A DNA stretch of 64,000 nt from Phycisphaerae bacterium (GTDB taxonomy: Bacteria; Planctomycetota; Phycisphaerae; UBA1845), in assembly GCA_013360585.1 (NCBI GenBank), contig JABWBH010000008.1, positions 1 to 64,000 on the forward strand, written 5' to 3'. The notes beneath the pieces are model-generated. The model ran no database searches. It was not told the DNA's origin and worked only from the letters and a program-made list of their open reading frames with translations. Within the stretch, counting starts at the first letter, position 1, and the number at the start of each line of letters is the position of its first letter. Below, one piece after another: positions 1-64,000 of the stretch. The position numbers and the translations under genes are program-made.

Positions 1-158
1 GCGATCTCCTCACAGATCAGGAGCCACGTGGAGAGGTCTCCTTCCTCTGCGGAGTCGATCAGCGACAACAGGGATTCCGGGGTCAGGTTCCTGGTGAGTT
101 GGGATCGCACCTCGTCCAGTTGAGCGTTGAAGGTCGCGTAAGACACCGCCGCTACCAT
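1..158 (-). CDS. Phage portal protein, Mu gp29-like (DUF935), N-terminal part
   Basis: The reading frame starts at an ATG (156-158) behind a strong Shine-Dalgarno (CAGGAGGTTTCA) and runs off the left edge. It overlaps the end of the terminase gene by a few bases, the usual terminase-portal order of Mu-like and related phages. The visible 52 residues end in an acidic helix containing SLLSLIDSAEEGDLSTW and then LLICEEI. This resembles the start of Mu gp29-type portal proteins, where an 'A.EGD...LEL.EE.E' segment precedes the portal core. The function, a dodecameric DNA entry ring of the procapsid, is inferred from family and position. It is truncated by the window edge. Confidence 0.6.
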   Translation of the reverse strand, partial: MVAAVSYATFNAQLDEVRSQLTRNLTPESLLSLIDSAEEGDLSTWLLICEEI

Positions 159-1459
159 TGAAACCTCCTGCCTTGCGACACCGGGAACGTTTCGACCGCC
201 TCCGGACCCGTCTCGTACTCCAGCCCTGTATACAGGGCGAGGGCGATGGACGAAAATCGGTCCGCGTGGCTGCCGCCCTCTTCGGCGGCCGCAAAGCGAA
301 CGTTGCCGGAGGGCGTAGTCATTCTCGCCACGGAGTGGAGGTCCGCGTGCAACGTCTCGTCGTCCGGGATCGCTATCCTTCTGTCGCTGAACACAGACTG
401 CATCATTCCAGCCATCACAGACTTCACCCCCGCGGTGATCGTAACCGGCCGAACCTTCCACCGCCCATGCATCATAACCAACTCCTCGGCCAGTTGCATG
501 CCTAGTCCGGTAGCGTCGATGCAGGCGGCCACGACCCCATTGCGGCGGATGATACGACCTATCGCCTCCCGCTGAGCCCCGAAGGGCTCGCCGCGTAGCT
601 CTTCGGCTCCCGCAAAAAAGAACATGCGCCCGACGCGCCTCAGAGCGGTGATGACCGTCAGGTTCCGAGCGCGACCCACGTCGATTCCGACGTAGATGTC
701 CCCGGGCGGAAACGACTTCGGCATCGCGTAAGTGAGCGAACCGTCCACGCACGCGGTGATCGTCGCGTAGTCCAGCAGCGCGTACTGCTCATCCACGAAC
801 TCGCAGAGGTAGGACTGTCGGAACGTCTGCTCGTCCAGGCATCCGCGACGAAGCGCGTCAACGTCGTGGCAGCATCCGCCCATGTTGGCCTGATGAATGT
901 CGCACCTATGCAGCGACCACGGCGACGAGGCCCTCTCCGCATCCTGGATCAGGGAGTAGAACATTCCCGCGCGCCCCATCGGGGTTGAGACGACGCTGAT
1001 CCTCCGGGATGCGTCTGCGGATATCGTCGGGTACACCGCCTCCCATATCGCTTTGGGGTCGTGGTGTCGCGCGAACTCGTCGAGAACGACGTTCCCGCTG
1101 AATCCGGCGACGGTGTCCGGGTTGCCGGGCACCGCCATGATCCTCCCGCCTCCGGAGAACTCCAGCGTGTCCTGGTTGTCGACGACGATGCGCATCGCGC
1201 TCGATGCCCCTACCGAGGCCGCTCGGGCAAGCTGGCGCGCACGGCGAACCACTTCAACGCTCTGCCGCTGGGAGCGCGAACAGATCAGCGTTAGCGTCCC
1301 CTGGGTCATGGCATCACGCACAGCCTCCATCGCGACGACGGTCGTCCAGCCGATCTGACGCGCCTTCAGTGCGATGCGGAATCTGCTGCGGTCAGCAAGC
1401 CAACGCCGTTGGTGTGCGAACCATTTTGGACGGGCTGACTCGATTTCAGAGACTCCACG
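152..1459 (-). CDS. Phage terminase large subunit (Mu gp28-like), start codon missing
   Basis: This encodes the ATPase-nuclease motor that packages phage DNA. The only ATG lies at 1330 (MEAVRDAMTQG), but the conserved N-terminal motif lies upstream in the same frame: QRRWLADRSRF, then ALKARQIGWTTVVA, the Mu gp28-type ATP-binding region. The frame is open up to a TAA at 1460-1462 and has no ATG, GTG or TTG before 1330. The C-terminal half has the RNase H-like nuclease signature: YVGIDVGRARN, ACIDATGLG and a final HADRFSSIALALY. Two CRISPR spacers match this gene exactly (982-1011 and 891-920). The missing start suggests a frameshift, a rare start or a junction artefact. Family assignment is solid; gene integrity is not. 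Confidence 0.8.
   Translation of the reverse strand, partial: RGVSEIESARPKWFAHQRRWLADRSRFRIALKARQIGWTTVVAMEAVRDAMTQGTLTLICSRSQRQSVEVVRRARQLARAASVGASSAMRIVVDNQDTLEFSGGGRIMAVPGNPDTVAGFSGNVVLDEFARHHDPKAIWEAVYPTISADASRRISVVSTPMGRAGMFYSLIQDAERASSPWSLHRCDIHQANMGGCCHDVDALRRGCLDEQTFRQSYLCEFVDEQYALLDYATITACVDGSLTYAMPKSFPPGDIYVGIDVGRARNLTVITALRRVGRMFFFAGAEELRGEPFGAQREAIGRIIRRNGVVAACIDATGLGMQLAEELVMMHGRWKVRPVTITAGVKSVMAGMMQSVFSDRRIAIPDDETLHADLHSVARMTTPSGNVRFAAAEEGGSHADRFSSIALALYTGLEYETGPEAVETFPVSQGRRFQW
891..920 (-). other. Protospacer matching CRISPR spacer 2486-2515
   Basis: The minus-strand sequence of this 30-nt stretch inside the terminase gene is identical, 30 of 30, to the spacer at 2486-2515. 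The guide would have the same sense as the terminase mRNA. The 3' flank of the protospacer, where a Cas9 PAM would lie, reads GGCCAACATG. Confidence 0.95.
982..1011 (-). other. Protospacer matching CRISPR spacer 2288-2317
   Basis: The minus-strand sequence is identical, 30 of 30, to the spacer at 2288-2317. The 3' flank reads CGATGGGGCG. Both spacers therefore target the same strand of one gene, 61 bp apart. Confidence 0.95.
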
Positions 1460-1527
1460 TTATCCACGATGATCTCGATTCCGAGATTCCGGAACACGCG
1501 AAGGCGATCCTCCTCCGTGACCTCCAC
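1366..1527 (-). CDS. Fragment of the phage gene upstream of terminase
   Basis: A frame different from the terminase frame reads VEVTEEDRLRVFRNLGIEII followed by VDNVESL and then less protein-like sequence up to a TGA at 1366-1368. The first 25 residues look like genuine protein. They run right up to the boundary with the first CRISPR repeat at 1529/1530. It may be the end of the gene that precedes terminase, or the true terminase N-terminus separated by a frameshift near 1450. The function is not recognised. A GTG at 1525-1527 could serve as a start but has no clear ribosome binding site. Confidence 0.3.
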   Translation of the reverse strand: MEVTEEDRLRVFRNLGIEIIVDNVESLKSSQPVQNGSHTNGVGLLTAADSASH

Positions 1528-1537
1528 TCGCTGTGGC

Positions 1538-1565
1538 TTGCCGGGAAGCGTCGCTCAGATACACT
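1538..1565 (+). promoter_or_regulatory. Repeat-embedded promoter candidate (first of 18 copies)
   Basis: Within each repeat, TTGCCG (repeat bases 9-14) and TACACT (bases 31-36) are separated by 16 bp and each match 4 of 6 bases of the -35 and -10 consensus. Transcription would start inside the following spacer. Repeat-internal promoters are established for Neisseria meningitidis and Campylobacter type II-C arrays, where the repeat end also forms the -10 box. Activity here is inferred. Confidence 0.4.
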
Positions 1566-2091
1566 TCCAGTCCAACGGAGAGGGCGAGCCTAAAGCTGTG
1601 GCTTGCCGGGAAGCGTCGCTCAGATACACTAAGGTTGCGCACGAAGACCCGGTATCCGAGCTGTGGCTTGCCGGGAAGCGTCGCTCAGATACACTGTCGA
1701 TAGCGGAGAACAGCTTCCCGACGTCGCTGTGGCTTGCCGGGAAGCGTCGCTCAGATACACTGGCCCAAAAAGAAACCCAACAAACTTGCAGGCTGTGGCT
1801 TGCCGGGAAGCGTCGCTCAGATACACTCATACGTCGCGTACATGCGCGTGGCCGGAGGCTGTGGCTTGCCGGGAAGCGTCGCTCAGATACACTGAGTTTT
1901 CGCCGTTCGCGCCACTGACCGAGGCTGTGGCTTGCCGGGAAGCGTCGCTCAGATACACTCAGCTCTTCCAGCGCCGCGAGTCCCGTGGCGCTGTGGCTTG
2001 CCGGGAAGCGTCGCTCAGATACACTCCCTCATCAAGTTTATCTCCTGGGCCGAGAGCTGTGGCTTGCCGGGAAGCGTCGCTCAGATACACT

Positions 2092-2186
2092 CAGCTGAAG
2101 CGTCAGGTACCAGACTTTTTGCTGTGGCTTGCCGGGAAGCGTCGCTCAGATACACTCCAGCTGAAGCGTCAGGTACCAGACTTTTT
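2092..2186 (+). repeat. Duplicate spacer pair differing by one base in length
   Basis: The spacers at 2092-2120 (29 nt) and 2157-2186 (30 nt) share the same 29 nt; the second has one extra C at its 5' end. They end at the same base next to the repeat, that is, the PAM-proximal side. Confidence 0.95.
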
Positions 2187-2682
2187 GCTGTGGCTTGCCG
2201 GGAAGCGTCGCTCAGATACACTGCCCCCGGATAGGGAAAACGCGCCACCGTGCTGTGGCTTGCCGGGAAGCGTCGCTCAGATACACTCATCCCGGAGGAT
2301 CAGCGTCGTCTCAACCCGCTGTGGCTTGCCGGGAAGCGTCGCTCAGATACACTTCGCGCCGGGAATCGTACTGACCTGCACGAGCTGTGGCTTGCCGGGA
2401 AGCGTCGCTCAGATACACTGACCTCATTGAGACGGCGCGCACGATGCGGGCTGTGGCTTGCCGGGAAGCGTCGCTCAGATACACTGTGGTCGCTGCATAG
2501 GTGCGACATTCATCAGCTGTGGCTTGCCGGGAAGCGTCGCTCAGATACACTACGCCGTCCGCTCGCCTCACGTTCTCGACTGCTGTGGCTTGCCGGGAAG
2601 CGTCGCTCAGATACACTGTAGTCGCAGGGAAACACTCCGATTCTTGGCTGTGGCTTGCCGGGAAGCGTCGCTCAGATACACT

Positions 2683-2731
2683 AGTCGTCGCGTAACCGGC
2701 TGTCAGGCAAGGGGTTAGGGCGGAAACAGCG
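2683..2731. other. Spacer-cas2 gap, possible leader side
   Basis: These 49 nt separate the last repeat from the cas2 stop codon. I see no repeat remnant and no clear promoter. If the leader is on this side it must be very short or overlap the end of cas2. Confidence 0.4.
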
Positions 2732-3121
2732 TCAGAAAAGCATGAGCTGGCGGGGGGGATCCTCCGCCGGCTTTCGCTTTTTTCCAATGTAATTCTCCAT
2801 TTTTCCGAACTGGCGGTCGGTGACAGCGAGGAGCCGGACCTGTCCCTCATCGGGCAGGCCGTCGCGGACAAGCTGCCGATGCACGGCGGCGGACTCCTCG
2901 CTTGCGCAATACCGCGCGTAGACCGAGTATTGCATCATACTGAATCCGTCGTTGAGAAGCAATTTTCGGAACTGCGCGTAGCGCCTCCGATCGGCGGGGG
3001 TCTTCACGGGCAGATCGAACATCGCAAAAAGCCACACGGGGCGGTATCCGGATAAGGCGACCTGGGTCGAGGGCACGCGAGCGATCCATCCTTTTAGACG
3101 TTGCACGGTTCCCGCTGCCAC
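2732..3121 (-). CDS. cas2: CRISPR-associated endonuclease Cas2 (type II-C)
   Basis: Cas2 bridges two Cas1 dimers in the spacer-integration complex. The ferredoxin-like core is recognisable: GYRPVWLFAMFDLPV (first strand with the conserved Asp), FRKLLLNDGFSMMQYSVYAR, then VRLLAVTDRQFGKM. The ending with a basic KKRKP stretch and a hydrophobic QLMLF is common in type II Cas2. The longest frame (129 aa, GTG start) has an extension of about 25 residues before the core. An internal GTG at 3076 gives 114 aa, closer to the family length, and may be the real start. It is separated from cas1 by 221 bp, unlike the overlapping cas9-cas1 pair. Confidence 0.95.
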   Translation of the reverse strand: MAAGTVQRLKGWIARVPSTQVALSGYRPVWLFAMFDLPVKTPADRRRYAQFRKLLLNDGFSMMQYSVYARYCASEESAAVHRQLVRDGLPDEGQVRLLAVTDRQFGKMENYIGKKRKPAEDPPRQLMLF

Positions 3122-3228
3122 GGCAGCGCGGGGTTCAATTCACGAGGTTGCTGAACGTAGTCCCACGCCGACCCGTTTGAGCCGAGGATACCTGCGCGAC
3201 AACGGTTCGCTCCCTCACGGTCGCGGCT

Positions 3229-3333
3229 CTGATGCGTCCTCTCGGAGAGAGGGCGTATCCAAGCGGATGCGTCCTCTCGGAGAAAGGGCGTACCCAAGCG
3301 GATGCGTTCTCTCAGAGAAAGGACGTACCCGAG
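3229..3333. repeat. Three 35-bp tandem repeats between cas1 and cas2
   Basis: Units at 3229-3263, 3264-3298 and 3299-3333 share the core GGATGCGTCCTCTCGGAGA and a following GGGCGTACCCAAG with a few substitutions. Each contains the small palindrome CCTCTC/GAGAGG or a decayed version. They are flanked by two copies of a dispersed motif (GCTCCCTCACGG at 3210-3221 and 3337-3348). Confidence 0.9.
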
Positions 3334-3342
3334 ATTGCTCCC

Positions 3343-4371
3343 TCACGGGTGCGGTCCTGATGGGGCATCGCCCAGTTTCTTCGGATAATCGAGGGATTCA
3401 CTTTCCTTCGAGAGGCACTTGACCAGCGAAATGGCGGTGCGGGCGCAGAGGTCGAAGAGGGTGCGGACCTCGCCGTCGGCGAAATATCGGGCCAGGATCG
3501 TCTCCAGGAGGATCTGCTTGCCGATGCGGTCCAGCTCCGTGCCCCGGCCTGCGGCGACGTGCTCGACGACGGCGGCGTCGATCAGAGGGCGGAAAGGCTC
3601 CATCAGATCGTCGGCGAGACAGAAGGGATTCTCGCGGTGGTGGTGGTGCAGGCCGAGCGACGGGTGCAGCCCCGCGCCGCAGATCGCGCGGCCCATGACG
3701 GCGCGGAGGACGGCGTATCCGTAGTTGAGCAGACGGTTGGCGTCGGGGGCGTCAAAGCGACGATGAAAGCCGGGATCGTCGAAAAGCACGGGCCAGTAGC
3801 GGCGGGCGGCGACCGCCTCGCGGTTATCCGGGTCGCCGGAGCGGACGGCGCGGGCGAGTTCGGACAGGCCGTGGTCGCCGCCGCGAAGCTCCCTGAGAAG
3901 CTCACCCTGGGCGAGAATCTTGCGGCGGACGATCTGTTTCCAGAGCTGTTTCTTCAGCGGGAGCGGCGCGGAGGCTTGCGCGATGAGACGCTGGGACTGG
4001 AGGGTGTTGGCGTTGAGCGGAAGCATCATGCCGACGGGGAGGGAGCGGGAGTCGCAGACGATGAAGGCGGCGCCGGCGTTCATGAGTCCGGCGAGGACGG
4101 GCTGGGAGCATTGAACCTGGGGATGCGCGATGATGAGGGCGGCGACTTCGGAGAGGGGGGCGGAAACAGGGCGTGGCTCCTCCTCGGGATCGTGAGTCGA
4201 TGCATCGCTGGGTGGAGGCTCGCCGTCCGCCTGGCCCGCTCCCGGGGGGAGGGGGGAAGGCAAACCCGCTCCCTGACGGTCGCGGTACGGAAAACGCTCG
4301 ATGACGAGTTGGCGGTTGCGGACGCGCAGGTACGCGGCGGACTCGGCAAGGTCGATGATGCGCTCAGTCAT
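3343..4371 (-). CDS. cas1: CRISPR-associated integrase Cas1 (type II-C)
   Basis: Cas1 is the metal-dependent integrase of spacer acquisition. The N-terminal beta domain starts MTERIIDLAESAAYLRVRNR. The helical catalytic domain has REAVAARRYWPVLF with the first acidic ligand region, GLHPSLGLHHHHRENPFCLA with the conserved His, and DDLMEPFRPLID with the acidic residue. The start ATG overlaps the cas9 stop (ATGACTGA), so translation is probably coupled. At 342 aa it is about 40 residues longer than usual. The excess is a Pro/Gly/acidic insertion at about residues 28-70, between the first beta strands and PLSEVAALIIAHPQV. Part of the insertion is encoded by a dispersed repeat motif at 4267-4285. 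Confidence 0.97.
   Translation of the reverse strand: MTERIIDLAESAAYLRVRNRQLVIERFPYRDRQGAGLPSPLPPGAGQADGEPPPSDASTHDPEEEPRPVSAPLSEVAALIIAHPQVQCSQPVLAGLMNAGAAFIVCDSRSLPVGMMLPLNANTLQSQRLIAQASAPLPLKKQLWKQIVRRKILAQGELLRELRGGDHGLSELARAVRSGDPDNREAVAARRYWPVLFDDPGFHRRFDAPDANRLLNYGYAVLRAVMGRAICGAGLHPSLGLHHHHRENPFCLADDLMEPFRPLIDAAVVEHVAAGRGTELDRIGKQILLETILARYFADGEVRTLFDLCARTAISLVKCLSKESESLDYPKKLGDAPSGPHP
4267..4285. repeat. Dispersed repeat motif inside cas1
   Basis: CGCTCCCTGACGGTCGCGG at 4267-4285 differs by one base from the copy at 3208-3226, and a decayed copy lies at 3336-3354. Inside cas1 it is read in frame as RDRQGA and starts the non-conserved insertion. Confidence 0.75.
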
Positions 4372-7300
4372 GGCAGGGAATCACATCGCCGAGCATCGTC
4401 ACGCGAACCTTGCGTGCGTTTCGTTTTCTCATGTTCTCGCCGCTGAGGCCGATCCGCGCGCCGCTGCCCGGCTTTCGGGCCTCGGTAGCTGATCGGGCGT
4501 CGGTGTGCAGTCGGAACTCGTTCGCTCCCTCCGACACGCTGATGCAGCGAATCAGGCGGTCTCCTCCCTCCTGATCCCGGACCAGCAAGTATTCGTTTCG
4601 AGTCAGCGTGAACTTGACCTTGCGATTCTCGCCCCAATCCTTACGGATGATGGGCCGTCCGGCGGCGTGTCTGCGGTGGGCTTCGAGGCGTGTGACGGGG
4701 TAGTCGTCCCAGCGGGTTTCATTGCCGTATTTGTCGAGGGTGGCGACGATGACGGTGTGGTGATTGGCGCCGGGTTTGACGTAGCGCGTGCGGGGACCGG
4801 GCTTCGGGCCGTCCGGGGTCTGATCCATGCCGACGGGTTCGACGCCGATGGTCTTGCGGATACGGACGGTCTTGATAGGGATTTCGCGCCCGTCATGGGT
4901 GTGCGAGACGGGGTAAGGCGGCTTGGGGTCGTCGGTTTTGGCGTCGCGGAGGGCGATCCAGGCGCGGACGCGTTCGCGGATGATCGGGTCCACGATGTCG
5001 TCGACCTGCGACTCGGACATGGTGTCCACGGGTTTGCGCACGTGGCGGTGCGGTTTCAATTGACCCTTCTTGTCCGCATGCGAGTGTTCCTTGGCGCTGT
5101 AGTTGGTCTCTTCGTGGAGGCCGCCGGCGAGTTTTCGATCCTGCCGCCAGGAAACGTTGATGGAGTCCACGGCTTTACGCACGTCGTCGAGAAATCCGGT
5201 CCAGGGCTCTTCGACGGAAGCGAACAGCCTTCGTCCCTGGGCGGAGGCGCGCTCGGCGGCGGTCTGGAGAATCTGCACCTGGCGCGGGCCGAGCATCGCG
5301 ACGACGATGGCGTCGACGGCGTGGTGACGGTGGTCTTCGCGGGTTTTCTGGCCGCCGTCGTCGAGGATGGCGTTGAGACCAAGTTCGTTGCGGACATGGG
5401 CGGTGAGTCCGCCGGCGGAGACCTGCACGCGCAGGCGTCCGTTGGCGTCGGTGCGCCCGCCGTAAAGCATCGCGAGGTAATCGGCGGCTTTGACGGCGGC
5501 GTGGCGGGTGTCGTTGAGCTGGCGCGAGACGAAGTCTTCGGGAATCTGCTGCATTTCGAAGCGCGTCAGTTTCTTCTCGGCGGCGTCGCCCTTGAACCGT
5601 CGGACGCGGGCGAGAATCTCCTCGTACCGCTTCGGATCCCTGGAGTAGGCCTCGAACGGCGTGTTGTTGCGCTTGCGGTCGCGGTTCTCGGCTACGGCGC
5701 AGAGGGTTTTGTTGAGGAAGCTGTTGTCGAGGGACCGGCTGAAGGGAAGGATGTGCTCAACATCGAACTGCGGCGACGGTCCGAAGAGCGAGGCGAAGGG
5801 GATGGACTGGCCCGTGTAGGGGCACTGGCCTTCGCATTCTTCCCAGAGCAACGCCTTTTCGATGTCCGAGCGGCGCGGTTCCTGAACGCCGGCTTCGGCG
5901 AGAATCCTCGCGCGAGCCTTTGCGCGGAGCTTCTCCCTGGCGGCGTTTTCTTTCGAGAGGCGCTCACGCTCCTTGCGGGCACGCTTGAGTTCGCGGGCGA
6001 GTTCGATGCGGATGGTCTGGGGTTTTCCGTAAACGCGCACGATCTCGTTGACAAGTTTCCGCAGTTCAGTGAGGGTGCGTTCGACAGCCGGGTTGCGGAC
6101 TTCGCCCATCGCCTTTTTCAACGGCGGCAAGCGATCCACCGGTTCGGACGACTTGAAGCTCTCGGGGAAGAGTTCGCGCCGAGCCGTCCCGTAGCGCGTA
6201 CCGTCCTGCATCCCAGGAATACCCCGCTCTTTGTCGCCATCAATCAGCATTCTCAAGGCCTTACGGGAGTGCGCGGCGTAACCCTGTTCCAGACGCAGCT
6301 CGGAGAGTTCTTTGGCCTTGGCCGGGTCGAGGTTCCACGCCTTGATCGCACGGCGTTCGAGGGCTTGGGGTTTTTCGAAGCTGAGGATTTCGATGACGAT
6401 CGCGTCGCGGATGTCATCGGACATAGAGTCCCATCGCTCGCCGAAGACTTCGCGCAATTTCTCGTCGGTGCGGTGGCCCGGGAGTTTCTTCTCCTCGTCC
6501 TGGCCCCACACCTTCAATTCTGTGCCCTTCGGAAGCTTGAGCATCTGCTTCCCCCTGAGCCTGGCGAACGTCATGTCGCCTTCCGAGGTAAGGGCCGAGA
6601 TGACTTTGGCGCGCTCCTCCGCACTCAAAGGACGGGCGGGACCGTCGGAGGGGAGGACTTCAAGATTGTTGACGTTCTGGAGAATCCTGAACTTCTGGAA
6701 GAGCCGGTCTGCGACGGCGGCGCGGCGGGCGTTCGGAACCAGTTCGCAGCGTCCGATGAGGTGACTGGCGGATTTGAGGGGGCGCTGGAAGAAGATGGCG
6801 CGATACAGCTCGCTACGAAACGCCTCGGTCAGGATCGACGGGTGGTGCGGCGCCTGGGCCTGCCAGATCGCGTTGAACTCATCGATGTACATCTGGCGGG
6901 CGGTCCAGCGCTTTCGGATGCGTTCGGCCTCGGGGTCGAGGCCGGCGAAGTATTCGCCGAGCGTTCTCGCGCCGGCAGCCTGAATCTTTGCAGCAAGTTC
7001 GAGGATACCCTGCTTGACGACACCCTCGTCCTCGTCCTTTTTCATGGACTTGCGGTTGGAGAGGAACCCGCGGCGCTGAGCGAGGTGGTAAAAGGCGCGG
7101 CCCAGCTCCGTCGGCGTCAGAGCCTGATCGAGCGCGCGGGCGCGGAGCTTGTAAGGCAGCAGGTGGGCGGCGATGCGATCGCCGCTCGCCAAGTGCGCCC
7201 TGCGCAGGTCGGCATCCAGTTTCAACAAGTAATCGTGCATGGCTTGGGGCTGGCCGATGACGCCGTCGGGGAGCAATCGGGCGCGCTGTAAGATTCGCAG

Positions 7301-7555
7301 AAGTTTGTACTTGCGTCTTTGTCGCCGCCAGAACATCCGCCGGGGGAGGCGCGCCTGGCGTCGGGCGGCGCCGCGGGCTTCGTCGCGGCCTGATTCGATG
7401 TCCCCTTCGACTCCTTCATCGAACGCGTGAACCCCGGAGCGAATGAGCGCCGCCGGGCGATTCGGCTCGGGCTCCTCGATCACGGCCCAGCCGATGGAAG
7501 CGACGCCGACGTCCAAGCCGAGGGAATAGGGCTTTCGATCCGCTAAAGATTTCAT
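4364..7555 (-). CDS. cas9: Cas9 RNA-guided DNA endonuclease (type II-C)
   Basis: This is the effector nuclease, cutting DNA complementary to the crRNA with its RuvC and HNH sites. In numbering from an upstream GTG (7561): RuvC-I YSLGLDVGVASIGWAV with catalytic D17; Arg-rich bridge helix at about 65-95; RuvC-II TIRIELARELKR with E520; HNH at 599-635 with FDVEHILPFSRS (H603) and ENRDRKRNN (N626); RuvC-III HRHHAVDAIVVA with H747 and D750. All catalytic residues are present. About 1063 aa without csn2 or cas4 nearby indicates II-C. The ATG at 7555 is preferred because AAGGGGG sits at proper spacing. The last 250 residues hold the wedge/PAM-interacting region and are basic. The stop overlaps the cas1 start. 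Confidence 0.98.
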   Translation of the reverse strand: MKSLADRKPYSLGLDVGVASIGWAVIEEPEPNRPAALIRSGVHAFDEGVEGDIESGRDEARGAARRQARLPRRMFWRRQRRKYKLLRILQRARLLPDGVIGQPQAMHDYLLKLDADLRRAHLASGDRIAAHLLPYKLRARALDQALTPTELGRAFYHLAQRRGFLSNRKSMKKDEDEGVVKQGILELAAKIQAAGARTLGEYFAGLDPEAERIRKRWTARQMYIDEFNAIWQAQAPHHPSILTEAFRSELYRAIFFQRPLKSASHLIGRCELVPNARRAAVADRLFQKFRILQNVNNLEVLPSDGPARPLSAEERAKVISALTSEGDMTFARLRGKQMLKLPKGTELKVWGQDEEKKLPGHRTDEKLREVFGERWDSMSDDIRDAIVIEILSFEKPQALERRAIKAWNLDPAKAKELSELRLEQGYAAHSRKALRMLIDGDKERGIPGMQDGTRYGTARRELFPESFKSSEPVDRLPPLKKAMGEVRNPAVERTLTELRKLVNEIVRVYGKPQTIRIELARELKRARKERERLSKENAAREKLRAKARARILAEAGVQEPRRSDIEKALLWEECEGQCPYTGQSIPFASLFGPSPQFDVEHILPFSRSLDNSFLNKTLCAVAENRDRKRNNTPFEAYSRDPKRYEEILARVRRFKGDAAEKKLTRFEMQQIPEDFVSRQLNDTRHAAVKAADYLAMLYGGRTDANGRLRVQVSAGGLTAHVRNELGLNAILDDGGQKTREDHRHHAVDAIVVAMLGPRQVQILQTAAERASAQGRRLFASVEEPWTGFLDDVRKAVDSINVSWRQDRKLAGGLHEETNYSAKEHSHADKKGQLKPHRHVRKPVDTMSESQVDDIVDPIIRERVRAWIALRDAKTDDPKPPYPVSHTHDGREIPIKTVRIRKTIGVEPVGMDQTPDGPKPGPRTRYVKPGANHHTVIVATLDKYGNETRWDDYPVTRLEAHRRHAAGRPIIRKDWGENRKVKFTLTRNEYLLVRDQEGGDRLIRCISVSEGANEFRLHTDARSATEARKPGSGARIGLSGENMRKRNARKVRVTMLGDVIPCHD

Positions 7556-7565
7556 GGGCACCCCC

Positions 7566-7571
7566 TTGACA
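7566..7571 (+). promoter_or_regulatory. Probable -35 box of the tracrRNA promoter
   Basis: A perfect TTGACA lies 32 bp before the anti-repeat on the plus strand and overlaps the cas9 Shine-Dalgarno region on the other strand. The best -10 at 18 bp spacing, TAAGGT (7590-7595), is poor, so only the -35 box is convincing. cas9 and tracrRNA are transcribed divergently from this short region. Confidence 0.45.
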
Positions 7572-7602
7572 ACACGAGGCTCTTTATCGTAAGGTTATCG
7601 TT

Positions 7603-7744
7603 AGTGTATCTGAGCGACGTTTTTCCGCAAGTCACAGTAAGCGGTCAAACGGCCGCGCACGGCAACGCTCCAGGTGAGCGCCCAGGGCGGACTCTCAGGG
7701 GTTAGCCCGCACCGCTCTCGCACCTTCGGGTCGGGAGCTTTTTT
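7603..7744 (+). ncRNA. tracrRNA
   Basis: The 5' part (7603-7638) is the anti-repeat. AGTGTATCTGAGCGACG is a perfect 17-nt complement of the repeat's 3' end, followed by a mismatched 7-nt internal loop and GCAAGTCACAG, which pairs with the repeat's 5' end with one G-U wobble. Next come TAAGCGGTC-AAAC-GGCCGC, a 6-bp hairpin, then GCACGGCAACGCTC. This closely follows the Neisseria tracrRNA layout (TAAGGCCGTC, then GCCGCAACGCTC). It ends in a strong terminator at 7714-7744. The RNA pairs with each crRNA, recruits RNase III and is bound by Cas9. Exact ends are estimated. Confidence 0.93.
7714..7744 (+). terminator. Intrinsic terminator of tracrRNA
   Basis: GCTCTCG at 7714-7720 pairs with CGGGAGC. 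Inside is an ACC-TTCG-GGT tetraloop stem, and six T residues follow. Confidence 0.9.
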
Positions 7745-7760
7745 CTTGCGCGGGGCGCCG

Positions 7761-7868
7761 CGCGGTTCGGTGCGCGGTTCGGTGCGCGGTTCGGCGCGCG
7801 GTTCGGCGCGCGGGGTGGCGCACGGTTCGGCGCGCGGGGTGGTGCGCGGGGCGGTGCGTGGTTCGGCG
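7761..7868. repeat. 12-bp minisatellite, about nine units
   Basis: Nine 12-bp units of the type CGCGGTTCGGYG follow the tracrRNA terminator, drifting to CGCGGGGTGGCG. In one frame they read as a four-residue RGSV/RGSA repeat, but no believable gene surrounds them. Confidence 0.85.
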
Positions 7869-7986
7869 AGGAATGAGGCCGCGCGGTGCGCGGGGAGTGC
7901 ATCCGCCGCGCCCACTGTTATCCTATGCAGCCTGAATCCTGCGGCATCGGGTCGGGTGCGGCTACGGGTTGACATTCCTGCACCGC

Positions 7987-8079
7987 GAGGCGCAGGCGTG
8001 GGACCAAGAGGGGGAGGCGCGGGCGTGGGACCAAGACGGGGAGGCGCAGGATTGGGAACCAAGACGGGGAGGCGCGAGG
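7987..8079. repeat. About three 27-bp direct repeats
   Basis: Three imperfect units of GGAGGCGCRGGCGTGGGACC followed by AAGACGG lie upstream of the next gene. I see no gene in 7745-8119; the open frames there are products of these repeats. Confidence 0.8.
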
Positions 8080-8122
8080 CTTCTTCGGTCGCAGCGATGG
8101 CCGGAACACAGGACGATCAGTG

Positions 8123-9010
8123 ATGACTTTGCGAACTGAATCCACGGACGAACGCATCCGCATCTTCGACGGTGAGACGCTGCTGGCGTCGTACCGCTTC
8201 AAGACGTGGCAATCGAAGCCGTATTTCGAGCACGTGGCGCTGCCGGCGGACTGCGGGGAGCATGCGGGGGAGAACCTGGTGCTGGTCTGTCCGCATGACC
8301 ACGTCTGGCACTTCGGATTGTGGTTTGCGCAGAAGCGCGTGGACGAGATCAACTTCTGGGAGGTCGAGGCGCTGCGCGTGGAGAAGAGCAAGCCTTACGG
8401 GGAGTGCGTCCATGTGAGCCTCTTCGACGTGAAGCCGCACTCTGACAAGTGCGTCGCGTTCGGGCAGCGCATCGACTGGGTCAGCGAACACGGGGAGAAG
8501 ATCCTCGAAGAGCGGCGGACGATCGAGGTTCATGCTCCGCGCGACCGGGCGTACCGCATCGACTGGACGATCGAGCTGAAGGCGATCGGGCAGGAGCGGA
8601 AACTCAACAGTTGGGGGCGGTGGGGGCATTACTCCGGTCTGTGCTGGCGGCCGATCCGCTCGCTTTACGGGGGGGACTGGATGAACGCGGAGTTTGAGTA
8701 TTTCTGGAACGTGACGGCGGAGCGATCGAAGTGGTGCGACTTCACGGGCAAGCTCGATCGCTCACCGGTGTTCCTGAAACCCGAGCAGGCCGGCATGACG
8801 ATGTTCGATCATCCGGGCAACCCCGGTTATCCGACGCGCTGGTACGCGGTGTACGAACCCTTCGCGTTCATGAACGCCAACCGAACGTATAACAGCGAGT
8901 TCCCCATCGCGAAAGACGCGACGACGACGTGGCGCTACGGCGTCTTCGTGCATTACGGCGCGGCGGACCGGGCGCGGATCGAAGCGGAGTACGCGCGCTA
9001 CGCGGGCTGA
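8123..9010 (+). CDS. DUF6807 / PmoA-family protein
   Basis: A 295-residue soluble protein resembling the DUF6807 ('PmoA family') proteins common in Planctomycetota and Bacteroidota. Supporting segments are the early DGETLLASYRFKTWQSKPYF, CPHDHVWHFGLWFAQKRVDE with the paired-His region near residue 65, and the late RWYAVYEPFAFMNANRTYNS. Despite the family name, nothing suggests methane oxidation. Homologues often sit near sugar catabolism genes, but no such genes are adjacent here. There is no signal peptide. The start is ATG 8123 just after an alternative GTG at 8120. Confidence 0.75.
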   Translation: MTLRTESTDERIRIFDGETLLASYRFKTWQSKPYFEHVALPADCGEHAGENLVLVCPHDHVWHFGLWFAQKRVDEINFWEVEALRVEKSKPYGECVHVSLFDVKPHSDKCVAFGQRIDWVSEHGEKILEERRTIEVHAPRDRAYRIDWTIELKAIGQERKLNSWGRWGHYSGLCWRPIRSLYGGDWMNAEFEYFWNVTAERSKWCDFTGKLDRSPVFLKPEQAGMTMFDHPGNPGYPTRWYAVYEPFAFMNANRTYNSEFPIAKDATTTWRYGVFVHYGAADRARIEAEYARYAG

Positions 9011-9234
9011 GGGAGAGGGTTGGCGCGTGCGCGGCGCCTGCGCTGGGCCTGCGGCGGCCTTGATTGAATTCAAAAGGGTCCTTCGGTCGTGCAGGCCGTG
9101 CGTGGCGTGCGTTGATCGAGGGGGCTGCGCAAGGGATCCCCCACTGGTCATGAACAAGCCGCCTGTTTGACGCCGGGACGAACGTGAGGATAGAATGCAG
9201 CGTTGTCCGCGGCGGATCTCGCGGCTCGCATTTC

Positions 9235-10596
9235 ATGAGCAAAGTCACCGAAAGCATGCAGGTTACGCCGCGCGGAAGTCTCTCCGTCACCCGGGAGCGG
9301 GCGATGCTGGTCGGCGTCTTGCTGCCGGATGCGAACGTGGATCCGGCGAATCCGCTGGCGGAGCTGGCGGCGCTGGCGGAGTCGGCGGGCGCGGAGGTGG
9401 TTGACTCCCTCGTGCAGAAGCGTCTTTCGCCGCATCCGGGGCTTTTTGTCGGCACGGGGAAGGCGCGGGAGATCAAGGACCGCGCCGACGCAGCCGAGGC
9501 GACGGTCATCGTCTTCGACAACGACCTTTCTCCGCGCCAGATTCGCGGGTTGGAGGAGATTGTCGAGCGTAAGATCCTGGATCGCAGCGAGCTGATTCTC
9601 GACATTTTCGCGAGCCGGGCGCGCACGCATGAGGCCCGGCTTCAGGTGGAGCTTGCGCAGCTCGAGTACACCGCCCCGCGTCTGCGCGGGATGTGGACGC
9701 ACCTGGAGCGGATCGCCGGCGCGGCGGGCGGGGGGGGCGCCGGCGTCGTCGGCGGGATCGGAACGCGCGGTCCCGGCGAGCGCCAGATCGAAATTGACCG
9801 TCGGCTGGTGAAGGACCGCATTCTCCAGCTCAAGCGTGAAATCGAAGAGATCGACCGGCGCAAGCTCCGCGAGATTCGAGCGCGTGCGGATGAGTTCACC
9901 GTCTCGCTCGTCGGGTACACCAACTCGGGGAAGACGACGCTGCTGAACCGCCTGACCGGGGCGGAGCAGTTCGCGAAGGACATGCTTTTCGCCACGCTGG
10001 ATACGAAAACGACCCGGTGGCACCTCGGCGACGGCTCGCGCATTCTGCTGTCCGACACCGTCGGGTTCATCCGGGATCTGCCGCACCGTCTCGTTGCGTC
10101 GTTCCGCGCCACGCTCGAGGAGGCGATCCACGCCGACCTTCTGCTGCACGTGGTGGATGCAGCCTCGCCTTTTGCGCTGCACCAGGTGGAGTCGGTCAAC
10201 GCGGTCCTGGCGGAGCTGGGCTGCCGGGAGCATCCGTCGCTGCTGCTGCTGAACAAGGTGGACGCAGTCGTAGACGACACGAATCTGAAGATTCTGATGC
10301 ACCGGTCGCCGGAGTCGCTGCCGATCAGCGCGAAGACGGGGCAGGGGCTGGAGGCGCTGGTGGAGCGCGTGCGCACGGTGATGAAGGGCAAAGTCGTCGA
10401 GACGATGCTCCGCGTTCCGGGCGCCGACGGGCGGGCGATCGCGGAGATCGAGCGCTACGCGCATGTTCTGTCGCGGACGTACGAGGACTCGACGGTGTTG
10501 TTCCGCGTGCGTGCGAATCAGACGCAGCTCGCACAGCTCAAAGGGCGGCACGCGGGGCTGAAGGAGGTCGCTGAAGGTGAGGCCGCTTCCGCCTGA
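9235..10596 (+). CDS. hflX: Ribosome-associated GTPase HflX
   Basis: HflX splits stalled or hibernating 70S ribosomes. The N-terminal nucleotide-binding domain (about 20-180) includes LFVGTGKAREIKD and FDNDLSPRQIRGLE. A Gly-rich linker contains GGIGTRGPGERQIEIDRRLV, diagnostic of HflX. The G domain has SLVGYTNSGKTTLLNRLTG (G1), DTVGFIRDLP (G3) and LLLNKVD (G4). The start is uncertain: a GTG at 9184 in frame would add 17 residues, and no strong ribosome binding site marks either. The stop overlaps the next gene by 20 bp, suggesting one transcript. Confidence 0.95.
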   Translation: MSKVTESMQVTPRGSLSVTRERAMLVGVLLPDANVDPANPLAELAALAESAGAEVVDSLVQKRLSPHPGLFVGTGKAREIKDRADAAEATVIVFDNDLSPRQIRGLEEIVERKILDRSELILDIFASRARTHEARLQVELAQLEYTAPRLRGMWTHLERIAGAAGGGGAGVVGGIGTRGPGERQIEIDRRLVKDRILQLKREIEEIDRRKLREIRARADEFTVSLVGYTNSGKTTLLNRLTGAEQFAKDMLFATLDTKTTRWHLGDGSRILLSDTVGFIRDLPHRLVASFRATLEEAIHADLLLHVVDAASPFALHQVESVNAVLAELGCREHPSLLLLNKVDAVVDDTNLKILMHRSPESLPISAKTGQGLEALVERVRTVMKGKVVETMLRVPGADGRAIAEIERYAHVLSRTYEDSTVLFRVRANQTQLAQLKGRHAGLKEVAEGEAASA

Positions 10597-12034
10597 GGCC
10601 GCCGCACGCGTGATCCCGGCGGTTGCTCTCGCCGTGTGCGGCGCGGCATCCGCCTTTCAGACGACTCGCGGCGCCTCGGACGTCTCCACGACGATCGAAG
10701 TCACCCTGACGCTCCCTGACGGCGTCGAATTCACCGGCAAGGTCGTCGATCACGACGAGTACGCCGTCATCGTCTTCGCCGACGGCGCGCCGCACGTCTT
10801 TGCGTGGCGGGACCAGACCGGAGGCAGCGAATACCGCGTTCGCAAGGCGCTGCTGCGGATGACGCGGGGCGCGGACGGGCTGACCGCGGAAGATCATTTC
10901 CGTCTCGGCGTCCGGATGCTGGAGCGGGACGAGACGCAGCTTGCCGTGAACGAGTTCCGCGATGCGGCTCGCCTGGATCGGGCGTACGACGTCCGCGCCC
11001 GCGAGGCGATGTCCGCGCAGCGCGATCGTCGCGCCGCTGCTGCCCCGTCGCCCGCGTCTCCTGCCGATCCGGACCCCTCCGAGATTCCGCTTGCGCTTGG
11101 GATGGCGGACCTGCTGGAGTCGCTGGCGCCGTCGGACGACGAGCTTCGCATTCGGCCGACGCCGCCGGAACAGGTCGAGGCGGTGACGACGCGCTTCCGG
11201 ACGTTCTTCGATCCGAAGCTCAAGTCCGTCATCAGCCCCGAGATTTCGCTCGTCGAGACCTCGCATTTTCTGATCTGGACCGACCTGCCGACGTCGCAAC
11301 GGCCGGCGTTGGCGGACGCGGCGGAGCGGATGTACGACGCACTTTGCCGGCAATTCGAGGTTGACCCTGCTTCGATCGTGTTTCTGGGAAAGTGCCCCGT
11401 GTTCTGCTTCCGGTCGAAGGGACGGTTCCTGACGTTCGCCCGGGCGTTCGACGGTTATCGGGAAACGAATGCCGTGGGGTACACCCGGTCGGTGGAGGCG
11501 CGCGGATATGTGCATGTCGCGCTGTTCTACCAGGGTCGGACCGAGGAGGACTGGGAGCGTTTTCTTTGCACGCTGGTTCACGAGGGTTCGCACGCCTTTC
11601 TGCACCGTCTTCACGCCAGCCGGCTGATCCCCGGCTGGATCAATGAGGGGTACGCGGATCTCATGACGGAGCGGGTGCTCGGTGAAGACAGCTTCACCGG
11701 GGAGTGCGCCGCGCTTCTCGGAAAGGCCTTCGCCCGACATGACTGGCCGGTTCGGAACCTGATGCGCGGTTCCGGTCCGATCCTGGTGCATCAGTACCCC
11801 GTGGCGCACAGTCTGGTGGGTTGGCTTGAGTCGCGGGATCCTCGGTCGTTCATGCGGTTCATCCTCCTGCTGAAAGAGGGGAATCCGGTGGAGGCGGCGC
11901 TGGGGTCCGCGTTTGAGGGGATGACGCTTGAGGGGTGGGAGTCCGGGTGGCGGGAAGCCTGCCACAGCGCCGTCACGACTCGACAACCGCCGGCGGGTGG
12001 GGAATCTGGCGCAATCGCCGCGCCCCGACCCTGA
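10577..12034 (+). CDS. Secreted gluzincin-type metallopeptidase-like protein
   Basis: A 485-aa protein whose hydrophobic N-terminus (VIPAVALAVCGAASA) looks like a signal peptide. A small beta-type segment at about 40-95 is followed by a TPR-like helical stretch and a linker. The C-terminal domain has CTLVHEGSHAFLHRLH (HExxH-type zinc motif) followed by GWINEGYADLMTERV, where the second Glu sits as in gluzincins (DUF1570-like proteins of Planctomycetota). It would be a zinc peptidase outside the cytoplasm; the substrate is unknown. It overlaps hflX by 20 bp but has an unrelated role. Confidence 0.7.
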   Translation: MRPLPPEAAARVIPAVALAVCGAASAFQTTRGASDVSTTIEVTLTLPDGVEFTGKVVDHDEYAVIVFADGAPHVFAWRDQTGGSEYRVRKALLRMTRGADGLTAEDHFRLGVRMLERDETQLAVNEFRDAARLDRAYDVRAREAMSAQRDRRAAAAPSPASPADPDPSEIPLALGMADLLESLAPSDDELRIRPTPPEQVEAVTTRFRTFFDPKLKSVISPEISLVETSHFLIWTDLPTSQRPALADAAERMYDALCRQFEVDPASIVFLGKCPVFCFRSKGRFLTFARAFDGYRETNAVGYTRSVEARGYVHVALFYQGRTEEDWERFLCTLVHEGSHAFLHRLHASRLIPGWINEGYADLMTERVLGEDSFTGECAALLGKAFARHDWPVRNLMRGSGPILVHQYPVAHSLVGWLESRDPRSFMRFILLLKEGNPVEAALGSAFEGMTLEGWESGWREACHSAVTTRQPPAGGESGAIAAPRP

Positions 12035-12315
12035 CGAGACGACGGGCTTCCGATAGGCTCGCGGATGCGACAGTTTTCGACCGACGGACGCTGCGCAATT
12101 GCCCTTGGTTCGTCGTAACATTCAGACCTTGCGCCGGGCGCAGCGACGTGCGCGCTGGCGAGCGTGTATCAGGGAGTAAACATGCCGGGGCCGCGGGGCA
12201 GGTTTTTTCGTCCTGCCGGGCGGAAGCCGGTTGCGTCGTCTTACATCTGACGGACCGGGAGGCGGTCGTCGCCGCGCTCCCGAACGCAGGGCGAGTCAGC
12301 GAAGGAGAACACATC

Positions 12316-15300
12316 ATGAGAGCAGGGCTGAGTTTGATTCTGACGGCCGCACTGGGCGCCGTCGCGTGGGCCGACCCTCCGAAATCCGAGGAGAATCTGG
12401 ATATCGGGGCGGTCGTGTCGGAAATGATGGTCAAGGGTTCCGGAAGCGGCTCGTCGAAGGGGGGGGAATACCCCGACTTCAACGAGATCACAAAAGACAT
12501 GACATCGCAGAAGGGCATGTTCACGCTCTGGATGCACTCCGACGGCGAGAAGGATCCGGAGAAGCTTCTGGCGCAGATTCCCGTGGCGTTTCTCGGCGAG
12601 CAGTTCATGCTATCGACGAGCGTCTCCGGCGGCGGGTTCTTCACCGGGTTTCCGCTGGACCAGCGGGTGGTGAAGTGGGTGGTGCAAGGCAAGCAGCTTC
12701 TGCTGATCGAGCCGCAGACGCGGTATGTCCGGAACAGTTCGAAAGAGGTGGACGACGTGGTCGCCCGGACCTACCCGGAACGCATCCGGGTGGCGGTCCC
12801 GATCGTGACGAAGTCCCCCTCGGGCGACCCGGTGATCGACCTGGGCGATCTGCTCAAGAGCGACTTCGCGGACATCGGCTGGCTGACGGGCGGGTTCGGT
12901 CCTTTCGGCGGGCTCGGCGGAGGCGGCGGGATCAACCCGGCGCTGAGCAAGTGGAGCAAGAAGAAGACGTTCCCGGAGAACGTAGAGATCGGCGTGGAAC
13001 TGGCGACCTCGGCCGGATCGCCGCCCGGGTCGTACTCCAAGACGGGCGTGCATTACAGCTTCTGGAAGCTGCCGGCGTCGGATTACCAGCCGCGCGCGGC
13101 GGATGACCGGATCGGATATTTCCTGACCGCGAACCAGGACTGGTCGAAGTCGGTGGACTCGCGCGACTTGTTCAACCGTTTCATCGACCGGTGGCACCTG
13201 GTGAAGCGCGATCCGTCGCTGCCGCTGTGCGAACCGAAGCAGCCGATCATCTTCTACATCGAGAAGACGGTCCCCGTGCAGTACCGCCGGGCGGTGCGGG
13301 ACGGCATCCTGGAGTGGAACAAGGCGTACGAGAAATGCGGTTTCCTTAACGCGATCGAGGTCCGCCAGCAGACGGACGACAATGAGTGGAAGGATCTCGA
13401 CCCCGAGGACATGCGTTACAGCTTCTTCCGCTGGATCGTGACGGGGGCGGGCTTCGCGATGGGACCGCACCGGGCGAATCCCTTCACCGGGCAGATTTAC
13501 GACGCGGACATCATTTTCGACGACTCGATGGTGCGCTTCTTCGAGACCGAGATGTCCACGCTGACGCCGGACGCGCTGGTTTCGTCGAAGCTCGCCGACG
13601 TTGGCGTCGAGCGTTTTCTGGATCGCTTCCCGCAGTGGCGCCGACCGACGGATGACTGGACGACCCTGAAGTTCAAGGAGGAGCCGACCTGCAACGCGCG
13701 TGACGTGGCGCAACACCGTGCCCGCGCGCTGGGGCTGCACACCTGCGACTACGCGGACGGCATGAAGCATCAGATGCAGTACGCCGGTGCGGTGCTGGCG
13801 GCGGCTCCGCGCGACGTGAAGGACCAGTTCCTTTACGAAGTCATCAAGGAAGTCGTGATGCATGAGGTCGGGCACACGCTCGGACTGCGTCACAACTTTA
13901 TCGCCAGCTCGATCTGGACGCTGGATGAAATCAAGCAGCGTGCGAAGAAGGGCGACGCGACGACGGGGTCCGTGATGGACTACAACCCGGCGATCTTCTT
14001 TGCGGACCTGACGAAGGACCACCGCTTCATCACGCCGACGATCGGTCCGTATGATTACTGGGCGATCGAATACGGCTACCGTCCCTTCGACGGTTCATTC
14101 CAGACCACCGTCGCGTCGGGCGGCGCATCGGCGAACCCCGCGCCGACGCCGGGAGCCGCGCCGGCGTCCCCGGACGGCAAGAAACAGCGCAAGGCGGATC
14201 GCGCGGACGCATCGCCGGGCGGCGGCGAGTCGCCCGGGGCGCCCGCGGACGTCGCTGTCGCGAATTCCGCCGACAAGGCCTCGGACGAGGAGACGGGTCC
14301 GGGCGCGTGCGGCAGCGAAGCCGAAATGCTCGCGAGCATTGCGTCCCGCGCCGCAGAGCCGGAGCTGGCATACGCAACCGATGAGGACTGCACGATGCTC
14401 GGCGCGGACCCGCGGGTCAACCGCTTCGACTGCGCGAAGGATCCGATCAACTGGGCGAAAGAGCAGATCGCCCTCATCGACAAGCGGATGAGCGACGTGC
14501 TGACCTGGGCGGTGAAGGACGACGAGTCCTGGTATCACCTCGGACAGACGTACATGAGACTCGTCTTCACACGGGCGAACGTTCTCAGCTTCGTCGGGCG
14601 CTATGCCGGCGGACAGTACTTCGCCCGGGCGCACAAGAACGATCCGAACGCGCCGCCGCCGCTGACCGTCGTGGACGCTCAGACCCAGCGGCAGGCGATC
14701 GAGTTCCTCGAGGAGACGATCTACTCCGACGGGTTCTTCCACTTCGATGAGAAGGTGCTGAACCACCTCGTTCCGCCGCGTTGGTGGCATGACGGAGCGG
14801 ATGCGAGCATGACGCATGACTTCCCGGTGCACAACCTGATCGCGGTCATGCAGTGGAGCGAGTTGTTCGATCGCTGGTTTCCGCCGACGCTTCAGCGCAT
14901 TCATGACGCGGAGCTGAAGACCAACGGCAGCGACACGTTCACCGTCGCCGAGTACATCCAGCGCCTCGAGAAGGCGGTCTGGAGCGACGCGACCAGCGTC
15001 AAACGTGCCGGGGATGGGACGTGGTCGGACGACAAGCCCTTCCTGTCCAACATCCGCCGGTCGCTCCAGCGCGAATACCTCGGGATCGTCGAGCCGCTGG
15101 TGCGCTCGCAGCCGGGCGCGCCGCTGTCGCCGGATCTGCACGCGATGGTGCAGTACTCGCTGAAGCGGACGGCGGCGGACCTCGACAAGGTGGTGGGGAC
15201 GGGCAAGCTGGACTTCGCCTCGGCGGCGCACCTGACGGCGTGCAAGTCGCGCATCGACCGGATGCTGGCGCCGCAGCTTGAGGAATACTCAGGCGGCGGA

Positions 15301-15345
15301 GCGGGGGGCATGACGCTCATGCGTCCGGCGGGCGACGGGCGCTGA
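12316..15345 (+). CDS. Secreted DUF5117-type zinc metallopeptidase
   Basis: The start is ATG 12316, behind GAAGGAG, giving 1009 aa with a signal peptide (MRAGLSLILTAALGAVAWA). A longer open frame upstream lacks these signals. The N-terminal half matches the DUF5117 type: GMFTLWMHSDGEKDPEKLL, FLTANQDWSKSVDSRDLFNR and FYIEKTVPVQYRRAVRDGI. The catalytic motif VVMHEVGHTLGLRHNF is a met-zincin HExxHxxGxxH site. SVMDYNPAIFF follows and supplies the Met-turn. A low-complexity Ala/Pro/Asp insertion of about 80 residues follows the catalytic domain. The family is widespread in Bacteroidota and Planctomycetota with unknown substrates. Confidence 0.85.
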   Translation: MRAGLSLILTAALGAVAWADPPKSEENLDIGAVVSEMMVKGSGSGSSKGGEYPDFNEITKDMTSQKGMFTLWMHSDGEKDPEKLLAQIPVAFLGEQFMLSTSVSGGGFFTGFPLDQRVVKWVVQGKQLLLIEPQTRYVRNSSKEVDDVVARTYPERIRVAVPIVTKSPSGDPVIDLGDLLKSDFADIGWLTGGFGPFGGLGGGGGINPALSKWSKKKTFPENVEIGVELATSAGSPPGSYSKTGVHYSFWKLPASDYQPRAADDRIGYFLTANQDWSKSVDSRDLFNRFIDRWHLVKRDPSLPLCEPKQPIIFYIEKTVPVQYRRAVRDGILEWNKAYEKCGFLNAIEVRQQTDDNEWKDLDPEDMRYSFFRWIVTGAGFAMGPHRANPFTGQIYDADIIFDDSMVRFFETEMSTLTPDALVSSKLADVGVERFLDRFPQWRRPTDDWTTLKFKEEPTCNARDVAQHRARALGLHTCDYADGMKHQMQYAGAVLAAAPRDVKDQFLYEVIKEVVMHEVGHTLGLRHNFIASSIWTLDEIKQRAKKGDATTGSVMDYNPAIFFADLTKDHRFITPTIGPYDYWAIEYGYRPFDGSFQTTVASGGASANPAPTPGAAPASPDGKKQRKADRADASPGGGESPGAPADVAVANSADKASDEETGPGACGSEAEMLASIASRAAEPELAYATDEDCTMLGADPRVNRFDCAKDPINWAKEQIALIDKRMSDVLTWAVKDDESWYHLGQTYMRLVFTRANVLSFVGRYAGGQYFARAHKNDPNAPPPLTVVDAQTQRQAIEFLEETIYSDGFFHFDEKVLNHLVPPRWWHDGADASMTHDFPVHNLIAVMQWSELFDRWFPPTLQRIHDAELKTNGSDTFTVAEYIQRLEKAVWSDATSVKRAGDGTWSDDKPFLSNIRRSLQREYLGIVEPLVRSQPGAPLSPDLHAMVQYSLKRTAADLDKVVGTGKLDFASAAHLTACKSRIDRMLAPQLEEYSGGGAGGMTLMRPAGDGR

Positions 15346-15367
15346 CGCTGGAAGTTCGGAAGACTGA

Positions 15368-15401
15368 GGGGAGGCGCGGGTGGACAAACCCGTGCCTCCC
15401 C
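15368..15401 (+). terminator. Intrinsic terminator after the metallopeptidase
   Basis: GGGGAGGCGCGGGT (15368-15381) pairs with ACCCGTGCCTCCCC (15388-15401), 14 bp with one G-T pair, then GCTTTC. Confidence 0.7.
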
Positions 15402-15444
15402 GCTTTCATTCCGGCTCCCGAAAAGGGGCCGGAGTTGAATCAGG

Positions 15445-16173
<729 letters not shown>

Positions 16174-16306
16174 GCGACGCTCCTGGACTGGATATTCCCC
16201 GGACGGACCGAGGAGTTCCGCTTCGCACCCCTTGCCTGAAAGCGGTGTTGAAACTTGTTCCGGCAATATCCGCACCGCGGCAGATCCGGGAACCGGCGGA
16301 CGCGGC

Positions 16307-17344
16307 TCAGCGGACCGCTTTCCAACGCTTTGCGAAGATCAGCCCGGCCTCGAACAAGCCCCACATCGGGATCGCCAGCAGGATCTGACTGACGACGTCG
16401 GGTGGGGTCAGCACCGCTGCGATGATGAAGATGACAAGGATGATGATCTTCCGAGAGCGTCCGAGTTGCTCCGTCGTCACCAGCCCCGCCCACACCAGGA
16501 AGAACACGGCGATCGGAAGCTGAAACGCCAGTCCGAACGCCAGCATCAGCATCAGCACGAACGACGTGTAAAAATCCACGGAGAACTGGGACGAGATGCG
16601 CCCGTCGCCTGAACCGGGCGACAGCTGTGTCGTCAGCGTCTCGCCCCCGACGCGCACGCACAACCTGCCAGTCTCAAGATTCAGCCAGGTGTCTCCGTGC
16701 TTCGGCGCCGGCGGATCCTGCGGCAGGATCGGAATATTCAAGGGATTCGGCGCCGTCGAATCCGGGTTCGCCGCGTCGTCGTCGCCCGTGACGTGCGGAT
16801 CGCCGATCAGAAGCCGCTGAATCCCGGTCAATCCTTCAAACTCGACGGCGAAACTCTCGTTGAACGTAACGAAAAAGTTCAGGACGATCGGCAGCACGAT
16901 CCAGTACACGAAGCCGACGCCCAGCGCAAAAAGCCCGATCGACACCGGCAGGAAGCGTTGGACAAAACGCTGCTCCTTCGGATACAGACCGGACGCGACG
17001 AACTGCCAGATCTGCACGAGCACCCAGGGCATCGCCAGGATCAGCCCGCTGAGGAGCCCCAGCTTCATGTACACGCTGAAGGTGGACGCCGGCGACAAGG
17101 ACACAAGCTGCGAGGGCAGGTGATGCCGCATCAGGACGGCGATCAAGGGCTGGCAAAGCAGGCTCATCAGTGACTTCGCGAAGATCAGCCCCAGCACGGC
17201 GCCTGCGACCACGCCGATCAGCGACAGAATCAGGCGAATGCGCAGCTCCTCCAGGTGGTCGCCGAAGGACATGCGGGTCGCTTCCATGTATTCCGGATCG
17301 CCCGGTTCGGCGGACGCGGCGTTGGTTTGAGGGTCGTTCGACAT
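16307..17344 (-). CDS. tatC: Sec-independent protein translocase TatC
   Basis: TatC is the twin-arginine signal receptor in the inner membrane. The conserved N-terminus SFGDHLEELRIRLILSLIG and SGLYPKEQRFVQRF after helix 2 are diagnostic, as is LTPPDVVSQILLAIPM near the end. Six helices are visible. The second periplasmic loop, normally about 20 residues, carries an extra segment of about 90 residues (roughly 190-275; ...VTGDDDAANPDSTAPNPLN...) before the fourth helix. The start MSNDPQTN at 17344 is chosen over an upstream one because the homologous part begins shortly after. No tatA/tatB is adjacent. Confidence 0.95.
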   Translation of the reverse strand: MSNDPQTNAASAEPGDPEYMEATRMSFGDHLEELRIRLILSLIGVVAGAVLGLIFAKSLMSLLCQPLIAVLMRHHLPSQLVSLSPASTFSVYMKLGLLSGLILAMPWVLVQIWQFVASGLYPKEQRFVQRFLPVSIGLFALGVGFVYWIVLPIVLNFFVTFNESFAVEFEGLTGIQRLLIGDPHVTGDDDAANPDSTAPNPLNIPILPQDPPAPKHGDTWLNLETGRLCVRVGGETLTTQLSPGSGDGRISSQFSVDFYTSFVLMLMLAFGLAFQLPIAVFFLVWAGLVTTEQLGRSRKIIILVIFIIAAVLTPPDVVSQILLAIPMWGLFEAGLIFAKRWKAVR

Positions 17345-17577
17345 GTGGGCGGATTCTATCGGACCGGCGTTCCGCGGGATAATCCAGGCTGGACGCATCA
17401 GGAATCGGGAGCATTGAGCGACCCCCGTGATTGAGCGCCGTTCACAAGAAACCTTAGCGCCGGCTTAACCGAACGAATTGGCGCGGCGCGACATTGACGG
17501 GAGAATCCGCGGCGTCGCACAGGGAAGGCGGTCGTGAGCGGAAGAACCTTCACCCCCTCCCGTGCGGGATACGGAAC

Positions 17578-18300
17578 ATGACTCCCCCGCGATCCATCCT
17601 GATCGTCGAAGACCAGAAAGACCTGGCGGACATGCTCACGCGCGGCCTTGAGCGGGAGGGGTTCGCGTGCCGGACGGTCCGAGACGGGCGGGCCGCGCTG
17701 GCGGAGGCGGAGCGGCAGCCCCCGGACATCATCCTGCTCGACCGGATGCTGCCGGTCCTTTCCGGCGACGAAGCGGCGCGTCGGCTGCGGGCCAGTCATC
17801 GCACCGCGCGCGTCCCGATCCTCATGCTCACGGCCAAAGGGGAGGAGCTGGACCAGATCGTCGGGTTGTCGCTGGGGGCGGACGATTACGTCACGAAGCC
17901 TTTCTCAATGCAGGTGCTGATCGCGCGGATCAACGCGATCCTGCGCCGAGCCGAGACCGGTCCGACGTCGTCAGGCGAGGTTTTCACTCAGGGTCCGGTC
18001 GTCCTCGATGTCGCCCGGCATGAAGTCACGGTGGACGGGCTGCCCGTCGTCCTGACCGCGACGGAGTTCCGCCTGATGCGGGCGTTGATGGCGGCGGGTG
18101 GACGGGTGCTCAGCCGCGACAACCTGATCGACAAAGCCCTGGGCGCCGGGGTGGTGGTAAATGATCGGACGATCGACGTTCACATCACGGCGCTGCGGAA
18201 AAAGCTTGCCGGGGTTGCGGGGGGCGCCGCCGCACGCTGGGTCCAGACCGTCCGCGGGGTGGGTTACACATACCGACAACCGGAGGAGAAGGCGGTCTAG
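17578..18300 (+). CDS. OmpR/PhoB-family response regulator
   Basis: A 240-aa two-component regulator. The receiver domain at 1-120 has the acidic pocket VEDQ (E11 D12), phospho-acceptor D55 in ILLDRMLPVLSG, LMLTAKGEE and the Lys in DDYVTKPFS. The C-terminal winged helix at 145-235 ends TVRGVGYTYRQ, as in PhoB. No histidine kinase gene is adjacent on this strand, so it is an orphan here; the orphan kinase at 33073-34506 is a speculative partner. The start is ATG 17578; the frame extends upstream without homology. Confidence 0.92.
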   Translation: MTPPRSILIVEDQKDLADMLTRGLEREGFACRTVRDGRAALAEAERQPPDIILLDRMLPVLSGDEAARRLRASHRTARVPILMLTAKGEELDQIVGLSLGADDYVTKPFSMQVLIARINAILRRAETGPTSSGEVFTQGPVVLDVARHEVTVDGLPVVLTATEFRLMRALMAAGGRVLSRDNLIDKALGAGVVVNDRTIDVHITALRKKLAGVAGGAAARWVQTVRGVGYTYRQPEEKAV

Positions 18301-18533
18301 CCTTCTTTGAGCCGCTCGTCGCGGAACGACGCCCGAGTCGGGGTTATGATTTCCCCTTCATTCCGTTATAATGCTCCCGTCCAGTCTTGGGGAAGGACAG
18401 CGGAGGCCGTCTTGCGTGAGGGGAACGCGGGGCGGGGGTTTCAGGAACCGTGACGTTGTTCGCACCCAGGTTCGGCGTAACCCGGCGTTCCGCACGAGCC
18501 GGTGCGCGTTCCTCGTATACAGGAGCAAGGGGC

Positions 18534-19259
18534 ATGAAGAGGTTTCGATTTCTGCTGGCGTGGGCGCCGCTTTGTGCGGCGCTGCTGATCGGCTGCGAGC
18601 GCGGCGGCGCGCCCGAGGACGGGAAGCCGTCCGCAACGGCGACGACGGCCTCGACCGCTTCCGGGACAAGTCCGATCGAGGACTACCGGAAAGAGCGCAT
18701 GAAGGAGGCGATGCGCGGTCTGCGCTACGAAAAGGGTTACGTCGAACTCGATCCGGAGCAGGCGCCGGCGATCGCCGAGGAGGTTCGCAACGAGACGTAT
18801 GAGGGCCTGCTCAGCAAAGGGCGGACGGAGCTGGACAGCGGGCTTTCGGTCGAGGCGATCGGCACGTTCACCCGGGCGGTCATTCACAGCCCGCAACAAG
18901 CCCCGGCTTACGAGGCGCTGGGCGACGCCCTGATCACGAAGGGGCGCGTCAACGAGTCCCAGGCCGCGTACACATCGGCGATGGGCATCGCGGATGACTC
19001 CGCGGAACTGCGCTTCAAGGTGGCGCAGAACATTCAGCGCGGCGGCGACCTCGACGGTCAGATCGCGGCATACGGGCGCGTTATCGAGTTGGATCCGAAT
19101 CACGCGGAGGCGCATTCGCGCATCGCGATCGCGTACTACTACAAAGAAGAGTACGCGGCGGCGTGGACGCACACGCATGAGGCGGAGCGCCTCGGCGGCG
19201 TCGTTCCGCCGCAGTTCCGCGGAATGCTGAGCGCGAAACTGGCGGAACCTGCGAACTGA
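18534..19259 (+). CDS. TPR-repeat lipoprotein
   Basis: A 241-aa protein starting MKRFRFLLAWAPLCAALLIGCERGG, a lipoprotein signal peptide with the lipobox LIGC. AGGAG lies just before the ATG. After a Thr/Ala-rich linker, about four tetratricopeptide repeats follow (GRTELDSGLSVEAIGTFTRA, PAYEALGDALITKGRVNES, GQIAAYGRVIELDPNHAEAH, SRIAIAYYYKEEYAAAWTH). It is likely anchored in a membrane and acts as an interaction scaffold. No specific partner can be named. Confidence 0.85.
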   Translation: MKRFRFLLAWAPLCAALLIGCERGGAPEDGKPSATATTASTASGTSPIEDYRKERMKEAMRGLRYEKGYVELDPEQAPAIAEEVRNETYEGLLSKGRTELDSGLSVEAIGTFTRAVIHSPQQAPAYEALGDALITKGRVNESQAAYTSAMGIADDSAELRFKVAQNIQRGGDLDGQIAAYGRVIELDPNHAEAHSRIAIAYYYKEEYAAAWTHTHEAERLGGVVPPQFRGMLSAKLAEPAN

Positions 19260-19411
19260 GCGGAACGGCGTGCCACTTCGGATCGGGCCTGCATGCGGCG
19301 GGCGCGACATCGGAAACAGAAACATGAACGCGCGTCCGAAAGCGACGCGGTTTTTGCGGGATGGGCGCGATCGACAAAAGCGGATCGGCGCGACCCGCGG
19401 GGAGAACACGA

Positions 19412-21214
19412 ATGCGAAGATCGACAAGCATGATGAACCGGAACGGCCGGCTGGCGGTCGCGGCGGCGGCGGTCGCGGCGCTTTCCGGGGGGGCGTCGGC
19501 ACAGGTGGACGTGGGTCCGCAGGTCCGGATTGACGTCGCCGGCGGGACGTTCGCGGCGAACGAGACGACGATGGCGGCGTCCGACGGCAATCCGCTCGAG
19601 ATCGTCGGCGCCTGGAACGACTGGCGGCGCAGCGGCGGAAACGAGGTGATCAACATGGGCGTCGCCCTGACGCTCAACGGCGGGGTGTCGTGGACGGACT
19701 TCCTGGTCCGCCCGCCGCAGGCCAACCAGTCCGGCGTTGAGGGCGATCCGATGACCGCGGCCGACCCGCGCACCGGCTACCTCTGGGTGGGCGCGATCTC
19801 GTTCGCCGGGAACGGCGGCATCTACGTCGCGCGCAAGGCGCCGGGGGCGCAGAACTTCGAGGCGTCGGTGATGGCCCGGACGACGGGCGGCGCGGACAAG
19901 TGCTGGATGGCGGCGGGACGCGCGCATGACAATCCGAACGCGACGCGCGTGTACATCGCCTACAACGAAGGCGTCATCACTTCGACGGACATGGGTCAGA
20001 CCTGGAGCGCGCCCCGCAGTCTGGGCAGCGGCATCGGCTTCCTTCCGCGCGTCGGGCCCAACGGCGAAGTGTACGTGGCGTACTGGGATTTCGGCAACGG
20101 CGTGCTGATGCGGCGCAGCCTTGACGGCGGAACCACGTTCGGAAACGCAATCCGCATCGCCACCCGCCTGGACACCTGGGGCACGCAGGACGGCTCGCGC
20201 TTTCCGGGCAACATGCGCGTGCCGCCGATGAACTACATCGCCGTCGATCCCAACGACGGAACGCTCTACTGCATTTACTTCGACACCACGAACCGTCAGA
20301 ACAACAACTACAACGTGGACCTGTATTTCTGCCGGTCCACCGACCGCGGGGACACGTGGACCACGCCGCGCGTCATCAACGGCGACGGCAACCCGCCGGG
20401 GGATCAGTTCTGGCCGTGGTTCGAGGTGGACGCCGAAGGACGTCTTCACCTGACGTTCTTCGACTCGCGACATACGAACCAGAACGACAACACGACCAAC
20501 GGCATGTTCGACAACTACTACGCGATCAGCGAGGACCGGGGGGATTCCTGGATCGAGTTCCGCCTGACGCCGAATTCGTGGAACTGCAACAATGACGGGC
20601 TGAACCGCGGTCAGCAGTTCATCGGCGACTACAACGGCCTGGCGGTCGCCGGCGACGTTGTTTACCCGTGCTACCTGTCCACGCAGAACGGCGATCCGGA
20701 CATCTTCACCAACATCATCACGGTCGGCGGCGAACCGCAACCGGGCGCCTGCTGCTTCAGTGATGGAAGCTGCGCAGACCTGCTTCGGGAGGATTGCGCG
20801 GCGCAGGGCGGAACCTGGCGCTTCGGGACGGACTGCGGCGCCTTCTCCTGCCCGCAGCCGGGCGCGTGCTGCCTCAACGATGAGGATTGCGCCAGCCTGA
20901 TCGAGTCGGAATGTCTGTCGTCGGGGGGAACCTTCCTCGGCGAAGGTGCGGATTGCCGTAACGCGTGCCCGTGCGACGCGATCAAGAAGTTCCGCGCCCG
21001 TTGCAAGGACAACGGCGAGATCGTGGCGAAAGTGGTCTACCGCGATAACAGCCACGACGGCGAGTTCGTAACGGTTGCCGTCGACTCGCAGAACTTCAAC
21101 GTCATCGTGCTCAACGGTAAGGCGAAGCTTTTCGCCTGCTGTTACACAGGCGGACACACCGTCCGGCTTGTTGACCCGGGTTGCTTTGACCCGATCAACG
21201 TCGGTTGTCCGTGA
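19412..21214 (+). CDS. Secreted sialidase/BNR-like protein with Cys-rich repeats and shared C-terminal domain
   Basis: About 600 aa. The start MRRSTSM is chosen because GGGGAG lies 8 nt upstream; a signal peptide ends at about ALSGGASA. Residues 40-430 form a BNR/sialidase-like propeller with repeated exposed-strand motifs such as STDMGQTWSAPR, SLDGGTTFGN, STDRGDTWTTP and SEDRGDSWIEF. Two 40-residue disulfide-type repeats follow (PGACCFSDGSCADL, PGACCLNDEDCASL), a pattern frequent in Phycisphaerae surface proteins. The last 80 residues are a domain also present in the proteins at 39508 and 44947. Catalytic sialidase residues were not identified, so enzymatic activity is uncertain. Confidence 0.8.
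   Translation: MRRSTSMMNRNGRLAVAAAAVAALSGGASAQVDVGPQVRIDVAGGTFAANETTMAASDGNPLEIVGAWNDWRRSGGNEVINMGVALTLNGGVSWTDFLVRPPQANQSGVEGDPMTAADPRTGYLWVGAISFAGNGGIYVARKAPGAQNFEASVMARTTGGADKCWMAAGRAHDNPNATRVYIAYNEGVITSTDMGQTWSAPRSLGSGIGFLPRVGPNGEVYVAYWDFGNGVLMRRSLDGGTTFGNAIRIATRLDTWGTQDGSRFPGNMRVPPMNYIAVDPNDGTLYCIYFDTTNRQNNNYNVDLYFCRSTDRGDTWTTPRVINGDGNPPGDQFWPWFEVDAEGRLHLTFFDSRHTNQNDNTTNGMFDNYYAISEDRGDSWIEFRLTPNSWNCNNDGLNRGQQFIGDYNGLAVAGDVVYPCYLSTQNGDPDIFTNIITVGGEPQPGACCFSDGSCADLLREDCAAQGGTWRFGTDCGAFSCPQPGACCLNDEDCASLIESECLSSGGTFLGEGADCRNACPCDAIKKFRARCKDNGEIVAKVVYRDNSHDGEFVTVAVDSQNFNVIVLNGKAKLFACCYTGGHTVRLVDPGCFDPINVGCP
20972..21211 (+). other. Shared C-terminal cysteine domain, copy 1
   Basis: Eighty codons from CDAIKKFRARCKDNG to the end. 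They keep the pattern C..(I/V)KK....C...G.I.AKVV, HDG, V.VA(V/I)D, CC(Y/F)(T/S)G.HT and a final Cys-Pro that recurs in two other secreted proteins of this window. Confidence 0.9.
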
Positions 21215-21246
21215 GACCGGGGAGTTGACGTGGTGCGACGGAGTTG

Positions 21247-21284
21247 AACGGCGGCCGGGTTGCTCGCGCATCCCGGCCGCCGTT
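21247..21284 (+). terminator. Hairpin terminator after the sialidase-like gene
   Basis: AACGGCGGCCGGG (21247-21259) and CCCGGCCGCCGTT (21272-21284) form a perfect 13-bp stem with a 12-nt loop. No T-tract follows, so it may be a transcript-end hairpin rather than a classic intrinsic terminator. Confidence 0.6.
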
Positions 21285-21946
21285 GCCGATTTGCGGCGCT
21301 TGTTTTGAGCATCAGGGCATGCAAGCGGCCCGGTCGGACGGACTCGAGGGGAGACGTCTCGGCGTTGGGCGGCGAGGTTGACGGGCTGGCGGACCTTGGT
21401 GACCTCGCGCAACAATCCTCACTTTTCAAGGATGGTGGTCCATCGACGGTGAGGAACGACCCGTCAGGCGGGTTATGCCCGCCGCTTCCGGTTAAACAGG
21501 TCCGTAGTATCCCGAGTTGCAGATTGGTTGCTCAACTCGGGAGCGCGGACCTCCGGTCCGCACAGGCGGAGCAAAGCTCCGCGCTCCTGATCAAAGGCAA
21601 AGAACTGATGACTCACCCCATCGCGCCAAATTCCCCAGCATCAATCGCTGGGCAATTCTCGGCTGTCCCTCCGGGGCACAAGGGCGCGCCGCGTCGCAAC
21701 CTCAAGACCATCAAGGCGCTGCGCACTGAAGTCAGAGGGAGGCTCCGGTGTTGCCTTTCCACCAAGGCTTCCTTACTTTGACCGTGTTGTGCGATGTTAA
21801 GGGCGGGCGGGCGCGGCCCGCTTCGGCTCGGCTGGGGCGGGAGCGGGTCGGATGTGCGGCGGAGTCGGACGGAGCGGGAGTGTTCGTGCGATGACGGACG
21901 TTTGCGCGGGCTGAAGGCCGCGGCTTGGGTTGGGAGAGGTGATGCG
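21285..21946. other. Gene-free stretch with dispersed palindromes
   Basis: I see no convincing gene. Several short palindromes occur: GCGGACCTCCGGTCCGC near 21543, GCGGAGCAAAGCTCCGC near 21568, and GCGCGGGCTGAAGGCCGCGG near 21905. They resemble the dispersed hairpin repeats of planctomycete genomes. Confidence 0.5.
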
Positions 21947-23371
21947 ATGGCGACGCGGATCGAGAAGGACAGCATGGGGGAGATGACGGTTCCGGCGGAG
22001 GCGCTGTGGGGGGCGACGACGCAGCGGGCGGTCGAGAACTTTCCGGTCAGCGGGTACCGGTTCGGACGGCGGTTCATCCGGGCGATGGGCCTGATCAAGC
22101 AGGCGGCGGCGAAGGTCAACCGCGATCTGGGCAAGCTCGATGAGAAAAAGGCTGACCTGATCATCCGGGCGGCGCAGGAGGTGGTGGACGGCAGGCTCGA
22201 CGATCACTTTGTGCTCGACATCTTCCAGACCGGGTCGGGCACGAGCACGAACATGAACGCCAACGAGGTCATCGCCAACCGTGCGGCGCAGATCGGCGGC
22301 GGGAAGATCGGCTCCAAGGAAGTCCACCCCAACGACCACGTCAACATGGGTCAGTCGTCGAACGACGTGATCCCGGCGGCGATCCACGTGGCCGCGGCGG
22401 AGGCGATGCGCAGCGACCTTGTGCCGGCGCTGGAGGCGCTGTCGGCGGGGTTGGCGAAGAAGGCGAAGGAGTTCGCAGGGGTGCTGAAGATCGGGCGGAC
22501 GCATCTGATGGACGCGACGCCGGTGACGCTGGGTCAGGAGTTCGGCGGGTACGCGCGGCAGGCGGCGCTGGCGGCGCTGCGGGCGACGAAGGCGGTGCGG
22601 GCGTTGCGGGAGCTTCCGCTCGGCGGGACGGCGGTGGGGACGGGGATCAACACGCATCCGGAGTTCGCCCGGCGGATCTGCGCGGAATTGAGCAAGGTGA
22701 CGGGTATCGAGTTCGTCGAGGCCGAGGATCACTTCGAGGCGCAGGCGTCGAAGGACGCGGTGTGCGAAGTGAGCGGGCAGCTGAAGGCGATCGCGGTCGG
22801 TCTGGCGAAGATCGCGGGAGACATCCGCCTGCTGGGCAGTGGCCCGCGCTGCGGCATCGGTGAAATCCTTCTGCCCGCGACGCAGCCGGGCAGCAGCATC
22901 ATGCCCGGCAAAGTCAACCCGGTGATGTGCGAGATGGTGTGCCAGGTGGCGGCGCACGTGATCGGGGCGGACGCAGCGGTGACGGCGGCGTGCCGGGAGA
23001 GTTTCTTTGAGCTGAACGTGGGCATGCCGGCGATGGCGCACCACCTGCTGGAGGCGGTGCGGCTGCTGGCGTCGGCGTCGCGGGTATTCACGGAGAAGTG
23101 CGTCCACGGCATTACGGCGAACGCGGAACGCTGCCGGGACTTGATCGAAGGCTCGCTGGCGATGTGTACGAGCCTTGCGCCGCTGGTGGGGTATGACACG
23201 GCTGCGGCGATTGCGAAGGAGGCGTTCGCCACCGGGAAGACGGTCCGCCAGATCGCGCAGGAGCAGATCAAGTCCGGGAAGATCAAGCTGACCGCGACGC
23301 AGCTCGACGAGGCGCTGAACCCGGCGGACATGATCCACCCGAGCGACAAGGTGCTTCCGGTTTCGGCGTAA
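21947..23371 (+). CDS. fumC: Class II fumarate hydratase
   Basis: FumC interconverts fumarate and malate in the TCA cycle as a homotetramer without an iron-sulfur cluster. The 474-aa protein starts MATRIEKDSMGEMTVPAEAL behind GGGAGAGG; the longer upstream frame is not homologous. Active-site segments are all present: FQTGSGTSTNMNANEVIANR, VHPNDHVNMGQSSNDVIPAA, GRTHLMDATPVTLGQE, and the superfamily signature GSSIMPGKVNP followed by the cationic Asn/Lys loop. It lies alone between two gene-free regions and is presumably transcribed singly. Confidence 0.97.
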   Translation: MATRIEKDSMGEMTVPAEALWGATTQRAVENFPVSGYRFGRRFIRAMGLIKQAAAKVNRDLGKLDEKKADLIIRAAQEVVDGRLDDHFVLDIFQTGSGTSTNMNANEVIANRAAQIGGGKIGSKEVHPNDHVNMGQSSNDVIPAAIHVAAAEAMRSDLVPALEALSAGLAKKAKEFAGVLKIGRTHLMDATPVTLGQEFGGYARQAALAALRATKAVRALRELPLGGTAVGTGINTHPEFARRICAELSKVTGIEFVEAEDHFEAQASKDAVCEVSGQLKAIAVGLAKIAGDIRLLGSGPRCGIGEILLPATQPGSSIMPGKVNPVMCEMVCQVAAHVIGADAAVTAACRESFFELNVGMPAMAHHLLEAVRLLASASRVFTEKCVHGITANAERCRDLIEGSLAMCTSLAPLVGYDTAAAIAKEAFATGKTVRQIAQEQIKSGKIKLTATQLDEALNPADMIHPSDKVLPVSA

Positions 23372-23596
23372 GCGCCATAACGATCTTTGCACCACGGCGC
23401 CCGCTCGCACCGCCCTGGGAAACCCCTGAGTTCCGGTCCCGTGACGGACACCGGGCGTTACACGCGCGTGACAGACCCGCTTCCGGCGCGCGGTTAGACT
23501 TTTCCGATGAGATGCGGGCAGGCCGGTCCAGGCGAGGGTCGGTCGAGTCCGGCTGTCGTGGCGTAGAATCCGTCGGGAGAGTGCGAGGGTTCCGGG

Positions 23597-24340
23597 ATGG
23601 GCGCGAAACGTCGGGTGGTGATCGTTGAGGATGAGCCGGCGATCCGTCGGGCGGTGGTGGACATCCTGAAGATGGCCGGATACGAACCGGTCGAAGCGGC
23701 GGACGGCGAGGCGGGGCTTCATGCCTCGCGTGCGGGCGGCGTGGATCTCGTGCTGCTGGATCTGATGCTGCCGAAACTGGACGGTTTCGATGTGCTCTCA
23801 GCGCTGCGCGAGACGCACCCGTCCTTGCCGGTGATCATCCTGACGGCGCGGGGTGCGGAGGACGACCGCGTCCGCGGACTGAAGCTCGGCGCGGACGACT
23901 ACGTGGTGAAACCCTTCTCGGCGCGGGAGCTTCTGGCGCGGATCGAGGCCGTCCTGCGTCGCACACCGGAGCGACCGGCGCAGATCCTCCGCCTCAAACA
24001 CGGGGCCACGGTCGTGGACTGTGCGCGTCATGAGGTGGTGACGCCCGACGGTCAGCGGACAGCGTTGTCGGAGATGGAAGCCGAGGTGATGCGGCGGCTG
24101 GCGACGCAGCGCGGGCAGGCGGTTTCGCGGGAGTCGCTGCTCAGTTCAGTCTGGGGCATCCGTGATGGGCGGGTGGAGACGCGGGCGATCGACATGCACA
24201 TCACGCGCCTGCGCAACAAACTGAGCGGATCCTCGTCAGAGAGCAACGGCGACGGAGAGGACTGGATCGTGACGGTGCGCGGGAAGGGATACATGCTCGG
24301 CGCGGACGTTCAGGTCGAGACGGAGGGGCGGGCGTCGTGA
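23597..24340 (+). CDS. OmpR-family response regulator
   Basis: A 247-aa regulator. The receiver has VEDEPAIRRA, phospho-acceptor D55 (LVLLDLMLPKLDG), ILTARGAED and DDYVVKPFSARELL. A winged-helix domain follows, with VSRESLLSSVWG and IDMHITRLRNKL, ending TVRGKGYMLG. The stop overlaps the start of the downstream kinase gene (GTGA), so the two form a cotranscribed, coupled pair. The signal is unknown. It is distinct from the orphan regulator at 17578 although both belong to the PhoB class. Confidence 0.95.
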   Translation: MGAKRRVVIVEDEPAIRRAVVDILKMAGYEPVEAADGEAGLHASRAGGVDLVLLDLMLPKLDGFDVLSALRETHPSLPVIILTARGAEDDRVRGLKLGADDYVVKPFSARELLARIEAVLRRTPERPAQILRLKHGATVVDCARHEVVTPDGQRTALSEMEAEVMRRLATQRGQAVSRESLLSSVWGIRDGRVETRAIDMHITRLRNKLSGSSSESNGDGEDWIVTVRGKGYMLGADVQVETEGRAS

Positions 24341-26265
24341 GCGGACCGGCAAGGCTGAAGACGCTGGCGGGAGCGGGGTTTGCGTTCATCTGCGTGTTCG
24401 TCCTCGGGGGTCTGATCTGGGCGACGTGGCTGACGGTGCGCCTCGAGGATTATGAGCTTCGGGCGCTGCGGGAAGAGGGCGTGCAGTCAGCGCTGTGGCG
24501 GCTGGACAATACGCTGATGCCCTTCCTGGCGCGAGAGACGGGCCGATCGTACCGGCATTACAGCGCGCGCTACGCGCCGACGTCGCTGTCGCGCAACGGG
24601 GCTGAAGTCAACGCATCCGAATACGCGCTTCCGTCGCCGATTCTCGAGCAGGATCCGCCGGAGTGGGTGGACGTGTACTTTCAGTGGGGAGAGAACGGCG
24701 AGCCGACCTCGCCGCAGATTCTTCCGCAAGAGCAGGAGGATCGCGGGGGTTCCGCCAGCCCCGCAGCGCCCGCGACGCCGCCGACGGAAACGCTCGCGCT
24801 GGCCGAAGCGCTGCGAGAACTGACGTCACATCTGTCTTATGACGAGCTGCGGGACCGGTTCAACGCCGCCGTGGCGCGTGATCTTCATTCCGCACCGGAC
24901 CCCGGAACCTCGGCTGAACCGATCCCCCTCGCTTCCGCGCAATCGCGCGGATTTGAGCGCTACCAGGAAGCCCAGATGCGCGGGACGCAGGAGTGGGCGA
25001 CGCGCCAGCTCGTGAACCGACAGTTGCAGCAGTCGAATACGCAGATGATCGGGTGCGACCCGATCGACGTCGTGGCCCAGAACCTTTTGAACAAGGTGGA
25101 GAATTCGAACCCGGCGCTCCCCTTGGATGTTCCGGAATACGCGGAGGTCTGGGTGACGCCGATGATCCCGGTGTGGCTGCCTCGGGAGGGGGAGGTTCCG
25201 GGGCTTGTGCTGATGCGGCGCGTGACCGTGGCGGTGCCTGAGGTGACGGAATCTTCGGTGTATCAGGGCCTGCTGATCAACTGGGAGAAGCTGCGCGACA
25301 GCCTGCTTGCGCAGCTTGCGGAATCGCATCCCCGCGCCACGCTGACGCCGGTGATGTCATCGACGGGAACGCGCGACCACAATGTGCTGGCGACGCTTCC
25401 GGCGCGGCTGGACATTGAGCCGATGGCGGCGGGCGTGTCGCTGTGGACGTGGAACGAGGGGCGGGCGACGCTCCTGCTGGTGTGGGGCGTGGCGCTGGTG
25501 TCGCTGGGGGTCATCGGGCTGGGGCTTCGGACGCTGCTGACGGTGTCCAACCGGCGTGTCGAATTTGCGTACGCCGTCGCACATGAACTGCGCACGCCGC
25601 TGACGACGTTTCGTCTTTACACCGACATGCTGGCCGAGGGGCTGGTTCCGGAGGAGTCCCGTCCGGAGTACCTTCAGACGCTGAACCGGGAGTCGAAGCG
25701 CCTCGCCGACGTGGTCAACGGCGTGCTCGAGTACGCCCGGATCGAGAACCGCAAGGTCCGGCTTGCACCCGCGACGATCCGCGCCGACGAGTTTCTGAAC
25801 CGCACGCGGACGACGTTCGCCAAGGCATGCGCCGATGAGGGCGTGCAGCTCGTCACTGACAATCAGTGGGAGGATGGGCGCCCGCTGACCACCGACGTCG
25901 AACTGGTGCTTTGCGTGCTGGGGGTGCTGGTGGCGAACGCCTGCCGGCACGGGCGCAACGGAGACGGATCCCGCGTGCTCGTGCGTCTCGGAGAAGCCGG
26001 CGAGCGCATCGCGCTGGACGTCGTCGACACCGGTCCGGGCATCGAGGCGTCGGACGTTCGCGCATTGTATAAACCGTTCCGCCGGGGGAAGTCGGCCGAG
26101 TCCCGCGCGAAAAGCGGTCTGGGGCTGGGGCTGGCGCTGGCGAAGAACTGGTGCGGCCTGCTGGGCGGGCGTCTCGAACTTGTCCACCGCAAGGATCCGA
26201 CTTACGGCGGAGCGCACTTCCGCATGACGCTGCCGCAGTTGCAGACCAACGGTGTGGTCGGGTAG
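24337..26265 (+). CDS. Membrane sensor histidine kinase
   Basis: A 642-aa kinase. It has an N-terminal membrane helix (FAFICVFVLGGLIWATWLTV), a long extracytoplasmic sensor region of about 340 residues with a Pro/Ala-rich stretch, and a second helix (TLLLVWGVALVSLGVIGLGL). HisKA follows with the phospho-acceptor His in VAHELRTPLTTFRLYTDML. HATPase has the N box (LVANACRHG), G1 (DTGPGIE) and G2 (GLGLGLALAKNW). The sensor region matches no domain I can name. The gene starts at GTG 24337, overlapping the regulator gene by 4 bp. Confidence 0.93.
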   Translation: MSGPARLKTLAGAGFAFICVFVLGGLIWATWLTVRLEDYELRALREEGVQSALWRLDNTLMPFLARETGRSYRHYSARYAPTSLSRNGAEVNASEYALPSPILEQDPPEWVDVYFQWGENGEPTSPQILPQEQEDRGGSASPAAPATPPTETLALAEALRELTSHLSYDELRDRFNAAVARDLHSAPDPGTSAEPIPLASAQSRGFERYQEAQMRGTQEWATRQLVNRQLQQSNTQMIGCDPIDVVAQNLLNKVENSNPALPLDVPEYAEVWVTPMIPVWLPREGEVPGLVLMRRVTVAVPEVTESSVYQGLLINWEKLRDSLLAQLAESHPRATLTPVMSSTGTRDHNVLATLPARLDIEPMAAGVSLWTWNEGRATLLLVWGVALVSLGVIGLGLRTLLTVSNRRVEFAYAVAHELRTPLTTFRLYTDMLAEGLVPEESRPEYLQTLNRESKRLADVVNGVLEYARIENRKVRLAPATIRADEFLNRTRTTFAKACADEGVQLVTDNQWEDGRPLTTDVELVLCVLGVLVANACRHGRNGDGSRVLVRLGEAGERIALDVVDTGPGIEASDVRALYKPFRRGKSAESRAKSGLGLGLALAKNWCGLLGGRLELVHRKDPTYGGAHFRMTLPQLQTNGVVG

Positions 26266-26612
26266 CGGGGGCCGACACGGCCTGATGGCGTCTCTCGCCT
26301 GGTTGCCGATTCCCTCATGCCGCTGGCGCCGCCGCCGTTGAGATCCTCTCCACCTCCGGACGACTTGGTCAAAGCGCCGTAACCGCTCCGCGCGCACCTT
26401 CGCTTCATCAGGCATCCGGCGCCGCGCGCATTGCCGAAAAGTCTCACGACTCGGCATCCCCGTGGAATCGAAGGACTGGACGCTTCGCCCAGGCACACGG
26501 TTCGGGCGCCGGTGTTGACCAGACCCGCGAAAAGACCTAACCTGTCCCGAGGCGCGCCGAACTTCCGCCGCCGCGCCGCAAAACGACGGCCGCGCCGCAA
26601 CACGGCCTCCGC
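26266..26612. other. Gene-free stretch before tRNA-Val
   Basis: About 350 bp with no convincing coding frame or clear hairpin. It presumably carries the tRNA promoter, but no consensus boxes stand out. Confidence 0.5.
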
Positions 26613-26686
26613 GGGCGATTAGCTCAGTCGGTTAGAGCACCTGCCTTACAAGCAGGGGGCCGCAGGTTCGAGTCCTGCATCGCCCA
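26613..26686 (+). tRNA. tRNA-Val (TAC anticodon)
   Basis: A 74-nt cloverleaf. Acceptor GGGCGAT pairs with ATCGCCC. The D arm is AGCTC...GAGC and the anticodon stem CCTGC/GCAGG has the loop CTTACAA (anticodon TAC). The T arm has GGTTCGAGTCC. The discriminator is A, and CCA is not encoded. Confidence 0.97.
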
Positions 26687-26688
26687 GT

Positions 26689-26718
26689 CGTTTTTGTCGA
26701 GAAAACGCTTTTTTTTTC
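26689..26718 (+). terminator. Terminator after tRNA-Val
   Basis: CGTTTT pairs with GAAAACG around a short loop, followed by a run of eight or more T. Confidence 0.7.
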
Positions 26719-27000
26719 GGGTTTTTCTGACGATGTCATGCTCGTGGCACTTTTCCTCATTATGCTGGAAAATGCCGCGATTACCTCCTGTCTGTCGCCG
26801 TGAAGTGCAACCGGGAGTACAAAGCGTTCCGTGCCCGGTTTTATCCAACCCTTCCCCCCTGCGCACGCCCGCGCGGGGAAGCCGCGGCCTTGCCGTGCGT
26901 GCCCGTCGCCCTGACGGACGGCGGGCAACGTCCGCCCTACGGGTCTGAAGGGCGTGGAGGGCAGCTGCACATCCTCGAATAAGCACTTAGAATCCGCCGG

Positions 27001-29034
27001 ATGAGCCGAAACCGGTCTACGCAGGAACCACGTGACGCGGGCCGCGCCGGGAACCGCCGGCGACTGCTGATTCTCTTTTTCGTGGCGGACACTCTGATCG
27101 TCGGGGCGCTGATTGTTTATCTGCTGGTGCGTCAGGCCGCGCCGCGAGTCGACACGCTGAACGTTCTGCTCATCTCGCTGGACACGACCCGGGCGGATCA
27201 CCTCGGGTGCTACGGACACGGGGAAAGCCGGACGCCGAACATCGACGCTCTGTCTGCGGAGGGGGTCCGCTTCACGCAATGCACGTCGGTGGCGCCGACG
27301 ACCCTGCCTTCTCATGCGAGCCTGCTGACGGGCATGTACCCGTTTATGCACGGCGCGCGCGTGAACGGACAATTCTTCCTGCACCCGGACAACGTCAGTC
27401 TCGCGGAGACCCTCCAGTCGGCGGGGTTCGCCACCGGCGCGGTGGTGGGGGCGATGGTGCTCAACCGCGAGTACGGGCTGAAGCAGGGGTTTGAGGTCTA
27501 CGATGATCCGCGTGAAGCTCAGGCGCGCCGGGCGAAGCCCGGGGGACCGCCGATCCAGGAACGTCCGGCGTCGGACATCAGCGATCGGGCGGTTCAGTTT
27601 CTTCGCGCGAACCGGGATCGTCGTTTTTTCCTGTTCCTTCACTACTTTGATCCGCACAAGCCGCTTCAGCCTCCGGAGCCTTTCCGCAGCGCGTTTGCGG
27701 ATCCCTATCTGGGGGAACTCGCGTACGTGGATCAGCAGATCGGTCGCGTGCGTCGGGAGCTGGAGGCGCTGGGGCTGCTCGACCGGACGCTGATCGTTCT
27801 GACGGCGGACCACGGTGAAGGTCGGGGTGAACACGGGGAGGAGAATCACGGTCTTTTTGTCTACGACACGACCCTGAGGATCCCGCTGATCGCCCGGCTG
27901 ACCGGCGTCGTGCCCGCGGGGCGGACGATCGACGCGCAGGTCCGGTTGATCGACGTTGCGCCGACGATTCTGCGCTGGGTGGGGATCGAGGCGCCGGAAG
28001 GGATGCAGGGGGAGGCGCTGCAACCGCTGATCGAGGGTGCGGACCGGACGGATCGCGTTGCGTACGCGGAGACGCTCGCTCCGCGCTTCGATTACGGGTA
28101 TGCGCCGTTGCGGGCGCTGCGTGCCGAAAGGTGGAAGTACATTCTCGGTCCGGAGCCGGAGCTTTATGACCTGCGGTCCGATCCGAAGGAGCTGACCAAC
28201 GTTCACGCCGCCCATCCCGAGCGCGCGGCGGAGATGAGGCGGCGGCTGGCGGGGCTTCTTTCGGCGGCGAAAGGCGCGATCGACCCGGACTCGGCGCGGC
28301 GCGCCGCCGGTCCGGAGGAGCGTCGCGGGCTTCAAGGGTTGGGATACGCGGGCTCCGCGGACGCTGACGAGGGCGCGGTCGAAGAAGGAGCGAGCGATCT
28401 TGAACGATATCCCCCAGAAGGCTTAAGCCCGATGCGCTACGCGGAGGAGATCGAGTACGTCAACGACTGCGTCTCGATGATTCTCGGCGGGCGGTATGCC
28501 GAGGCGGAGGCGAAGCTGCGCACGTTCCTTCAGGAGCGGCAGGACCGATCGGAAGGCTTGTACAATGCGCGGAAGTGGCTGGCGCATTCGCTCGACGCCC
28601 AGGGTCGATCGGAGGAGGCCGTTGCGTATTACGAGCAGGCGGTCGGGGAGCGTCCGACGGACGTCATGACGAGAACCGACCTGGGCATCACGCTGCGGCG
28701 CGCCCGACGGATAAGCGAGTCCGTCGAGGCGCTGCGTGCGGCGCTGTCGTACCCTCTGAAGCTGCCTTACACGCGGGTGCAGCTTGCGGGAAGCCTGTTT
28801 CTGCTGGGGGGGCATGACGAGGAGGCGCTGGAGGAGATCGCCCTTGCGCTGGCGGAGGATGAGAACATCGCGGAGGCGTGGGGTCTTCGAGGGCGGATTG
28901 AGGCGCGTCGGAACAACCGGGCGGCGGCGGTCGCGGCGCTGCGCCGGGCGGTCGAGCTGAACCCGGGGAATACGGCGTGGCGGAAGGAGTTATCTGAACT
29001 GGAGGAAGGTTCAGGTTCATCGAAGGCTCCTTGA
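27001..29034 (+). CDS. Membrane-anchored sulfatase-like protein with TPR tail
   Basis: A 677-aa protein. An N-terminal membrane anchor (LLILFFVADTLIVGALIVYLLV) precedes an alkaline-phosphatase-fold sulfatase domain (about 50-420). Metal-site elements are LLISLDTTRADHLGCYG, LTADHGEGRGEHGEENHG and HYFDPHKPL. At the position of the formylglycine motif C/S-x-P-x-R it has APTTLPSHASLLTG, that is, Thr instead of Cys and His instead of Arg. It therefore cannot be a formylglycine sulfatase and may be a phosphoesterase-like or inactive homologue. The C-terminal 200 residues contain TPRs (SEEAVAYYEQAVGERPTDVM, AAVAALRRAVELNPGNTAW). The active domain is probably outside the cytoplasm. Confidence 0.85.
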   Translation: MSRNRSTQEPRDAGRAGNRRRLLILFFVADTLIVGALIVYLLVRQAAPRVDTLNVLLISLDTTRADHLGCYGHGESRTPNIDALSAEGVRFTQCTSVAPTTLPSHASLLTGMYPFMHGARVNGQFFLHPDNVSLAETLQSAGFATGAVVGAMVLNREYGLKQGFEVYDDPREAQARRAKPGGPPIQERPASDISDRAVQFLRANRDRRFFLFLHYFDPHKPLQPPEPFRSAFADPYLGELAYVDQQIGRVRRELEALGLLDRTLIVLTADHGEGRGEHGEENHGLFVYDTTLRIPLIARLTGVVPAGRTIDAQVRLIDVAPTILRWVGIEAPEGMQGEALQPLIEGADRTDRVAYAETLAPRFDYGYAPLRALRAERWKYILGPEPELYDLRSDPKELTNVHAAHPERAAEMRRRLAGLLSAAKGAIDPDSARRAAGPEERRGLQGLGYAGSADADEGAVEEGASDLERYPPEGLSPMRYAEEIEYVNDCVSMILGGRYAEAEAKLRTFLQERQDRSEGLYNARKWLAHSLDAQGRSEEAVAYYEQAVGERPTDVMTRTDLGITLRRARRISESVEALRAALSYPLKLPYTRVQLAGSLFLLGGHDEEALEEIALALAEDENIAEAWGLRGRIEARRNNRAAAVAALRRAVELNPGNTAWRKELSELEEGSGSSKAP

Positions 29035-29115
29035 GGAACGAAGCCGTCAGACGCTTATAATAAGGGAGCGGTGTGGGGAACCCGGTGTCACCGTGGGGTT
29101 GGCGAGGGCTGGAGC

Positions 29116-30285
29116 ATGTGCGGGAATCACTTGAGGCGCCGGCGGGTGCGAAGCGGACTCGGATGGATGCTGGCGTGGACGGTGTGTTGCGCGGCGGCTG
29201 TCGCGCTGCCGGCGAGAGCGCAATCCGACGGACTGAAGGTCGCCGATCTGCGCCAGATTCAGAACACGTTCGCCCGCCTGGCGGACGAGTTGCGTCCGAG
29301 CGTCGCGGCGATCCGGACGTTCGACTACATCGTCCGCCCCGGCGAGAACGAGGCCCCGCGCGGACGGCGGATCCGCGAGAACCACGGGACGGGTTTCATC
29401 CTCTCCTCCGACGGACTGATCGTGACGAATCATCACGTCGTGCGCGGGGTGGAGGGCGTCGGCGTCATCCTTCATGACGGACGCGAGTTCGACGCCCGCG
29501 TCATCGGGACGGATTCGCGCAGCGACCTCGCGATGCTGGACATCGAGGCGGAGCACCTCAAGCCGGTAAGGCTTGGGGACGCTGGTTCGGTGCGCGTCGG
29601 GCAGTGGGCGATCGTGGTCGGGAATCCCTTCGGACTTGCGGCGATCAAAGGGGGCGGGTCCGTGACCGTCGGGACGGTCAGCGCGCTGGGGCGGGACATG
29701 ACGGCGGAGCTGGCGGACCGTCGCGGGATCAACGCGGTTTACTACGGCAATCTGATCGAGACCTCCGCGCCGATCAACCCCGGGAACAGCGGGGGCCCGC
29801 TTTTCAATCTGGAAGGGGAAGTCGTCGGGATTGTGACGGCGATCGAGTCGAGTTCGGGCGCGAACGAGGGCGTCGGGTTCGCCATCCCGATCGACCGGTA
29901 CAGTCTGCGGATCATCGACGGACTGAAGCAGGGGGGCGAAGTCCGCTACGGATACATCGGTCTGCAAAGCGCGCCCGAGGCGCGGGAAAGCCGGCTTCGT
30001 CGAGCCGCGACAGGAGAGACGGCGGCGCCCGGCGCGGTGATCGGATACGTGGAGCCGAATCAACCTGCCGCCCGGGCGGATCTTCGGGCGAACGACCGGA
30101 TCATCACTTTCAACGGGGAGAAGGTCCAGGATTTTGATCATCTGATTCGGTTGGTTGGGGCGACGCCAGCGGGCACCGAGGCGCAGGTCGAGTTCGTGCG
30201 CGACGGTCGGACGATGACGACGCGCATCGTGGTCACCGATCGTGACGAGGCGTTGCGCCCGTCGGGCGAGACGCGCCCGGGCTGA
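29116..30285 (+). CDS. HtrA/DegP-type serine protease with one PDZ domain
   Basis: The product is a periplasmic quality-control protease of the S1C family. From ATG 29116 the 389-aa protein starts with a signal peptide ending ALPARA. The trypsin fold carries the triad: His in IVTNHHVVRGV, Asp in SRSDLAMLDI, Ser in INPGNSGGPLF. A single PDZ domain (about 285-370) includes GYVEPNQPAARADLRANDRI and FDHLIRLVG. An upstream GTG (29071) is also possible but its ribosome binding site is too close. It is followed closely by the Nudix gene. Confidence 0.92.
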   Translation: MCGNHLRRRRVRSGLGWMLAWTVCCAAAVALPARAQSDGLKVADLRQIQNTFARLADELRPSVAAIRTFDYIVRPGENEAPRGRRIRENHGTGFILSSDGLIVTNHHVVRGVEGVGVILHDGREFDARVIGTDSRSDLAMLDIEAEHLKPVRLGDAGSVRVGQWAIVVGNPFGLAAIKGGGSVTVGTVSALGRDMTAELADRRGINAVYYGNLIETSAPINPGNSGGPLFNLEGEVVGIVTAIESSSGANEGVGFAIPIDRYSLRIIDGLKQGGEVRYGYIGLQSAPEARESRLRRAATGETAAPGAVIGYVEPNQPAARADLRANDRIITFNGEKVQDFDHLIRLVGATPAGTEAQVEFVRDGRTMTTRIVVTDRDEALRPSGETRPG

Positions 30286-30370
30286 CGCCCGGCTTCCGCG
30301 AGCGCGGCGAGGTTTTTTCATTGTCGGTTCGCGGCGCGGGTCATATAATCCCGCGCGGAGGGGAAAGGCC

Positions 30371-30916
30371 GTGCGTCGCGCCGCGGATCCTGTTTCGACA
30401 GAAGTTTTGCTCAAGACGCGCCTTTTTTGGGTTGAGCGTCGGGAGTACGCGGGCGCGGAGGGGGCTTGCGGGTTTACACGGGAGGTTGTCGTCCACCCCG
30501 GCGCTGTCGTGATTCTTCCGCTCCTCGACGCCGGGCGGATCGTGATGATCCACAATGTGCGGCACGGAGTCGGGCGCGAACTGCTCGAACTGCCCGCCGG
30601 CACGCTGGAACCCGACGAGGTTCCGATCGTCACGGCCGGACGCGAACTCGTCGAGGAGACGGGTTACCGGGCGTCGAGACTCGATCCTCTGGCTGAGTTT
30701 TTCATGTCACCGGGCATCCTGTCCGAGCGGATGCACGCCTTCATTGCGCAGGATCTGACCTGGGTCGGGCAGGCGCTGGAGGCGGGGGAGCACATTCGGA
30801 CGGAAATCGTCGATATCCCGACGGTGCGGGCGTGGATGCGCGACGGTCGGATCGAGGATGCAAAGACGCTTGCGGCGCTGGGCGTGTATTTTGCCCGGAT
30901 GACGGCGGTGGACTGA
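30371..30916 (+). CDS. Nudix hydrolase, ADP-ribose pyrophosphatase-like
   Basis: A 181-aa protein starting at GTG 30371 behind GGAGGGGAAAGG. The Nudix box is intact: G-TLEPD-E-VPIVTAG-RELVEETGY. LLELPAGTLEP before it and LAEFFMSPGILSERMHAF after it are typical of ADP-sugar pyrophosphatases (NudF type). It probably hydrolyses ADP-ribose or a related nucleoside diphosphate sugar in the cytoplasm. The longer open frame upstream overlaps the HtrA gene and lacks homology. Confidence 0.9.
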   Translation: MRRAADPVSTEVLLKTRLFWVERREYAGAEGACGFTREVVVHPGAVVILPLLDAGRIVMIHNVRHGVGRELLELPAGTLEPDEVPIVTAGRELVEETGYRASRLDPLAEFFMSPGILSERMHAFIAQDLTWVGQALEAGEHIRTEIVDIPTVRAWMRDGRIEDAKTLAALGVYFARMTAVD

Positions 30917-30945
30917 GGGTGCGGGCGCTGGAGCGCAGAAGAAGG

Positions 30946-31863
30946 ATGGGCTGGCAGGATCGTGAGTACGCACGAGGGGCGGATTTCGAAGCCGGGTGGA
31001 CCCCGGGAGCCGGGGTGCGCTTAGGCAACTGGTGGCGTCGCAGCGTCATACACGTGCTGATCCTCGTGAACGTCGGCGTGTTCGTGCTGGATGCGCTGAT
31101 GTCGGACATCGGTCCGTCGCGCGGAGGAAGCCCGCTGGTTCGCTGGGGGGTGCTGTCTGCGCCGGACGTCCTGTCCGGGCAGGTCTGGAGGCTTCTGACG
31201 GCGACGTTCCTCCACGCGGGCGTCATGCACCTTTTTTTCAACATGCTCGGGTTGTTCTTCTTCGGTCGGGCGGTGGAGGAGCGCTGGGGGCGCAGGACGA
31301 CGCTGGCGTTGTACCTCGGGGCCGGCGTGCTGGCGAACGTGGTGTTTGTTGCGTTGGCGTCGGTGGGGCTCTGGGGATCCCGCGCCCTCGGGGCGTCCGG
31401 ATGTGTACTGGCGATGATGGGAGCGGCGGCGGTGCTGGCGCCGAACCGGCGGGTATACCTCATGTGGGGCGCTCTGCCCGTGCCGATGTATCTTCTGGCG
31501 ATCGCGCTGGGCGGCGGATACCTGCTGAATGCGATCCGCGGCGGGTTCAACGCCGGAGGCGACGCCGTCCACGTCGTCGGACTTCTGATCGGCGCCGGGT
31601 GGGCGTGGCGCGGGGCATCGTGGTGGGCGAGGGTCGGGGCTGCGCACGGAGCGCCGGTCGCGGCGCGCGTTCGACGATCCGGCGCGTCGGAATCGTCGCC
31701 GATCCGGGGGTGGCAGGCGTCGTCGCGGGAGCGAGATCAGGAGGCGTTGGACGTGCTGCTGGCGCAGGTGCGGGACAAAGGGATCGCCGGGCTGACCGAG
31801 GCCCAGCGGCGGGAGCTTCAGCAGATCACGGAGCGCATGCGCGGAGACTACGCCGGCGGATAA
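30946..31863 (+). CDS. Rhomboid-family intramembrane serine protease
   Basis: A 305-aa membrane protein. The core has VWRLLTATFLHAGVMHLFFN (HxxxN helix), the WGRRTTLALYLGAG segment, and the catalytic Ser in WGSRALGASGCVLAMMG (GxSG). The catalytic His is probably in GGDAVHVVGLLIGAGW, where it sits near a Gly-rich helix. Six core helices are visible. The cytoplasmic C-terminal tail (about 230-305) ends with a short helical segment ALDVLLAQVRDKGIAGLTEA and then QRRELQQITERMR; a similar tail occurs in planctomycete rhomboids and in the next protein. The start is ATG 30946. Confidence 0.93.
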   Translation: MGWQDREYARGADFEAGWTPGAGVRLGNWWRRSVIHVLILVNVGVFVLDALMSDIGPSRGGSPLVRWGVLSAPDVLSGQVWRLLTATFLHAGVMHLFFNMLGLFFFGRAVEERWGRRTTLALYLGAGVLANVVFVALASVGLWGSRALGASGCVLAMMGAAAVLAPNRRVYLMWGALPVPMYLLAIALGGGYLLNAIRGGFNAGGDAVHVVGLLIGAGWAWRGASWWARVGAAHGAPVAARVRRSGASESSPIRGWQASSRERDQEALDVLLAQVRDKGIAGLTEAQRRELQQITERMRGDYAGG

Positions 31864-31905
31864 GCCCGGGGCGGACACCTGCTCGCGTCCGAGAGTTGAA
31901 ATACG

Positions 31906-32952
31906 ATGGCGACTTCACGCTGGCACAGCGCGATGGACAACCCGATCAACTGGTCCTTGAGGGTGGGCCGGGTGTTCGACATCGACATTCGACTGCACCT
32001 GCTCTTCCTCATCTGGGGCGTGCTTCAGATCCTGGAGGACATGAGTGCGGCGTCGCGGGCCGGCGCGGGCTGGGCGGGCGTGATCGGGTGGGGCGCGGGG
32101 GTGACGTTGACGCTCTTTCTGTGCGTCCTGCTGCACGAGTTCGGGCATTGCTTCGCGGCACGGCGCGTGGGGGGAGAGGCGGATCAGATTCTGCTGTGGC
32201 CGCTGGGCGGTCTGGCGTCGGTCTCACCGCCGCACCGACCCCGGGCGCACTTCATCACGACGATCTGGGGGCCGCTTGTAAACGTGGCGATCTTCGGGGC
32301 GGCGGGTCTGGTGCTGGCGATCCGCGCGGGGTCGTTTTCCGCGCTGCCGCTGAACCCGTTCCACCCCTTTGTGCCGCTGGCGCCGATCGGTCCGTATGAC
32401 ACGCTGACGCGCGTGCTGCTGCTGGTGTTCGGGATCAACTACCTGCTGACGCTCTTCAACCTGTTGTTGCCCTTCTACCCGATGGACGGCGGGCGTTTGC
32501 TGCATGCGTGGCTGTGGAAGCGGCACGGGTACCGCACGGCGACCCTGACGGCGACCTTTGTCGGGATGGTCGGGGCAGTAGGGTTCGGCGTGGTGGCGCT
32601 GATGACAGGGAACCTGATGCTCGTGGGGCTGGCGTTTTTCGGGTACCTGACGTGCTACCAGCAGCGTCAGATGGCGAAGGAATACGCGGCGGAGAACGAC
32701 CTCGGGTATGACTTTTCGCGTGGATTCCGGGCGTTTGAGTCGGACCGGGATACGGCGGTCCGTCCGGGGTTCTTCAAGCGGAGGCGCGCGGCGCGGCTCG
32801 CCAAGGCGCTGGTCCGCGAGCGTGAGGAGGCGGAGGCGCGGGACCGCGAGTTCGACCGCATTCTCGCAAAGATATCCCGCGAGGGGATGGGCTCGCTTTC
32901 CGGTCGCGAGCGAAAATTCCTCGAAAGCGAGACGCAGCGGCGGAAGGTGTAG
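31906..32952 (+). CDS. M50 site-2-type membrane metalloprotease
   Basis: A 348-aa polytopic protein. The zinc motif is VLLHEFGHCFAARRVGGEAD in an early helix. The second metal-binding motif is LLLPFYPMDGGRLLHAWLW. INWSLRVGRVFDIDIRLHLL near the N-terminus is typical of SpoIVFB-like M50 proteases. The C-terminal cytoplasmic tail ends DREFDRILAKISREGMGSLS followed by GRERKFLESETQRRK, matching the 'RILAKI...G..SLT..ER..L...' tail seen in bacterial rhomboid and M50 proteins. It lies 42 bp after the rhomboid gene, so two intramembrane proteases are probably cotranscribed. Confidence 0.92.
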   Translation: MATSRWHSAMDNPINWSLRVGRVFDIDIRLHLLFLIWGVLQILEDMSAASRAGAGWAGVIGWGAGVTLTLFLCVLLHEFGHCFAARRVGGEADQILLWPLGGLASVSPPHRPRAHFITTIWGPLVNVAIFGAAGLVLAIRAGSFSALPLNPFHPFVPLAPIGPYDTLTRVLLLVFGINYLLTLFNLLLPFYPMDGGRLLHAWLWKRHGYRTATLTATFVGMVGAVGFGVVALMTGNLMLVGLAFFGYLTCYQQRQMAKEYAAENDLGYDFSRGFRAFESDRDTAVRPGFFKRRRAARLAKALVREREEAEARDREFDRILAKISREGMGSLSGRERKFLESETQRRKV

Positions 32953-33072
32953 CCGCGGGTTGGAAACTTCCGGGGGGCCGTGAAGGAAGGAGGCTTCCTT
33001 GCGGGCGAGGCTCGGCAGGGGTGCGGTCCGGCTAAGCCAAGGCGACGTATGCCGTCGCACCGACCTGGCACA

Positions 33073-34506
33073 TCATTGAGCGACGCGCCCGCCGCTGACC
33101 GAAGCGGAGACGCGCGGGAGGCGGATGCGCACATCCGCGCCGTGCGGGCGGGCGTCGAGGATGCGCACCGACCCCTGATGCAGTTCGACCGCGCGTCGGA
33201 CGGTTGCCAGACCTACGCCGGTGCCCTGCGGTTTGCGAGAGAAGAACAACTCGAAGGCCCGCTTCTTCACGTCATCGGGCATGCCCGGTCCGTCATCCAC
33301 GACACATAACTCAACCGACTTCGGATCCTCCTCGGGAGTGACGACCCGCAGGGTGATCGTTCCGCCCTGAGGAAGTACGTCCTTGGCGTTGCCCAGCAAC
33401 TCCTGCACAGCCTGAATCAGGATGTTGCGGTCGCCCTCGAGGATCGCCGCGTTGTCGTCATCCTCGCGGAGAACGCGGATGCCCTGATCCACCAAGGTCG
33501 GTTCGAGCTCGCGTAACGACCAGGTGAAGACATCCTTCGGCGTGAACCGCTCCCGGTGCGTCGGTCCGACGCGCGAGAAGTTGAGGAGTTGGGTGACGCG
33601 GGCGCTGAGGGAGCGCGTCGACGTCAGCAGATCGGCAATGCGCTGTCGGCTGGCGTCATCCAGGTGACCGTATTCGAGGACGAGCTGCGCGGAGCTGGCG
33701 ATCGCGGCGACCGGGTTCTTGATGCCGTGCGCGACGGAGAAACAGACCTCTCCTACGGACGCGAGGCGATTCCTGCGCTCCTCCTGCACTCGCTGCTGCT
33801 CACGGACGAAGTGCTCATGCACCTGCTGCAGCTGGCGCCAGAGGAACCAGCCCGATCCGAGCGACACCGTCACGAACGTGAGCACGACCAGCTCCCGCCA
33901 CCAACGTTCATTCAGGACGCGCCGGCCTTCATCCTGAATGACCTGATGCTCGCGGATCAGCGCGTTGGCGGCTTCGCGCAGGACGGACATTGCGTGAAGC
34001 TGGGCGCGGTCCATCTCGGCCATCCTCGCGGCGGCCTCACCGAGAATCTCCTGCTCGGGGCGCGTTGTCCCTGCCGGATCGAGAATCTCGGAGAAAAGCG
34101 AGAAAATGCGCTCCTCCGCCCGGAGCATCTCATCAAAATGCGCCTCGAAACCGGCCCGGGAGAAATGCGCCGTCGGCGCGTCCGCCAGGGCGCGGCGCAG
34201 TTGCGCCGACGCCTGACGGAACCGGGCGGTTTCTCGTGGAAGGTCGCGGGTTTCGAAGATGTCGTTGCCGGCAGCGTTGACCTCCAGCAGCAGGCGCGAC
34301 ACATTTTCGAGCATGACCTGCGCCCGAGTGATGTCGTCGCTGCGCGCAAAGACGCCGTCAAACGAGACGACCGCCGAGTGCATGAAAAACAGCGACACCG
34401 CGATCGTCAGCGCCGCCAGCAGCACGAAGACGATGAGGAACACGTAGTACGACCGAAGCGGGTTCGTCTCGGTCTGGCTTGGCCCGGTTGTCGTCGAATC
34501 GTTCAT
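33073..34506 (-). CDS. Orphan sensor histidine kinase, NtrB-like
   Basis: A 477-aa kinase with two membrane helices (YYVFLIVFVLLAALTIAVSLF and LVVLTFVTVSLGSGWFLW). They bracket a helical four-helix-bundle-type sensor region of about 160 residues. A coiled segment (EQQRVQEERRNRLASVGEV) leads to the phospho-acceptor His in SVAHGIKNPVAAIASSAQLV. The ATPase has LLGNAKDVLP, DDGPGMP, and GTGVGLATVRRAVE. No response regulator is adjacent; the regulator at 17578 also lacks a kinase. The gene is convergent with the M50 gene and separated from it by 120 bp. Confidence 0.93.
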   Translation of the reverse strand: MNDSTTTGPSQTETNPLRSYYVFLIVFVLLAALTIAVSLFFMHSAVVSFDGVFARSDDITRAQVMLENVSRLLLEVNAAGNDIFETRDLPRETARFRQASAQLRRALADAPTAHFSRAGFEAHFDEMLRAEERIFSLFSEILDPAGTTRPEQEILGEAAARMAEMDRAQLHAMSVLREAANALIREHQVIQDEGRRVLNERWWRELVVLTFVTVSLGSGWFLWRQLQQVHEHFVREQQRVQEERRNRLASVGEVCFSVAHGIKNPVAAIASSAQLVLEYGHLDDASRQRIADLLTSTRSLSARVTQLLNFSRVGPTHRERFTPKDVFTWSLRELEPTLVDQGIRVLREDDDNAAILEGDRNILIQAVQELLGNAKDVLPQGGTITLRVVTPEEDPKSVELCVVDDGPGMPDDVKKRAFELFFSRKPQGTGVGLATVRRAVELHQGSVRILDARPHGADVRIRLPRVSASVSGGRVAQ

Positions 34507-34558
34507 TGAACGAGGTCGCTTCTTCCGCCGCGCGGCGAGGTCGATCCGCCGGATATCT

Positions 34559-36202
34559 TCAGGGGAGAGCGGGTTCCGCCTCCCTTGCTTCGCTGCCTTC
34601 TCCGGTTGCCGGAGCCGGCGACTTGGCGGGGCGCGCCCCCTGCGGATGCTCCTTCTCGAACGCCGTCACGATCGTCTCGAGCATCTGCGCGGCGGGTGGA
34701 CCGAACAAGGTTCCGTGTCCTCCGCCCGCGATGATCTCGATCTCCGCGTCGGAGCCGAGCTTCGTCAGTGACTCCTTCAGCAGGCGCGTCGCCCCTTCAA
34801 GATAAAAGTTGTCGAACTCACCGGCGCGGATGTGCAGCTTGCCCGCCAGCTTCGGCCCCAGCGCCGGCCAGTTCCGCTCGAGCACGAGGCGGATGTCGTA
34901 GCGCTCCCAGGATTTCGCCACGTCGGGGTTGACCGCGCCGGTCGTCCGGTTGAAGAGAGGTTCGGGTTCTCCGTCCTTGCCCCGACGGCTGAAGACCGCC
35001 TCGAAGGAGTGAATCTGCCCGCCCGGTCCGAGCACGTCCTCCGCGCGGACAAAGTCCTCGTACCAGATGCGCACCTGGTCGCGCATCCGCATCAGCGGTC
35101 GGCGCTCGCCCTTTGCGTCCCGGTACATGTTCGCGCCCGGCTCATACAGGTTGATCCGCTGGAAGTCGCGGAAGTCCACCGGGTCCGGAACGTCCGACCA
35201 GCAGCCGGCGAAAGCGCCCGGATACGTCACCTGCAACCAGAGACTGGCCCACCCGCCGGAGGATCCGCCCGTGACGTACCGGTGCTTCGGCGACTCGGCG
35301 CCGCGACACGTTTTCTCCACCAGCGGGATCAGTTCCTCGATGAACGCCGTCCCGCGCGGTCCGTTATTCTCCGAGTCGGCAAAGACGTGGTGGCCGCGAA
35401 GGCAGCGGGAATCCGGGACAACCAGCAACACGTCCTCGACTCGCGGGGACCCGCCGAAGCTCATCGTCATCGACTCGAAGCGCGGCTCGCCGCCACCGAA
35501 ACCGGAAATCATGTAAAGGACCGGGTAACGACGCTCAGGGTTTTCCTCCCAGCCCTGCGGCAGGCGCACCCACGCCCGCTGGCGAACCTCGCGGCCGTGA
35601 AACTTGGACAGCAGCGGGCTGATCATCTCGACCGTGCGGATTCGTGGATGCTCCTCCGATGGATCTTCCTTGACGACGTGCGTGAGGCGCAGGCGCACCG
35701 GACCGCCGGAAAACGTCGCAAGATTCATGTCGGCGACGTCACTGTAAAGATCGCCGGGGCTGACGCCGGGCTCGGGCAGATCGACGTTGCGCCGCGCGAC
35801 GGCCTGCACGCGCCAGGTTGCGTTCTCCAGTTCCGTCAAGCCGGGCGGATACCGCATTGCGTCCGCGCCGAGAATCACCACTTTGGCGGGATCCCAGTCT
35901 TTCAGCGGTCGAGCGAGGATCGGCGACGGTGACATCCACTGCTGGAAGGAGTTGATGCGGTGGCGGGGTTCCTGCCGACCGCCCTGCGTCAGGATGACGA
36001 GCACGCGCCCGGTGTACGCGCCCGGCTGCAAGCCTGGGTCGAACGCCACCTCGAAGACCGGAAGCGGAACGTTGACCTTCGGCGCATCCTGAACCGCCGC
36101 CCGAACTCCGGTTGCGTAATGCAGCGTCGCGGACGCCAGCAACGCGCTGAACACTCCACGTCCCAGAGTTCTCATCCCACGCGCCGTCAGCGGACATTTC
36201 AT
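34559..36202 (-). CDS. Secreted alpha/beta-hydrolase, putative esterase family
   Basis: A 547-aa protein from ATG 36202 behind AAGGAAAGG, with a signal peptide. The C-terminal half (about 210-500) is an esterase D/feruloyl-esterase-like domain (PF00756). It has RYPVLYMISGFGGGEP, the nucleophile Ser in RYVTGGSSGGWASLWLQV, and the likely His in IIAGGGHGTLFGPP. The N-terminal 200 residues are beta-rich and unassigned. It may act on carbohydrate esters outside the cell, which fits the lifestyle suggested by the other secreted hydrolases but is not proven. Confidence 0.82.
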   Translation of the reverse strand: MKCPLTARGMRTLGRGVFSALLASATLHYATGVRAAVQDAPKVNVPLPVFEVAFDPGLQPGAYTGRVLVILTQGGRQEPRHRINSFQQWMSPSPILARPLKDWDPAKVVILGADAMRYPPGLTELENATWRVQAVARRNVDLPEPGVSPGDLYSDVADMNLATFSGGPVRLRLTHVVKEDPSEEHPRIRTVEMISPLLSKFHGREVRQRAWVRLPQGWEENPERRYPVLYMISGFGGGEPRFESMTMSFGGSPRVEDVLLVVPDSRCLRGHHVFADSENNGPRGTAFIEELIPLVEKTCRGAESPKHRYVTGGSSGGWASLWLQVTYPGAFAGCWSDVPDPVDFRDFQRINLYEPGANMYRDAKGERRPLMRMRDQVRIWYEDFVRAEDVLGPGGQIHSFEAVFSRRGKDGEPEPLFNRTTGAVNPDVAKSWERYDIRLVLERNWPALGPKLAGKLHIRAGEFDNFYLEGATRLLKESLTKLGSDAEIEIIAGGGHGTLFGPPAAQMLETIVTAFEKEHPQGARPAKSPAPATGEGSEAREAEPALP

Positions 36203-36280
36203 GCTCGCGCCTTTCCTTGATGGTTCACGCCGGCGCGCCGTCGGGTCGCCCCGAGCACACCGGACGATTAACATATCCGC

Positions 36281-37057
36281 GTGCGACTCTCACGAGAAAT
36301 CCGGGCCTATCTGGCGCCGTCGGCCGCACCGGACGGCGGCAACGGCTGGGCGGGGCGACCGGTCAGCGACGGGCTTGACCCTTTCGTTGTGATCCGCGCC
36401 GTGCTGGACGGACCGGTCGGCGCGGACACTGGGTTTGTGTGCAACATCACCGAAGTGGATCGGGTGTTGCGCGGCGACGTTCTCGAGCTTCTGCGGCGGA
36501 TGCGGCGGGACGGCAGGGCGGTTGCGCCGCCGCTGATCGAACTTGCCCACGCCGCCGCTGAGCGCTTTCCGGCGCCTTTGCGGCTGATCGAACTTGAGCT
36601 GTCGTCCTCTCCTTACACGCGCTATCGTTGGGTCGCGGGAGCATCCGGTATGATCTACGTTACGCAGTCGTTCGAGTTTTCGGCGTCGCACCGGCTGCAC
36701 TCGCCGCGCCTGTCGGAATCTGAGAATTTCACAGTCTTCGGAAAATGTGCAAACCCGAGCGGACACGGACACAACTACGTTCTCGAAGTGGCGGTGGGCG
36801 GCGAGCCGGACGCCCACGGTCGGATCGTTGAACTGGCGCGGCTGGATCGGGCGGTGCGCGAGCGCGTCATCGACGCCTTCGATCACAAGCACCTGAACCT
36901 CGACTGTCCCGAGTTCGCGGCGCTGAATCCGACGGTCGAGAACATCGCCCGCGTCATCTGGGACAAACTCGACGGCGCCCTGCCCGCCACGTTGCACAAG
37001 GTCCGGCTTTACGAGACGCCGAAGACTTTTGCGGAATACGCGGGCAAGGGCGTCTGA
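36281..37057 (+). CDS. 6-pyruvoyl-tetrahydropterin synthase / QueD homologue with degenerate N-terminal half
   Basis: The C-terminal half (about 125-258) is a complete PTPS/QueD domain: zinc ligands in FEFSASHRLHS and PSGHGHNYVLEV, catalytic Cys in FGKCANPSGHGH, FDHKHLNLD, and the Glu in VRLYETPKTFAEYA. It would make 6-carboxy-tetrahydropterin for queuosine or a related pterin. The N-terminal half keeps the fold landmarks (TGFVCNITEVDRVLRGDVLE, RLIELELSSSPYTRYRW) but lacks the His ligands, so it looks like a decayed second PTPS domain. No other queuosine genes are adjacent. Confidence 0.85.
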   Translation: MRLSREIRAYLAPSAAPDGGNGWAGRPVSDGLDPFVVIRAVLDGPVGADTGFVCNITEVDRVLRGDVLELLRRMRRDGRAVAPPLIELAHAAAERFPAPLRLIELELSSSPYTRYRWVAGASGMIYVTQSFEFSASHRLHSPRLSESENFTVFGKCANPSGHGHNYVLEVAVGGEPDAHGRIVELARLDRAVRERVIDAFDHKHLNLDCPEFAALNPTVENIARVIWDKLDGALPATLHKVRLYETPKTFAEYAGKGV

Positions 37058-37401
37058 CAGCGCCCTTCCGGCGGTGGGGTGACGGGCTCGAGGATCCCGC
37101 CGAAATGCGATCGCCTCACGCCAGGTCCGCGCCGGCGAGGGAGGGGGAGCAGGTTGACGCGGCCCGCGAGTCGAGCAGAAGCGTGGAAGAACCGAGTCGC
37201 CTTAACCCGGGGAGCAAGTCGGCTCAGGCGGCGTCGTCCGTCGAAAAGAAGTGCCCGATCGGCAATATCCTGCCGACGATCCGGTCTTCGCCGCCACGTC
37301 CCCCTGAACCACCGCCTGATGCAAAAGGTTGTTGTTAAGGGCACGGCGCAGGGGCCGGTCGTCGCTCCGTTTCGCGCGGTCCACCCGGTTTCGACGCTGG
37401 G
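37058..37401. other. Gene-free stretch after the PTPS gene
   Basis: About 340 bp. Open frames on both strands lack protein-like composition and ribosome binding sites; I see no conserved element. Confidence 0.4.
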
Positions 37402-37680
37402 TCACGGGGAAGAGCGCCAGCCGGGGTCATACGGGTCCGAGAAGATGTGCTGCACGCGCACGGTGCGCTCCCCGCGACCGTCGGTCAGGAGGCGCAGCGC
37501 CTCCCGGATGCGGGAGAGGCGCGGATCCTGCGTGACGGGCGGCGCCGCGCCATCGATCGGGTCCGATCTCGCGTGATCAATGCGGTCGAGCCCCGCGGCA
37601 AGATCCAGGATTCGGTGTCGCAGTTCGAGGTGCCAGCGGTCGATCGCTTCCGCGGCGCTCAGTTTTCCGGGCATGTTCAT
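37402..37680 (-). CDS. Small conserved-looking hypothetical protein
   Basis: A 92-residue protein with a good ribosome binding site (AAGGAG, 6 nt before ATG). It has helical, heptad-like sequence: AAEAIDRWHLELRHRILDLA and DPRLSRIREALRLLTDGRGE. It ends HIFSDPYDPGWRSSP. Codon use and sequence look genuine; the function is not recognised. It is divergent from the flagellin gene, with about 250 bp between them. Confidence 0.6.
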   Translation of the reverse strand: MNMPGKLSAAEAIDRWHLELRHRILDLAAGLDRIDHARSDPIDGAAPPVTQDPRLSRIREALRLLTDGRGERTVRVQHIFSDPYDPGWRSSP

Positions 37681-37929
37681 TCACTCCTTGCTGCTGAATT
37701 CCGCCGGAGGGCGGTTGTACGGCGATGGTAGGCGCGGTTCGAGGTCTTTTGAAGGGGTTGCCGCGCGGCGGCGGGGCGTTACGGACGGCGGAACATGCGC
37801 TTTCGCATGATAACTCGGCGAAAACGGGGTCAAACGAGATTTCGTATTTGACGACGTGTCACGGCGTATTCTACGTCACACAAGTCGCGGCTCGTCCGCG
37901 GGTTCGTCGTGTGAAAGGAGACAGGACCG

Positions 37930-39405
37930 ATGGCACTTACCGTCACCAACGTCAACGCGCTCAATCTGCTGAACATTCTTAACCGCAATACGCAGGCGCA
38001 GTCGAACACCCTGCGTCAACTCTCGACCGGATTCCGGATCAACAGCGGCGCGGATGATCCCGCCGGGTTGATCGGATCGACCCTGCTGTCAGCCGAGATC
38101 ACGGCGGTCGACGCGGCGATCGAGAACAATCAGCGCACGGACTCGATCCTCAGCGTCGCCGACGGCGCGATGGGGGAGATCGCGGGACTCCTGACGGAAA
38201 TTGAGACGCTGGTGGCGAAGTCCACCAACCAGTCGGGCATCTCAGAGTCCGAGCGCGCCGCCAACCAGGCGCAGATCGACGACGCCCTGACGGCGATCGA
38301 CCGCATCGTCAGCACGACGAGCTTCAACGGCATGAAGCTTCTCGACGGGTCGCAGGCGATCGCCACGACCGGCGTGTCCGGCAACACGAATATCAGTAAC
38401 GTCCGCGTATACTCGCGCAGTCAGAGCACGTCGGACACGACGATCACGGTGACCCGCGTCACCTCGGCGCAGACCGCGTCGGCGGTGTTCGCGGGCGCCT
38501 CGGGCAGCAGCGCCCGCTCGCACGGTGCGACGGAGGTGGCGATCGGCGGCACGCTGGGGACGGCGACGATCTCGATCGCATCGGGTCTGACGAAGGCGTC
38601 GATCGTTTCGCAGATCAATCAGTCGAAGGCCCAGACCGGCGTCAGCGCCATCGTGGACAGCACGGGCAGCATTGAGCTGCATTCAACGACTTACGGATCC
38701 GACGCCTTTGTCAGCGTGACGGTGCTTTCCGGGGGGACCATCAACAACAGCTACGGTACGGCGACGGGGGACAGCGACACTTCCAACGACATCGCCAGTA
38801 CGTCCAAGACAGCCGGGCGGGACGCCGTCGTTCAGATCAACGGGCAATCCGCGGGCGTGGACGGTCTGGACGTGTCGTATAACTCCAACGGGCTAAGCCT
38901 GTCGCTGTCGCTGAGCGAAACGTTCGGCAGCGGAGGAACGGCGTCCACGACGACGAGTTTCACGGTGCGGGCGACGGGAGGGGCGACGTTCCAGCTCGGA
39001 TCGTCCGCGGACACGCGGTCAACGATCGGCATCGACGCCCAGGCCTCGTACAACCTCGGTGGAGGCGATTCCGGGGCGCGGCTCAGCGAGTTGAAGTCCG
39101 GCGGTGCGGCGGATCTGCGCTCCGATGTGGCGACAGCACTGACGGTGGTTAAAAAGGCCGCTCAGCAGGTGGCGGAAGCGCGAGGACGCATCGGCGGTTT
39201 CCAGAAGTTCCAGGTGCAGACCGCCTTGTCGAACATGCAGACGACCAAGAGCGGGCTGGAGGCGGCGCGCAGCCTGATCCGGGACACGGATTACGCCACC
39301 GCGACGTCGAGGCTCAATAAGGAGAGCGTGCTGGTGCAGTCCAGCATCCAGCTCCTGGGCATCGCCAGCCAGCAGTCGGCGCAGATCCTCGCCCTGCTGG
39401 GCTGA
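37930..39405 (+). CDS. Flagellin
   Basis: A 491-aa filament protein. The conserved N-terminal coiled-coil reads LNLLNILNRNTQAQSNTLRQ, LSTGFRINSGADDPAGLIG and ADGAMGEIAGLLTEIE. The C-terminal one reads AQQVAEARGRIGGFQKFQVQ and ARSLIRDTDYATATSRLNKE. They enclose a Ser/Thr/Gly-rich variable domain of about 260 residues exposed on the filament. GAAAGGAGACAGG forms a strong ribosome binding site. No other flagellar gene lies in the window, and I could not find a convincing sigma-28 promoter in the 250 bp upstream. Export would be by the flagellar type III system; there is no signal peptide. Confidence 0.96.
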   Translation: MALTVTNVNALNLLNILNRNTQAQSNTLRQLSTGFRINSGADDPAGLIGSTLLSAEITAVDAAIENNQRTDSILSVADGAMGEIAGLLTEIETLVAKSTNQSGISESERAANQAQIDDALTAIDRIVSTTSFNGMKLLDGSQAIATTGVSGNTNISNVRVYSRSQSTSDTTITVTRVTSAQTASAVFAGASGSSARSHGATEVAIGGTLGTATISIASGLTKASIVSQINQSKAQTGVSAIVDSTGSIELHSTTYGSDAFVSVTVLSGGTINNSYGTATGDSDTSNDIASTSKTAGRDAVVQINGQSAGVDGLDVSYNSNGLSLSLSLSETFGSGGTASTTTSFTVRATGGATFQLGSSADTRSTIGIDAQASYNLGGGDSGARLSELKSGGAADLRSDVATALTVVKKAAQQVAEARGRIGGFQKFQVQTALSNMQTTKSGLEAARSLIRDTDYATATSRLNKESVLVQSSIQLLGIASQQSAQILALLG

Positions 39406-39438
39406 TCCGACCAGACCGGGACAGGCCCCTTTAGCAGC

Positions 39439-39482
39439 GCGGGCCGGAGACGACGCAAGTCCTCTCCGGCCCGCTCGTTTTC
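39439..39482 (+). terminator. Terminator after flagellin
   Basis: GCGGGCCGGAGA (39439-39450) and TCTCCGGCCCGC (39463-39474) form a perfect 12-bp stem, followed by TCGTTTT. Confidence 0.85.
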
Positions 39483-39507
39483 GCCGACGCTCCGCGTCAA
39501 GACAGGA

Positions 39508-42423
39508 TTACGGGCAGGTCACGCCAACTGGCGCCTTGCACGACGACGGATCCTCCAGCGTGATCGTGTGCGATCCGGTGAAACAGCACGGTTTGTGCGA
39601 GGCCCGCCGACCGCTGATCGTCAGGTCCGCCGGGACGCCGTCGATCGCGACGGTGACCGTCTTTCCATCGTGGAGGTCGTTAAAGAGCACCACTTTGGCG
39701 ACGATCGTGCCGTTGTCCTTGCACCGACCTTTAAGCTTCTTCACGTCGGCACACGGGACCGAAGAGGCCAGGTCCACCCTCGCCACCCAGGTGTTCCAGC
39801 TTGATCCGCCGCTGGGGGTGTACTCATGATGCAGCCAGAACGACGCCTGTGCCGGATCGGCGTCGATGCTCGAGTAATCGCCGAACCGTCCGCTCGTGCT
39901 GCCCCCGCCGCTGGTGCGCACGATTTCGTAGTTGCCCATGAAACCGGGCGGATCCCCCGCGAGACGGTATCCGCGGACGATCGAGATGAATTCGTTGCTT
40001 GCGCTGCGGTTGAAGCACAGGGCCGCGTTCCCGTCCGCGTCCACCGCGATGGAGGTGAAGAACGAGTGTACACCCTGCCCGAGGTCCACGTCGCCCGACT
40101 GCACCAGCGACGGGTTCTGCCCCGAGGTCGGCCAGCCGTTCATCGCGATCTGGTACCACCGGCCTTTCACCGGGTTGCTGTTGATGTGATGCGTCGCCCA
40201 CAGCGAGCCGTTGCGGTATTCGACGCTCCAGAAGCGGGAGTCGAACGTGTTCGGACGGACGCTCGTCCCCATCTGCGGCGGGTCGCCCGGGTCGCTGTAA
40301 GACGGAACCGTCAACTGAGTCGTGGTGAACGTCGGTGTGCCCAGCGGATTGCGCAGAGCGATGAGGCGCACCTGCGTGCGGTTGCTGCCCTCCTGATGCT
40401 CGATCATGTAAAGCGCCGGGGGGTTGTCCAGCGTCGAGGGCGGAAGGCCCGCCGACTGCGTGCTCGTCGAAAGCGTTGTGGAACGCGTGATCGCCGGCGG
40501 ATTGCCAACCAGCAACGACGCCTTGTCGAACGTGTACACCGGGTAATTCGCGGAAATGCCGAAGCCGTCGCCGGTGATGTACAAGGCTTCGTCATCCACG
40601 CCGATGTTCGGCGAGTCAAAAAGGTCGCCGGCGAGCGCGGTCGTCTCGAACCGGTACTTGTACCACGTCCCGTTGGGGTCGGAGTCGTCGGAGACGGCGA
40701 CCAGCGCGTACGAGCGGTTGCCCGGCGCGAACGCCTCGGCCGCCATCGCGAAGAACCGCCCGCTCAACTCGTCGTAGATCACCTCAGGGTCGAAAACGAA
40801 CCCCGTCGCGCCCAACTCGCCCCAGAAACCGCCAGCGCCTTCGATCAGATCGGTGAACGTGCGCGTGCCGTCCTTCTGATAGAACGAGATGTTGCCGTTA
40901 GTCATCAGAACCAGGTGGTCCGGCCCCACGGCGGAGTGCGGGTCAGGCGGGGTCCAGCCGGTGTTCGTGACGCCGATGAAGCCGAAATCGGTTCCCGCCG
41001 GGCGCGGGTCCGTGTCTCCGCCGAAGGGATCCTGCGCCGCGTCGTCCGGGTTGAACGTCGGCGGGATATGCGGTCCGGCGACCTGCGCGACGTCTGCGCC
41101 GGACGGTGACTCCTTCTCGTGCTGAACATCAAATGTCAGGCGCAGCGGCGCAGGAACGGACTGCGGCGTAGCGCCGAGCAGGGTCACGTATGCGGCGGTC
41201 TTGTCGTCGCCGCCGCCGTCGCCCGACCACGCGATGGCGACCTGTCCGTCGCGCGACGCACACACACGCGTCGCTCCCGTCGCCGGTTGCATCATTCTTG
41301 AGCCTCGAGTCGCACGACTGAGCACGACGACGTCGCCGGACGGCGTCAGCGCATTCGTGAACCAGCGTCCGAGCACCTCCGTCACGCCGGCGTCGTGCGC
41401 CGCGGCGGCGTTCCAGGCGACCAGCAGCCGTCCGTCCGGCATGAACGTCGCGGCCGCGCCGCTTTGCCCCGTGCGCGTGGCGTCGCTGACCGTGACGACA
41501 TCCGTGACGGGCGCCCCTGTCGCGTCGAACTTCCGCGCAGACACGGCGTACTCGCCGTCGCGCGCCGTCATCCACGCCGCGGCGAAACCGCCGTCCGTGT
41601 CCGCGGCCAGCGCCGGCTCGACGTGGTTGCCGGAGTCCTCCGTCACCGCGAACACTCCGCCCGTCGCCGCGCCCGCCGAATCCACGATGATCCCGTGAAC
41701 GCCGGCAGGACGGTTGCCCGCGGCCGTCGAGGCCCACACCACCGCCCACCGCCCGTCGGGAAGCCCCGCGACGACCGGACTTCGTGCGTCTCCTTCGGTG
41801 GAGCACGGCAGCACAACTTCGTCCGTCAGTGCGGACAACTCAGCGTCAAAGACCCTCAGGAAGATGTGTCGAACACCGGACTCGCCCGTTGGTCCGGTCC
41901 AGACCACCGCGTAATGCCCCGCCGGACCGGCGGCGATCGCGGCCTCGGACTGATGCCCTTTCAATGTCCGGTTGACCGCGATCTCGTCGGACATCGTCTG
42001 CGCCACCGGGTCGATCCGGCGGGCGACCACTCCGCCGAGACTGCCGTCCTGACCGATCGACTCCCAGGCGACGGCGATCGCGCCGTCCGTTCCCGCCGCG
42101 ACCGCGGGTCTCCACTGTGCCGCGTCGGACGCCACATTGAGACGCAGTTCGTCACTGATCGGGTTCCCGGTCCGATCGAGGAACCGTCCGAATACGCCGT
42201 AGTTCCCGGACTCCTGCCGCCGGCTTTCCCACGCCGTGAAGACGTGACCGCCCGCGTCAAACACGACCGTCGCGCCCTCCTGCGCGCTGAACGTATACAC
42301 GTTCGCCTGCGCGTCAACGTCAAACGCGACCGACGGCGCGGTCGCGGCGGACCGGGCCAACGCAAGCGGCCCCGCCGACAGCGCCAACATCAGCATCCCG
42401 CCAACCAGAACGTTCCGCTTCAT
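39508..42423 (-). CDS. Large secreted beta-propeller-like protein with shared C-terminal domain
   Basis: A 971-aa protein with a signal peptide (MKRNVLVGGMLMLALSAGPL). The first 400 residues are built from repeated units of about 45-50 residues ending in AVAWES, AVVWTG, AVVWAS, AAAWMT, LVAWNA and AIAWSG, a propeller-like pattern. The second part (about 480-885) starts GFIGVTNTGWTPPDPHSAVG and has GPDHLVLMTNGNISFYQKDG; similar segments occur in large secreted proteins of unknown function. The last 81 residues are the domain also found at 20972 and 44950. It is presumably cell-surface or extracellular. No catalytic motif was seen. Confidence 0.75.
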   Translation of the reverse strand: MKRNVLVGGMLMLALSAGPLALARSAATAPSVAFDVDAQANVYTFSAQEGATVVFDAGGHVFTAWESRRQESGNYGVFGRFLDRTGNPISDELRLNVASDAAQWRPAVAAGTDGAIAVAWESIGQDGSLGGVVARRIDPVAQTMSDEIAVNRTLKGHQSEAAIAAGPAGHYAVVWTGPTGESGVRHIFLRVFDAELSALTDEVVLPCSTEGDARSPVVAGLPDGRWAVVWASTAAGNRPAGVHGIIVDSAGAATGGVFAVTEDSGNHVEPALAADTDGGFAAAWMTARDGEYAVSARKFDATGAPVTDVVTVSDATRTGQSGAAATFMPDGRLLVAWNAAAAHDAGVTEVLGRWFTNALTPSGDVVVLSRATRGSRMMQPATGATRVCASRDGQVAIAWSGDGGGDDKTAAYVTLLGATPQSVPAPLRLTFDVQHEKESPSGADVAQVAGPHIPPTFNPDDAAQDPFGGDTDPRPAGTDFGFIGVTNTGWTPPDPHSAVGPDHLVLMTNGNISFYQKDGTRTFTDLIEGAGGFWGELGATGFVFDPEVIYDELSGRFFAMAAEAFAPGNRSYALVAVSDDSDPNGTWYKYRFETTALAGDLFDSPNIGVDDEALYITGDGFGISANYPVYTFDKASLLVGNPPAITRSTTLSTSTQSAGLPPSTLDNPPALYMIEHQEGSNRTQVRLIALRNPLGTPTFTTTQLTVPSYSDPGDPPQMGTSVRPNTFDSRFWSVEYRNGSLWATHHINSNPVKGRWYQIAMNGWPTSGQNPSLVQSGDVDLGQGVHSFFTSIAVDADGNAALCFNRSASNEFISIVRGYRLAGDPPGFMGNYEIVRTSGGGSTSGRFGDYSSIDADPAQASFWLHHEYTPSGGSSWNTWVARVDLASSVPCADVKKLKGRCKDNGTIVAKVVLFNDLHDGKTVTVAIDGVPADLTISGRRASHKPCCFTGSHTITLEDPSSCKAPVGVTCP
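39511..39753 (-). other. Shared C-terminal cysteine domain, copy 2
   Basis: Eighty-one codons starting CADVKKLKGRCKDNGTIVAK, with HDGKTVTVAIDG, PCCFTGSHTITLEDP and a final VTCP. Confidence 0.9.
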
Positions 42424-42728
42424 GTGGTTCTCCTCACAATCGTGGTTCCTGAGCTGGACGGCAGACCCGCAATGACCAAGTTCCGACGGAACGATCTGCG
42501 GCGCAGGCCCCCGCCCAGGAAACGGTTCGGACGACGATCCCCCCCTTGTCCGGGCGCATCCGCCCGGGAGGTGAGCGGTTTCACGCGGACAAGATGAGTG
42601 TACCCGCGCATCCGCGGGGATTCAAAGAAAAAACCTCGAACACGGCGGTGTGTCCCGGAACCGCGCCGTCCGGGGCGACGGGGGCGGCTTGACATCGCCC
42701 CGGGGTTCAAGGATAGGCGCGTTACGTC
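42424..42728 (+). promoter_or_regulatory. Divergent intergenic region with promoter candidate
   Basis: TTGACA at 42689-42694 is a perfect -35 box. The hexamer 17 bp on (GATAGG) is a weak -10, about 18 bp before the start of the cation transporter gene. The rest of the 300 bp holds no gene. Confidence 0.35.
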
Positions 42729-43805
42729 ATGACCCACGTTCACGGCGAAAAAGCGAGCGCCTCGGCGGACGACCGATCGGAACCCGGCGACGGAGCCGAC
42801 GTGACCAACCGACTGCGGCGCCGCGCCGTCATGCTTTGCATCCTGACGACCGCGGTGGTTGCGTCCGCGGAGATCGGCGTCGGCGTCGCCTTCGGGCTGA
42901 TCAGCGTCACCGCGGAGGGATTGCACACCGGCGCCGATCTGCTGGATTCCCTCATCGCTTATTTTCTCGTCATCATCGCCTCACGCCCGGCCGACCGGGA
43001 CCACCCTTACGGACACGGTAAGTACGACAGCCTGGGGGCGATCGTCGAGGGCGGGTTCGTCTTCATCACGGGTGGGTGGGCGCTGCTCAAGTCGGCGGGC
43101 GTGCTGCTGGGGCTGGTCGACGCGGACCCCCGACCTGAACCGGTCACGGTGGGAATCATGCTCGCGGCGGCGGTGCTTTACTGGGGCGTGTCGCGCTATG
43201 TGATCCGCCTCGCGGATCAGACGCGCTCACCCCTCGTGTACGCGGAGGCGATGCATCTGCGGTCCCACGTCTGGATTACGCTGGGGCTTGCCGCGGGTCT
43301 GGCGCTGTCGAAGGCGGGCCTGTCCGCAGGGTGGAGCGCCGCGCACCAGGTGGACGCGATCGTCGCCGTGCTGCTCGGCGCGTACCTGATGCGCCTGGGG
43401 TGGCGGATCGTCCGTCCGGGATTCCGGCAATTGATGGACACCGCCCTTCCGGACGAGGAGATCCGTCGTATCACCGAGGTGCTCGACCGGTTCCGCGAGG
43501 AATTCGTCGAGATTCACGGCGTCCGCACGCGTGGTGCGGGCGTCGACCGGCACGTTGACATCCACCTGATGGTCGAGGGCGACCGCACCGTCCGCTGGGC
43601 GCATGATCTGTCCCACCGGATCGAGGCCGAACTGCATGAACAGATGCCCGGCGTTCGCCTCCTCGTCCACGTTGAGCCCGCCGCCGGGCGCGCCTGGGAG
43701 GAATATCTGGCGCGACGGCGCGTCGGGCGGGTGGTCGTCCGCGACTGCGCTCCGCTGGCCGCCGAGGCGGATCATCACAGCGACGTGCGGGCGCATCAGG
43801 GGTAA
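42729..43805 (+). CDS. Cation diffusion facilitator (CDF) family transporter
   Basis: A 358-aa inner-membrane antiporter for divalent metals such as Zn, Fe or Mn. Family signatures are in the second helix (ITAEGLHTGADLLDS-like: TAEGLHTGADLLDSLIAYFL, with the metal-site Asp pair) and the loop DHPYGHGKYDSLGAIVEGG. The fifth helix region has MHLRSHVWITLGLAAGLALS. The cytoplasmic C-terminal domain has VEIHGVRTRGAGVDRHVDIH and HDLSHRIEAELHEQMPGVRL. The N-terminus is short and has a His-containing start (MTHVHGEKAS). It is followed after 24 bp by the HDAC-family gene, likely one operon. Confidence 0.93.
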   Translation: MTHVHGEKASASADDRSEPGDGADVTNRLRRRAVMLCILTTAVVASAEIGVGVAFGLISVTAEGLHTGADLLDSLIAYFLVIIASRPADRDHPYGHGKYDSLGAIVEGGFVFITGGWALLKSAGVLLGLVDADPRPEPVTVGIMLAAAVLYWGVSRYVIRLADQTRSPLVYAEAMHLRSHVWITLGLAAGLALSKAGLSAGWSAAHQVDAIVAVLLGAYLMRLGWRIVRPGFRQLMDTALPDEEIRRITEVLDRFREEFVEIHGVRTRGAGVDRHVDIHLMVEGDRTVRWAHDLSHRIEAELHEQMPGVRLLVHVEPAAGRAWEEYLARRRVGRVVVRDCAPLAAEADHHSDVRAHQG

Positions 43806-43829
43806 GATGCCCTTGCGGGAGCAAGAGGG

Positions 43830-44780
43830 ATGGCGCGCACAGGATTGCTGCTCGACGATCGCTTTCTCGAACATGAAACCGGTCCCGGACATCCGGAGCG
43901 CCCGGATCGCCTTCGCGCGATCCGTCGTTGCCTCGACCGGCTGGAGCTGACGCCGCGCTGCGTTCTCCTTCAAGCTCAGGCGGCTGACGACGCGGCGCTG
44001 CGGTCGAATCATGACGGCGCGTACATCGACCGGTTGAAGGACGCCTGCCGGCGCGGGGTGTCGCGGATCGACTGCGCGGACAGCGCGATCTGCCCCCGCT
44101 CGGAGGAGGTTGCGCGGCTCGCGGCGGGCGGCGTGATCGGCGCCGTGAACGATGTCATTACGGGACGGCTGGATAACGCGTTTTGCGCGGTGCGCCCGCC
44201 GGGACATCACGCGGAGCGTGATCGTTCGATGGGCTTCTGCCTTTACAACAACGTCGCGGTCGCCGCGCGGCATCTGCTGGACCGTCACGGTCTGGACCGC
44301 GTCCTGATCCTCGACTTCGACGTTCACCACGGTAACGGCACGCAACACTCCTTCGAGGACGATCCTCGCGTGTTTTATTGCAGTTTGCACCAGCATCCGG
44401 CGACGCTGTATCCCGGGACGGGATACGCGGATGAGCGCGGCGTTGGCGCGGGCGTCGGCACGACGTTGAATCTGCCTTTTCTGCCCGGCGCAGGCGACCG
44501 GGAGTACCGGGAAGCTTTCGAGGGCGCTTTTCTCCCTCAAGCGCATGCCTTCGCACCGCAGTTCATGCTTGTGTCCGCCGGCTTCGACGCCCACCGCGAT
44601 GATCCGCTGGCGGGGATCAATCTGGAAACCCTCAGTTTTGAGTGGTTGTCGCGCGAGGTGACGCGCTTCGCCGGCGAGGTCTGCGGGGGCAGGCTCGTCA
44701 GCGTGCTGGAAGGGGGGTACGACCTGGACGCGCTGGGAGACTGCGCCGCGCTTCACGTCCGGGCGTTGCTCGAAGCGTAG
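43830..44780 (+). CDS. Histone deacetylase family (acetoin utilisation-like) protein
   Basis: A 316-aa zinc amidohydrolase of the HDAC/AcuC class. Active-site elements are RPPGHHAERDRSMGFCLYNN (two His), ILDFDVHHGNGTQHSF (zinc ligands Asp and His), SAGFDAHRDDPLAG (zinc Asp) and EGGYDLDALG (transition-state Tyr). The N-terminus has HETGPGHPERPDRLRAIRR. Bacterial members deacetylate acetyl-lysine, polyamines or other small amides; the substrate here is unknown. The start ATG 43830 follows GAGCAAGAGGG. Confidence 0.94.
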   Translation: MARTGLLLDDRFLEHETGPGHPERPDRLRAIRRCLDRLELTPRCVLLQAQAADDAALRSNHDGAYIDRLKDACRRGVSRIDCADSAICPRSEEVARLAAGGVIGAVNDVITGRLDNAFCAVRPPGHHAERDRSMGFCLYNNVAVAARHLLDRHGLDRVLILDFDVHHGNGTQHSFEDDPRVFYCSLHQHPATLYPGTGYADERGVGAGVGTTLNLPFLPGAGDREYREAFEGAFLPQAHAFAPQFMLVSAGFDAHRDDPLAGINLETLSFEWLSREVTRFAGEVCGGRLVSVLEGGYDLDALGDCAALHVRALLEA

Positions 44781-44880
44781 GCTCGGGGATCCCGCCGGTT
44801 CTCGCCGGATCGCAGGCCAAGAGCCGGATCGTGACTTGCCGTGCGGGAACCTCGCCGCCACGTCGCGTGCTGAAAAGACG

Positions 44881-44921
44881 CCGCGGCGGAAGCGAGTCGT
44901 TCAGACGCGCCTCCGCCGCGG
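44881..44921. terminator. Hairpin between convergent genes
   Basis: CCGCGGCGGA (44881-44890) and TCCGCCGCGG (44912-44921) form a perfect 10-bp stem between the HDAC-family gene and the carboxypeptidase gene, which converge here. It could serve both directions. Confidence 0.55.
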
Positions 44922-44946
44922 TTATGACCTCGGCTTCCCCTGACGA

Positions 44947-47280
44947 CTACGGACAGGTCACCTGCCGCGGACCGACGCAGCCGGCCGGCTCCTCAAGCGT
45001 GACGGTATGTGCCCCGCTGAAGCAGCAGACCGACAGTTTCGCGCGGCGACCCGACACGGTCACGTCATAAGGCGTCCCGTCGATCGCGATCACGACGGTC
45101 TTCCCGTCGTGGCTTTCGTTTAAGAGCACGACTTTCGCCTTAATCTGCCCGTTGCTGCGGCAGCGCCCGCCCAGCTTCTTCACGTCCGCACAGGGAATGT
45201 CCCCACCGCCGCCGCCGTCGCACTCGAGCGCCCGGACCTGCACCGCGTCGATCGCCGCCTCGGTCACCGAGTCGTTCGGGTTGTCCACGGCGCTGAAGCG
45301 CAGTCGGACCGTCGCCGTCGGCGTCACGTAGTCCGCGACGCGGAAAGAAGCCTGAACCCACGCCCCGGTATGCGCGACCGACTCGAGCGTCGTCCACGAC
45401 GTGCCGTTGTTGTTCGACACGGCGACGGTCAGACGATCCTGGTCCCGGTCATCGTTGGAGAACCAGCGGGCGTAGCTGACCACGTAATCCGCGCCGTCCG
45501 AAAGATCCAGCGTGGGGGAGATCAGGTGCGTCGGACCCCCGTCCACATCCGAGTTGCCCGACCGGTTCGCCGTCAGGTAGCAGCTTCCGGAACCGTCGGA
45601 GTCCGTCGTCGGGTCGCCGCGGCTTCCGTCGCCCGCCGGCACGCCCCGCTGCCACGCGCCGTCCGCCAGATCCACGTTCTGAACCGTCCAACCCTGGTCG
45701 GTCTGGAAATTATCCGAGAACGCGACCGTCTCGGTGTAAATGTCGTAAGAGTGCGTCTCGTCCGGGGCGTTCAGCGGGTCGCTCACGTCAACCCCACCGT
45801 CCGAAGTGGCGGTGACGTAATACTGCACCGTCCGACCGCACTCGCCGCCCGGAATCGTCCCGCGATACCGCCCGTTGGCGGGGCTCATCCCCACCGGGGT
45901 GAAGTTGCCGCTTGTTCCGAACCGGTAATACAACGAGATATCACCGGAGAACGTGTCACCCGCCTCCTCCACGGAGGCTTCAATCGTCACGCTCTGCCCA
46001 GGAGCCGCCAGTTCCGGCGGGTTAACGACTTCAACAATCAGGGCACGGCTGATCCACTCTCCGTGGAAAAGAGCCGCCGGGAGGTTCTCCTCGCACGTCG
46101 GGAGAATCTGCTCCCGCGGCAGCAGGAACCCGTATTGTCCGGTGTCACGCAGCTCGATCGTCAGCGCCAGGATCTTGCGTTGTCCGAGGTTCGCGCCGTA
46201 AACCCAGTCCACCGAAACGCCCGAGGCCGGGTAGATCGTGGTGTAGATCGGACCGTGGACGTAGTTACGCCCGTGAACCCCACGGATCAGGTCCGACATC
46301 GTCGTGGTCAGTTCGTCAAACTCCGCATCATCCGGACAGGCCTGGCTCGTGTATCCCCAGGGATACATCACAAGCTGCGAATAACTGTGATAATCCATGT
46401 ACGCCCGGATGCGAGCGTTGTTGAGCACGAAGTTGCGCATGACCTGCGTCTCAGGCTCGGAGAAGGGGCTTGGACCGCGGTAAGTTTCGCTGTCCTGATT
46501 GCCGCTGCTACCCTCGCCGCCCCACTGATATCCCCAGTTGCGGTTCAGATCCACGCCGTATCCGCCGCGGCGGTTCTTCCGCCACATCCGATCGTTCGTC
46601 CACGTGTACACGTAACCGTCCGGGTTCATCACCGGGACGATCGCCCACTCCGCGTTGTCCAGCAGACGCGTCGCCTGCTCGTTGATTCCGTAGTTGGTCA
46701 GCAACCAGTCCGCCAGGTACATCGGTACCGGCACGTTGACCCACTCCCGGGCGTGCTGCCCGCCGTGGTAGAAAATCATCGGTTTGTTCGGCGGACCGCC
46801 CTGGCTGGTGAGACGCATGACGCGGATCGCCCGGCCCTCCAGGCTGTTCCCGATCGTCTGCACCGTGACCAGGTCCGGGAAGGTGGTCGCGTAGGAATCC
46901 ACCTGCGCGTTGATCTGGTCCAGCGTGCGATAGTCGTCGAAGAACGCCGTCGCGGCGCCCTGCTCGTAATTGTTCGCCACCAGCGGACCGAGGTTGTCCA
47001 CGACGACCTCGTACTCAAACCCCCACCCGTCGAGCTGCGCTGCCTCCGCCGGAGAGACCTCGACATCCAGATGATCCGCGCTGCTCGGCGGGTCGCACGC
47101 CAGCGATGTCCACGACTCGCCGGTCAGCGTCATGAACCGGTCCCAGTCCGCCGGGTCGGTCAGGTCGATCCGCACCCACTTATGACCCTCGTACGTCATC
47201 CGATCCGCGCGAGCGACCGTCGCCGTCGCCAGCGCCACCCCCAACATCACCCCCAGCATCGCTATCCTCTTGAAGGACAT
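44947..47280 (-). CDS. Secreted M14 zinc carboxypeptidase with shared C-terminal domain
   Basis: A 777-aa protein from ATG 47280 (AAGGAG upstream) with a signal peptide. The M14 domain (about 110-410) has the zinc ligands in FYHGGQHAREWVNVPVPMYL (HxxE) and AYMDYHSYSQLVMYPWG (His), and the substrate-binding VDLNRNWGYQWGG. The catalytic Glu is in LTIELRDTGQYGFLLP. It resembles carboxypeptidase T/A. A beta-sandwich domain with DNFQTDQGWTVQNVDLADGA follows (about 520-690), probably a proprotein-convertase or MAM-like module, and then the 81-residue cysteine domain shared with two other proteins here. It would trim peptides outside the cell. Confidence 0.92.
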   Translation of the reverse strand: MSFKRIAMLGVMLGVALATATVARADRMTYEGHKWVRIDLTDPADWDRFMTLTGESWTSLACDPPSSADHLDVEVSPAEAAQLDGWGFEYEVVVDNLGPLVANNYEQGAATAFFDDYRTLDQINAQVDSYATTFPDLVTVQTIGNSLEGRAIRVMRLTSQGGPPNKPMIFYHGGQHAREWVNVPVPMYLADWLLTNYGINEQATRLLDNAEWAIVPVMNPDGYVYTWTNDRMWRKNRRGGYGVDLNRNWGYQWGGEGSSGNQDSETYRGPSPFSEPETQVMRNFVLNNARIRAYMDYHSYSQLVMYPWGYTSQACPDDAEFDELTTTMSDLIRGVHGRNYVHGPIYTTIYPASGVSVDWVYGANLGQRKILALTIELRDTGQYGFLLPREQILPTCEENLPAALFHGEWISRALIVEVVNPPELAAPGQSVTIEASVEEAGDTFSGDISLYYRFGTSGNFTPVGMSPANGRYRGTIPGGECGRTVQYYVTATSDGGVDVSDPLNAPDETHSYDIYTETVAFSDNFQTDQGWTVQNVDLADGAWQRGVPAGDGSRGDPTTDSDGSGSCYLTANRSGNSDVDGGPTHLISPTLDLSDGADYVVSYARWFSNDDRDQDRLTVAVSNNNGTSWTTLESVAHTGAWVQASFRVADYVTPTATVRLRFSAVDNPNDSVTEAAIDAVQVRALECDGGGGGDIPCADVKKLGGRCRSNGQIKAKVVLLNESHDGKTVVIAIDGTPYDVTVSGRRAKLSVCCFSGAHTVTLEEPAGCVGPRQVTCP
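44950..45192 (-). other. Shared C-terminal cysteine domain, copy 3
   Basis: Eighty-one codons starting CADVKKLGGRCRSNGQIKAK, with ESHDGKTVVIAIDG, CCFSGAHTVTLEEP and a final VTCP. The spacer before it is GGGGGD, a flexible linker. Confidence 0.9.
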
Positions 47281-47563
47281 CTCGACCACTCCTTTTTCGG
47301 GCTTGTGTGCCCCGTGATCCCCGTCCGGCCGCGCCGGTCGCCCGTGCGCTTTACCCCCTGGCCGGCGGACGAATCTGTTTCTCAGGCGGGAAGCGCCGGG
47401 ATTATATCAGGTCCGGGCGGTCCCAGCTACTGAAACTCGAGCGGGTTGGCACGAGGGTCCGCGTAAAAGCGGATGCAGCGAAAAGGATGCCTTGTCGTGA
47501 CGCGGGGGGTGCGGTAAATTGCCAACGATAGAGACAGCCCCCCATCGGAAAGGAAGCCGAAGC

Positions 47564-50119
47564 ATGTCCGACGCCCGGGAATTGGCGCGTCCGCGGCGGT
47601 TGCTGGCGCCCGTCGTGGCGCTGGTAGCGACGCTGTTTCTGTGGCCGGCGCTGGTGACGTTTGACCCCGGAGACTGGCCCAGTCCGCATCAGGTTCCGGT
47701 CAACGACCCGCCGTCGAACGCCTGCGGGACCGCCGGGGCTTTCCTCTCGTACTACGCGTTTCATTACCTCGGAGACGGAGCGTACCCGCTGGTGTTGTTC
47801 ATGACCTTCGCCGTGTTCACGCGCCTGACGCGCGGGTGCGTCGGACAGTGGGGCGAGCGGTTGTTCGGTCTGCTGCTCCTGATGCTCTCGACGGCGGCAT
47901 CCGTGCATATCATCGCCTCGCCGCAGGCGGCCCCGCTGCCCGTCGGCCACGGAGGCGTGATCGGGTTTGCGCTGGGGGAGTTCCTGATTCGCCACCTCTC
48001 GCGCCTCGGCACATTCATCATCCTGATGTCGAGCTTCATCGTCGGGTTGGTGTTTGCTACGGAGGGGTGGGTGCTTCGCGTGCCGTCGCTGATCCGCAAT
48101 GCCGGCCGCGCGACCAGCGGGGCGATCGAGGCCGCACGTGGCGCCGTCGCCCGGTGGTCGCCGTCGCCCGTGGCGTCGGTTGCGGCTAGAACGGCGCGCC
48201 GCGAAGTCGTGGAGGATACGCCGGCGCTGCTTCGCGTTCCGGCGGCGGACGCACGCAGGACGAAAACCAAGGCGGACGAGACCACATCCGCGCCGACGGA
48301 GTCGTCGAACTCCGCCGCCGGTCCGTCCACGGAAACCCCCGCATCAGAATCCGCGCCGTCGGCGAGACCATCCCCCGCTGCGCCGAGCGACGTCGCGTCC
48401 AAGGCGGTTCGCGCGGAGGACGCACCCCCGCCCGACGCCAAGGCGACGCCGAAGGCGCGTCCGGAAGGGGCCGACGCTGCGCCGCAGGTCGTCGTGCGCT
48501 TCTCCCGTCCGGAACCGGAGTTGTTCCCTCCCGAGCCGTATCCGACGCGCCTGGCGGAGTGGACGCTGCCGAGCCTGACGCTGCTGCACGAGCCGGAATA
48601 CAGTTACTCGGCGCTTCAGGAATCCGTCGTCCGTGAGAAGGCGAAGGTGCTGGAGCGCACGCTGGAGGAATTCCGCCTCGACGCCCACGTCGTCGAGATC
48701 GACACCGGACCGGTCATCACGATGTTCGAGCTGCGCCTGGCGCCGGGGATCAAGGTTTCGCAGATCGCCTCGCTGTCCAACGACATCGCCCGGGCGTTGA
48801 AAGCTCCGGCGATCCGCGTCGTCGCGCCGCTTCCCGGAAAGAACACCGTCGGCGTCGAAGTCCCGAACGTCGAGAAGGAGAAGGTTCGTCTGCGAGAATT
48901 GATGCTCCTCGCCGGCGACAAGGCGCACAAGATGGGCCTGCCGCTCTTCATCGGCAAGGACGCCAGCGGCGCAGCGCTGGTCACCGATCTCGCCAAGGCG
49001 CCGCACATGCTCATCGCCGGAACCACCGGTTCCGGCAAGAGCGTGTGCATGAACTCGATCATCGTCTCGCTGCTGATGACCAAGCCGCCGGACGAGGTCA
49101 AGCTCATCCTCGTCGACCCGAAGATGGTCGAAATGTCCCAGTTCAAGGACGTCCCGCACCTGATGTGCCCGATCGTCACCGACATGGAGCGGGCGGAGAA
49201 AATCCTGGAGTGGGCGGTCACCAAGATGGACGAGCGCTACGAGTTCCTCGCCGAAGCCGGCGTGCGCAATATCTCCGCGTACAACGCGCTCTCCGCTGAG
49301 GAGATTTACCAGCGTTTCCAGCCGTCCAACGACGAGGAGCGCCGCCAGATCCCGACGCATCTGCCCTACATCGTCATCATGATCGACGAACTCGCCGACC
49401 TGATGATGACGTCCGCGAAGGAAGTCGAGCATCATCTGTCGCGCCTCGCGCAGAAGTCCCGCGCCGTCGGCATTCATATTGTCGTGGCCACGCAGCGCCC
49501 CGAAGCAAAGGTCGTCACCGGACTCATCAAGTCGAACCTGCCCTGCCGCATCTGCTTCCGCGTGGCGTCCCGGATGGACTCGCGCATCGTGCTCGATCAG
49601 AACGGCGGCGAGGTTCTGATGGGCCAGGGCGACATGCTGTACCTGCCCCCCGGCTCGCACAAGCTGCTCCGCGCGCAAGGCACGTATCTCGAGGACGCGG
49701 AGATTCACACCGTCCTGGACGATCTCGCGCTGAAGGGCCAGCCGCAGTTCCACCCCGAACTCATCCGCATGAACAAAGGCCCGGATGCCGGCGCGATGGA
49801 GAAGGATCCGCTCTTCGACGAGGCGGTCCGCATCATCATCGAGACGAAGCGCGGCAGCGTCAGTCTCCTCCAGCGACGCCTGAACGTCGGATACTCCCGC
49901 GCCTCGCGCTTGATTGACCTGATGGGCGAAGCGGGCATCGTCGGCGGATACAAGGGCTCGCAGGCCCGTGAGGTGCTCATCACGCTCGATGAGTGGGAGC
50001 AGATCAGCGCCGCCGCCGCCGCAGACATGGCGCAGGGATACGCCGCGGACGAGGAAGACGGTACGATCGAGAACATCAAGCGTGATGTAAACGATGAGGC
50101 GTCGGACGGACCGTTTTAG
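47564..50119 (+). CDS. ftsK: DNA translocase FtsK/SpoIIIE
   Basis: FtsK pumps chromosomal DNA through the division septum and supports dimer resolution. The 851-aa protein starts MSDAREL behind AAAGGAAG. It has four N-terminal membrane helices (to about 180), a long Ala/Pro/Glu linker, and an alpha/beta motor with Walker A GTTGSGKSVCMN and Walker B YIVIMIDELADLMM. The C-terminal gamma domain LLQRRLNVGYSRASRLIDLM binds orienting DNA motifs (KOPS). It is divergent from the carboxypeptidase gene and monocistronic as far as visible. Confidence 0.97.
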   Translation: MSDARELARPRRLLAPVVALVATLFLWPALVTFDPGDWPSPHQVPVNDPPSNACGTAGAFLSYYAFHYLGDGAYPLVLFMTFAVFTRLTRGCVGQWGERLFGLLLLMLSTAASVHIIASPQAAPLPVGHGGVIGFALGEFLIRHLSRLGTFIILMSSFIVGLVFATEGWVLRVPSLIRNAGRATSGAIEAARGAVARWSPSPVASVAARTARREVVEDTPALLRVPAADARRTKTKADETTSAPTESSNSAAGPSTETPASESAPSARPSPAAPSDVASKAVRAEDAPPPDAKATPKARPEGADAAPQVVVRFSRPEPELFPPEPYPTRLAEWTLPSLTLLHEPEYSYSALQESVVREKAKVLERTLEEFRLDAHVVEIDTGPVITMFELRLAPGIKVSQIASLSNDIARALKAPAIRVVAPLPGKNTVGVEVPNVEKEKVRLRELMLLAGDKAHKMGLPLFIGKDASGAALVTDLAKAPHMLIAGTTGSGKSVCMNSIIVSLLMTKPPDEVKLILVDPKMVEMSQFKDVPHLMCPIVTDMERAEKILEWAVTKMDERYEFLAEAGVRNISAYNALSAEEIYQRFQPSNDEERRQIPTHLPYIVIMIDELADLMMTSAKEVEHHLSRLAQKSRAVGIHIVVATQRPEAKVVTGLIKSNLPCRICFRVASRMDSRIVLDQNGGEVLMGQGDMLYLPPGSHKLLRAQGTYLEDAEIHTVLDDLALKGQPQFHPELIRMNKGPDAGAMEKDPLFDEAVRIIIETKRGSVSLLQRRLNVGYSRASRLIDLMGEAGIVGGYKGSQAREVLITLDEWEQISAAAAADMAQGYAADEEDGTIENIKRDVNDEASDGPF

Positions 50120-50463
50120 ACTGAGGGGACTTATCCAGGCTTCGAGTGCCGTAGTGCTTGCGTGGTAAAGGCATGTACCGGCGCGGTTTTGGATATCCGC
50201 GTGCATCGCGAGGGCCTCGGCCTGACACTTCAGGGATTCGCCGACCTCCGCCGTCTCGGAAGCAACTCGCTGTGCGATGGGAGTCAGGGCAAAGCATCTG
50301 TCACGGAGTCTGGATACGCTGCGGGATATCGTGTGCAACCTGCCGGATAGGAGGGTGTTTCTTCGGCGGCGAGACCTCAAAACGTAACGATTGCGCGACG
50401 GTATCCGAGACGTCGGCAAGGATAGAGTTGAAACCTGAAAGCTGAATCGGGATGGGAGACGCG
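50120..50463. other. Gene-free stretch between ftsK and the GHL10 gene
   Basis: About 340 bp with less biased composition than its neighbours. It contains no believable frame and no clear terminator hairpin. Confidence 0.4.
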
Positions 50464-51687
50464 ATGCGAATCATGCGAAAGGTCGCGGCGGTCGGGGTGT
50501 GCGTAGCGGTGGGGGGGCTGACCGGGTGCCACGGGGGGAAGCGCGGCGCCGGGTTCGGATCGGGCGAACCGGTGCGGGCGGTGTGGGTCACGCGGTGGGA
50601 TTACAAGACCCCGCAGGATGTCGCTGCCGTGATGGAGAACTGCCGCCAGGCCGGGTTCAACACGGTGTTGTGGCAGGTGCGCGGCGCGGGCACGGCGCTG
50701 TACCGCTCGCGGATCGAGCCGTGGGCGCCGGAGTTCGAGGGCAAGGATCCCGGGTTTGATCCTCTGACGATCGCGTGCAAGGAAGCGCATAAGCGAGGGA
50801 TGACCCTACATGCCTGGATGAACGTCATGCCCGCCTGGCACGGCAAGACCCCGCCGACCGACCGGCGCCAGCTTTATCACAGCAAACCGCAGTGGTTTCT
50901 GACGGATGCGCAGGGTCGCCGCCAGCCCTTCGGCTGGTACATGAGCCTGAACCCCTGCCTGCCGGAAGTCCGACAATACCTCGTCTCGGTGTGCTACGAG
51001 ATGGTCACCCGCTACCCGGTGGACGGCCTGCACCTCGACTACATCCGCATTCCGAACGACTATCACGACGGTTACGCGGCGCTGGGCGGCGTTCCGGATT
51101 ATCCGCGCGACGCGCAGACGCTCTCGATGTTCCGGCGGGCGACCGGGAAGACGCCGGAGCAGGATCCGGCGGCGTGGCGCAACTGGCGCGCGTCGCAGGT
51201 CAACCTGCTGGTCAAGCAGATCGCCGAGATGATGAACCGGGCGAGACCGAACACGGCGTTGACGGCGGCGGTCGGCGCGGATCCGGATCATGCGTTCAAC
51301 GCGCATTATCAGGACGCGCGGCGGTGGATCGCGCAGGGCTGGGTGGACGGCGTGTTTACGATGAATTACTCCGGGACCCTCGCGGAATTCGATCGGCGGG
51401 CGGACAAGTGGACGCCGTGGGCGGGCAAGGCGGTAGTGGCGCAGGGCGTCATGTTCGACAAGCGAAGCGCCGGCGTCGTCGGGGCGCAGGTGCAGTCGTC
51501 CGTCCGGCGCGGCGGGCACTTCGCCGCCTTCGCGTACAACTCGCTCTTCGAGCGGCGCGGCGAGGGTGGGCGGCTGCTGACGGACGCGCAGTCGGCGTCG
51601 CGCGACGAACTCCGGCGGCAGGTTCTTCCGGCGATCCGCGCGCTGCCGTCCGCAGCGCCGAGGGCGGCGGCGCTGTCCGGGAAATAA
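50464..51687 (+). CDS. GHL10-family (DUF187) glycosyl-hydrolase-like lipoprotein
   Basis: From ATG 50464 (GGGAG upstream) the 407-aa product starts with a lipoprotein signal (VAVGGLTGC). The (beta/alpha)8-like domain matches the glycosyl-hydrolase-like 10 family: VRAVWVTRWDYKTPQDVAAV, GFNTVLWQVRGAGTALY, LHAWMNVMPAWHG and VDGLHLDYIRIPNDYHDGYA. Late in the domain is VDGVFTMNYSGTLAEFD. Relatives such as YngK and DigH process peptidoglycan glycans or other surface polysaccharides. It is likely anchored to a membrane facing the periplasm. Confidence 0.9.
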   Translation: MRIMRKVAAVGVCVAVGGLTGCHGGKRGAGFGSGEPVRAVWVTRWDYKTPQDVAAVMENCRQAGFNTVLWQVRGAGTALYRSRIEPWAPEFEGKDPGFDPLTIACKEAHKRGMTLHAWMNVMPAWHGKTPPTDRRQLYHSKPQWFLTDAQGRRQPFGWYMSLNPCLPEVRQYLVSVCYEMVTRYPVDGLHLDYIRIPNDYHDGYAALGGVPDYPRDAQTLSMFRRATGKTPEQDPAAWRNWRASQVNLLVKQIAEMMNRARPNTALTAAVGADPDHAFNAHYQDARRWIAQGWVDGVFTMNYSGTLAEFDRRADKWTPWAGKAVVAQGVMFDKRSAGVVGAQVQSSVRRGGHFAAFAYNSLFERRGEGGRLLTDAQSASRDELRRQVLPAIRALPSAAPRAAALSGK

Positions 51688-51790
51688 CCCCGAGCGACGT
51701 CATTGAGGCGCTCCGGCTGAACTGAGCCGCGCCCGCGAGGAAACGTTCGTTCAACGCCGCGACGTCGGCCGGTTCCGAGCACATTGTATG

Positions 51791-53239
51791 CTACGTGTAG
51801 CGAACGCCCTGAAACTGCGGCTCGAAGAACCGCGGCAGCAGACCGTCCACGCGGAGCAGACCCGCGCGGGTCAGCTCGAACGCATCAGAACCGGAGAAAC
51901 GCGCAAAGCCCTCTTCAACCAGAGCGTCGAGGACCGGGCGCCGCTCCGTCACGGCCTCCGCTGCGAATTTGCCGCGGAAATACGCGAGGTCAATCCGCCC
52001 GAGCTTAAGCTGAAGAACCAGCTCGCGGATGAAGCGCTGGCGATCGGTCGTGACGAAGGCGCGGGCGATCGGCAGGCGGTCCGAGGCCAGCGCATCGAGA
52101 TAATCCTCCCAGCGATCCGCGTTCTGAAAGTGAACCCCCGCGACGTGCGAGAAGGAAGCGACGCCCGTTCCCACCATGTCAGCCCCGCGCCACAGCGCGT
52201 CGCGGTAGCGGAACGCCGCCCGCGGTCCCGGTTTGACGACAGTGTAGGCGCTGGAGACGACGTAGCCCGCCTGCTCGAAGCGGCGGAATGCGGCGTCCAC
52301 CCACGCCCGCTTCGTGCTCCACCCGGCGACCGGCGGCGCCTCTCCGTGCGCCTTGGCGTCGCGGGCGAGGGTTGTGTTGTGCGGGACTTCCATCTGATAG
52401 ACGGTCAACGAGTCCGGCGCCATGTCCAGCGCCCGCTCGACGGCTGCGTGCCACCGGTCCTCCGTGTCGCCGACCATCCCGGCGATGAGATCGAGGTTGA
52501 TCTGAGGAAATCCGACGCGCCGCGCCCAGTCATACGCGCGGAAGATTTCCGGCGACTTGTGCGCCCGACCGTTCAGAGCGAGCGTCTCATCGTCAAAATG
52601 CTCGACGCCGAGGCTCAGCCGCGTCACGCCGATATCGCGGATGACCTCGAGCTTGCTTTCCTTGAGCGTCCCCGGTTCGCACTCGAAGGTGACTTCGCGG
52701 GCGTGGTCCCAGTGCCAGTGTTCGTTGATGCGTCCGACGAGGAGGCGGAGCTGCTCATTTGAGAGGAACGAGGGTGTTCCGCCGCCGAAGTAGACGAAAT
52801 CGAAGGGCCGGTCACGGAAGCGCTCGCGCCGCGCATACAGCGCGACTTCATGCGAGAGAGCGTCGATGTAGGCATCCACGTCTGACGAGTTCTTGTCCGT
52901 GTACACCCGGAAGTAGCAGAAGTGGCAGCGCTTCCGGCAGAAGGGGATGTGCAGGTACAGCCCCAGCGGCGGCGGGTCGGAGGGAGACAAATCAGAGACG
53001 GGCGACGCCGATGCCGGTGCGCCGGATGCGGGTGCAGCGGAGGTGGGTGCGCCGGTGGATCCGTTTCCGGGAGCCGGGCGCGCCGACGTGACGCGGGTGG
53101 GGGCTGCGGACGCCTCGCCGAGCACGCGCTCCACCGCGCCCGTCTGCCCCGCGCTCCACGCGGAAAACGGCGGGTAGTTCGAGATGAAGTAGCTGCCCAC
53201 CTCGGTCGTCGGTTTGTCAGAAAGGATGTCCAGTTGCAT
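51791..53239 (-). CDS. Coproporphyrinogen III oxidase-like radical SAM protein (HemW/HemN family)
   Basis: A 482-aa protein. The radical-SAM cluster motif is LYLHIPFCRKRCHFCYFRVY (CxxxCxxC). YFGGGTPSFLSNEQLRLLV and VTFECEPGTLKESKLEVIRD follow, as in HemN/HemW proteins, and a C-terminal winged-helix region has GRIDLAYFRGKF. An N-terminal segment, PTTEVGSYFISNYPPFSAW, before a Pro/Ala/Ser linker is not in E. coli HemW and marks a planctomycete-type subgroup. It may be a heme chaperone or an oxygen-independent oxidase; this cannot be decided here. The start ATG 53239 is chosen over GTG 53296 on homology. Confidence 0.88.
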   Translation of the reverse strand: MQLDILSDKPTTEVGSYFISNYPPFSAWSAGQTGAVERVLGEASAAPTRVTSARPAPGNGSTGAPTSAAPASGAPASASPVSDLSPSDPPPLGLYLHIPFCRKRCHFCYFRVYTDKNSSDVDAYIDALSHEVALYARRERFRDRPFDFVYFGGGTPSFLSNEQLRLLVGRINEHWHWDHAREVTFECEPGTLKESKLEVIRDIGVTRLSLGVEHFDDETLALNGRAHKSPEIFRAYDWARRVGFPQINLDLIAGMVGDTEDRWHAAVERALDMAPDSLTVYQMEVPHNTTLARDAKAHGEAPPVAGWSTKRAWVDAAFRRFEQAGYVVSSAYTVVKPGPRAAFRYRDALWRGADMVGTGVASFSHVAGVHFQNADRWEDYLDALASDRLPIARAFVTTDRQRFIRELVLQLKLGRIDLAYFRGKFAAEAVTERRPVLDALVEEGFARFSGSDAFELTRAGLLRVDGLLPRFFEPQFQGVRYT

Positions 53240-53829
53240 TTCGTGATCGCCGCCGGAGCCTGTCGCCGCTGAAAGCAGGTGTTCGCGGCGCGCCACGGAC
53301 TTGGGATTATAACCTTTTTGAAGGGGGAGTTCATTCCCCGCGATCGACGTTTCGCGACAGGGCGGCCGAGTCAGGCGATGTATCCGTGTCTCGAAAAAGG
53401 ACGGACCGCCCGGAGGTCACTTCCCCGGTGTTTTCACCGAGGCCGACCTCCGAACGGTCCGTGCAGGAGGAGGAGGTTAAGGCAATTGTCATGCAGGTCG
53501 CATCCAGGATCGTCGTCTTCGTCGTTCCTTTCTTCGCGTGCCTGCACCGTATGATACGCATTGAGCGGCGCAAGGTTCGTAACGGTCATGTAACCTCGGG
53601 CCGCGGCTCATTCCGTTTCCCTCAATATTGATCCCCGGGAGGGTCGCCATCGATTCCACCGGAGGTCGCCGGCGGAGGTCGTCGGCGGAGGTCGTCGGCG
53701 GAGGTCGTCGGCGGAGGTCGTCGGCGGAGGCGGGATCGCGCGGGCTGAAGCCCGCGGCTCGGGTGAGGTGTGGTGCGAAAGTTGGGGGTTCGTTGACCGT
53801 CGCGGGGGCGCAGGCTAGCTTCCGCGCTC
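53240..53829. other. Gene-free divergent region with repeats
   Basis: About 590 bp between divergent genes. It contains a 13-bp tandem repeat (53671-53730) and a palindromic GCGCGGGCTGAAGCCCGCGG at 53738-53757, but no convincing gene. Confidence 0.5.
53671..53730. repeat. 13-bp tandem repeat, 4.6 units
   Basis: Four exact copies of GGCGGAGGTCGTC plus a partial unit, about 100 bp upstream of the HlyD-type gene. Confidence 0.9.
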
Positions 53830-54954
53830 ATGCGTGGTCTTCTGCTGTTGATACCGGCGGCTTTGCTCATCTTTGTTGCGTTGTTCTGGAGTCAGCGCGG
53901 CGGGGGGCCTTTCTACGTTTCCGGGTTCATCGAGGCGGACGAAGTGCGCGTCGGATCCCGCGTGGGCGGGCGCGTGCAGCAGGTCGATGCGGTCGAGGGG
54001 GCCGAGGTGGAGGCGGGAGCGACGCTGATCGTGCTCGAGCCGTATGACCTGCTGGAGCGTCTGTCCGAGGCGCAGGCACAGCTTGCGGCCCGGAACGCCA
54101 ACCTGTCGAAGCTCAAGGCGGGGTTCCGGAAAGAGGAGATCGAGCAGGCCCGCGCCCGCCGCGACCGGGCGAAGAACGTCCTGGACAAGCTCCAGGCCGG
54201 TCCGCGCCCGCTTGAAATCCAGATTCTCCGTGACCGCCTGGCGGTGGCGGAGGCGGACCTGAAGAATGCCGAGGCGGAGTATAAGCGCGTCGCCGAACTC
54301 TTCGAGCGCGACAGCGCGAATCAGAACGAGATGGACGACGTGATTCGCCTGGTGGACAGCGCCCGCGCCCGTCATGCCGCGTCGCGGAACGAACTCTCCC
54401 TTGCGGAGGAGGGCACGCGGGCGGAGGAGATCGCCGAAGCGAAGGCGGTCCTTGCGGAAGCGGAGCAGGCGCTCGCCCTGGTCGAAGCCGGTTATCGCGC
54501 GGAGGACGTGGCGGTTGCGCAGGCGGAAGTGGACGCCGTTGCGGCGACGATCCAGGTGATCCGCGAGCAGATCAAAGAACTGACGGTGGTGGCGCCCGAG
54601 GCCGGGACGGTGGAGGCGGTCGAGCTCCAGCCGGGGGATCTGGTCGGTCCGAATGCGCCGCTGCTGACGATTCTGCTGCCGAAATCGCTGTATGTGCGGG
54701 CCTACGTTCCGGAGAACCGGCTTGACGTGATGCCGGACCAGCAGGTCTGGATCCGCGTGGATTCGTATCCCGGCGAGACGTTTTCCGGCCGCATCAGCTA
54801 CATTTCGCGCCAGGGGGAGTTCATTCCGTCGAACGTGCAGACGCCGGAGGAGCGTGTGAAACAGGTCTTTCGCATCAAAGTCTCGCTCGAAGAGAGCGAG
54901 CAGCGGCTGCGCCCCGGTATGTCCGCCGACGTTTTCTTCAGCCGACCGGAGTGA
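53830..54954 (+). CDS. HlyD/EmrA-type membrane fusion (adaptor) protein
   Basis: A 374-aa periplasmic adaptor. The membrane anchor is LLLLIPAALLIFVALFWS. A lipoyl half-motif FIEADEVRVGSRVGGRVQQV precedes a long alpha-helical hairpin with coiled coil (about 75-240, rich in AEAE/ARAR heptads). The second lipoyl half is VVAPEAGTVEAVELQPGDLV, and the beta-barrel has LYVRAYVPENRLDVMPDQQV. It is the first gene of a three-gene exporter operon with the ATPase (4 bp later) and the permease. It resembles YbhG. No outer-membrane TolC homologue is in view. Confidence 0.94.
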   Translation: MRGLLLLIPAALLIFVALFWSQRGGGPFYVSGFIEADEVRVGSRVGGRVQQVDAVEGAEVEAGATLIVLEPYDLLERLSEAQAQLAARNANLSKLKAGFRKEEIEQARARRDRAKNVLDKLQAGPRPLEIQILRDRLAVAEADLKNAEAEYKRVAELFERDSANQNEMDDVIRLVDSARARHAASRNELSLAEEGTRAEEIAEAKAVLAEAEQALALVEAGYRAEDVAVAQAEVDAVAATIQVIREQIKELTVVAPEAGTVEAVELQPGDLVGPNAPLLTILLPKSLYVRAYVPENRLDVMPDQQVWIRVDSYPGETFSGRISYISRQGEFIPSNVQTPEERVKQVFRIKVSLEESEQRLRPGMSADVFFSRPE

Positions 54955-54958
54955 TCGC

Positions 54959-55918
54959 GTGACGGATGCGCCGGTGGTGATCGACGTGAGGCAACTGTCG
55001 CGGCGGTTCGGCGCCAAAACGGTGGTGGACGCGCTCTCGCTTCAGGTTCCGCAGTCGGCGGTGTTCGGGTTCCTCGGCCCCAACGGTAGCGGGAAGACGA
55101 CCCTGATCCGGATGTTGTGCGGCGTGCTTCGTCCGACCTCCGGCGGTGCGACGGTCCTGGGTTGCGACGTGGTGGCGGACCCGGAAAAGGTCAAACGCAG
55201 CATCGGGTACATGTCGCAGAAGTTCAGCCTTTATGCGGACCTCAGCGTGGAGGAGAACCTGGACTTTTATGGGCGGATTTACGGCCTGCCTCGGGCGACG
55301 CTGCGACGGCGGAAGTCGGAATTGCTGGACCTGGTGGCGATGCACGACTTCCAGCGCCAGCTTGCCGGAACGCTTTCGGGGGGGTGGAAACAGCGTCTCG
55401 CCCTGGCGTGCGCGCTGATACACGAGCCGCGGATGCTCTTTCTGGACGAACCCACGGCCGGCATCGACCCGGTGGCGCGCCGGGATCTCTGGGATCTGCT
55501 GTTTGAGCTGGCGGGACGGGGCGTCACGCTTTTCGTGACCACGCATTACATGGACGAGGCCGAGCGCTGCACCCACGTCGGGTACATCCACCTTGGGAAG
55601 CTGATCGTGTGCGGGCGACCGGAGCAGCTCAAGGCGATGCCGGAGGTCACACCGGCGGGGACGCGCCGGGTGGAGGTGCGGTGCTCGAATCCTTCGGCGG
55701 CGCTGCCGCTGCTGCGAGGCTCCGGAGGGGTGCGCGACGTCACGCTCTTCGGCGACGCCCTGCACCTGGTCGTCGAGCACGCCGTGACGCATGACGCGCT
55801 GCTTGCCCGCGTGCAAGGGACATGCGCGCATCTGTCCGCGCAGGACATCGACCCGTCGCTGGAGGATGTCTTCGTCGCGCTGAGCCGGCGGTACTCCCTG
55901 AAGGAAAGCGCGGCATGA
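54959..55918 (+). CDS. ABC-2 transporter ATP-binding protein
   Basis: A 319-aa ATPase starting at GTG 54959. Walker A is GFLGPNGSGKTTLIRM, the Q-loop region YMSQKFSLYADLSVEEN, the signature LSGGWKQRLALACAL, Walker B LFLDEPTAGIDP, and the switch His in VTTHYMDEAERC. It energises the permease encoded next, which overlaps its stop codon (ATGA). The C-terminal 80 residues form the small domain typical of drug or polysaccharide exporter ATPases (YbhF/DrrA type). Confidence 0.96.
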   Translation: MTDAPVVIDVRQLSRRFGAKTVVDALSLQVPQSAVFGFLGPNGSGKTTLIRMLCGVLRPTSGGATVLGCDVVADPEKVKRSIGYMSQKFSLYADLSVEENLDFYGRIYGLPRATLRRRKSELLDLVAMHDFQRQLAGTLSGGWKQRLALACALIHEPRMLFLDEPTAGIDPVARRDLWDLLFELAGRGVTLFVTTHYMDEAERCTHVGYIHLGKLIVCGRPEQLKAMPEVTPAGTRRVEVRCSNPSAALPLLRGSGGVRDVTLFGDALHLVVEHAVTHDALLARVQGTCAHLSAQDIDPSLEDVFVALSRRYSLKESAA

Positions 55919-57060
55919 ACGGGTTTCTCGCGATCCTGTTGAAGGAGGCGTCGCACATCCGGCGGCAGCCCTCGACGCTCTTTTTCACCTTCATCATTCC
56001 GGTCTTTGAGATGCTCATCTTCGGCTACGCGATCGACACCTCGGTCGAGAACACGCCCACCGTCGTTTTTGACGCCTGCCGAACGCGCGAGAGCCGAGAG
56101 CTGGTCGAGGCGCTGGTCAACTCCCGGAGCTTCCGCGTCGTGGCGGAGGCGTTCACGCATCACGAATACGAGCACGCGGTCATCTCCGGACAGGCGAAGG
56201 TCGCGGTGGCGATTCCGCCGGATTTTTCGCAGAAGCTCCTGGCGCAGAAGGAAGCGTCGGTTCAGGTGCTCATCGACGGCAGTGACTCGCAGGTCGCCAC
56301 CGCCGCGCTGCACAGCTCGATCCTTCTGGGACTGAACCGCTCGATCGCACGGGCGAAAGTCTACGCCGAGGCGCAACAGGCCGCCGTCGCCCGCGACCCC
56401 GCCGGACGGGCGACGCTCCCGATCGATATCCGCCCGCGGCTCCTTTACAACCCGAATCTCGAAAGCGCGCACTTCTTCGTCCCCGGACTCATCGGCATCA
56501 TCATGCAGGTCGTGACGCTTTTCCTGACCTCGCTCGCTGTCGTGCGCGAGCGCGAGGCGGGCACGCTCGAGCAGCTCTTCGTGACCCCGGTCGGGCGCGT
56601 CGGGCTGATGCTCGGGAAGATCGTCCCTTATGCGGTGCTCGGGTTCGTCGAGACGCTGGTGGTCCTGACGGTGATGGTGTTCGTCTTCCAGGTGCCGATC
56701 CGCGGCGATCTCCTGCTGCTGATGCCGCTTTCGATCCTCTTTCTGCTGACCGCGCTGGGGATGGGCCTGCTGATCTCGACGGTCGCGCGGACGCAGCTCG
56801 AAGCCCTTCAATTCGCCTTCATGATCATGCTGCCGTCATTTCTGTTGTCGGGGTTCGTCTTCCCGCGTGAGTCGATGCCCGAGCCGATCTACTGGCTGGG
56901 GTATGCGATCCCGGTGACGTATTTCCTCGAAATCCTGCGCGGGATCATCCTTCGGGCGGCGGAGTGGAATGACCTCGTGCCGCACATCCGGGGGCTTGCG
57001 GTGTGCTGCGTGGTGCTGCTGACGCTGAGCGTGACGCGGTTTCGTAAGCAGTTGGACTAA
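55915..57060 (+). CDS. ABC-2 type transporter permease
   Basis: A 381-aa membrane protein with the topology of YbhS/YbhR. Helix 1 is STLFFTFIIPVFEMLIFGYA, a periplasmic domain of about 130 residues follows, then five helices. FFVPGLIGIIMQVVTLFLTS, VREREAGTLEQLFVTPVGR and FLLSGFVFPRESMPEPIYW are the family hallmarks. A single permease gene follows, so it probably works as a homodimer. With the adaptor and ATPase it forms an exporter, possibly for drugs or lipids; the substrate is unknown. Confidence 0.95.
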   Translation: MNGFLAILLKEASHIRRQPSTLFFTFIIPVFEMLIFGYAIDTSVENTPTVVFDACRTRESRELVEALVNSRSFRVVAEAFTHHEYEHAVISGQAKVAVAIPPDFSQKLLAQKEASVQVLIDGSDSQVATAALHSSILLGLNRSIARAKVYAEAQQAAVARDPAGRATLPIDIRPRLLYNPNLESAHFFVPGLIGIIMQVVTLFLTSLAVVREREAGTLEQLFVTPVGRVGLMLGKIVPYAVLGFVETLVVLTVMVFVFQVPIRGDLLLLMPLSILFLLTALGMGLLISTVARTQLEALQFAFMIMLPSFLLSGFVFPRESMPEPIYWLGYAIPVTYFLEILRGIILRAAEWNDLVPHIRGLAVCCVVLLTLSVTRFRKQLD

Positions 57061-57118
57061 CCCTGATGCTTCAGCGGTTTGCAGCACGACTTCGGTGGAC
57101 GTCCGGCGGCGGATCGCG

Positions 57119-57124
57119 TACAAT
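57119..57124 (+). promoter_or_regulatory. -10 box candidate of the tmRNA promoter
   Basis: TACAAT lies 36 bp before the mature tmRNA 5' end. No good -35 box is visible at 17 bp. Confidence 0.4.
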
Positions 57125-57160
57125 ACACGGGTCTTCCCCGCGGAGCGTGGCGGGGGCGCC

Positions 57161-57514
57161 GGGGGCGATCGGAATCGACCGGGCGAAGTGAAAGACAGGT
57201 GGCGTGCCGAGGTCGCCGGTGGGCCTCGTTAATCAACCGGTGCAAACTTAAATGGCAACTACTCGTATGCCATGGCTGCCTAACTAAGCGCAGCCCGTCG
57301 CCCGGACGACGCCCGCTGGTCCGGAGCGGCGACACCAGCGGGCTGGCTTGGCGGCGCTAGCCGACCGTCGCAAAGCGAGATATCAGTCGGACGTAGGAGA
57401 GGCTGAAGCCTGTCGGCGGGCGTCGGCGGATCCGAATTCTAATACACCGCGCTACGCACGTAGAGGCCTGTCCGTAACCGCCGCGGGACGGGGGTTCAAT
57501 TCCCCCCGCCTCCA
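57161..57514 (+). ncRNA. ssrA: Transfer-messenger RNA (tmRNA)
   Basis: tmRNA with SmpB rescues stalled ribosomes. The 5' end GGGGGCGATCGGAATCGACC and the 3' end GACGGGGGTTCAATTCCCCC then CGCCTCCA form the tRNA-Ala-like domain with a 7-bp acceptor stem. The tag frame begins at GCA (57242) and reads ANLNGNYSYAMAA followed by TAA, with a second TAA shortly after. The length of 354 nt is normal for a one-piece tmRNA. CCA is not encoded. The gene lies directly downstream of the ABC permease gene. Confidence 0.96.
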
Positions 57515-57744
57515 GTTGAAGGTGATCGCGCTGCGCTAAAAGAAGGTCGGGCTGGGCAGCGCATCCTCGGTGCTAACCCTTGCCCGCCGGACTGCGGCTG
57601 ATCCGCCGTCGCAATCCAAAACGACGACGGCTCCCGCTTCTTCCGCTTCCCCATCGGCATGACCATCCTCAGTGACAAACGCTTGACACTGACAACAACC
57701 GCAAGAGGACTATCATCCAACGTGTCAAGGGAGGCTTTCACCAC
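57496..57744 (-). pseudogene. Possible transposase N-terminal remnant next to tmRNA
   Basis: A minus-strand frame contains MGKRKKREPSSFWIATAD, which resembles the first residues of IS1182-like or similar transposases (MGKR...FWIAT..LP). It then diverges into sequence without homology that runs into the tmRNA 3' end. If correct, it is a decayed insertion remnant; tmRNA 3' ends are common integration sites. The evidence is one short motif only. Confidence 0.25.
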
Positions 57745-57888
57745 GGGCAGGCATGTCGATAATGCGCCGCGCCGTTAGCACCCATCAAGGGACTTCTCAG
57801 GTTTTTTCTCCGCTCCCGACCAGACGGCGCCCCTCGGCGGTGCGGCGGTCGGTCAACCTGCGCAAGACGTGGAACCCCGAGCGGCGCT

Positions 57889-59535
57889 CTACCGCTCTCC
57901 CCAGTACGCATTCTGCAGCGCCGCCCAGTCGTGCAGATCGGCGTCGCCGTCCAGGTCCAGGTCGGTGCGAGCGCATTCTCCGCCGACCTCGACACCGGGC
58001 CCCGCAAGACAGGCCGCAAGCACCGCGTGATCCGCAAGGTCGGTGTCGCCGTCGCGGTCCAGATCGCCGGTGAAATCCGTCTCGATGGCCCGCCAGACGT
58101 CAATGATCCCGAAGCCTTCGATGGAATACGGGTCATACGACCCGGTGGCGCGGTAGATCGATCCGCTTCGCAACAGCGCCGAACGAAGCTGAGCAACCGT
58201 CCAGTCCGGATGCGCCTGAACCAGCAGGGTGACTGCCGACGCCACCAGCGGCGTCGAGCATGAGGTTCCGCTGCCCGTCGTGTAACCGCGGTCGTCGTCC
58301 GGGTTGATCAGGTACGTTACATCTCCGCAGGCCATCGCCTCGGGCTTGACCCGCCCGTCCGCCGTCGGACCGTCGCTGGAGAAGCCGCTGGTTTCGCCGT
58401 ACACGTTGACCGCCCCGCAGGTGAAGACGTCAAAAGCGTCGGCGGGCGCAATCAAGTGCGACGTGCGCGGATCCCGGTCATGCCCGGCGTTGCCCGCCGC
58501 GGTGCAGCAGGCCACGCCGTTCTCGGTCGCCACGTTGACGCCGATCGTCGTCACCGCGGTCCGTCCGTCGAGATCCTCCTGCGTGTACCAGTCGATGTAC
58601 CCCAGCGAACTGGTCGCCACGTCCACGCCGTTCTGCTCGAACCACTCCAGCGCCGCGACGTAGAAATCCTCCTCGAGCGGAACTTCCCGCGTCACGTCTT
58701 CGGTCTTCGCCAGGTAGAACGCCGCGTCGTATGCCCCGCCGACGTAGACGTTCGGCTTGTACGCGGCGATTTCCCCGAGAATCGCCGTCCCGTGCCAGTG
58801 CTGCCACGGGTCGTCGCCCTGCTCTTTCTGCGTGTTGCCGTCGCCGCGCACCCAGTCGTATTCGCCGAGCACGTCGATCGCGTGCCCCGAATGCGTGTAC
58901 GCTTCATGCGACCGGTGAAACCCGGTGTCGAGCACGCCGATGATCATGCCCTCGCCGGTGTAACCCGCCGAATGCGCGGAGGGGATGCCGATCTGGTGAA
59001 GCTGCTCCGAGGCGTATCCGTAGAAATCCGCGGTGCTTTCGCCGCCGTCCTGCGGAACCTCCCGCACGTCGCGCATCTCGAACGGCGCGGTGTGCGCCAG
59101 CGGCTGCACACGCTCGACGCAGCTTAAACCTTCGATCGCCCGGCGCTGATCGTGCGTCGCGGCTACGCTGACCGCGTTGACCCAGCGGGCGGTCACGCGG
59201 ACCTGCGCTCCGGTCGCGCGGACCTGCGCGACGTAGGCCTGTGAAACCGGAAGGTCTCTTGCGTCGAACAACCCCGGCGCGGTACGCCGCAGCCTCCGCC
59301 TCGCCACCGCCCGCGCCGGATACACCTGCTCCAGTTCGCTCAAAGCGGCCTGCATCGCCTCGGGCTCAACGATTCCCTTGTCGCGGAAGAACACCCAGTA
59401 ATAAGATGAGTTCAACTCTTCCGTCGGTTCGCGGATCTCGACGCGATCCGCCTTGATCGGAACCTCGCCCGTTGACGCGCCTGCGGCTGCGATAATGACG
59501 AACGCGATCGCGAAACAGATATGTCCCGGCATCAT
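57889..59535 (-). CDS. Secreted subtilisin-like (S8) protease with dockerin-like tail
   Basis: A 548-aa protein with a signal peptide. The catalytic triad is visible: Asp in IIGVLDTGFHRSHEAY, His in DDPWQHWHGTAILGEIAAYK, Ser in YTTGSGTSCSTPLVASAV. The oxyanion Asn is in CCTAAGNAGHDRDP. An N-terminal prodomain-like region covers about 25-150. The last 60 residues carry two dockerin-type calcium repeats (GDLDRDGDTDLADHAVLAAC and TDLDLDGDADLHDWAALQNA). Such tails are frequent in Planctomycetota without cellulosomes and may be sorting or attachment modules. It is divergent from the SGNH gene. Confidence 0.93.
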   Translation of the reverse strand: MMPGHICFAIAFVIIAAAGASTGEVPIKADRVEIREPTEELNSSYYWVFFRDKGIVEPEAMQAALSELEQVYPARAVARRRLRRTAPGLFDARDLPVSQAYVAQVRATGAQVRVTARWVNAVSVAATHDQRRAIEGLSCVERVQPLAHTAPFEMRDVREVPQDGGESTADFYGYASEQLHQIGIPSAHSAGYTGEGMIIGVLDTGFHRSHEAYTHSGHAIDVLGEYDWVRGDGNTQKEQGDDPWQHWHGTAILGEIAAYKPNVYVGGAYDAAFYLAKTEDVTREVPLEEDFYVAALEWFEQNGVDVATSSLGYIDWYTQEDLDGRTAVTTIGVNVATENGVACCTAAGNAGHDRDPRTSHLIAPADAFDVFTCGAVNVYGETSGFSSDGPTADGRVKPEAMACGDVTYLINPDDDRGYTTGSGTSCSTPLVASAVTLLVQAHPDWTVAQLRSALLRSGSIYRATGSYDPYSIEGFGIIDVWRAIETDFTGDLDRDGDTDLADHAVLAACLAGPGVEVGGECARTDLDLDGDADLHDWAALQNAYWGER

Positions 59536-59667
59536 TCCTGCCTCCCCTGTCGCAAGGTGCGGGCGGGGGCGTCACGAACACAATTTGATTATTTTACACG
59601 CAGCGGGACGCATCACCAAAACAATCGCTGGTCATTGCAGCGCCGCGACCTTATCTTGCGGCAAGTT

Positions 59668-60900
59668 ATGACACCTTCGCCCGCCGAACCCGTCTCTTCA
59701 CAAGTCCCGCGGTCGCGTCGCCGGCGCCGGGTCTTCAAACTCGCGGTCATCCTTGCAACCCTGGTTCTTGCGGATCAGTTGGCGGGAGTTCTGCTCATCC
59801 GGAACGGACGATTTCGAGGCAAGCCGGTCCCCCCTTACGAACTCGTCTTCAACGACGCCCAGCGCCGGCATGTGCGCGAAATGACCGAGCGCTGGGATTC
59901 ATACACCCGGTTTGATCCCGAACTTGGCTGGTCGATCCGTCCGGGCGGAATCTCCGATGACGGCCGCTACCGGGCCAACAACGCGGGATTTCGCGCCGAC
60001 CGGGATTACGACCTCGTACCGCCTCCGGGCGTGCTTCGCATCGCCGCGATGGGGGAGTCGTTCACTCACGGCGCAACCGGCAATGCCGACACGTGGTGCG
60101 CCTACTTGGAACGCTTGAACCCCGTGCTGGAAGCACTGAATTTCGGGGTTAACGGATACGGGCTTGATCAGGCGCTCCTGCGATACCGGCGCGACGCGGT
60201 GCCTTACCGGCCGCATACGGTGATCCTCGGTCTGATGGTGGAGAACCTCCTGCGCCACGTCTCCGTCTACCGACCTGCGTACCACCACGACACGATCTCC
60301 GCCGTGGTGAAGCCGCGATTTCGGATTGACGGCGCCGGCGGTCTCACGCTGATTCCCTGTCCCGCCGAAAGCATCGCCGCTTTGAAGTCGGACATCGAGT
60401 CCGGAGCGATCCTGAAAGCGCTGCGGACCACGGATTACTGGGTCATGCGGGCGCCGCTCGCTTACGAACGATCGCCGCTCTTTGCCTCCGGCGTGTTCCG
60501 GCTGATCTACGCGGTTCACGAGAACGCCGCGCGCTCCCCCCGCGAACACTATCTCGATCCCGAGGGCGAGCCTTACCGTGTCACCCTGGCGCTGGTCCGG
60601 GTCTTCAACGACGAAGCCCGCCGAAACGGCGCTCAGCGTGTCATCCTGCTGCTGATGCCGGACGAGGGAGCGCTCTTCGATCGCTGGGACGGCGTCGAAC
60701 CTTACTGGGAGGGGTTGTTGTCAGAGGCCCGCAACGCCGGCGTTGAAACGCTTGACGTCAGCCCTCGCCTTCTTGACGCAATGACCACCCTGGGCGCCGC
60801 CGCGTTGTTCTCGAAGAATCATTACACGCCCCTGGGCAACCGCCTGGTTGCGGAAGCACTCCTCCAGGTTCTCCACCGTGAGAACCCGGGCGCGCCCTGA
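59668..60900 (+). CDS. Membrane-anchored SGNH/GDSL hydrolase-like protein
   Basis: A 410-aa protein from ATG 59668 with one N-terminal membrane helix (VFKLAVILATLVLADQLAGV) after a basic stretch. SGNH blocks are recognisable: RIAAMGESFTHGATG (nucleophile Ser), LNFGVNGYGLDQALLRY (Gly/Asn block) and the C-terminal FSKNHYTPLGNRLVAEAL (His with a preceding Asn). Members act as acyl- or acetyl-esterases, often on surface polysaccharides. The substrate is not evident. The divergent neighbour encodes a secreted protease. Confidence 0.85.
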   Translation: MTPSPAEPVSSQVPRSRRRRRVFKLAVILATLVLADQLAGVLLIRNGRFRGKPVPPYELVFNDAQRRHVREMTERWDSYTRFDPELGWSIRPGGISDDGRYRANNAGFRADRDYDLVPPPGVLRIAAMGESFTHGATGNADTWCAYLERLNPVLEALNFGVNGYGLDQALLRYRRDAVPYRPHTVILGLMVENLLRHVSVYRPAYHHDTISAVVKPRFRIDGAGGLTLIPCPAESIAALKSDIESGAILKALRTTDYWVMRAPLAYERSPLFASGVFRLIYAVHENAARSPREHYLDPEGEPYRVTLALVRVFNDEARRNGAQRVILLLMPDEGALFDRWDGVEPYWEGLLSEARNAGVETLDVSPRLLDAMTTLGAAALFSKNHYTPLGNRLVAEALLQVLHRENPGAP

Positions 60901-61692
60901 CGACACGCGCCGCCTCGGCACAGGACCGTGCATCAGCCGCTCGCCCACCCGGGCGCCTCATTCTCCTGGAAGGTAGTGCCCGAGCTTCCGAGGCGGACAA
61001 AAGCATCGTGCATACCCTCAACAAGCGAGAATGAGGCCCCCGGGTGGGCGGGCAAGACGTGATGCGTGGAAACTTCGCGCCCTCGTCATGCCGCCACGTC
61101 CCTGGACGGTTGAGTCACGGATGCCCGTGGCTCGCAATCTGCGATGACAACCGGTCGGGGGCCCCGGCTGTCGCACGGAACCCGGGAGCTGTCTGCACCC
61201 CCTGCACTCACCACCCCTCGACGCGCCGAACATCAGCTCTCTGACGCCCGGCGCACCGTATGTCGGACCCGAACCGGCCGGGGGGGGTCCAGTCCCAGCT
61301 GGTCGATCTTCTGAAAGCGACGAGGACACCTGTGACCCGCCGCTGTCATTTGATCCTCGGATCCGCCACTACCTTGTGTTGCGCAATCGGTGACCGCCTT
61401 ATTCGGCCTGACATCTTTTTACATTCGTCACCACATCAGGTCCGCCTGCCTTCCCCGACGCGCGAAGAATTACTGACGCTGCATCAGGTACGCCGCCGCC
61501 GGCGCACTTGTTCTGCGCAATCGTCCGCTGATGCAGAAAATCATGCTTCGCCCGGTATCGCCTTCTGAATGCCTGGCGTCCGGAAGACCTCGCCGGAACC
61601 TTGTGTTTCACAAGGGCATGCGGAAAACGCAGGAGAGAAAAGAAGAAACCAAGCAATGTGGTTTATCCGCAGCAGACCCTGGGTCATTCCGC
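60901..61692. other. Long gene-free stretch with a large inverted repeat
   Basis: Nearly 800 bp between convergent genes. Small open frames on both strands are not protein-like. The left third carries an imperfect long inverted repeat (60944-60965 with 61027-61050). Confidence 0.5.
60944..61050. repeat. Long imperfect inverted repeat
   Basis: CCCACCCGGGCGCCTCATTC (60944-60963, continuing TC) is complementary to GAGAATGAGG-CCCCCGGGTGGG (61027-61048) with one or two mismatches. This gives about 22-bp arms around a loop of roughly 60 nt that itself has a small GGAAG/CTTCC stem. Confidence 0.75.
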
Positions 61693-62937
61693 TCAAACGC
61701 GTTCAATCACCGTGGCAACGCCCTGCCCGACACCTACGCAAAGCGTCGCAAGCCCGCGCCGAACCCTTGAATCCAGCCGCATCTGGTGAGCGATCGTCGT
61801 CACCAGCCGGGCTCCGCTCATCCCCAGCGGGTGTCCCAGCGCGATTGCTCCGCCGTTCGGGTTCAGGCGCGGTCCCGCTCCAGACCCGTCGGCCTGCCAG
61901 CATCGCTCCTCCAACCCCAGCAGTCGCACGCACGCGAGGCACTGAGCCGCGAAAGCCTCGTTCAACTCGATGTGATCGAAGTCGTTCAGTGCAAAACCGG
62001 TGCGCTTAAGCAGTTTCTGCACCGCGGGGACGGGGCCGACGCCCATGCAGGACGGATCAACCCCCGCAGTCGCCGACGGGCCGACGACGGCCAGCGCACG
62101 CAACCCGAGGCGCGCCGCCGCGCCCATCTCGACGAGGAGAATCGCGGCCGCCCCGTCGTTGATCCCCGACGAGTTCCCGGCTGTCACGCTGCCGGCTTCC
62201 CCCGGTTTGACGAACGCGGGCTTGAGTTTCGCCAGCGACTCCGCCGTCGTCTCCGGGCGCGGATGTTCATCCTGCACCACGCGCAGCGGTTCCCCCTTCT
62301 TCTGTGGAATCTCGACCGCAACGATCTCCTCCGCAAACCGCCCCGCGGCCTGCGCCCGACCGCACTTGATCTGGCTTTCCGCGGCGAAGCGATCCTGATT
62401 CTCACGCGATATCTGGTGAAGCTTTGCGACGTTCTCGGCCGTCTCGCCCATGCTGAAGGGGTAATGCTTCTGCGCCAGCTTCGGGTTCGTGAAGCGCCAC
62501 CCGATCGTCGTGTCGTAAGCCTCGACTCGCCGGTCGAACGCCTCCTCCGCCTTCGCCAGCACAAACGGCGCGCGGGTCATGCTCTCCACCCCGCCCGCGA
62601 CGATCACATCCGCGCAACCGCTCTCGATCATGCGCGCCGCGATGTTGACCGCTTCCAGCCCCGACGCGCAAAGCCGGTTGACGGTTGCCCCCGGGATGCT
62701 CACCGGAAACCCCGCCAGCAGCGCCGCCATCCTCGCCACGTTGCGGTTGTCCTCGCCGGCCTGGTTCGCCGCTCCGAGGTACACGTCGTCAATCAACCCC
62801 GGGTCGATCCCACTGCGTGTGATGACTTCCCGGATGACGAGCGCCGCCAGGTCGTCCGGGCGCACCGACTTCAACACCCCGCCGTAGCGCCCGATCGGAG
62901 TGCGGACGGCCTCGATAATGACGGCTTTTCTGGACAT
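61693..62937 (-). CDS. Acetyl-CoA acetyltransferase (thiolase)
   Basis: A 414-aa thiolase II family enzyme, making or cleaving acetoacetyl-CoA or longer 3-ketoacyl-CoA. Active-site Cys is in VNRLCASGLEAVNIAARMI, the His in NPNGGAIALGHPLGMSGARL and the second Cys in ATLCVGVGQGVATVIE. NEAFAAQCLAC is the third signature. The start MSRKAVIIEAVRTPIGRYGG at 62937 matches family N-termini; the longer frame does not. No other beta-oxidation gene is adjacent. Confidence 0.95.
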   Translation of the reverse strand: MSRKAVIIEAVRTPIGRYGGVLKSVRPDDLAALVIREVITRSGIDPGLIDDVYLGAANQAGEDNRNVARMAALLAGFPVSIPGATVNRLCASGLEAVNIAARMIESGCADVIVAGGVESMTRAPFVLAKAEEAFDRRVEAYDTTIGWRFTNPKLAQKHYPFSMGETAENVAKLHQISRENQDRFAAESQIKCGRAQAAGRFAEEIVAVEIPQKKGEPLRVVQDEHPRPETTAESLAKLKPAFVKPGEAGSVTAGNSSGINDGAAAILLVEMGAAARLGLRALAVVGPSATAGVDPSCMGVGPVPAVQKLLKRTGFALNDFDHIELNEAFAAQCLACVRLLGLEERCWQADGSGAGPRLNPNGGAIALGHPLGMSGARLVTTIAHQMRLDSRVRRGLATLCVGVGQGVATVIERV

Positions 62938-62989
62938 CCCGCCCAGTATGCGGCGGAAGCGGAGGACGGACAACACCGGACCTGCGGCG

Positions 62990-63925
62990 TCAGGGCGTCT
63001 CGTAGATCGTGATGCGCTGCGGGTCATCTCCCCCGGCGGGTGGCAGAATAACGACGCGCGCGCGGGACATGACACGCTCGAAGGTCTCAATCAGCAGGCG
63101 GGTGCGCGTCAGTTCGGGGGACCGGTGGTACTCCGGAAGCAGTCGAACGAAGCGGTCAGCATCCCCTTGCGCCCGAGAAATCCGCGCCGACGCAAGTCCG
63201 CGCGCGTCGTCAATCTGCCGCGCCGCTTCGGACTGCGCCGTCGAGACCGTCCGCGCCGCCCACGTCCGCGCCTGCTCGACGCGCTGCTCGGCGTCTTTCT
63301 GCGCGCTGCCGACATCGGTAAAAGCGTCGATGACCGGCGCCGGCGGGTTGACCTCGTGCAGGTTCGCGTCGATCAGGGTCAGCCCCGCGTCATAAGCATC
63401 CAGCAGCGCCTGCCCGTCGGAAAGCGCACGCTGCTGAATCTCGCTCTTGCGCGTCGTCAGGATGTCGTCCACCGGCATCGACGCCGCCAGCGCCCCCAGC
63501 GCCGCATCCACCGCTCGCTCCACCAGGAAATCCGCCGCCTCCGCCCGGAACAGGTAGGCCGACGGATCACGCACCCGGTATTGCACCGCCATCTTGATTT
63601 TCAGGATATTCTCGTCGCCCGTCAGCATGTCCGAACGCCGCGCCTCGGAGAAGAGCTTCCCGAGCATCGCATACCCGACCTCGACGCGCCGCACCTCGGT
63701 GGTCATCGGGCGATGCACTTCGCCGATCGGCGGCGGGAAGGCGTAGTGCAGCCCGGGAGCCACGTCGTCCTGCACGACGCGCCCGAAGCGCAGCACGATC
63801 CCACGCTGCCCGGGCTCGACGCTGTAGAACCCCGTCCCCAGCCACCCGATCACACCAAGCACCAGCGCGACGAACGCCCAGCGACCCCAGCGAACCTTCC
63901 GTCTTGCCGCAGACCCTGACGTCAT
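62990..63925 (-). CDS. hflK: HflK-like SPFH/band-7 protein
   Basis: A 311-aa membrane protein of the FtsH-modulating HflK/HflC type. The N-terminal helix is WAFVALVLGVIGWLGTGFYS, then the SPFH domain with VEPGQRGIVLRFGRVVQDDV, APGLHYAFPPPIGEVHR and LTGDENILKIKMAVQYRV. TLIDANLHEVNPPAPVIDAF and a coiled helical region (DAEQRVEQARTWAARTVSTA) follow. It probably forms a cage around FtsH in the inner membrane. Its ATG overlaps the stop of the upstream gene (TGAATGA region), suggesting translational coupling within an operon. Confidence 0.9.
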   Translation of the reverse strand: MTSGSAARRKVRWGRWAFVALVLGVIGWLGTGFYSVEPGQRGIVLRFGRVVQDDVAPGLHYAFPPPIGEVHRPMTTEVRRVEVGYAMLGKLFSEARRSDMLTGDENILKIKMAVQYRVRDPSAYLFRAEAADFLVERAVDAALGALAASMPVDDILTTRKSEIQQRALSDGQALLDAYDAGLTLIDANLHEVNPPAPVIDAFTDVGSAQKDAEQRVEQARTWAARTVSTAQSEAARQIDDARGLASARISRAQGDADRFVRLLPEYHRSPELTRTRLLIETFERVMSRARVVILPPAGGDDPQRITIYETP

Positions 63926-64000
63926 TCAGCGCCCTCGCCTTCCGGCGGCGTGACCTGCGGCGCTGGCGACGCCGGAGGCGGCGCGCCGATCGCCGGCGAC
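63922..64000 (-). CDS. C-terminal end of the gene upstream of hflK
   Basis: Only about 25 codons are inside the window. They read PPPASPAPQVTPPEGEGAE before a TGA that overlaps the hflK start. The tail is Pro/Ala-rich and without homology. By position it may be the second SPFH protein of the HflK/HflC pair. Confidence 0.5.
   Translation of the reverse strand, partial: SPAIGAPPPASPAPQVTPPEGEGAE

Follow-up and report, generated by a model that had tools for sequence, protein, structure and literature searches.

Chains of the NmeCas9 type, which we take to be the type II-C enzyme of Neisseria meningitidis, are among the best PDB matches of the Cas9 considered here, and the PAM of Nme1 is N4GATT. 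Mu-like phages insert by their ends and not in the terminase region, and in phages of the Mu/B3 type the genes for the small terminase, the large terminase and the portal follow one another (gp27-gp28-gp29). In II-C systems, new spacers enter the array at its 3' end (PMC12080349, PMC12638026), and a published comparison describes diverse PAMs among closely related II-C Cas9s (PMC9433092). CRISPR repeats have also been given as a cause of chimeric short-read contigs (PMC6617893). The exact 36-nt repeat of the array described below was scanned for in public bacterial and archaeal genomes and is present in three Phycisphaerae MAGs. The loci of G394 (taken as Bin_14R, JAJVHU010000038) and G393 (taken as SJ659, JADZBE010000034) share this repeat and the cas2-side leader with the locus under study; their Cas9s are 86% and 84% identical to its own, and their spacers differ.

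We analysed a window of 64,000 nt from an uncultured Phycisphaerae bacterium whose genome assembly comprises 4.24 Mb in 84 contigs. The first base of the window is the first base of its contig (C10). The cas operon and the array lie near this end, with hflX and similar chromosomal-type genes further along the contig; coordinates are collected in the table. Besides the RuvC and HNH motifs, Cas9 has Pfam matches to HNH_4, RuvC_III and Cas9_a. The predicted tracrRNA lies upstream of cas9 (fold z=-1.9), and its anti-repeat (7602-7637), about 86% complementary to the repeat, sets the plus strand as the crRNA strand. Neither csn2 nor cas4 is present in the operon, and the gaps separating cas9, cas1, cas2 and the array are too small for another large gene. 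Judged by this gene content, the CRISPR-Cas9 locus is an ordinary one of type II-C.

Features of the locus and of the adjoining phage-like DNA, in window coordinates
Feature	Position	Strand	Basis or remark
Start of gene after terminase, probably Mu gp29-like portal	1-164	-	position and open frame; cut by contig end
Terminase large subunit, Mu gp28 / B3 type	152-1444	-	Pfam Terminase_6N/6C, B23 likeness, alignment
Protospacer of spacer 15	891-920	-	30/30 identity; 3' flank GGCCAACA
Protospacer of spacer 12	982-1011	-	30/30 identity; 3' flank CGATGGGG
Open coding-like DNA upstream of terminase	1444-1529	-	unbroken to first repeat; frame 2 open, GC3 0.75
Putative 18th spacer, proposed array/phage join point	1500-1529	+	30 nt in exact spacer slot before first repeat
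CRISPR array, type II-C	1530-2682	+	18 identical 36-nt repeats, 17 spacers of 29-30 nt
Spacer 12	2288-2317	+	equals terminase 982-1011
Spacer 15	2486-2515	+	equals terminase 891-920
Spacer 16	2552-2581	+	29 nt common to type I-E spacer on contig C38
Leader, probable acquisition end	2683-2731		between array and cas2; conserved in G394, G393, G450
cas2	2732-3121	-	TIGR01573 E=9e-19; PADLOC Cas2_II
cas1, type II	3343-4371	-	TIGR03639 E=2e-69
cas9, 1065 aa	4364-7561	-	TIGR01865 E=3e-198; RuvC and HNH motifs
tracrRNA (predicted)	7602-7745	+	anti-repeat, stem-loops, terminator-like hairpin then T run

Several observations concern the spacers and repeats of this genome at large. The adjoining spacers 9 (2092-2120) and 10 (2157-2186) differ only in that one has an additional C at its 5' end, a likeness due either to a slipped second acquisition or to a duplication. 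A second run of the same II-C repeat (5 repeats, 2 of them variant, and 4 spacers) lies at 181-479 of C23, a 5.8-kb contig, near a putative clpX. It may be an orphan array or may belong to the broken main array; we considered joining C23 and C10 as one array, but the variant repeats of C23 would then sit at the end expected to be the newest, which makes such a join doubtful. The genome also holds a type I-E array (contig C38, 58300-60700; 38 copies of a 29-nt repeat, with cas1e and cas6e), in which the fifth spacer from the cas side (60359-60390) has 29 nt in common with II-C spacer 16, both read on the same strand. By the leader argument given below, spacer 16 is the second newest of the II-C array. 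A near-identical spacer is found near the leader end of each of two CRISPR types in one genome, and the II-C and I-E systems both appear to have taken up DNA from the same target not long ago.

The DNA between the contig end and the array, 1.5 kb in all, resembles Mu/B3-like phages in its terminase and is distant from them in sequence. The product of the terminase gene matches Terminase_6N (E=2.5e-14) and Terminase_6C (E=5.8e-8). It is about 34% identical, over 98%, to the terminase large subunit of Alteromonadaceae phage B23 and about 30% identical to that of Pseudomonas phage B3 (30-34% over 93-98% for the two phages). As in B3 and B23, another gene follows the terminase; the 52-aa piece of it left by the contig end gave no match in a Pfam search. 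Upstream of the terminase, whose frame reaches about 1443, GC by codon position in one frame is 0.68, 0.21 and 0.75, and the 86 nt up to the first repeat are possibly the end of a small terminase gene. Their likeness to gp27 C-termini is weak, the best score being reached by 99 of 2000 shuffles in a restricted, borderline test; a first pairwise hint of small-terminase homology failed an HMM test. The terminase gene appears intact except for its start. In its minus-strand frame (1441-1465) no ATG, GTG or TTG follows the upstream stop, and an ATC stands behind GGAG where the ATG is expected; possible causes are decay of the start, use of a rare start codon or an error in the sequence. Other Mu-like genes occur elsewhere in the genome, namely a terminase (37% identical; C52, 28889-30193) and a piece of a Mu portal gene near a contig end (C4, 33820-35290). 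None of the CRISPR spacers tested had a match in the stretches of C52 and C4 examined.

The first-pass annotation had claimed that two spacers are each identical over 30 nt to the minus strand of the terminase gene, and alignment bears this out. Spacers 12 and 15 are exact reverse complements of their protospacers, the match of spacer 15 running 1 base into the repeat (31 nt, 890-920), and exact matches of this kind are expected by chance at about 4e-14. For the remaining 15 spacers nothing above 23/30 was found in the window. Were a single 37-kb phage the source of most of the 17 spacers, two matches within 1.4 kb would have a probability of about 0.14, and the spacer positions thus fit a single phage. 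Since the crRNAs are read on the plus strand, the 3' protospacer flanks are CGATGGGG and GGCCAACA. They share a G at position 2 and purines at positions 5, 6 and 8, and the N4GATT of NmeCas9 is not read in either; two flanks do not settle the PAM. When spacers of the relatives were compared with genomes of the family for PAM inference, only weak matches and no added sites were obtained. Searches for the phage itself covered several collections. Spacers 9, 12, 15 and 16 and the putative spacer at 1500-1529 had no exact match in IMG/VR, concatenated spacers gave chance-level matches only against phage records, and among 114 genomes of the order the spacers matched their own genome and elsewhere only weakly. 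No DNA-level match of the phage fragment was found in a phage collection.

We then asked what the end of the array at 1530 represents. G394 and G393 share with the window the 49-nt stretch that separates the last repeat from cas2, together with the sequence continuing it; in G450 the conservation is less close. This conservation, together with the site of spacer acquisition in II-C systems, marks the cas2 side as the leader end, which leaves 1530 on the old side. A mutated extra repeat at the 5' end of the relatives' arrays agrees, like the conserved 3'-side leader, with acquisition at the 3' end. In G393, G450 and OFTM174, whose arrays have natural old ends, this mutated repeat precedes the first intact one by exactly 66 nt and keeps 16/18, 18/18 and 17/18 bases of its 3' half, respectively. 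At the same distance upstream of 1530 the window has neither a repeat nor a mutated terminal repeat (3/18 matches; of 20,000 random 18-mers from the window, 0.05% reach 12). Since the upstream repeat is missing here and present in three relatives, the end at 1530 is not a natural one; on this comparison of sequences it is an interior point on the old side of a truncated array. The G394 array is likewise cut short internally by a contig end, and the 5' flank of the G393 array, followed through its efp-like gene, showed no conserved synteny. In a further contig (JAJDDV010000171.1, 6700-6830) a mutated extra repeat, one 30-nt spacer and a single intact repeat are followed by apparently non-array DNA; this may likewise be a join located at a spacer boundary.

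The phage-like DNA reaches 1529 and ends exactly where the first repeat starts, and 1500-1529 therefore fill a spacer slot. A random joint would fall on a repeat boundary at about 1 in 66 positions. We consider that the adjacency of phage and array is an assembly join through a third phage-matching spacer at 1500-1529, with a probability of roughly 0.8; both the spacer nature of these 30 nt and the in silico origin of the join are inferred. According to this explanation, the array would sit in a type II-C locus on the chromosome of the Phycisphaerae bacterium and would hold at least two spacers, and presumably a third at 1500-1529, from packaging genes of a Mu/B3-like phage that would have lived in the same community. 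At 1500-1529 the assembler would have followed the identical sequence into the phage genome instead of into the next repeat, so that in the cell the array would not have this terminal 1.5 kb of phage DNA beside it. In the own genome assembly, the phage piece matches only itself and the two spacers. Against an assembly join, an overlap of 30 nt is short for assemblers finishing at large k, the proof of phage coding as far as 1529 is weak, GC content is without a jump at the junction (phage and host could share composition), and an independent copy of the phage was not found in the searches made.

The next reading, to which we give rather long odds, is that the phage DNA is truly chromosomal, a prophage or part of one that either neighbours the array or has recombined with it via the shared 30-nt spacer. 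Survival of the cell would then depend on flanks that are not a valid PAM, on an anti-CRISPR or on a silent Cas9. The sequence is continuous across the junction and even in GC, the two perfect protospacers have flanks without an evident common PAM, and C4 and C52 carry further Mu-like genes, all of which would suit a resident phage. However, the junction lies exactly at a spacer boundary and at a contig end, no repeat stands at the expected upstream position, the terminase is intact but for its start, unlike an old remnant, and the insertion of Mu-like phages uses the phage ends and not the terminase region. The part of this reading in which phage DNA recombined with the array in a living, surviving cell through the 30 nt common to spacer and protospacer is more doubtful still; if true, it would have placed phage genes beside an array that targets them. 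That the array naturally ends at 1530, the phage-like bases being its true flank after a move beside a phage remnant, is very improbable, for although the cas loci of relatives stand in differing surroundings, so that the flank need not be conserved, 3/3 natural-ended relatives have the mutated extra repeat 66 nt upstream that the window does not have.

These results bear on what had been concluded from the adjacency. The first-pass annotation had left two readings side by side, that the locus had captured the phage it targets or that two DNA molecules had been joined; the latter is strongly favoured, given the junction at a spacer/repeat boundary and at a contig end, the missing repeat and a fragment unmatched elsewhere in the genome. 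The protospacers do lie on the same contig as the array, across a junction that bears the marks of an assembly join, and since joined molecules are strongly favoured, lethal self-targeting need not be invoked and the self-targeting reading is probably wrong. The further claim that the phage targeted by this Cas9 is identified stands at the level of a Mu/B3-like phage with a terminase about 34% identical to that of B23, and does not extend to an exact IMG/VR match for the five spacers scanned. Most likely, then, the spacer match names a phage met by the Cas9 and not a self-targeting cell. A join of this kind would otherwise pass for lethal self-targeting or for the capture of a phage, and where a metagenome contig passes from a CRISPR array into phage DNA and the change falls exactly on a spacer boundary, a crossing through the spacer should be suspected. 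Contigs that cross from array to phage at a spacer boundary could be mined for phage targets, and the present one provides a usable host-phage link by pairing a Phycisphaerae type II-C Cas9 with a Mu/B3-like phage that it targets.
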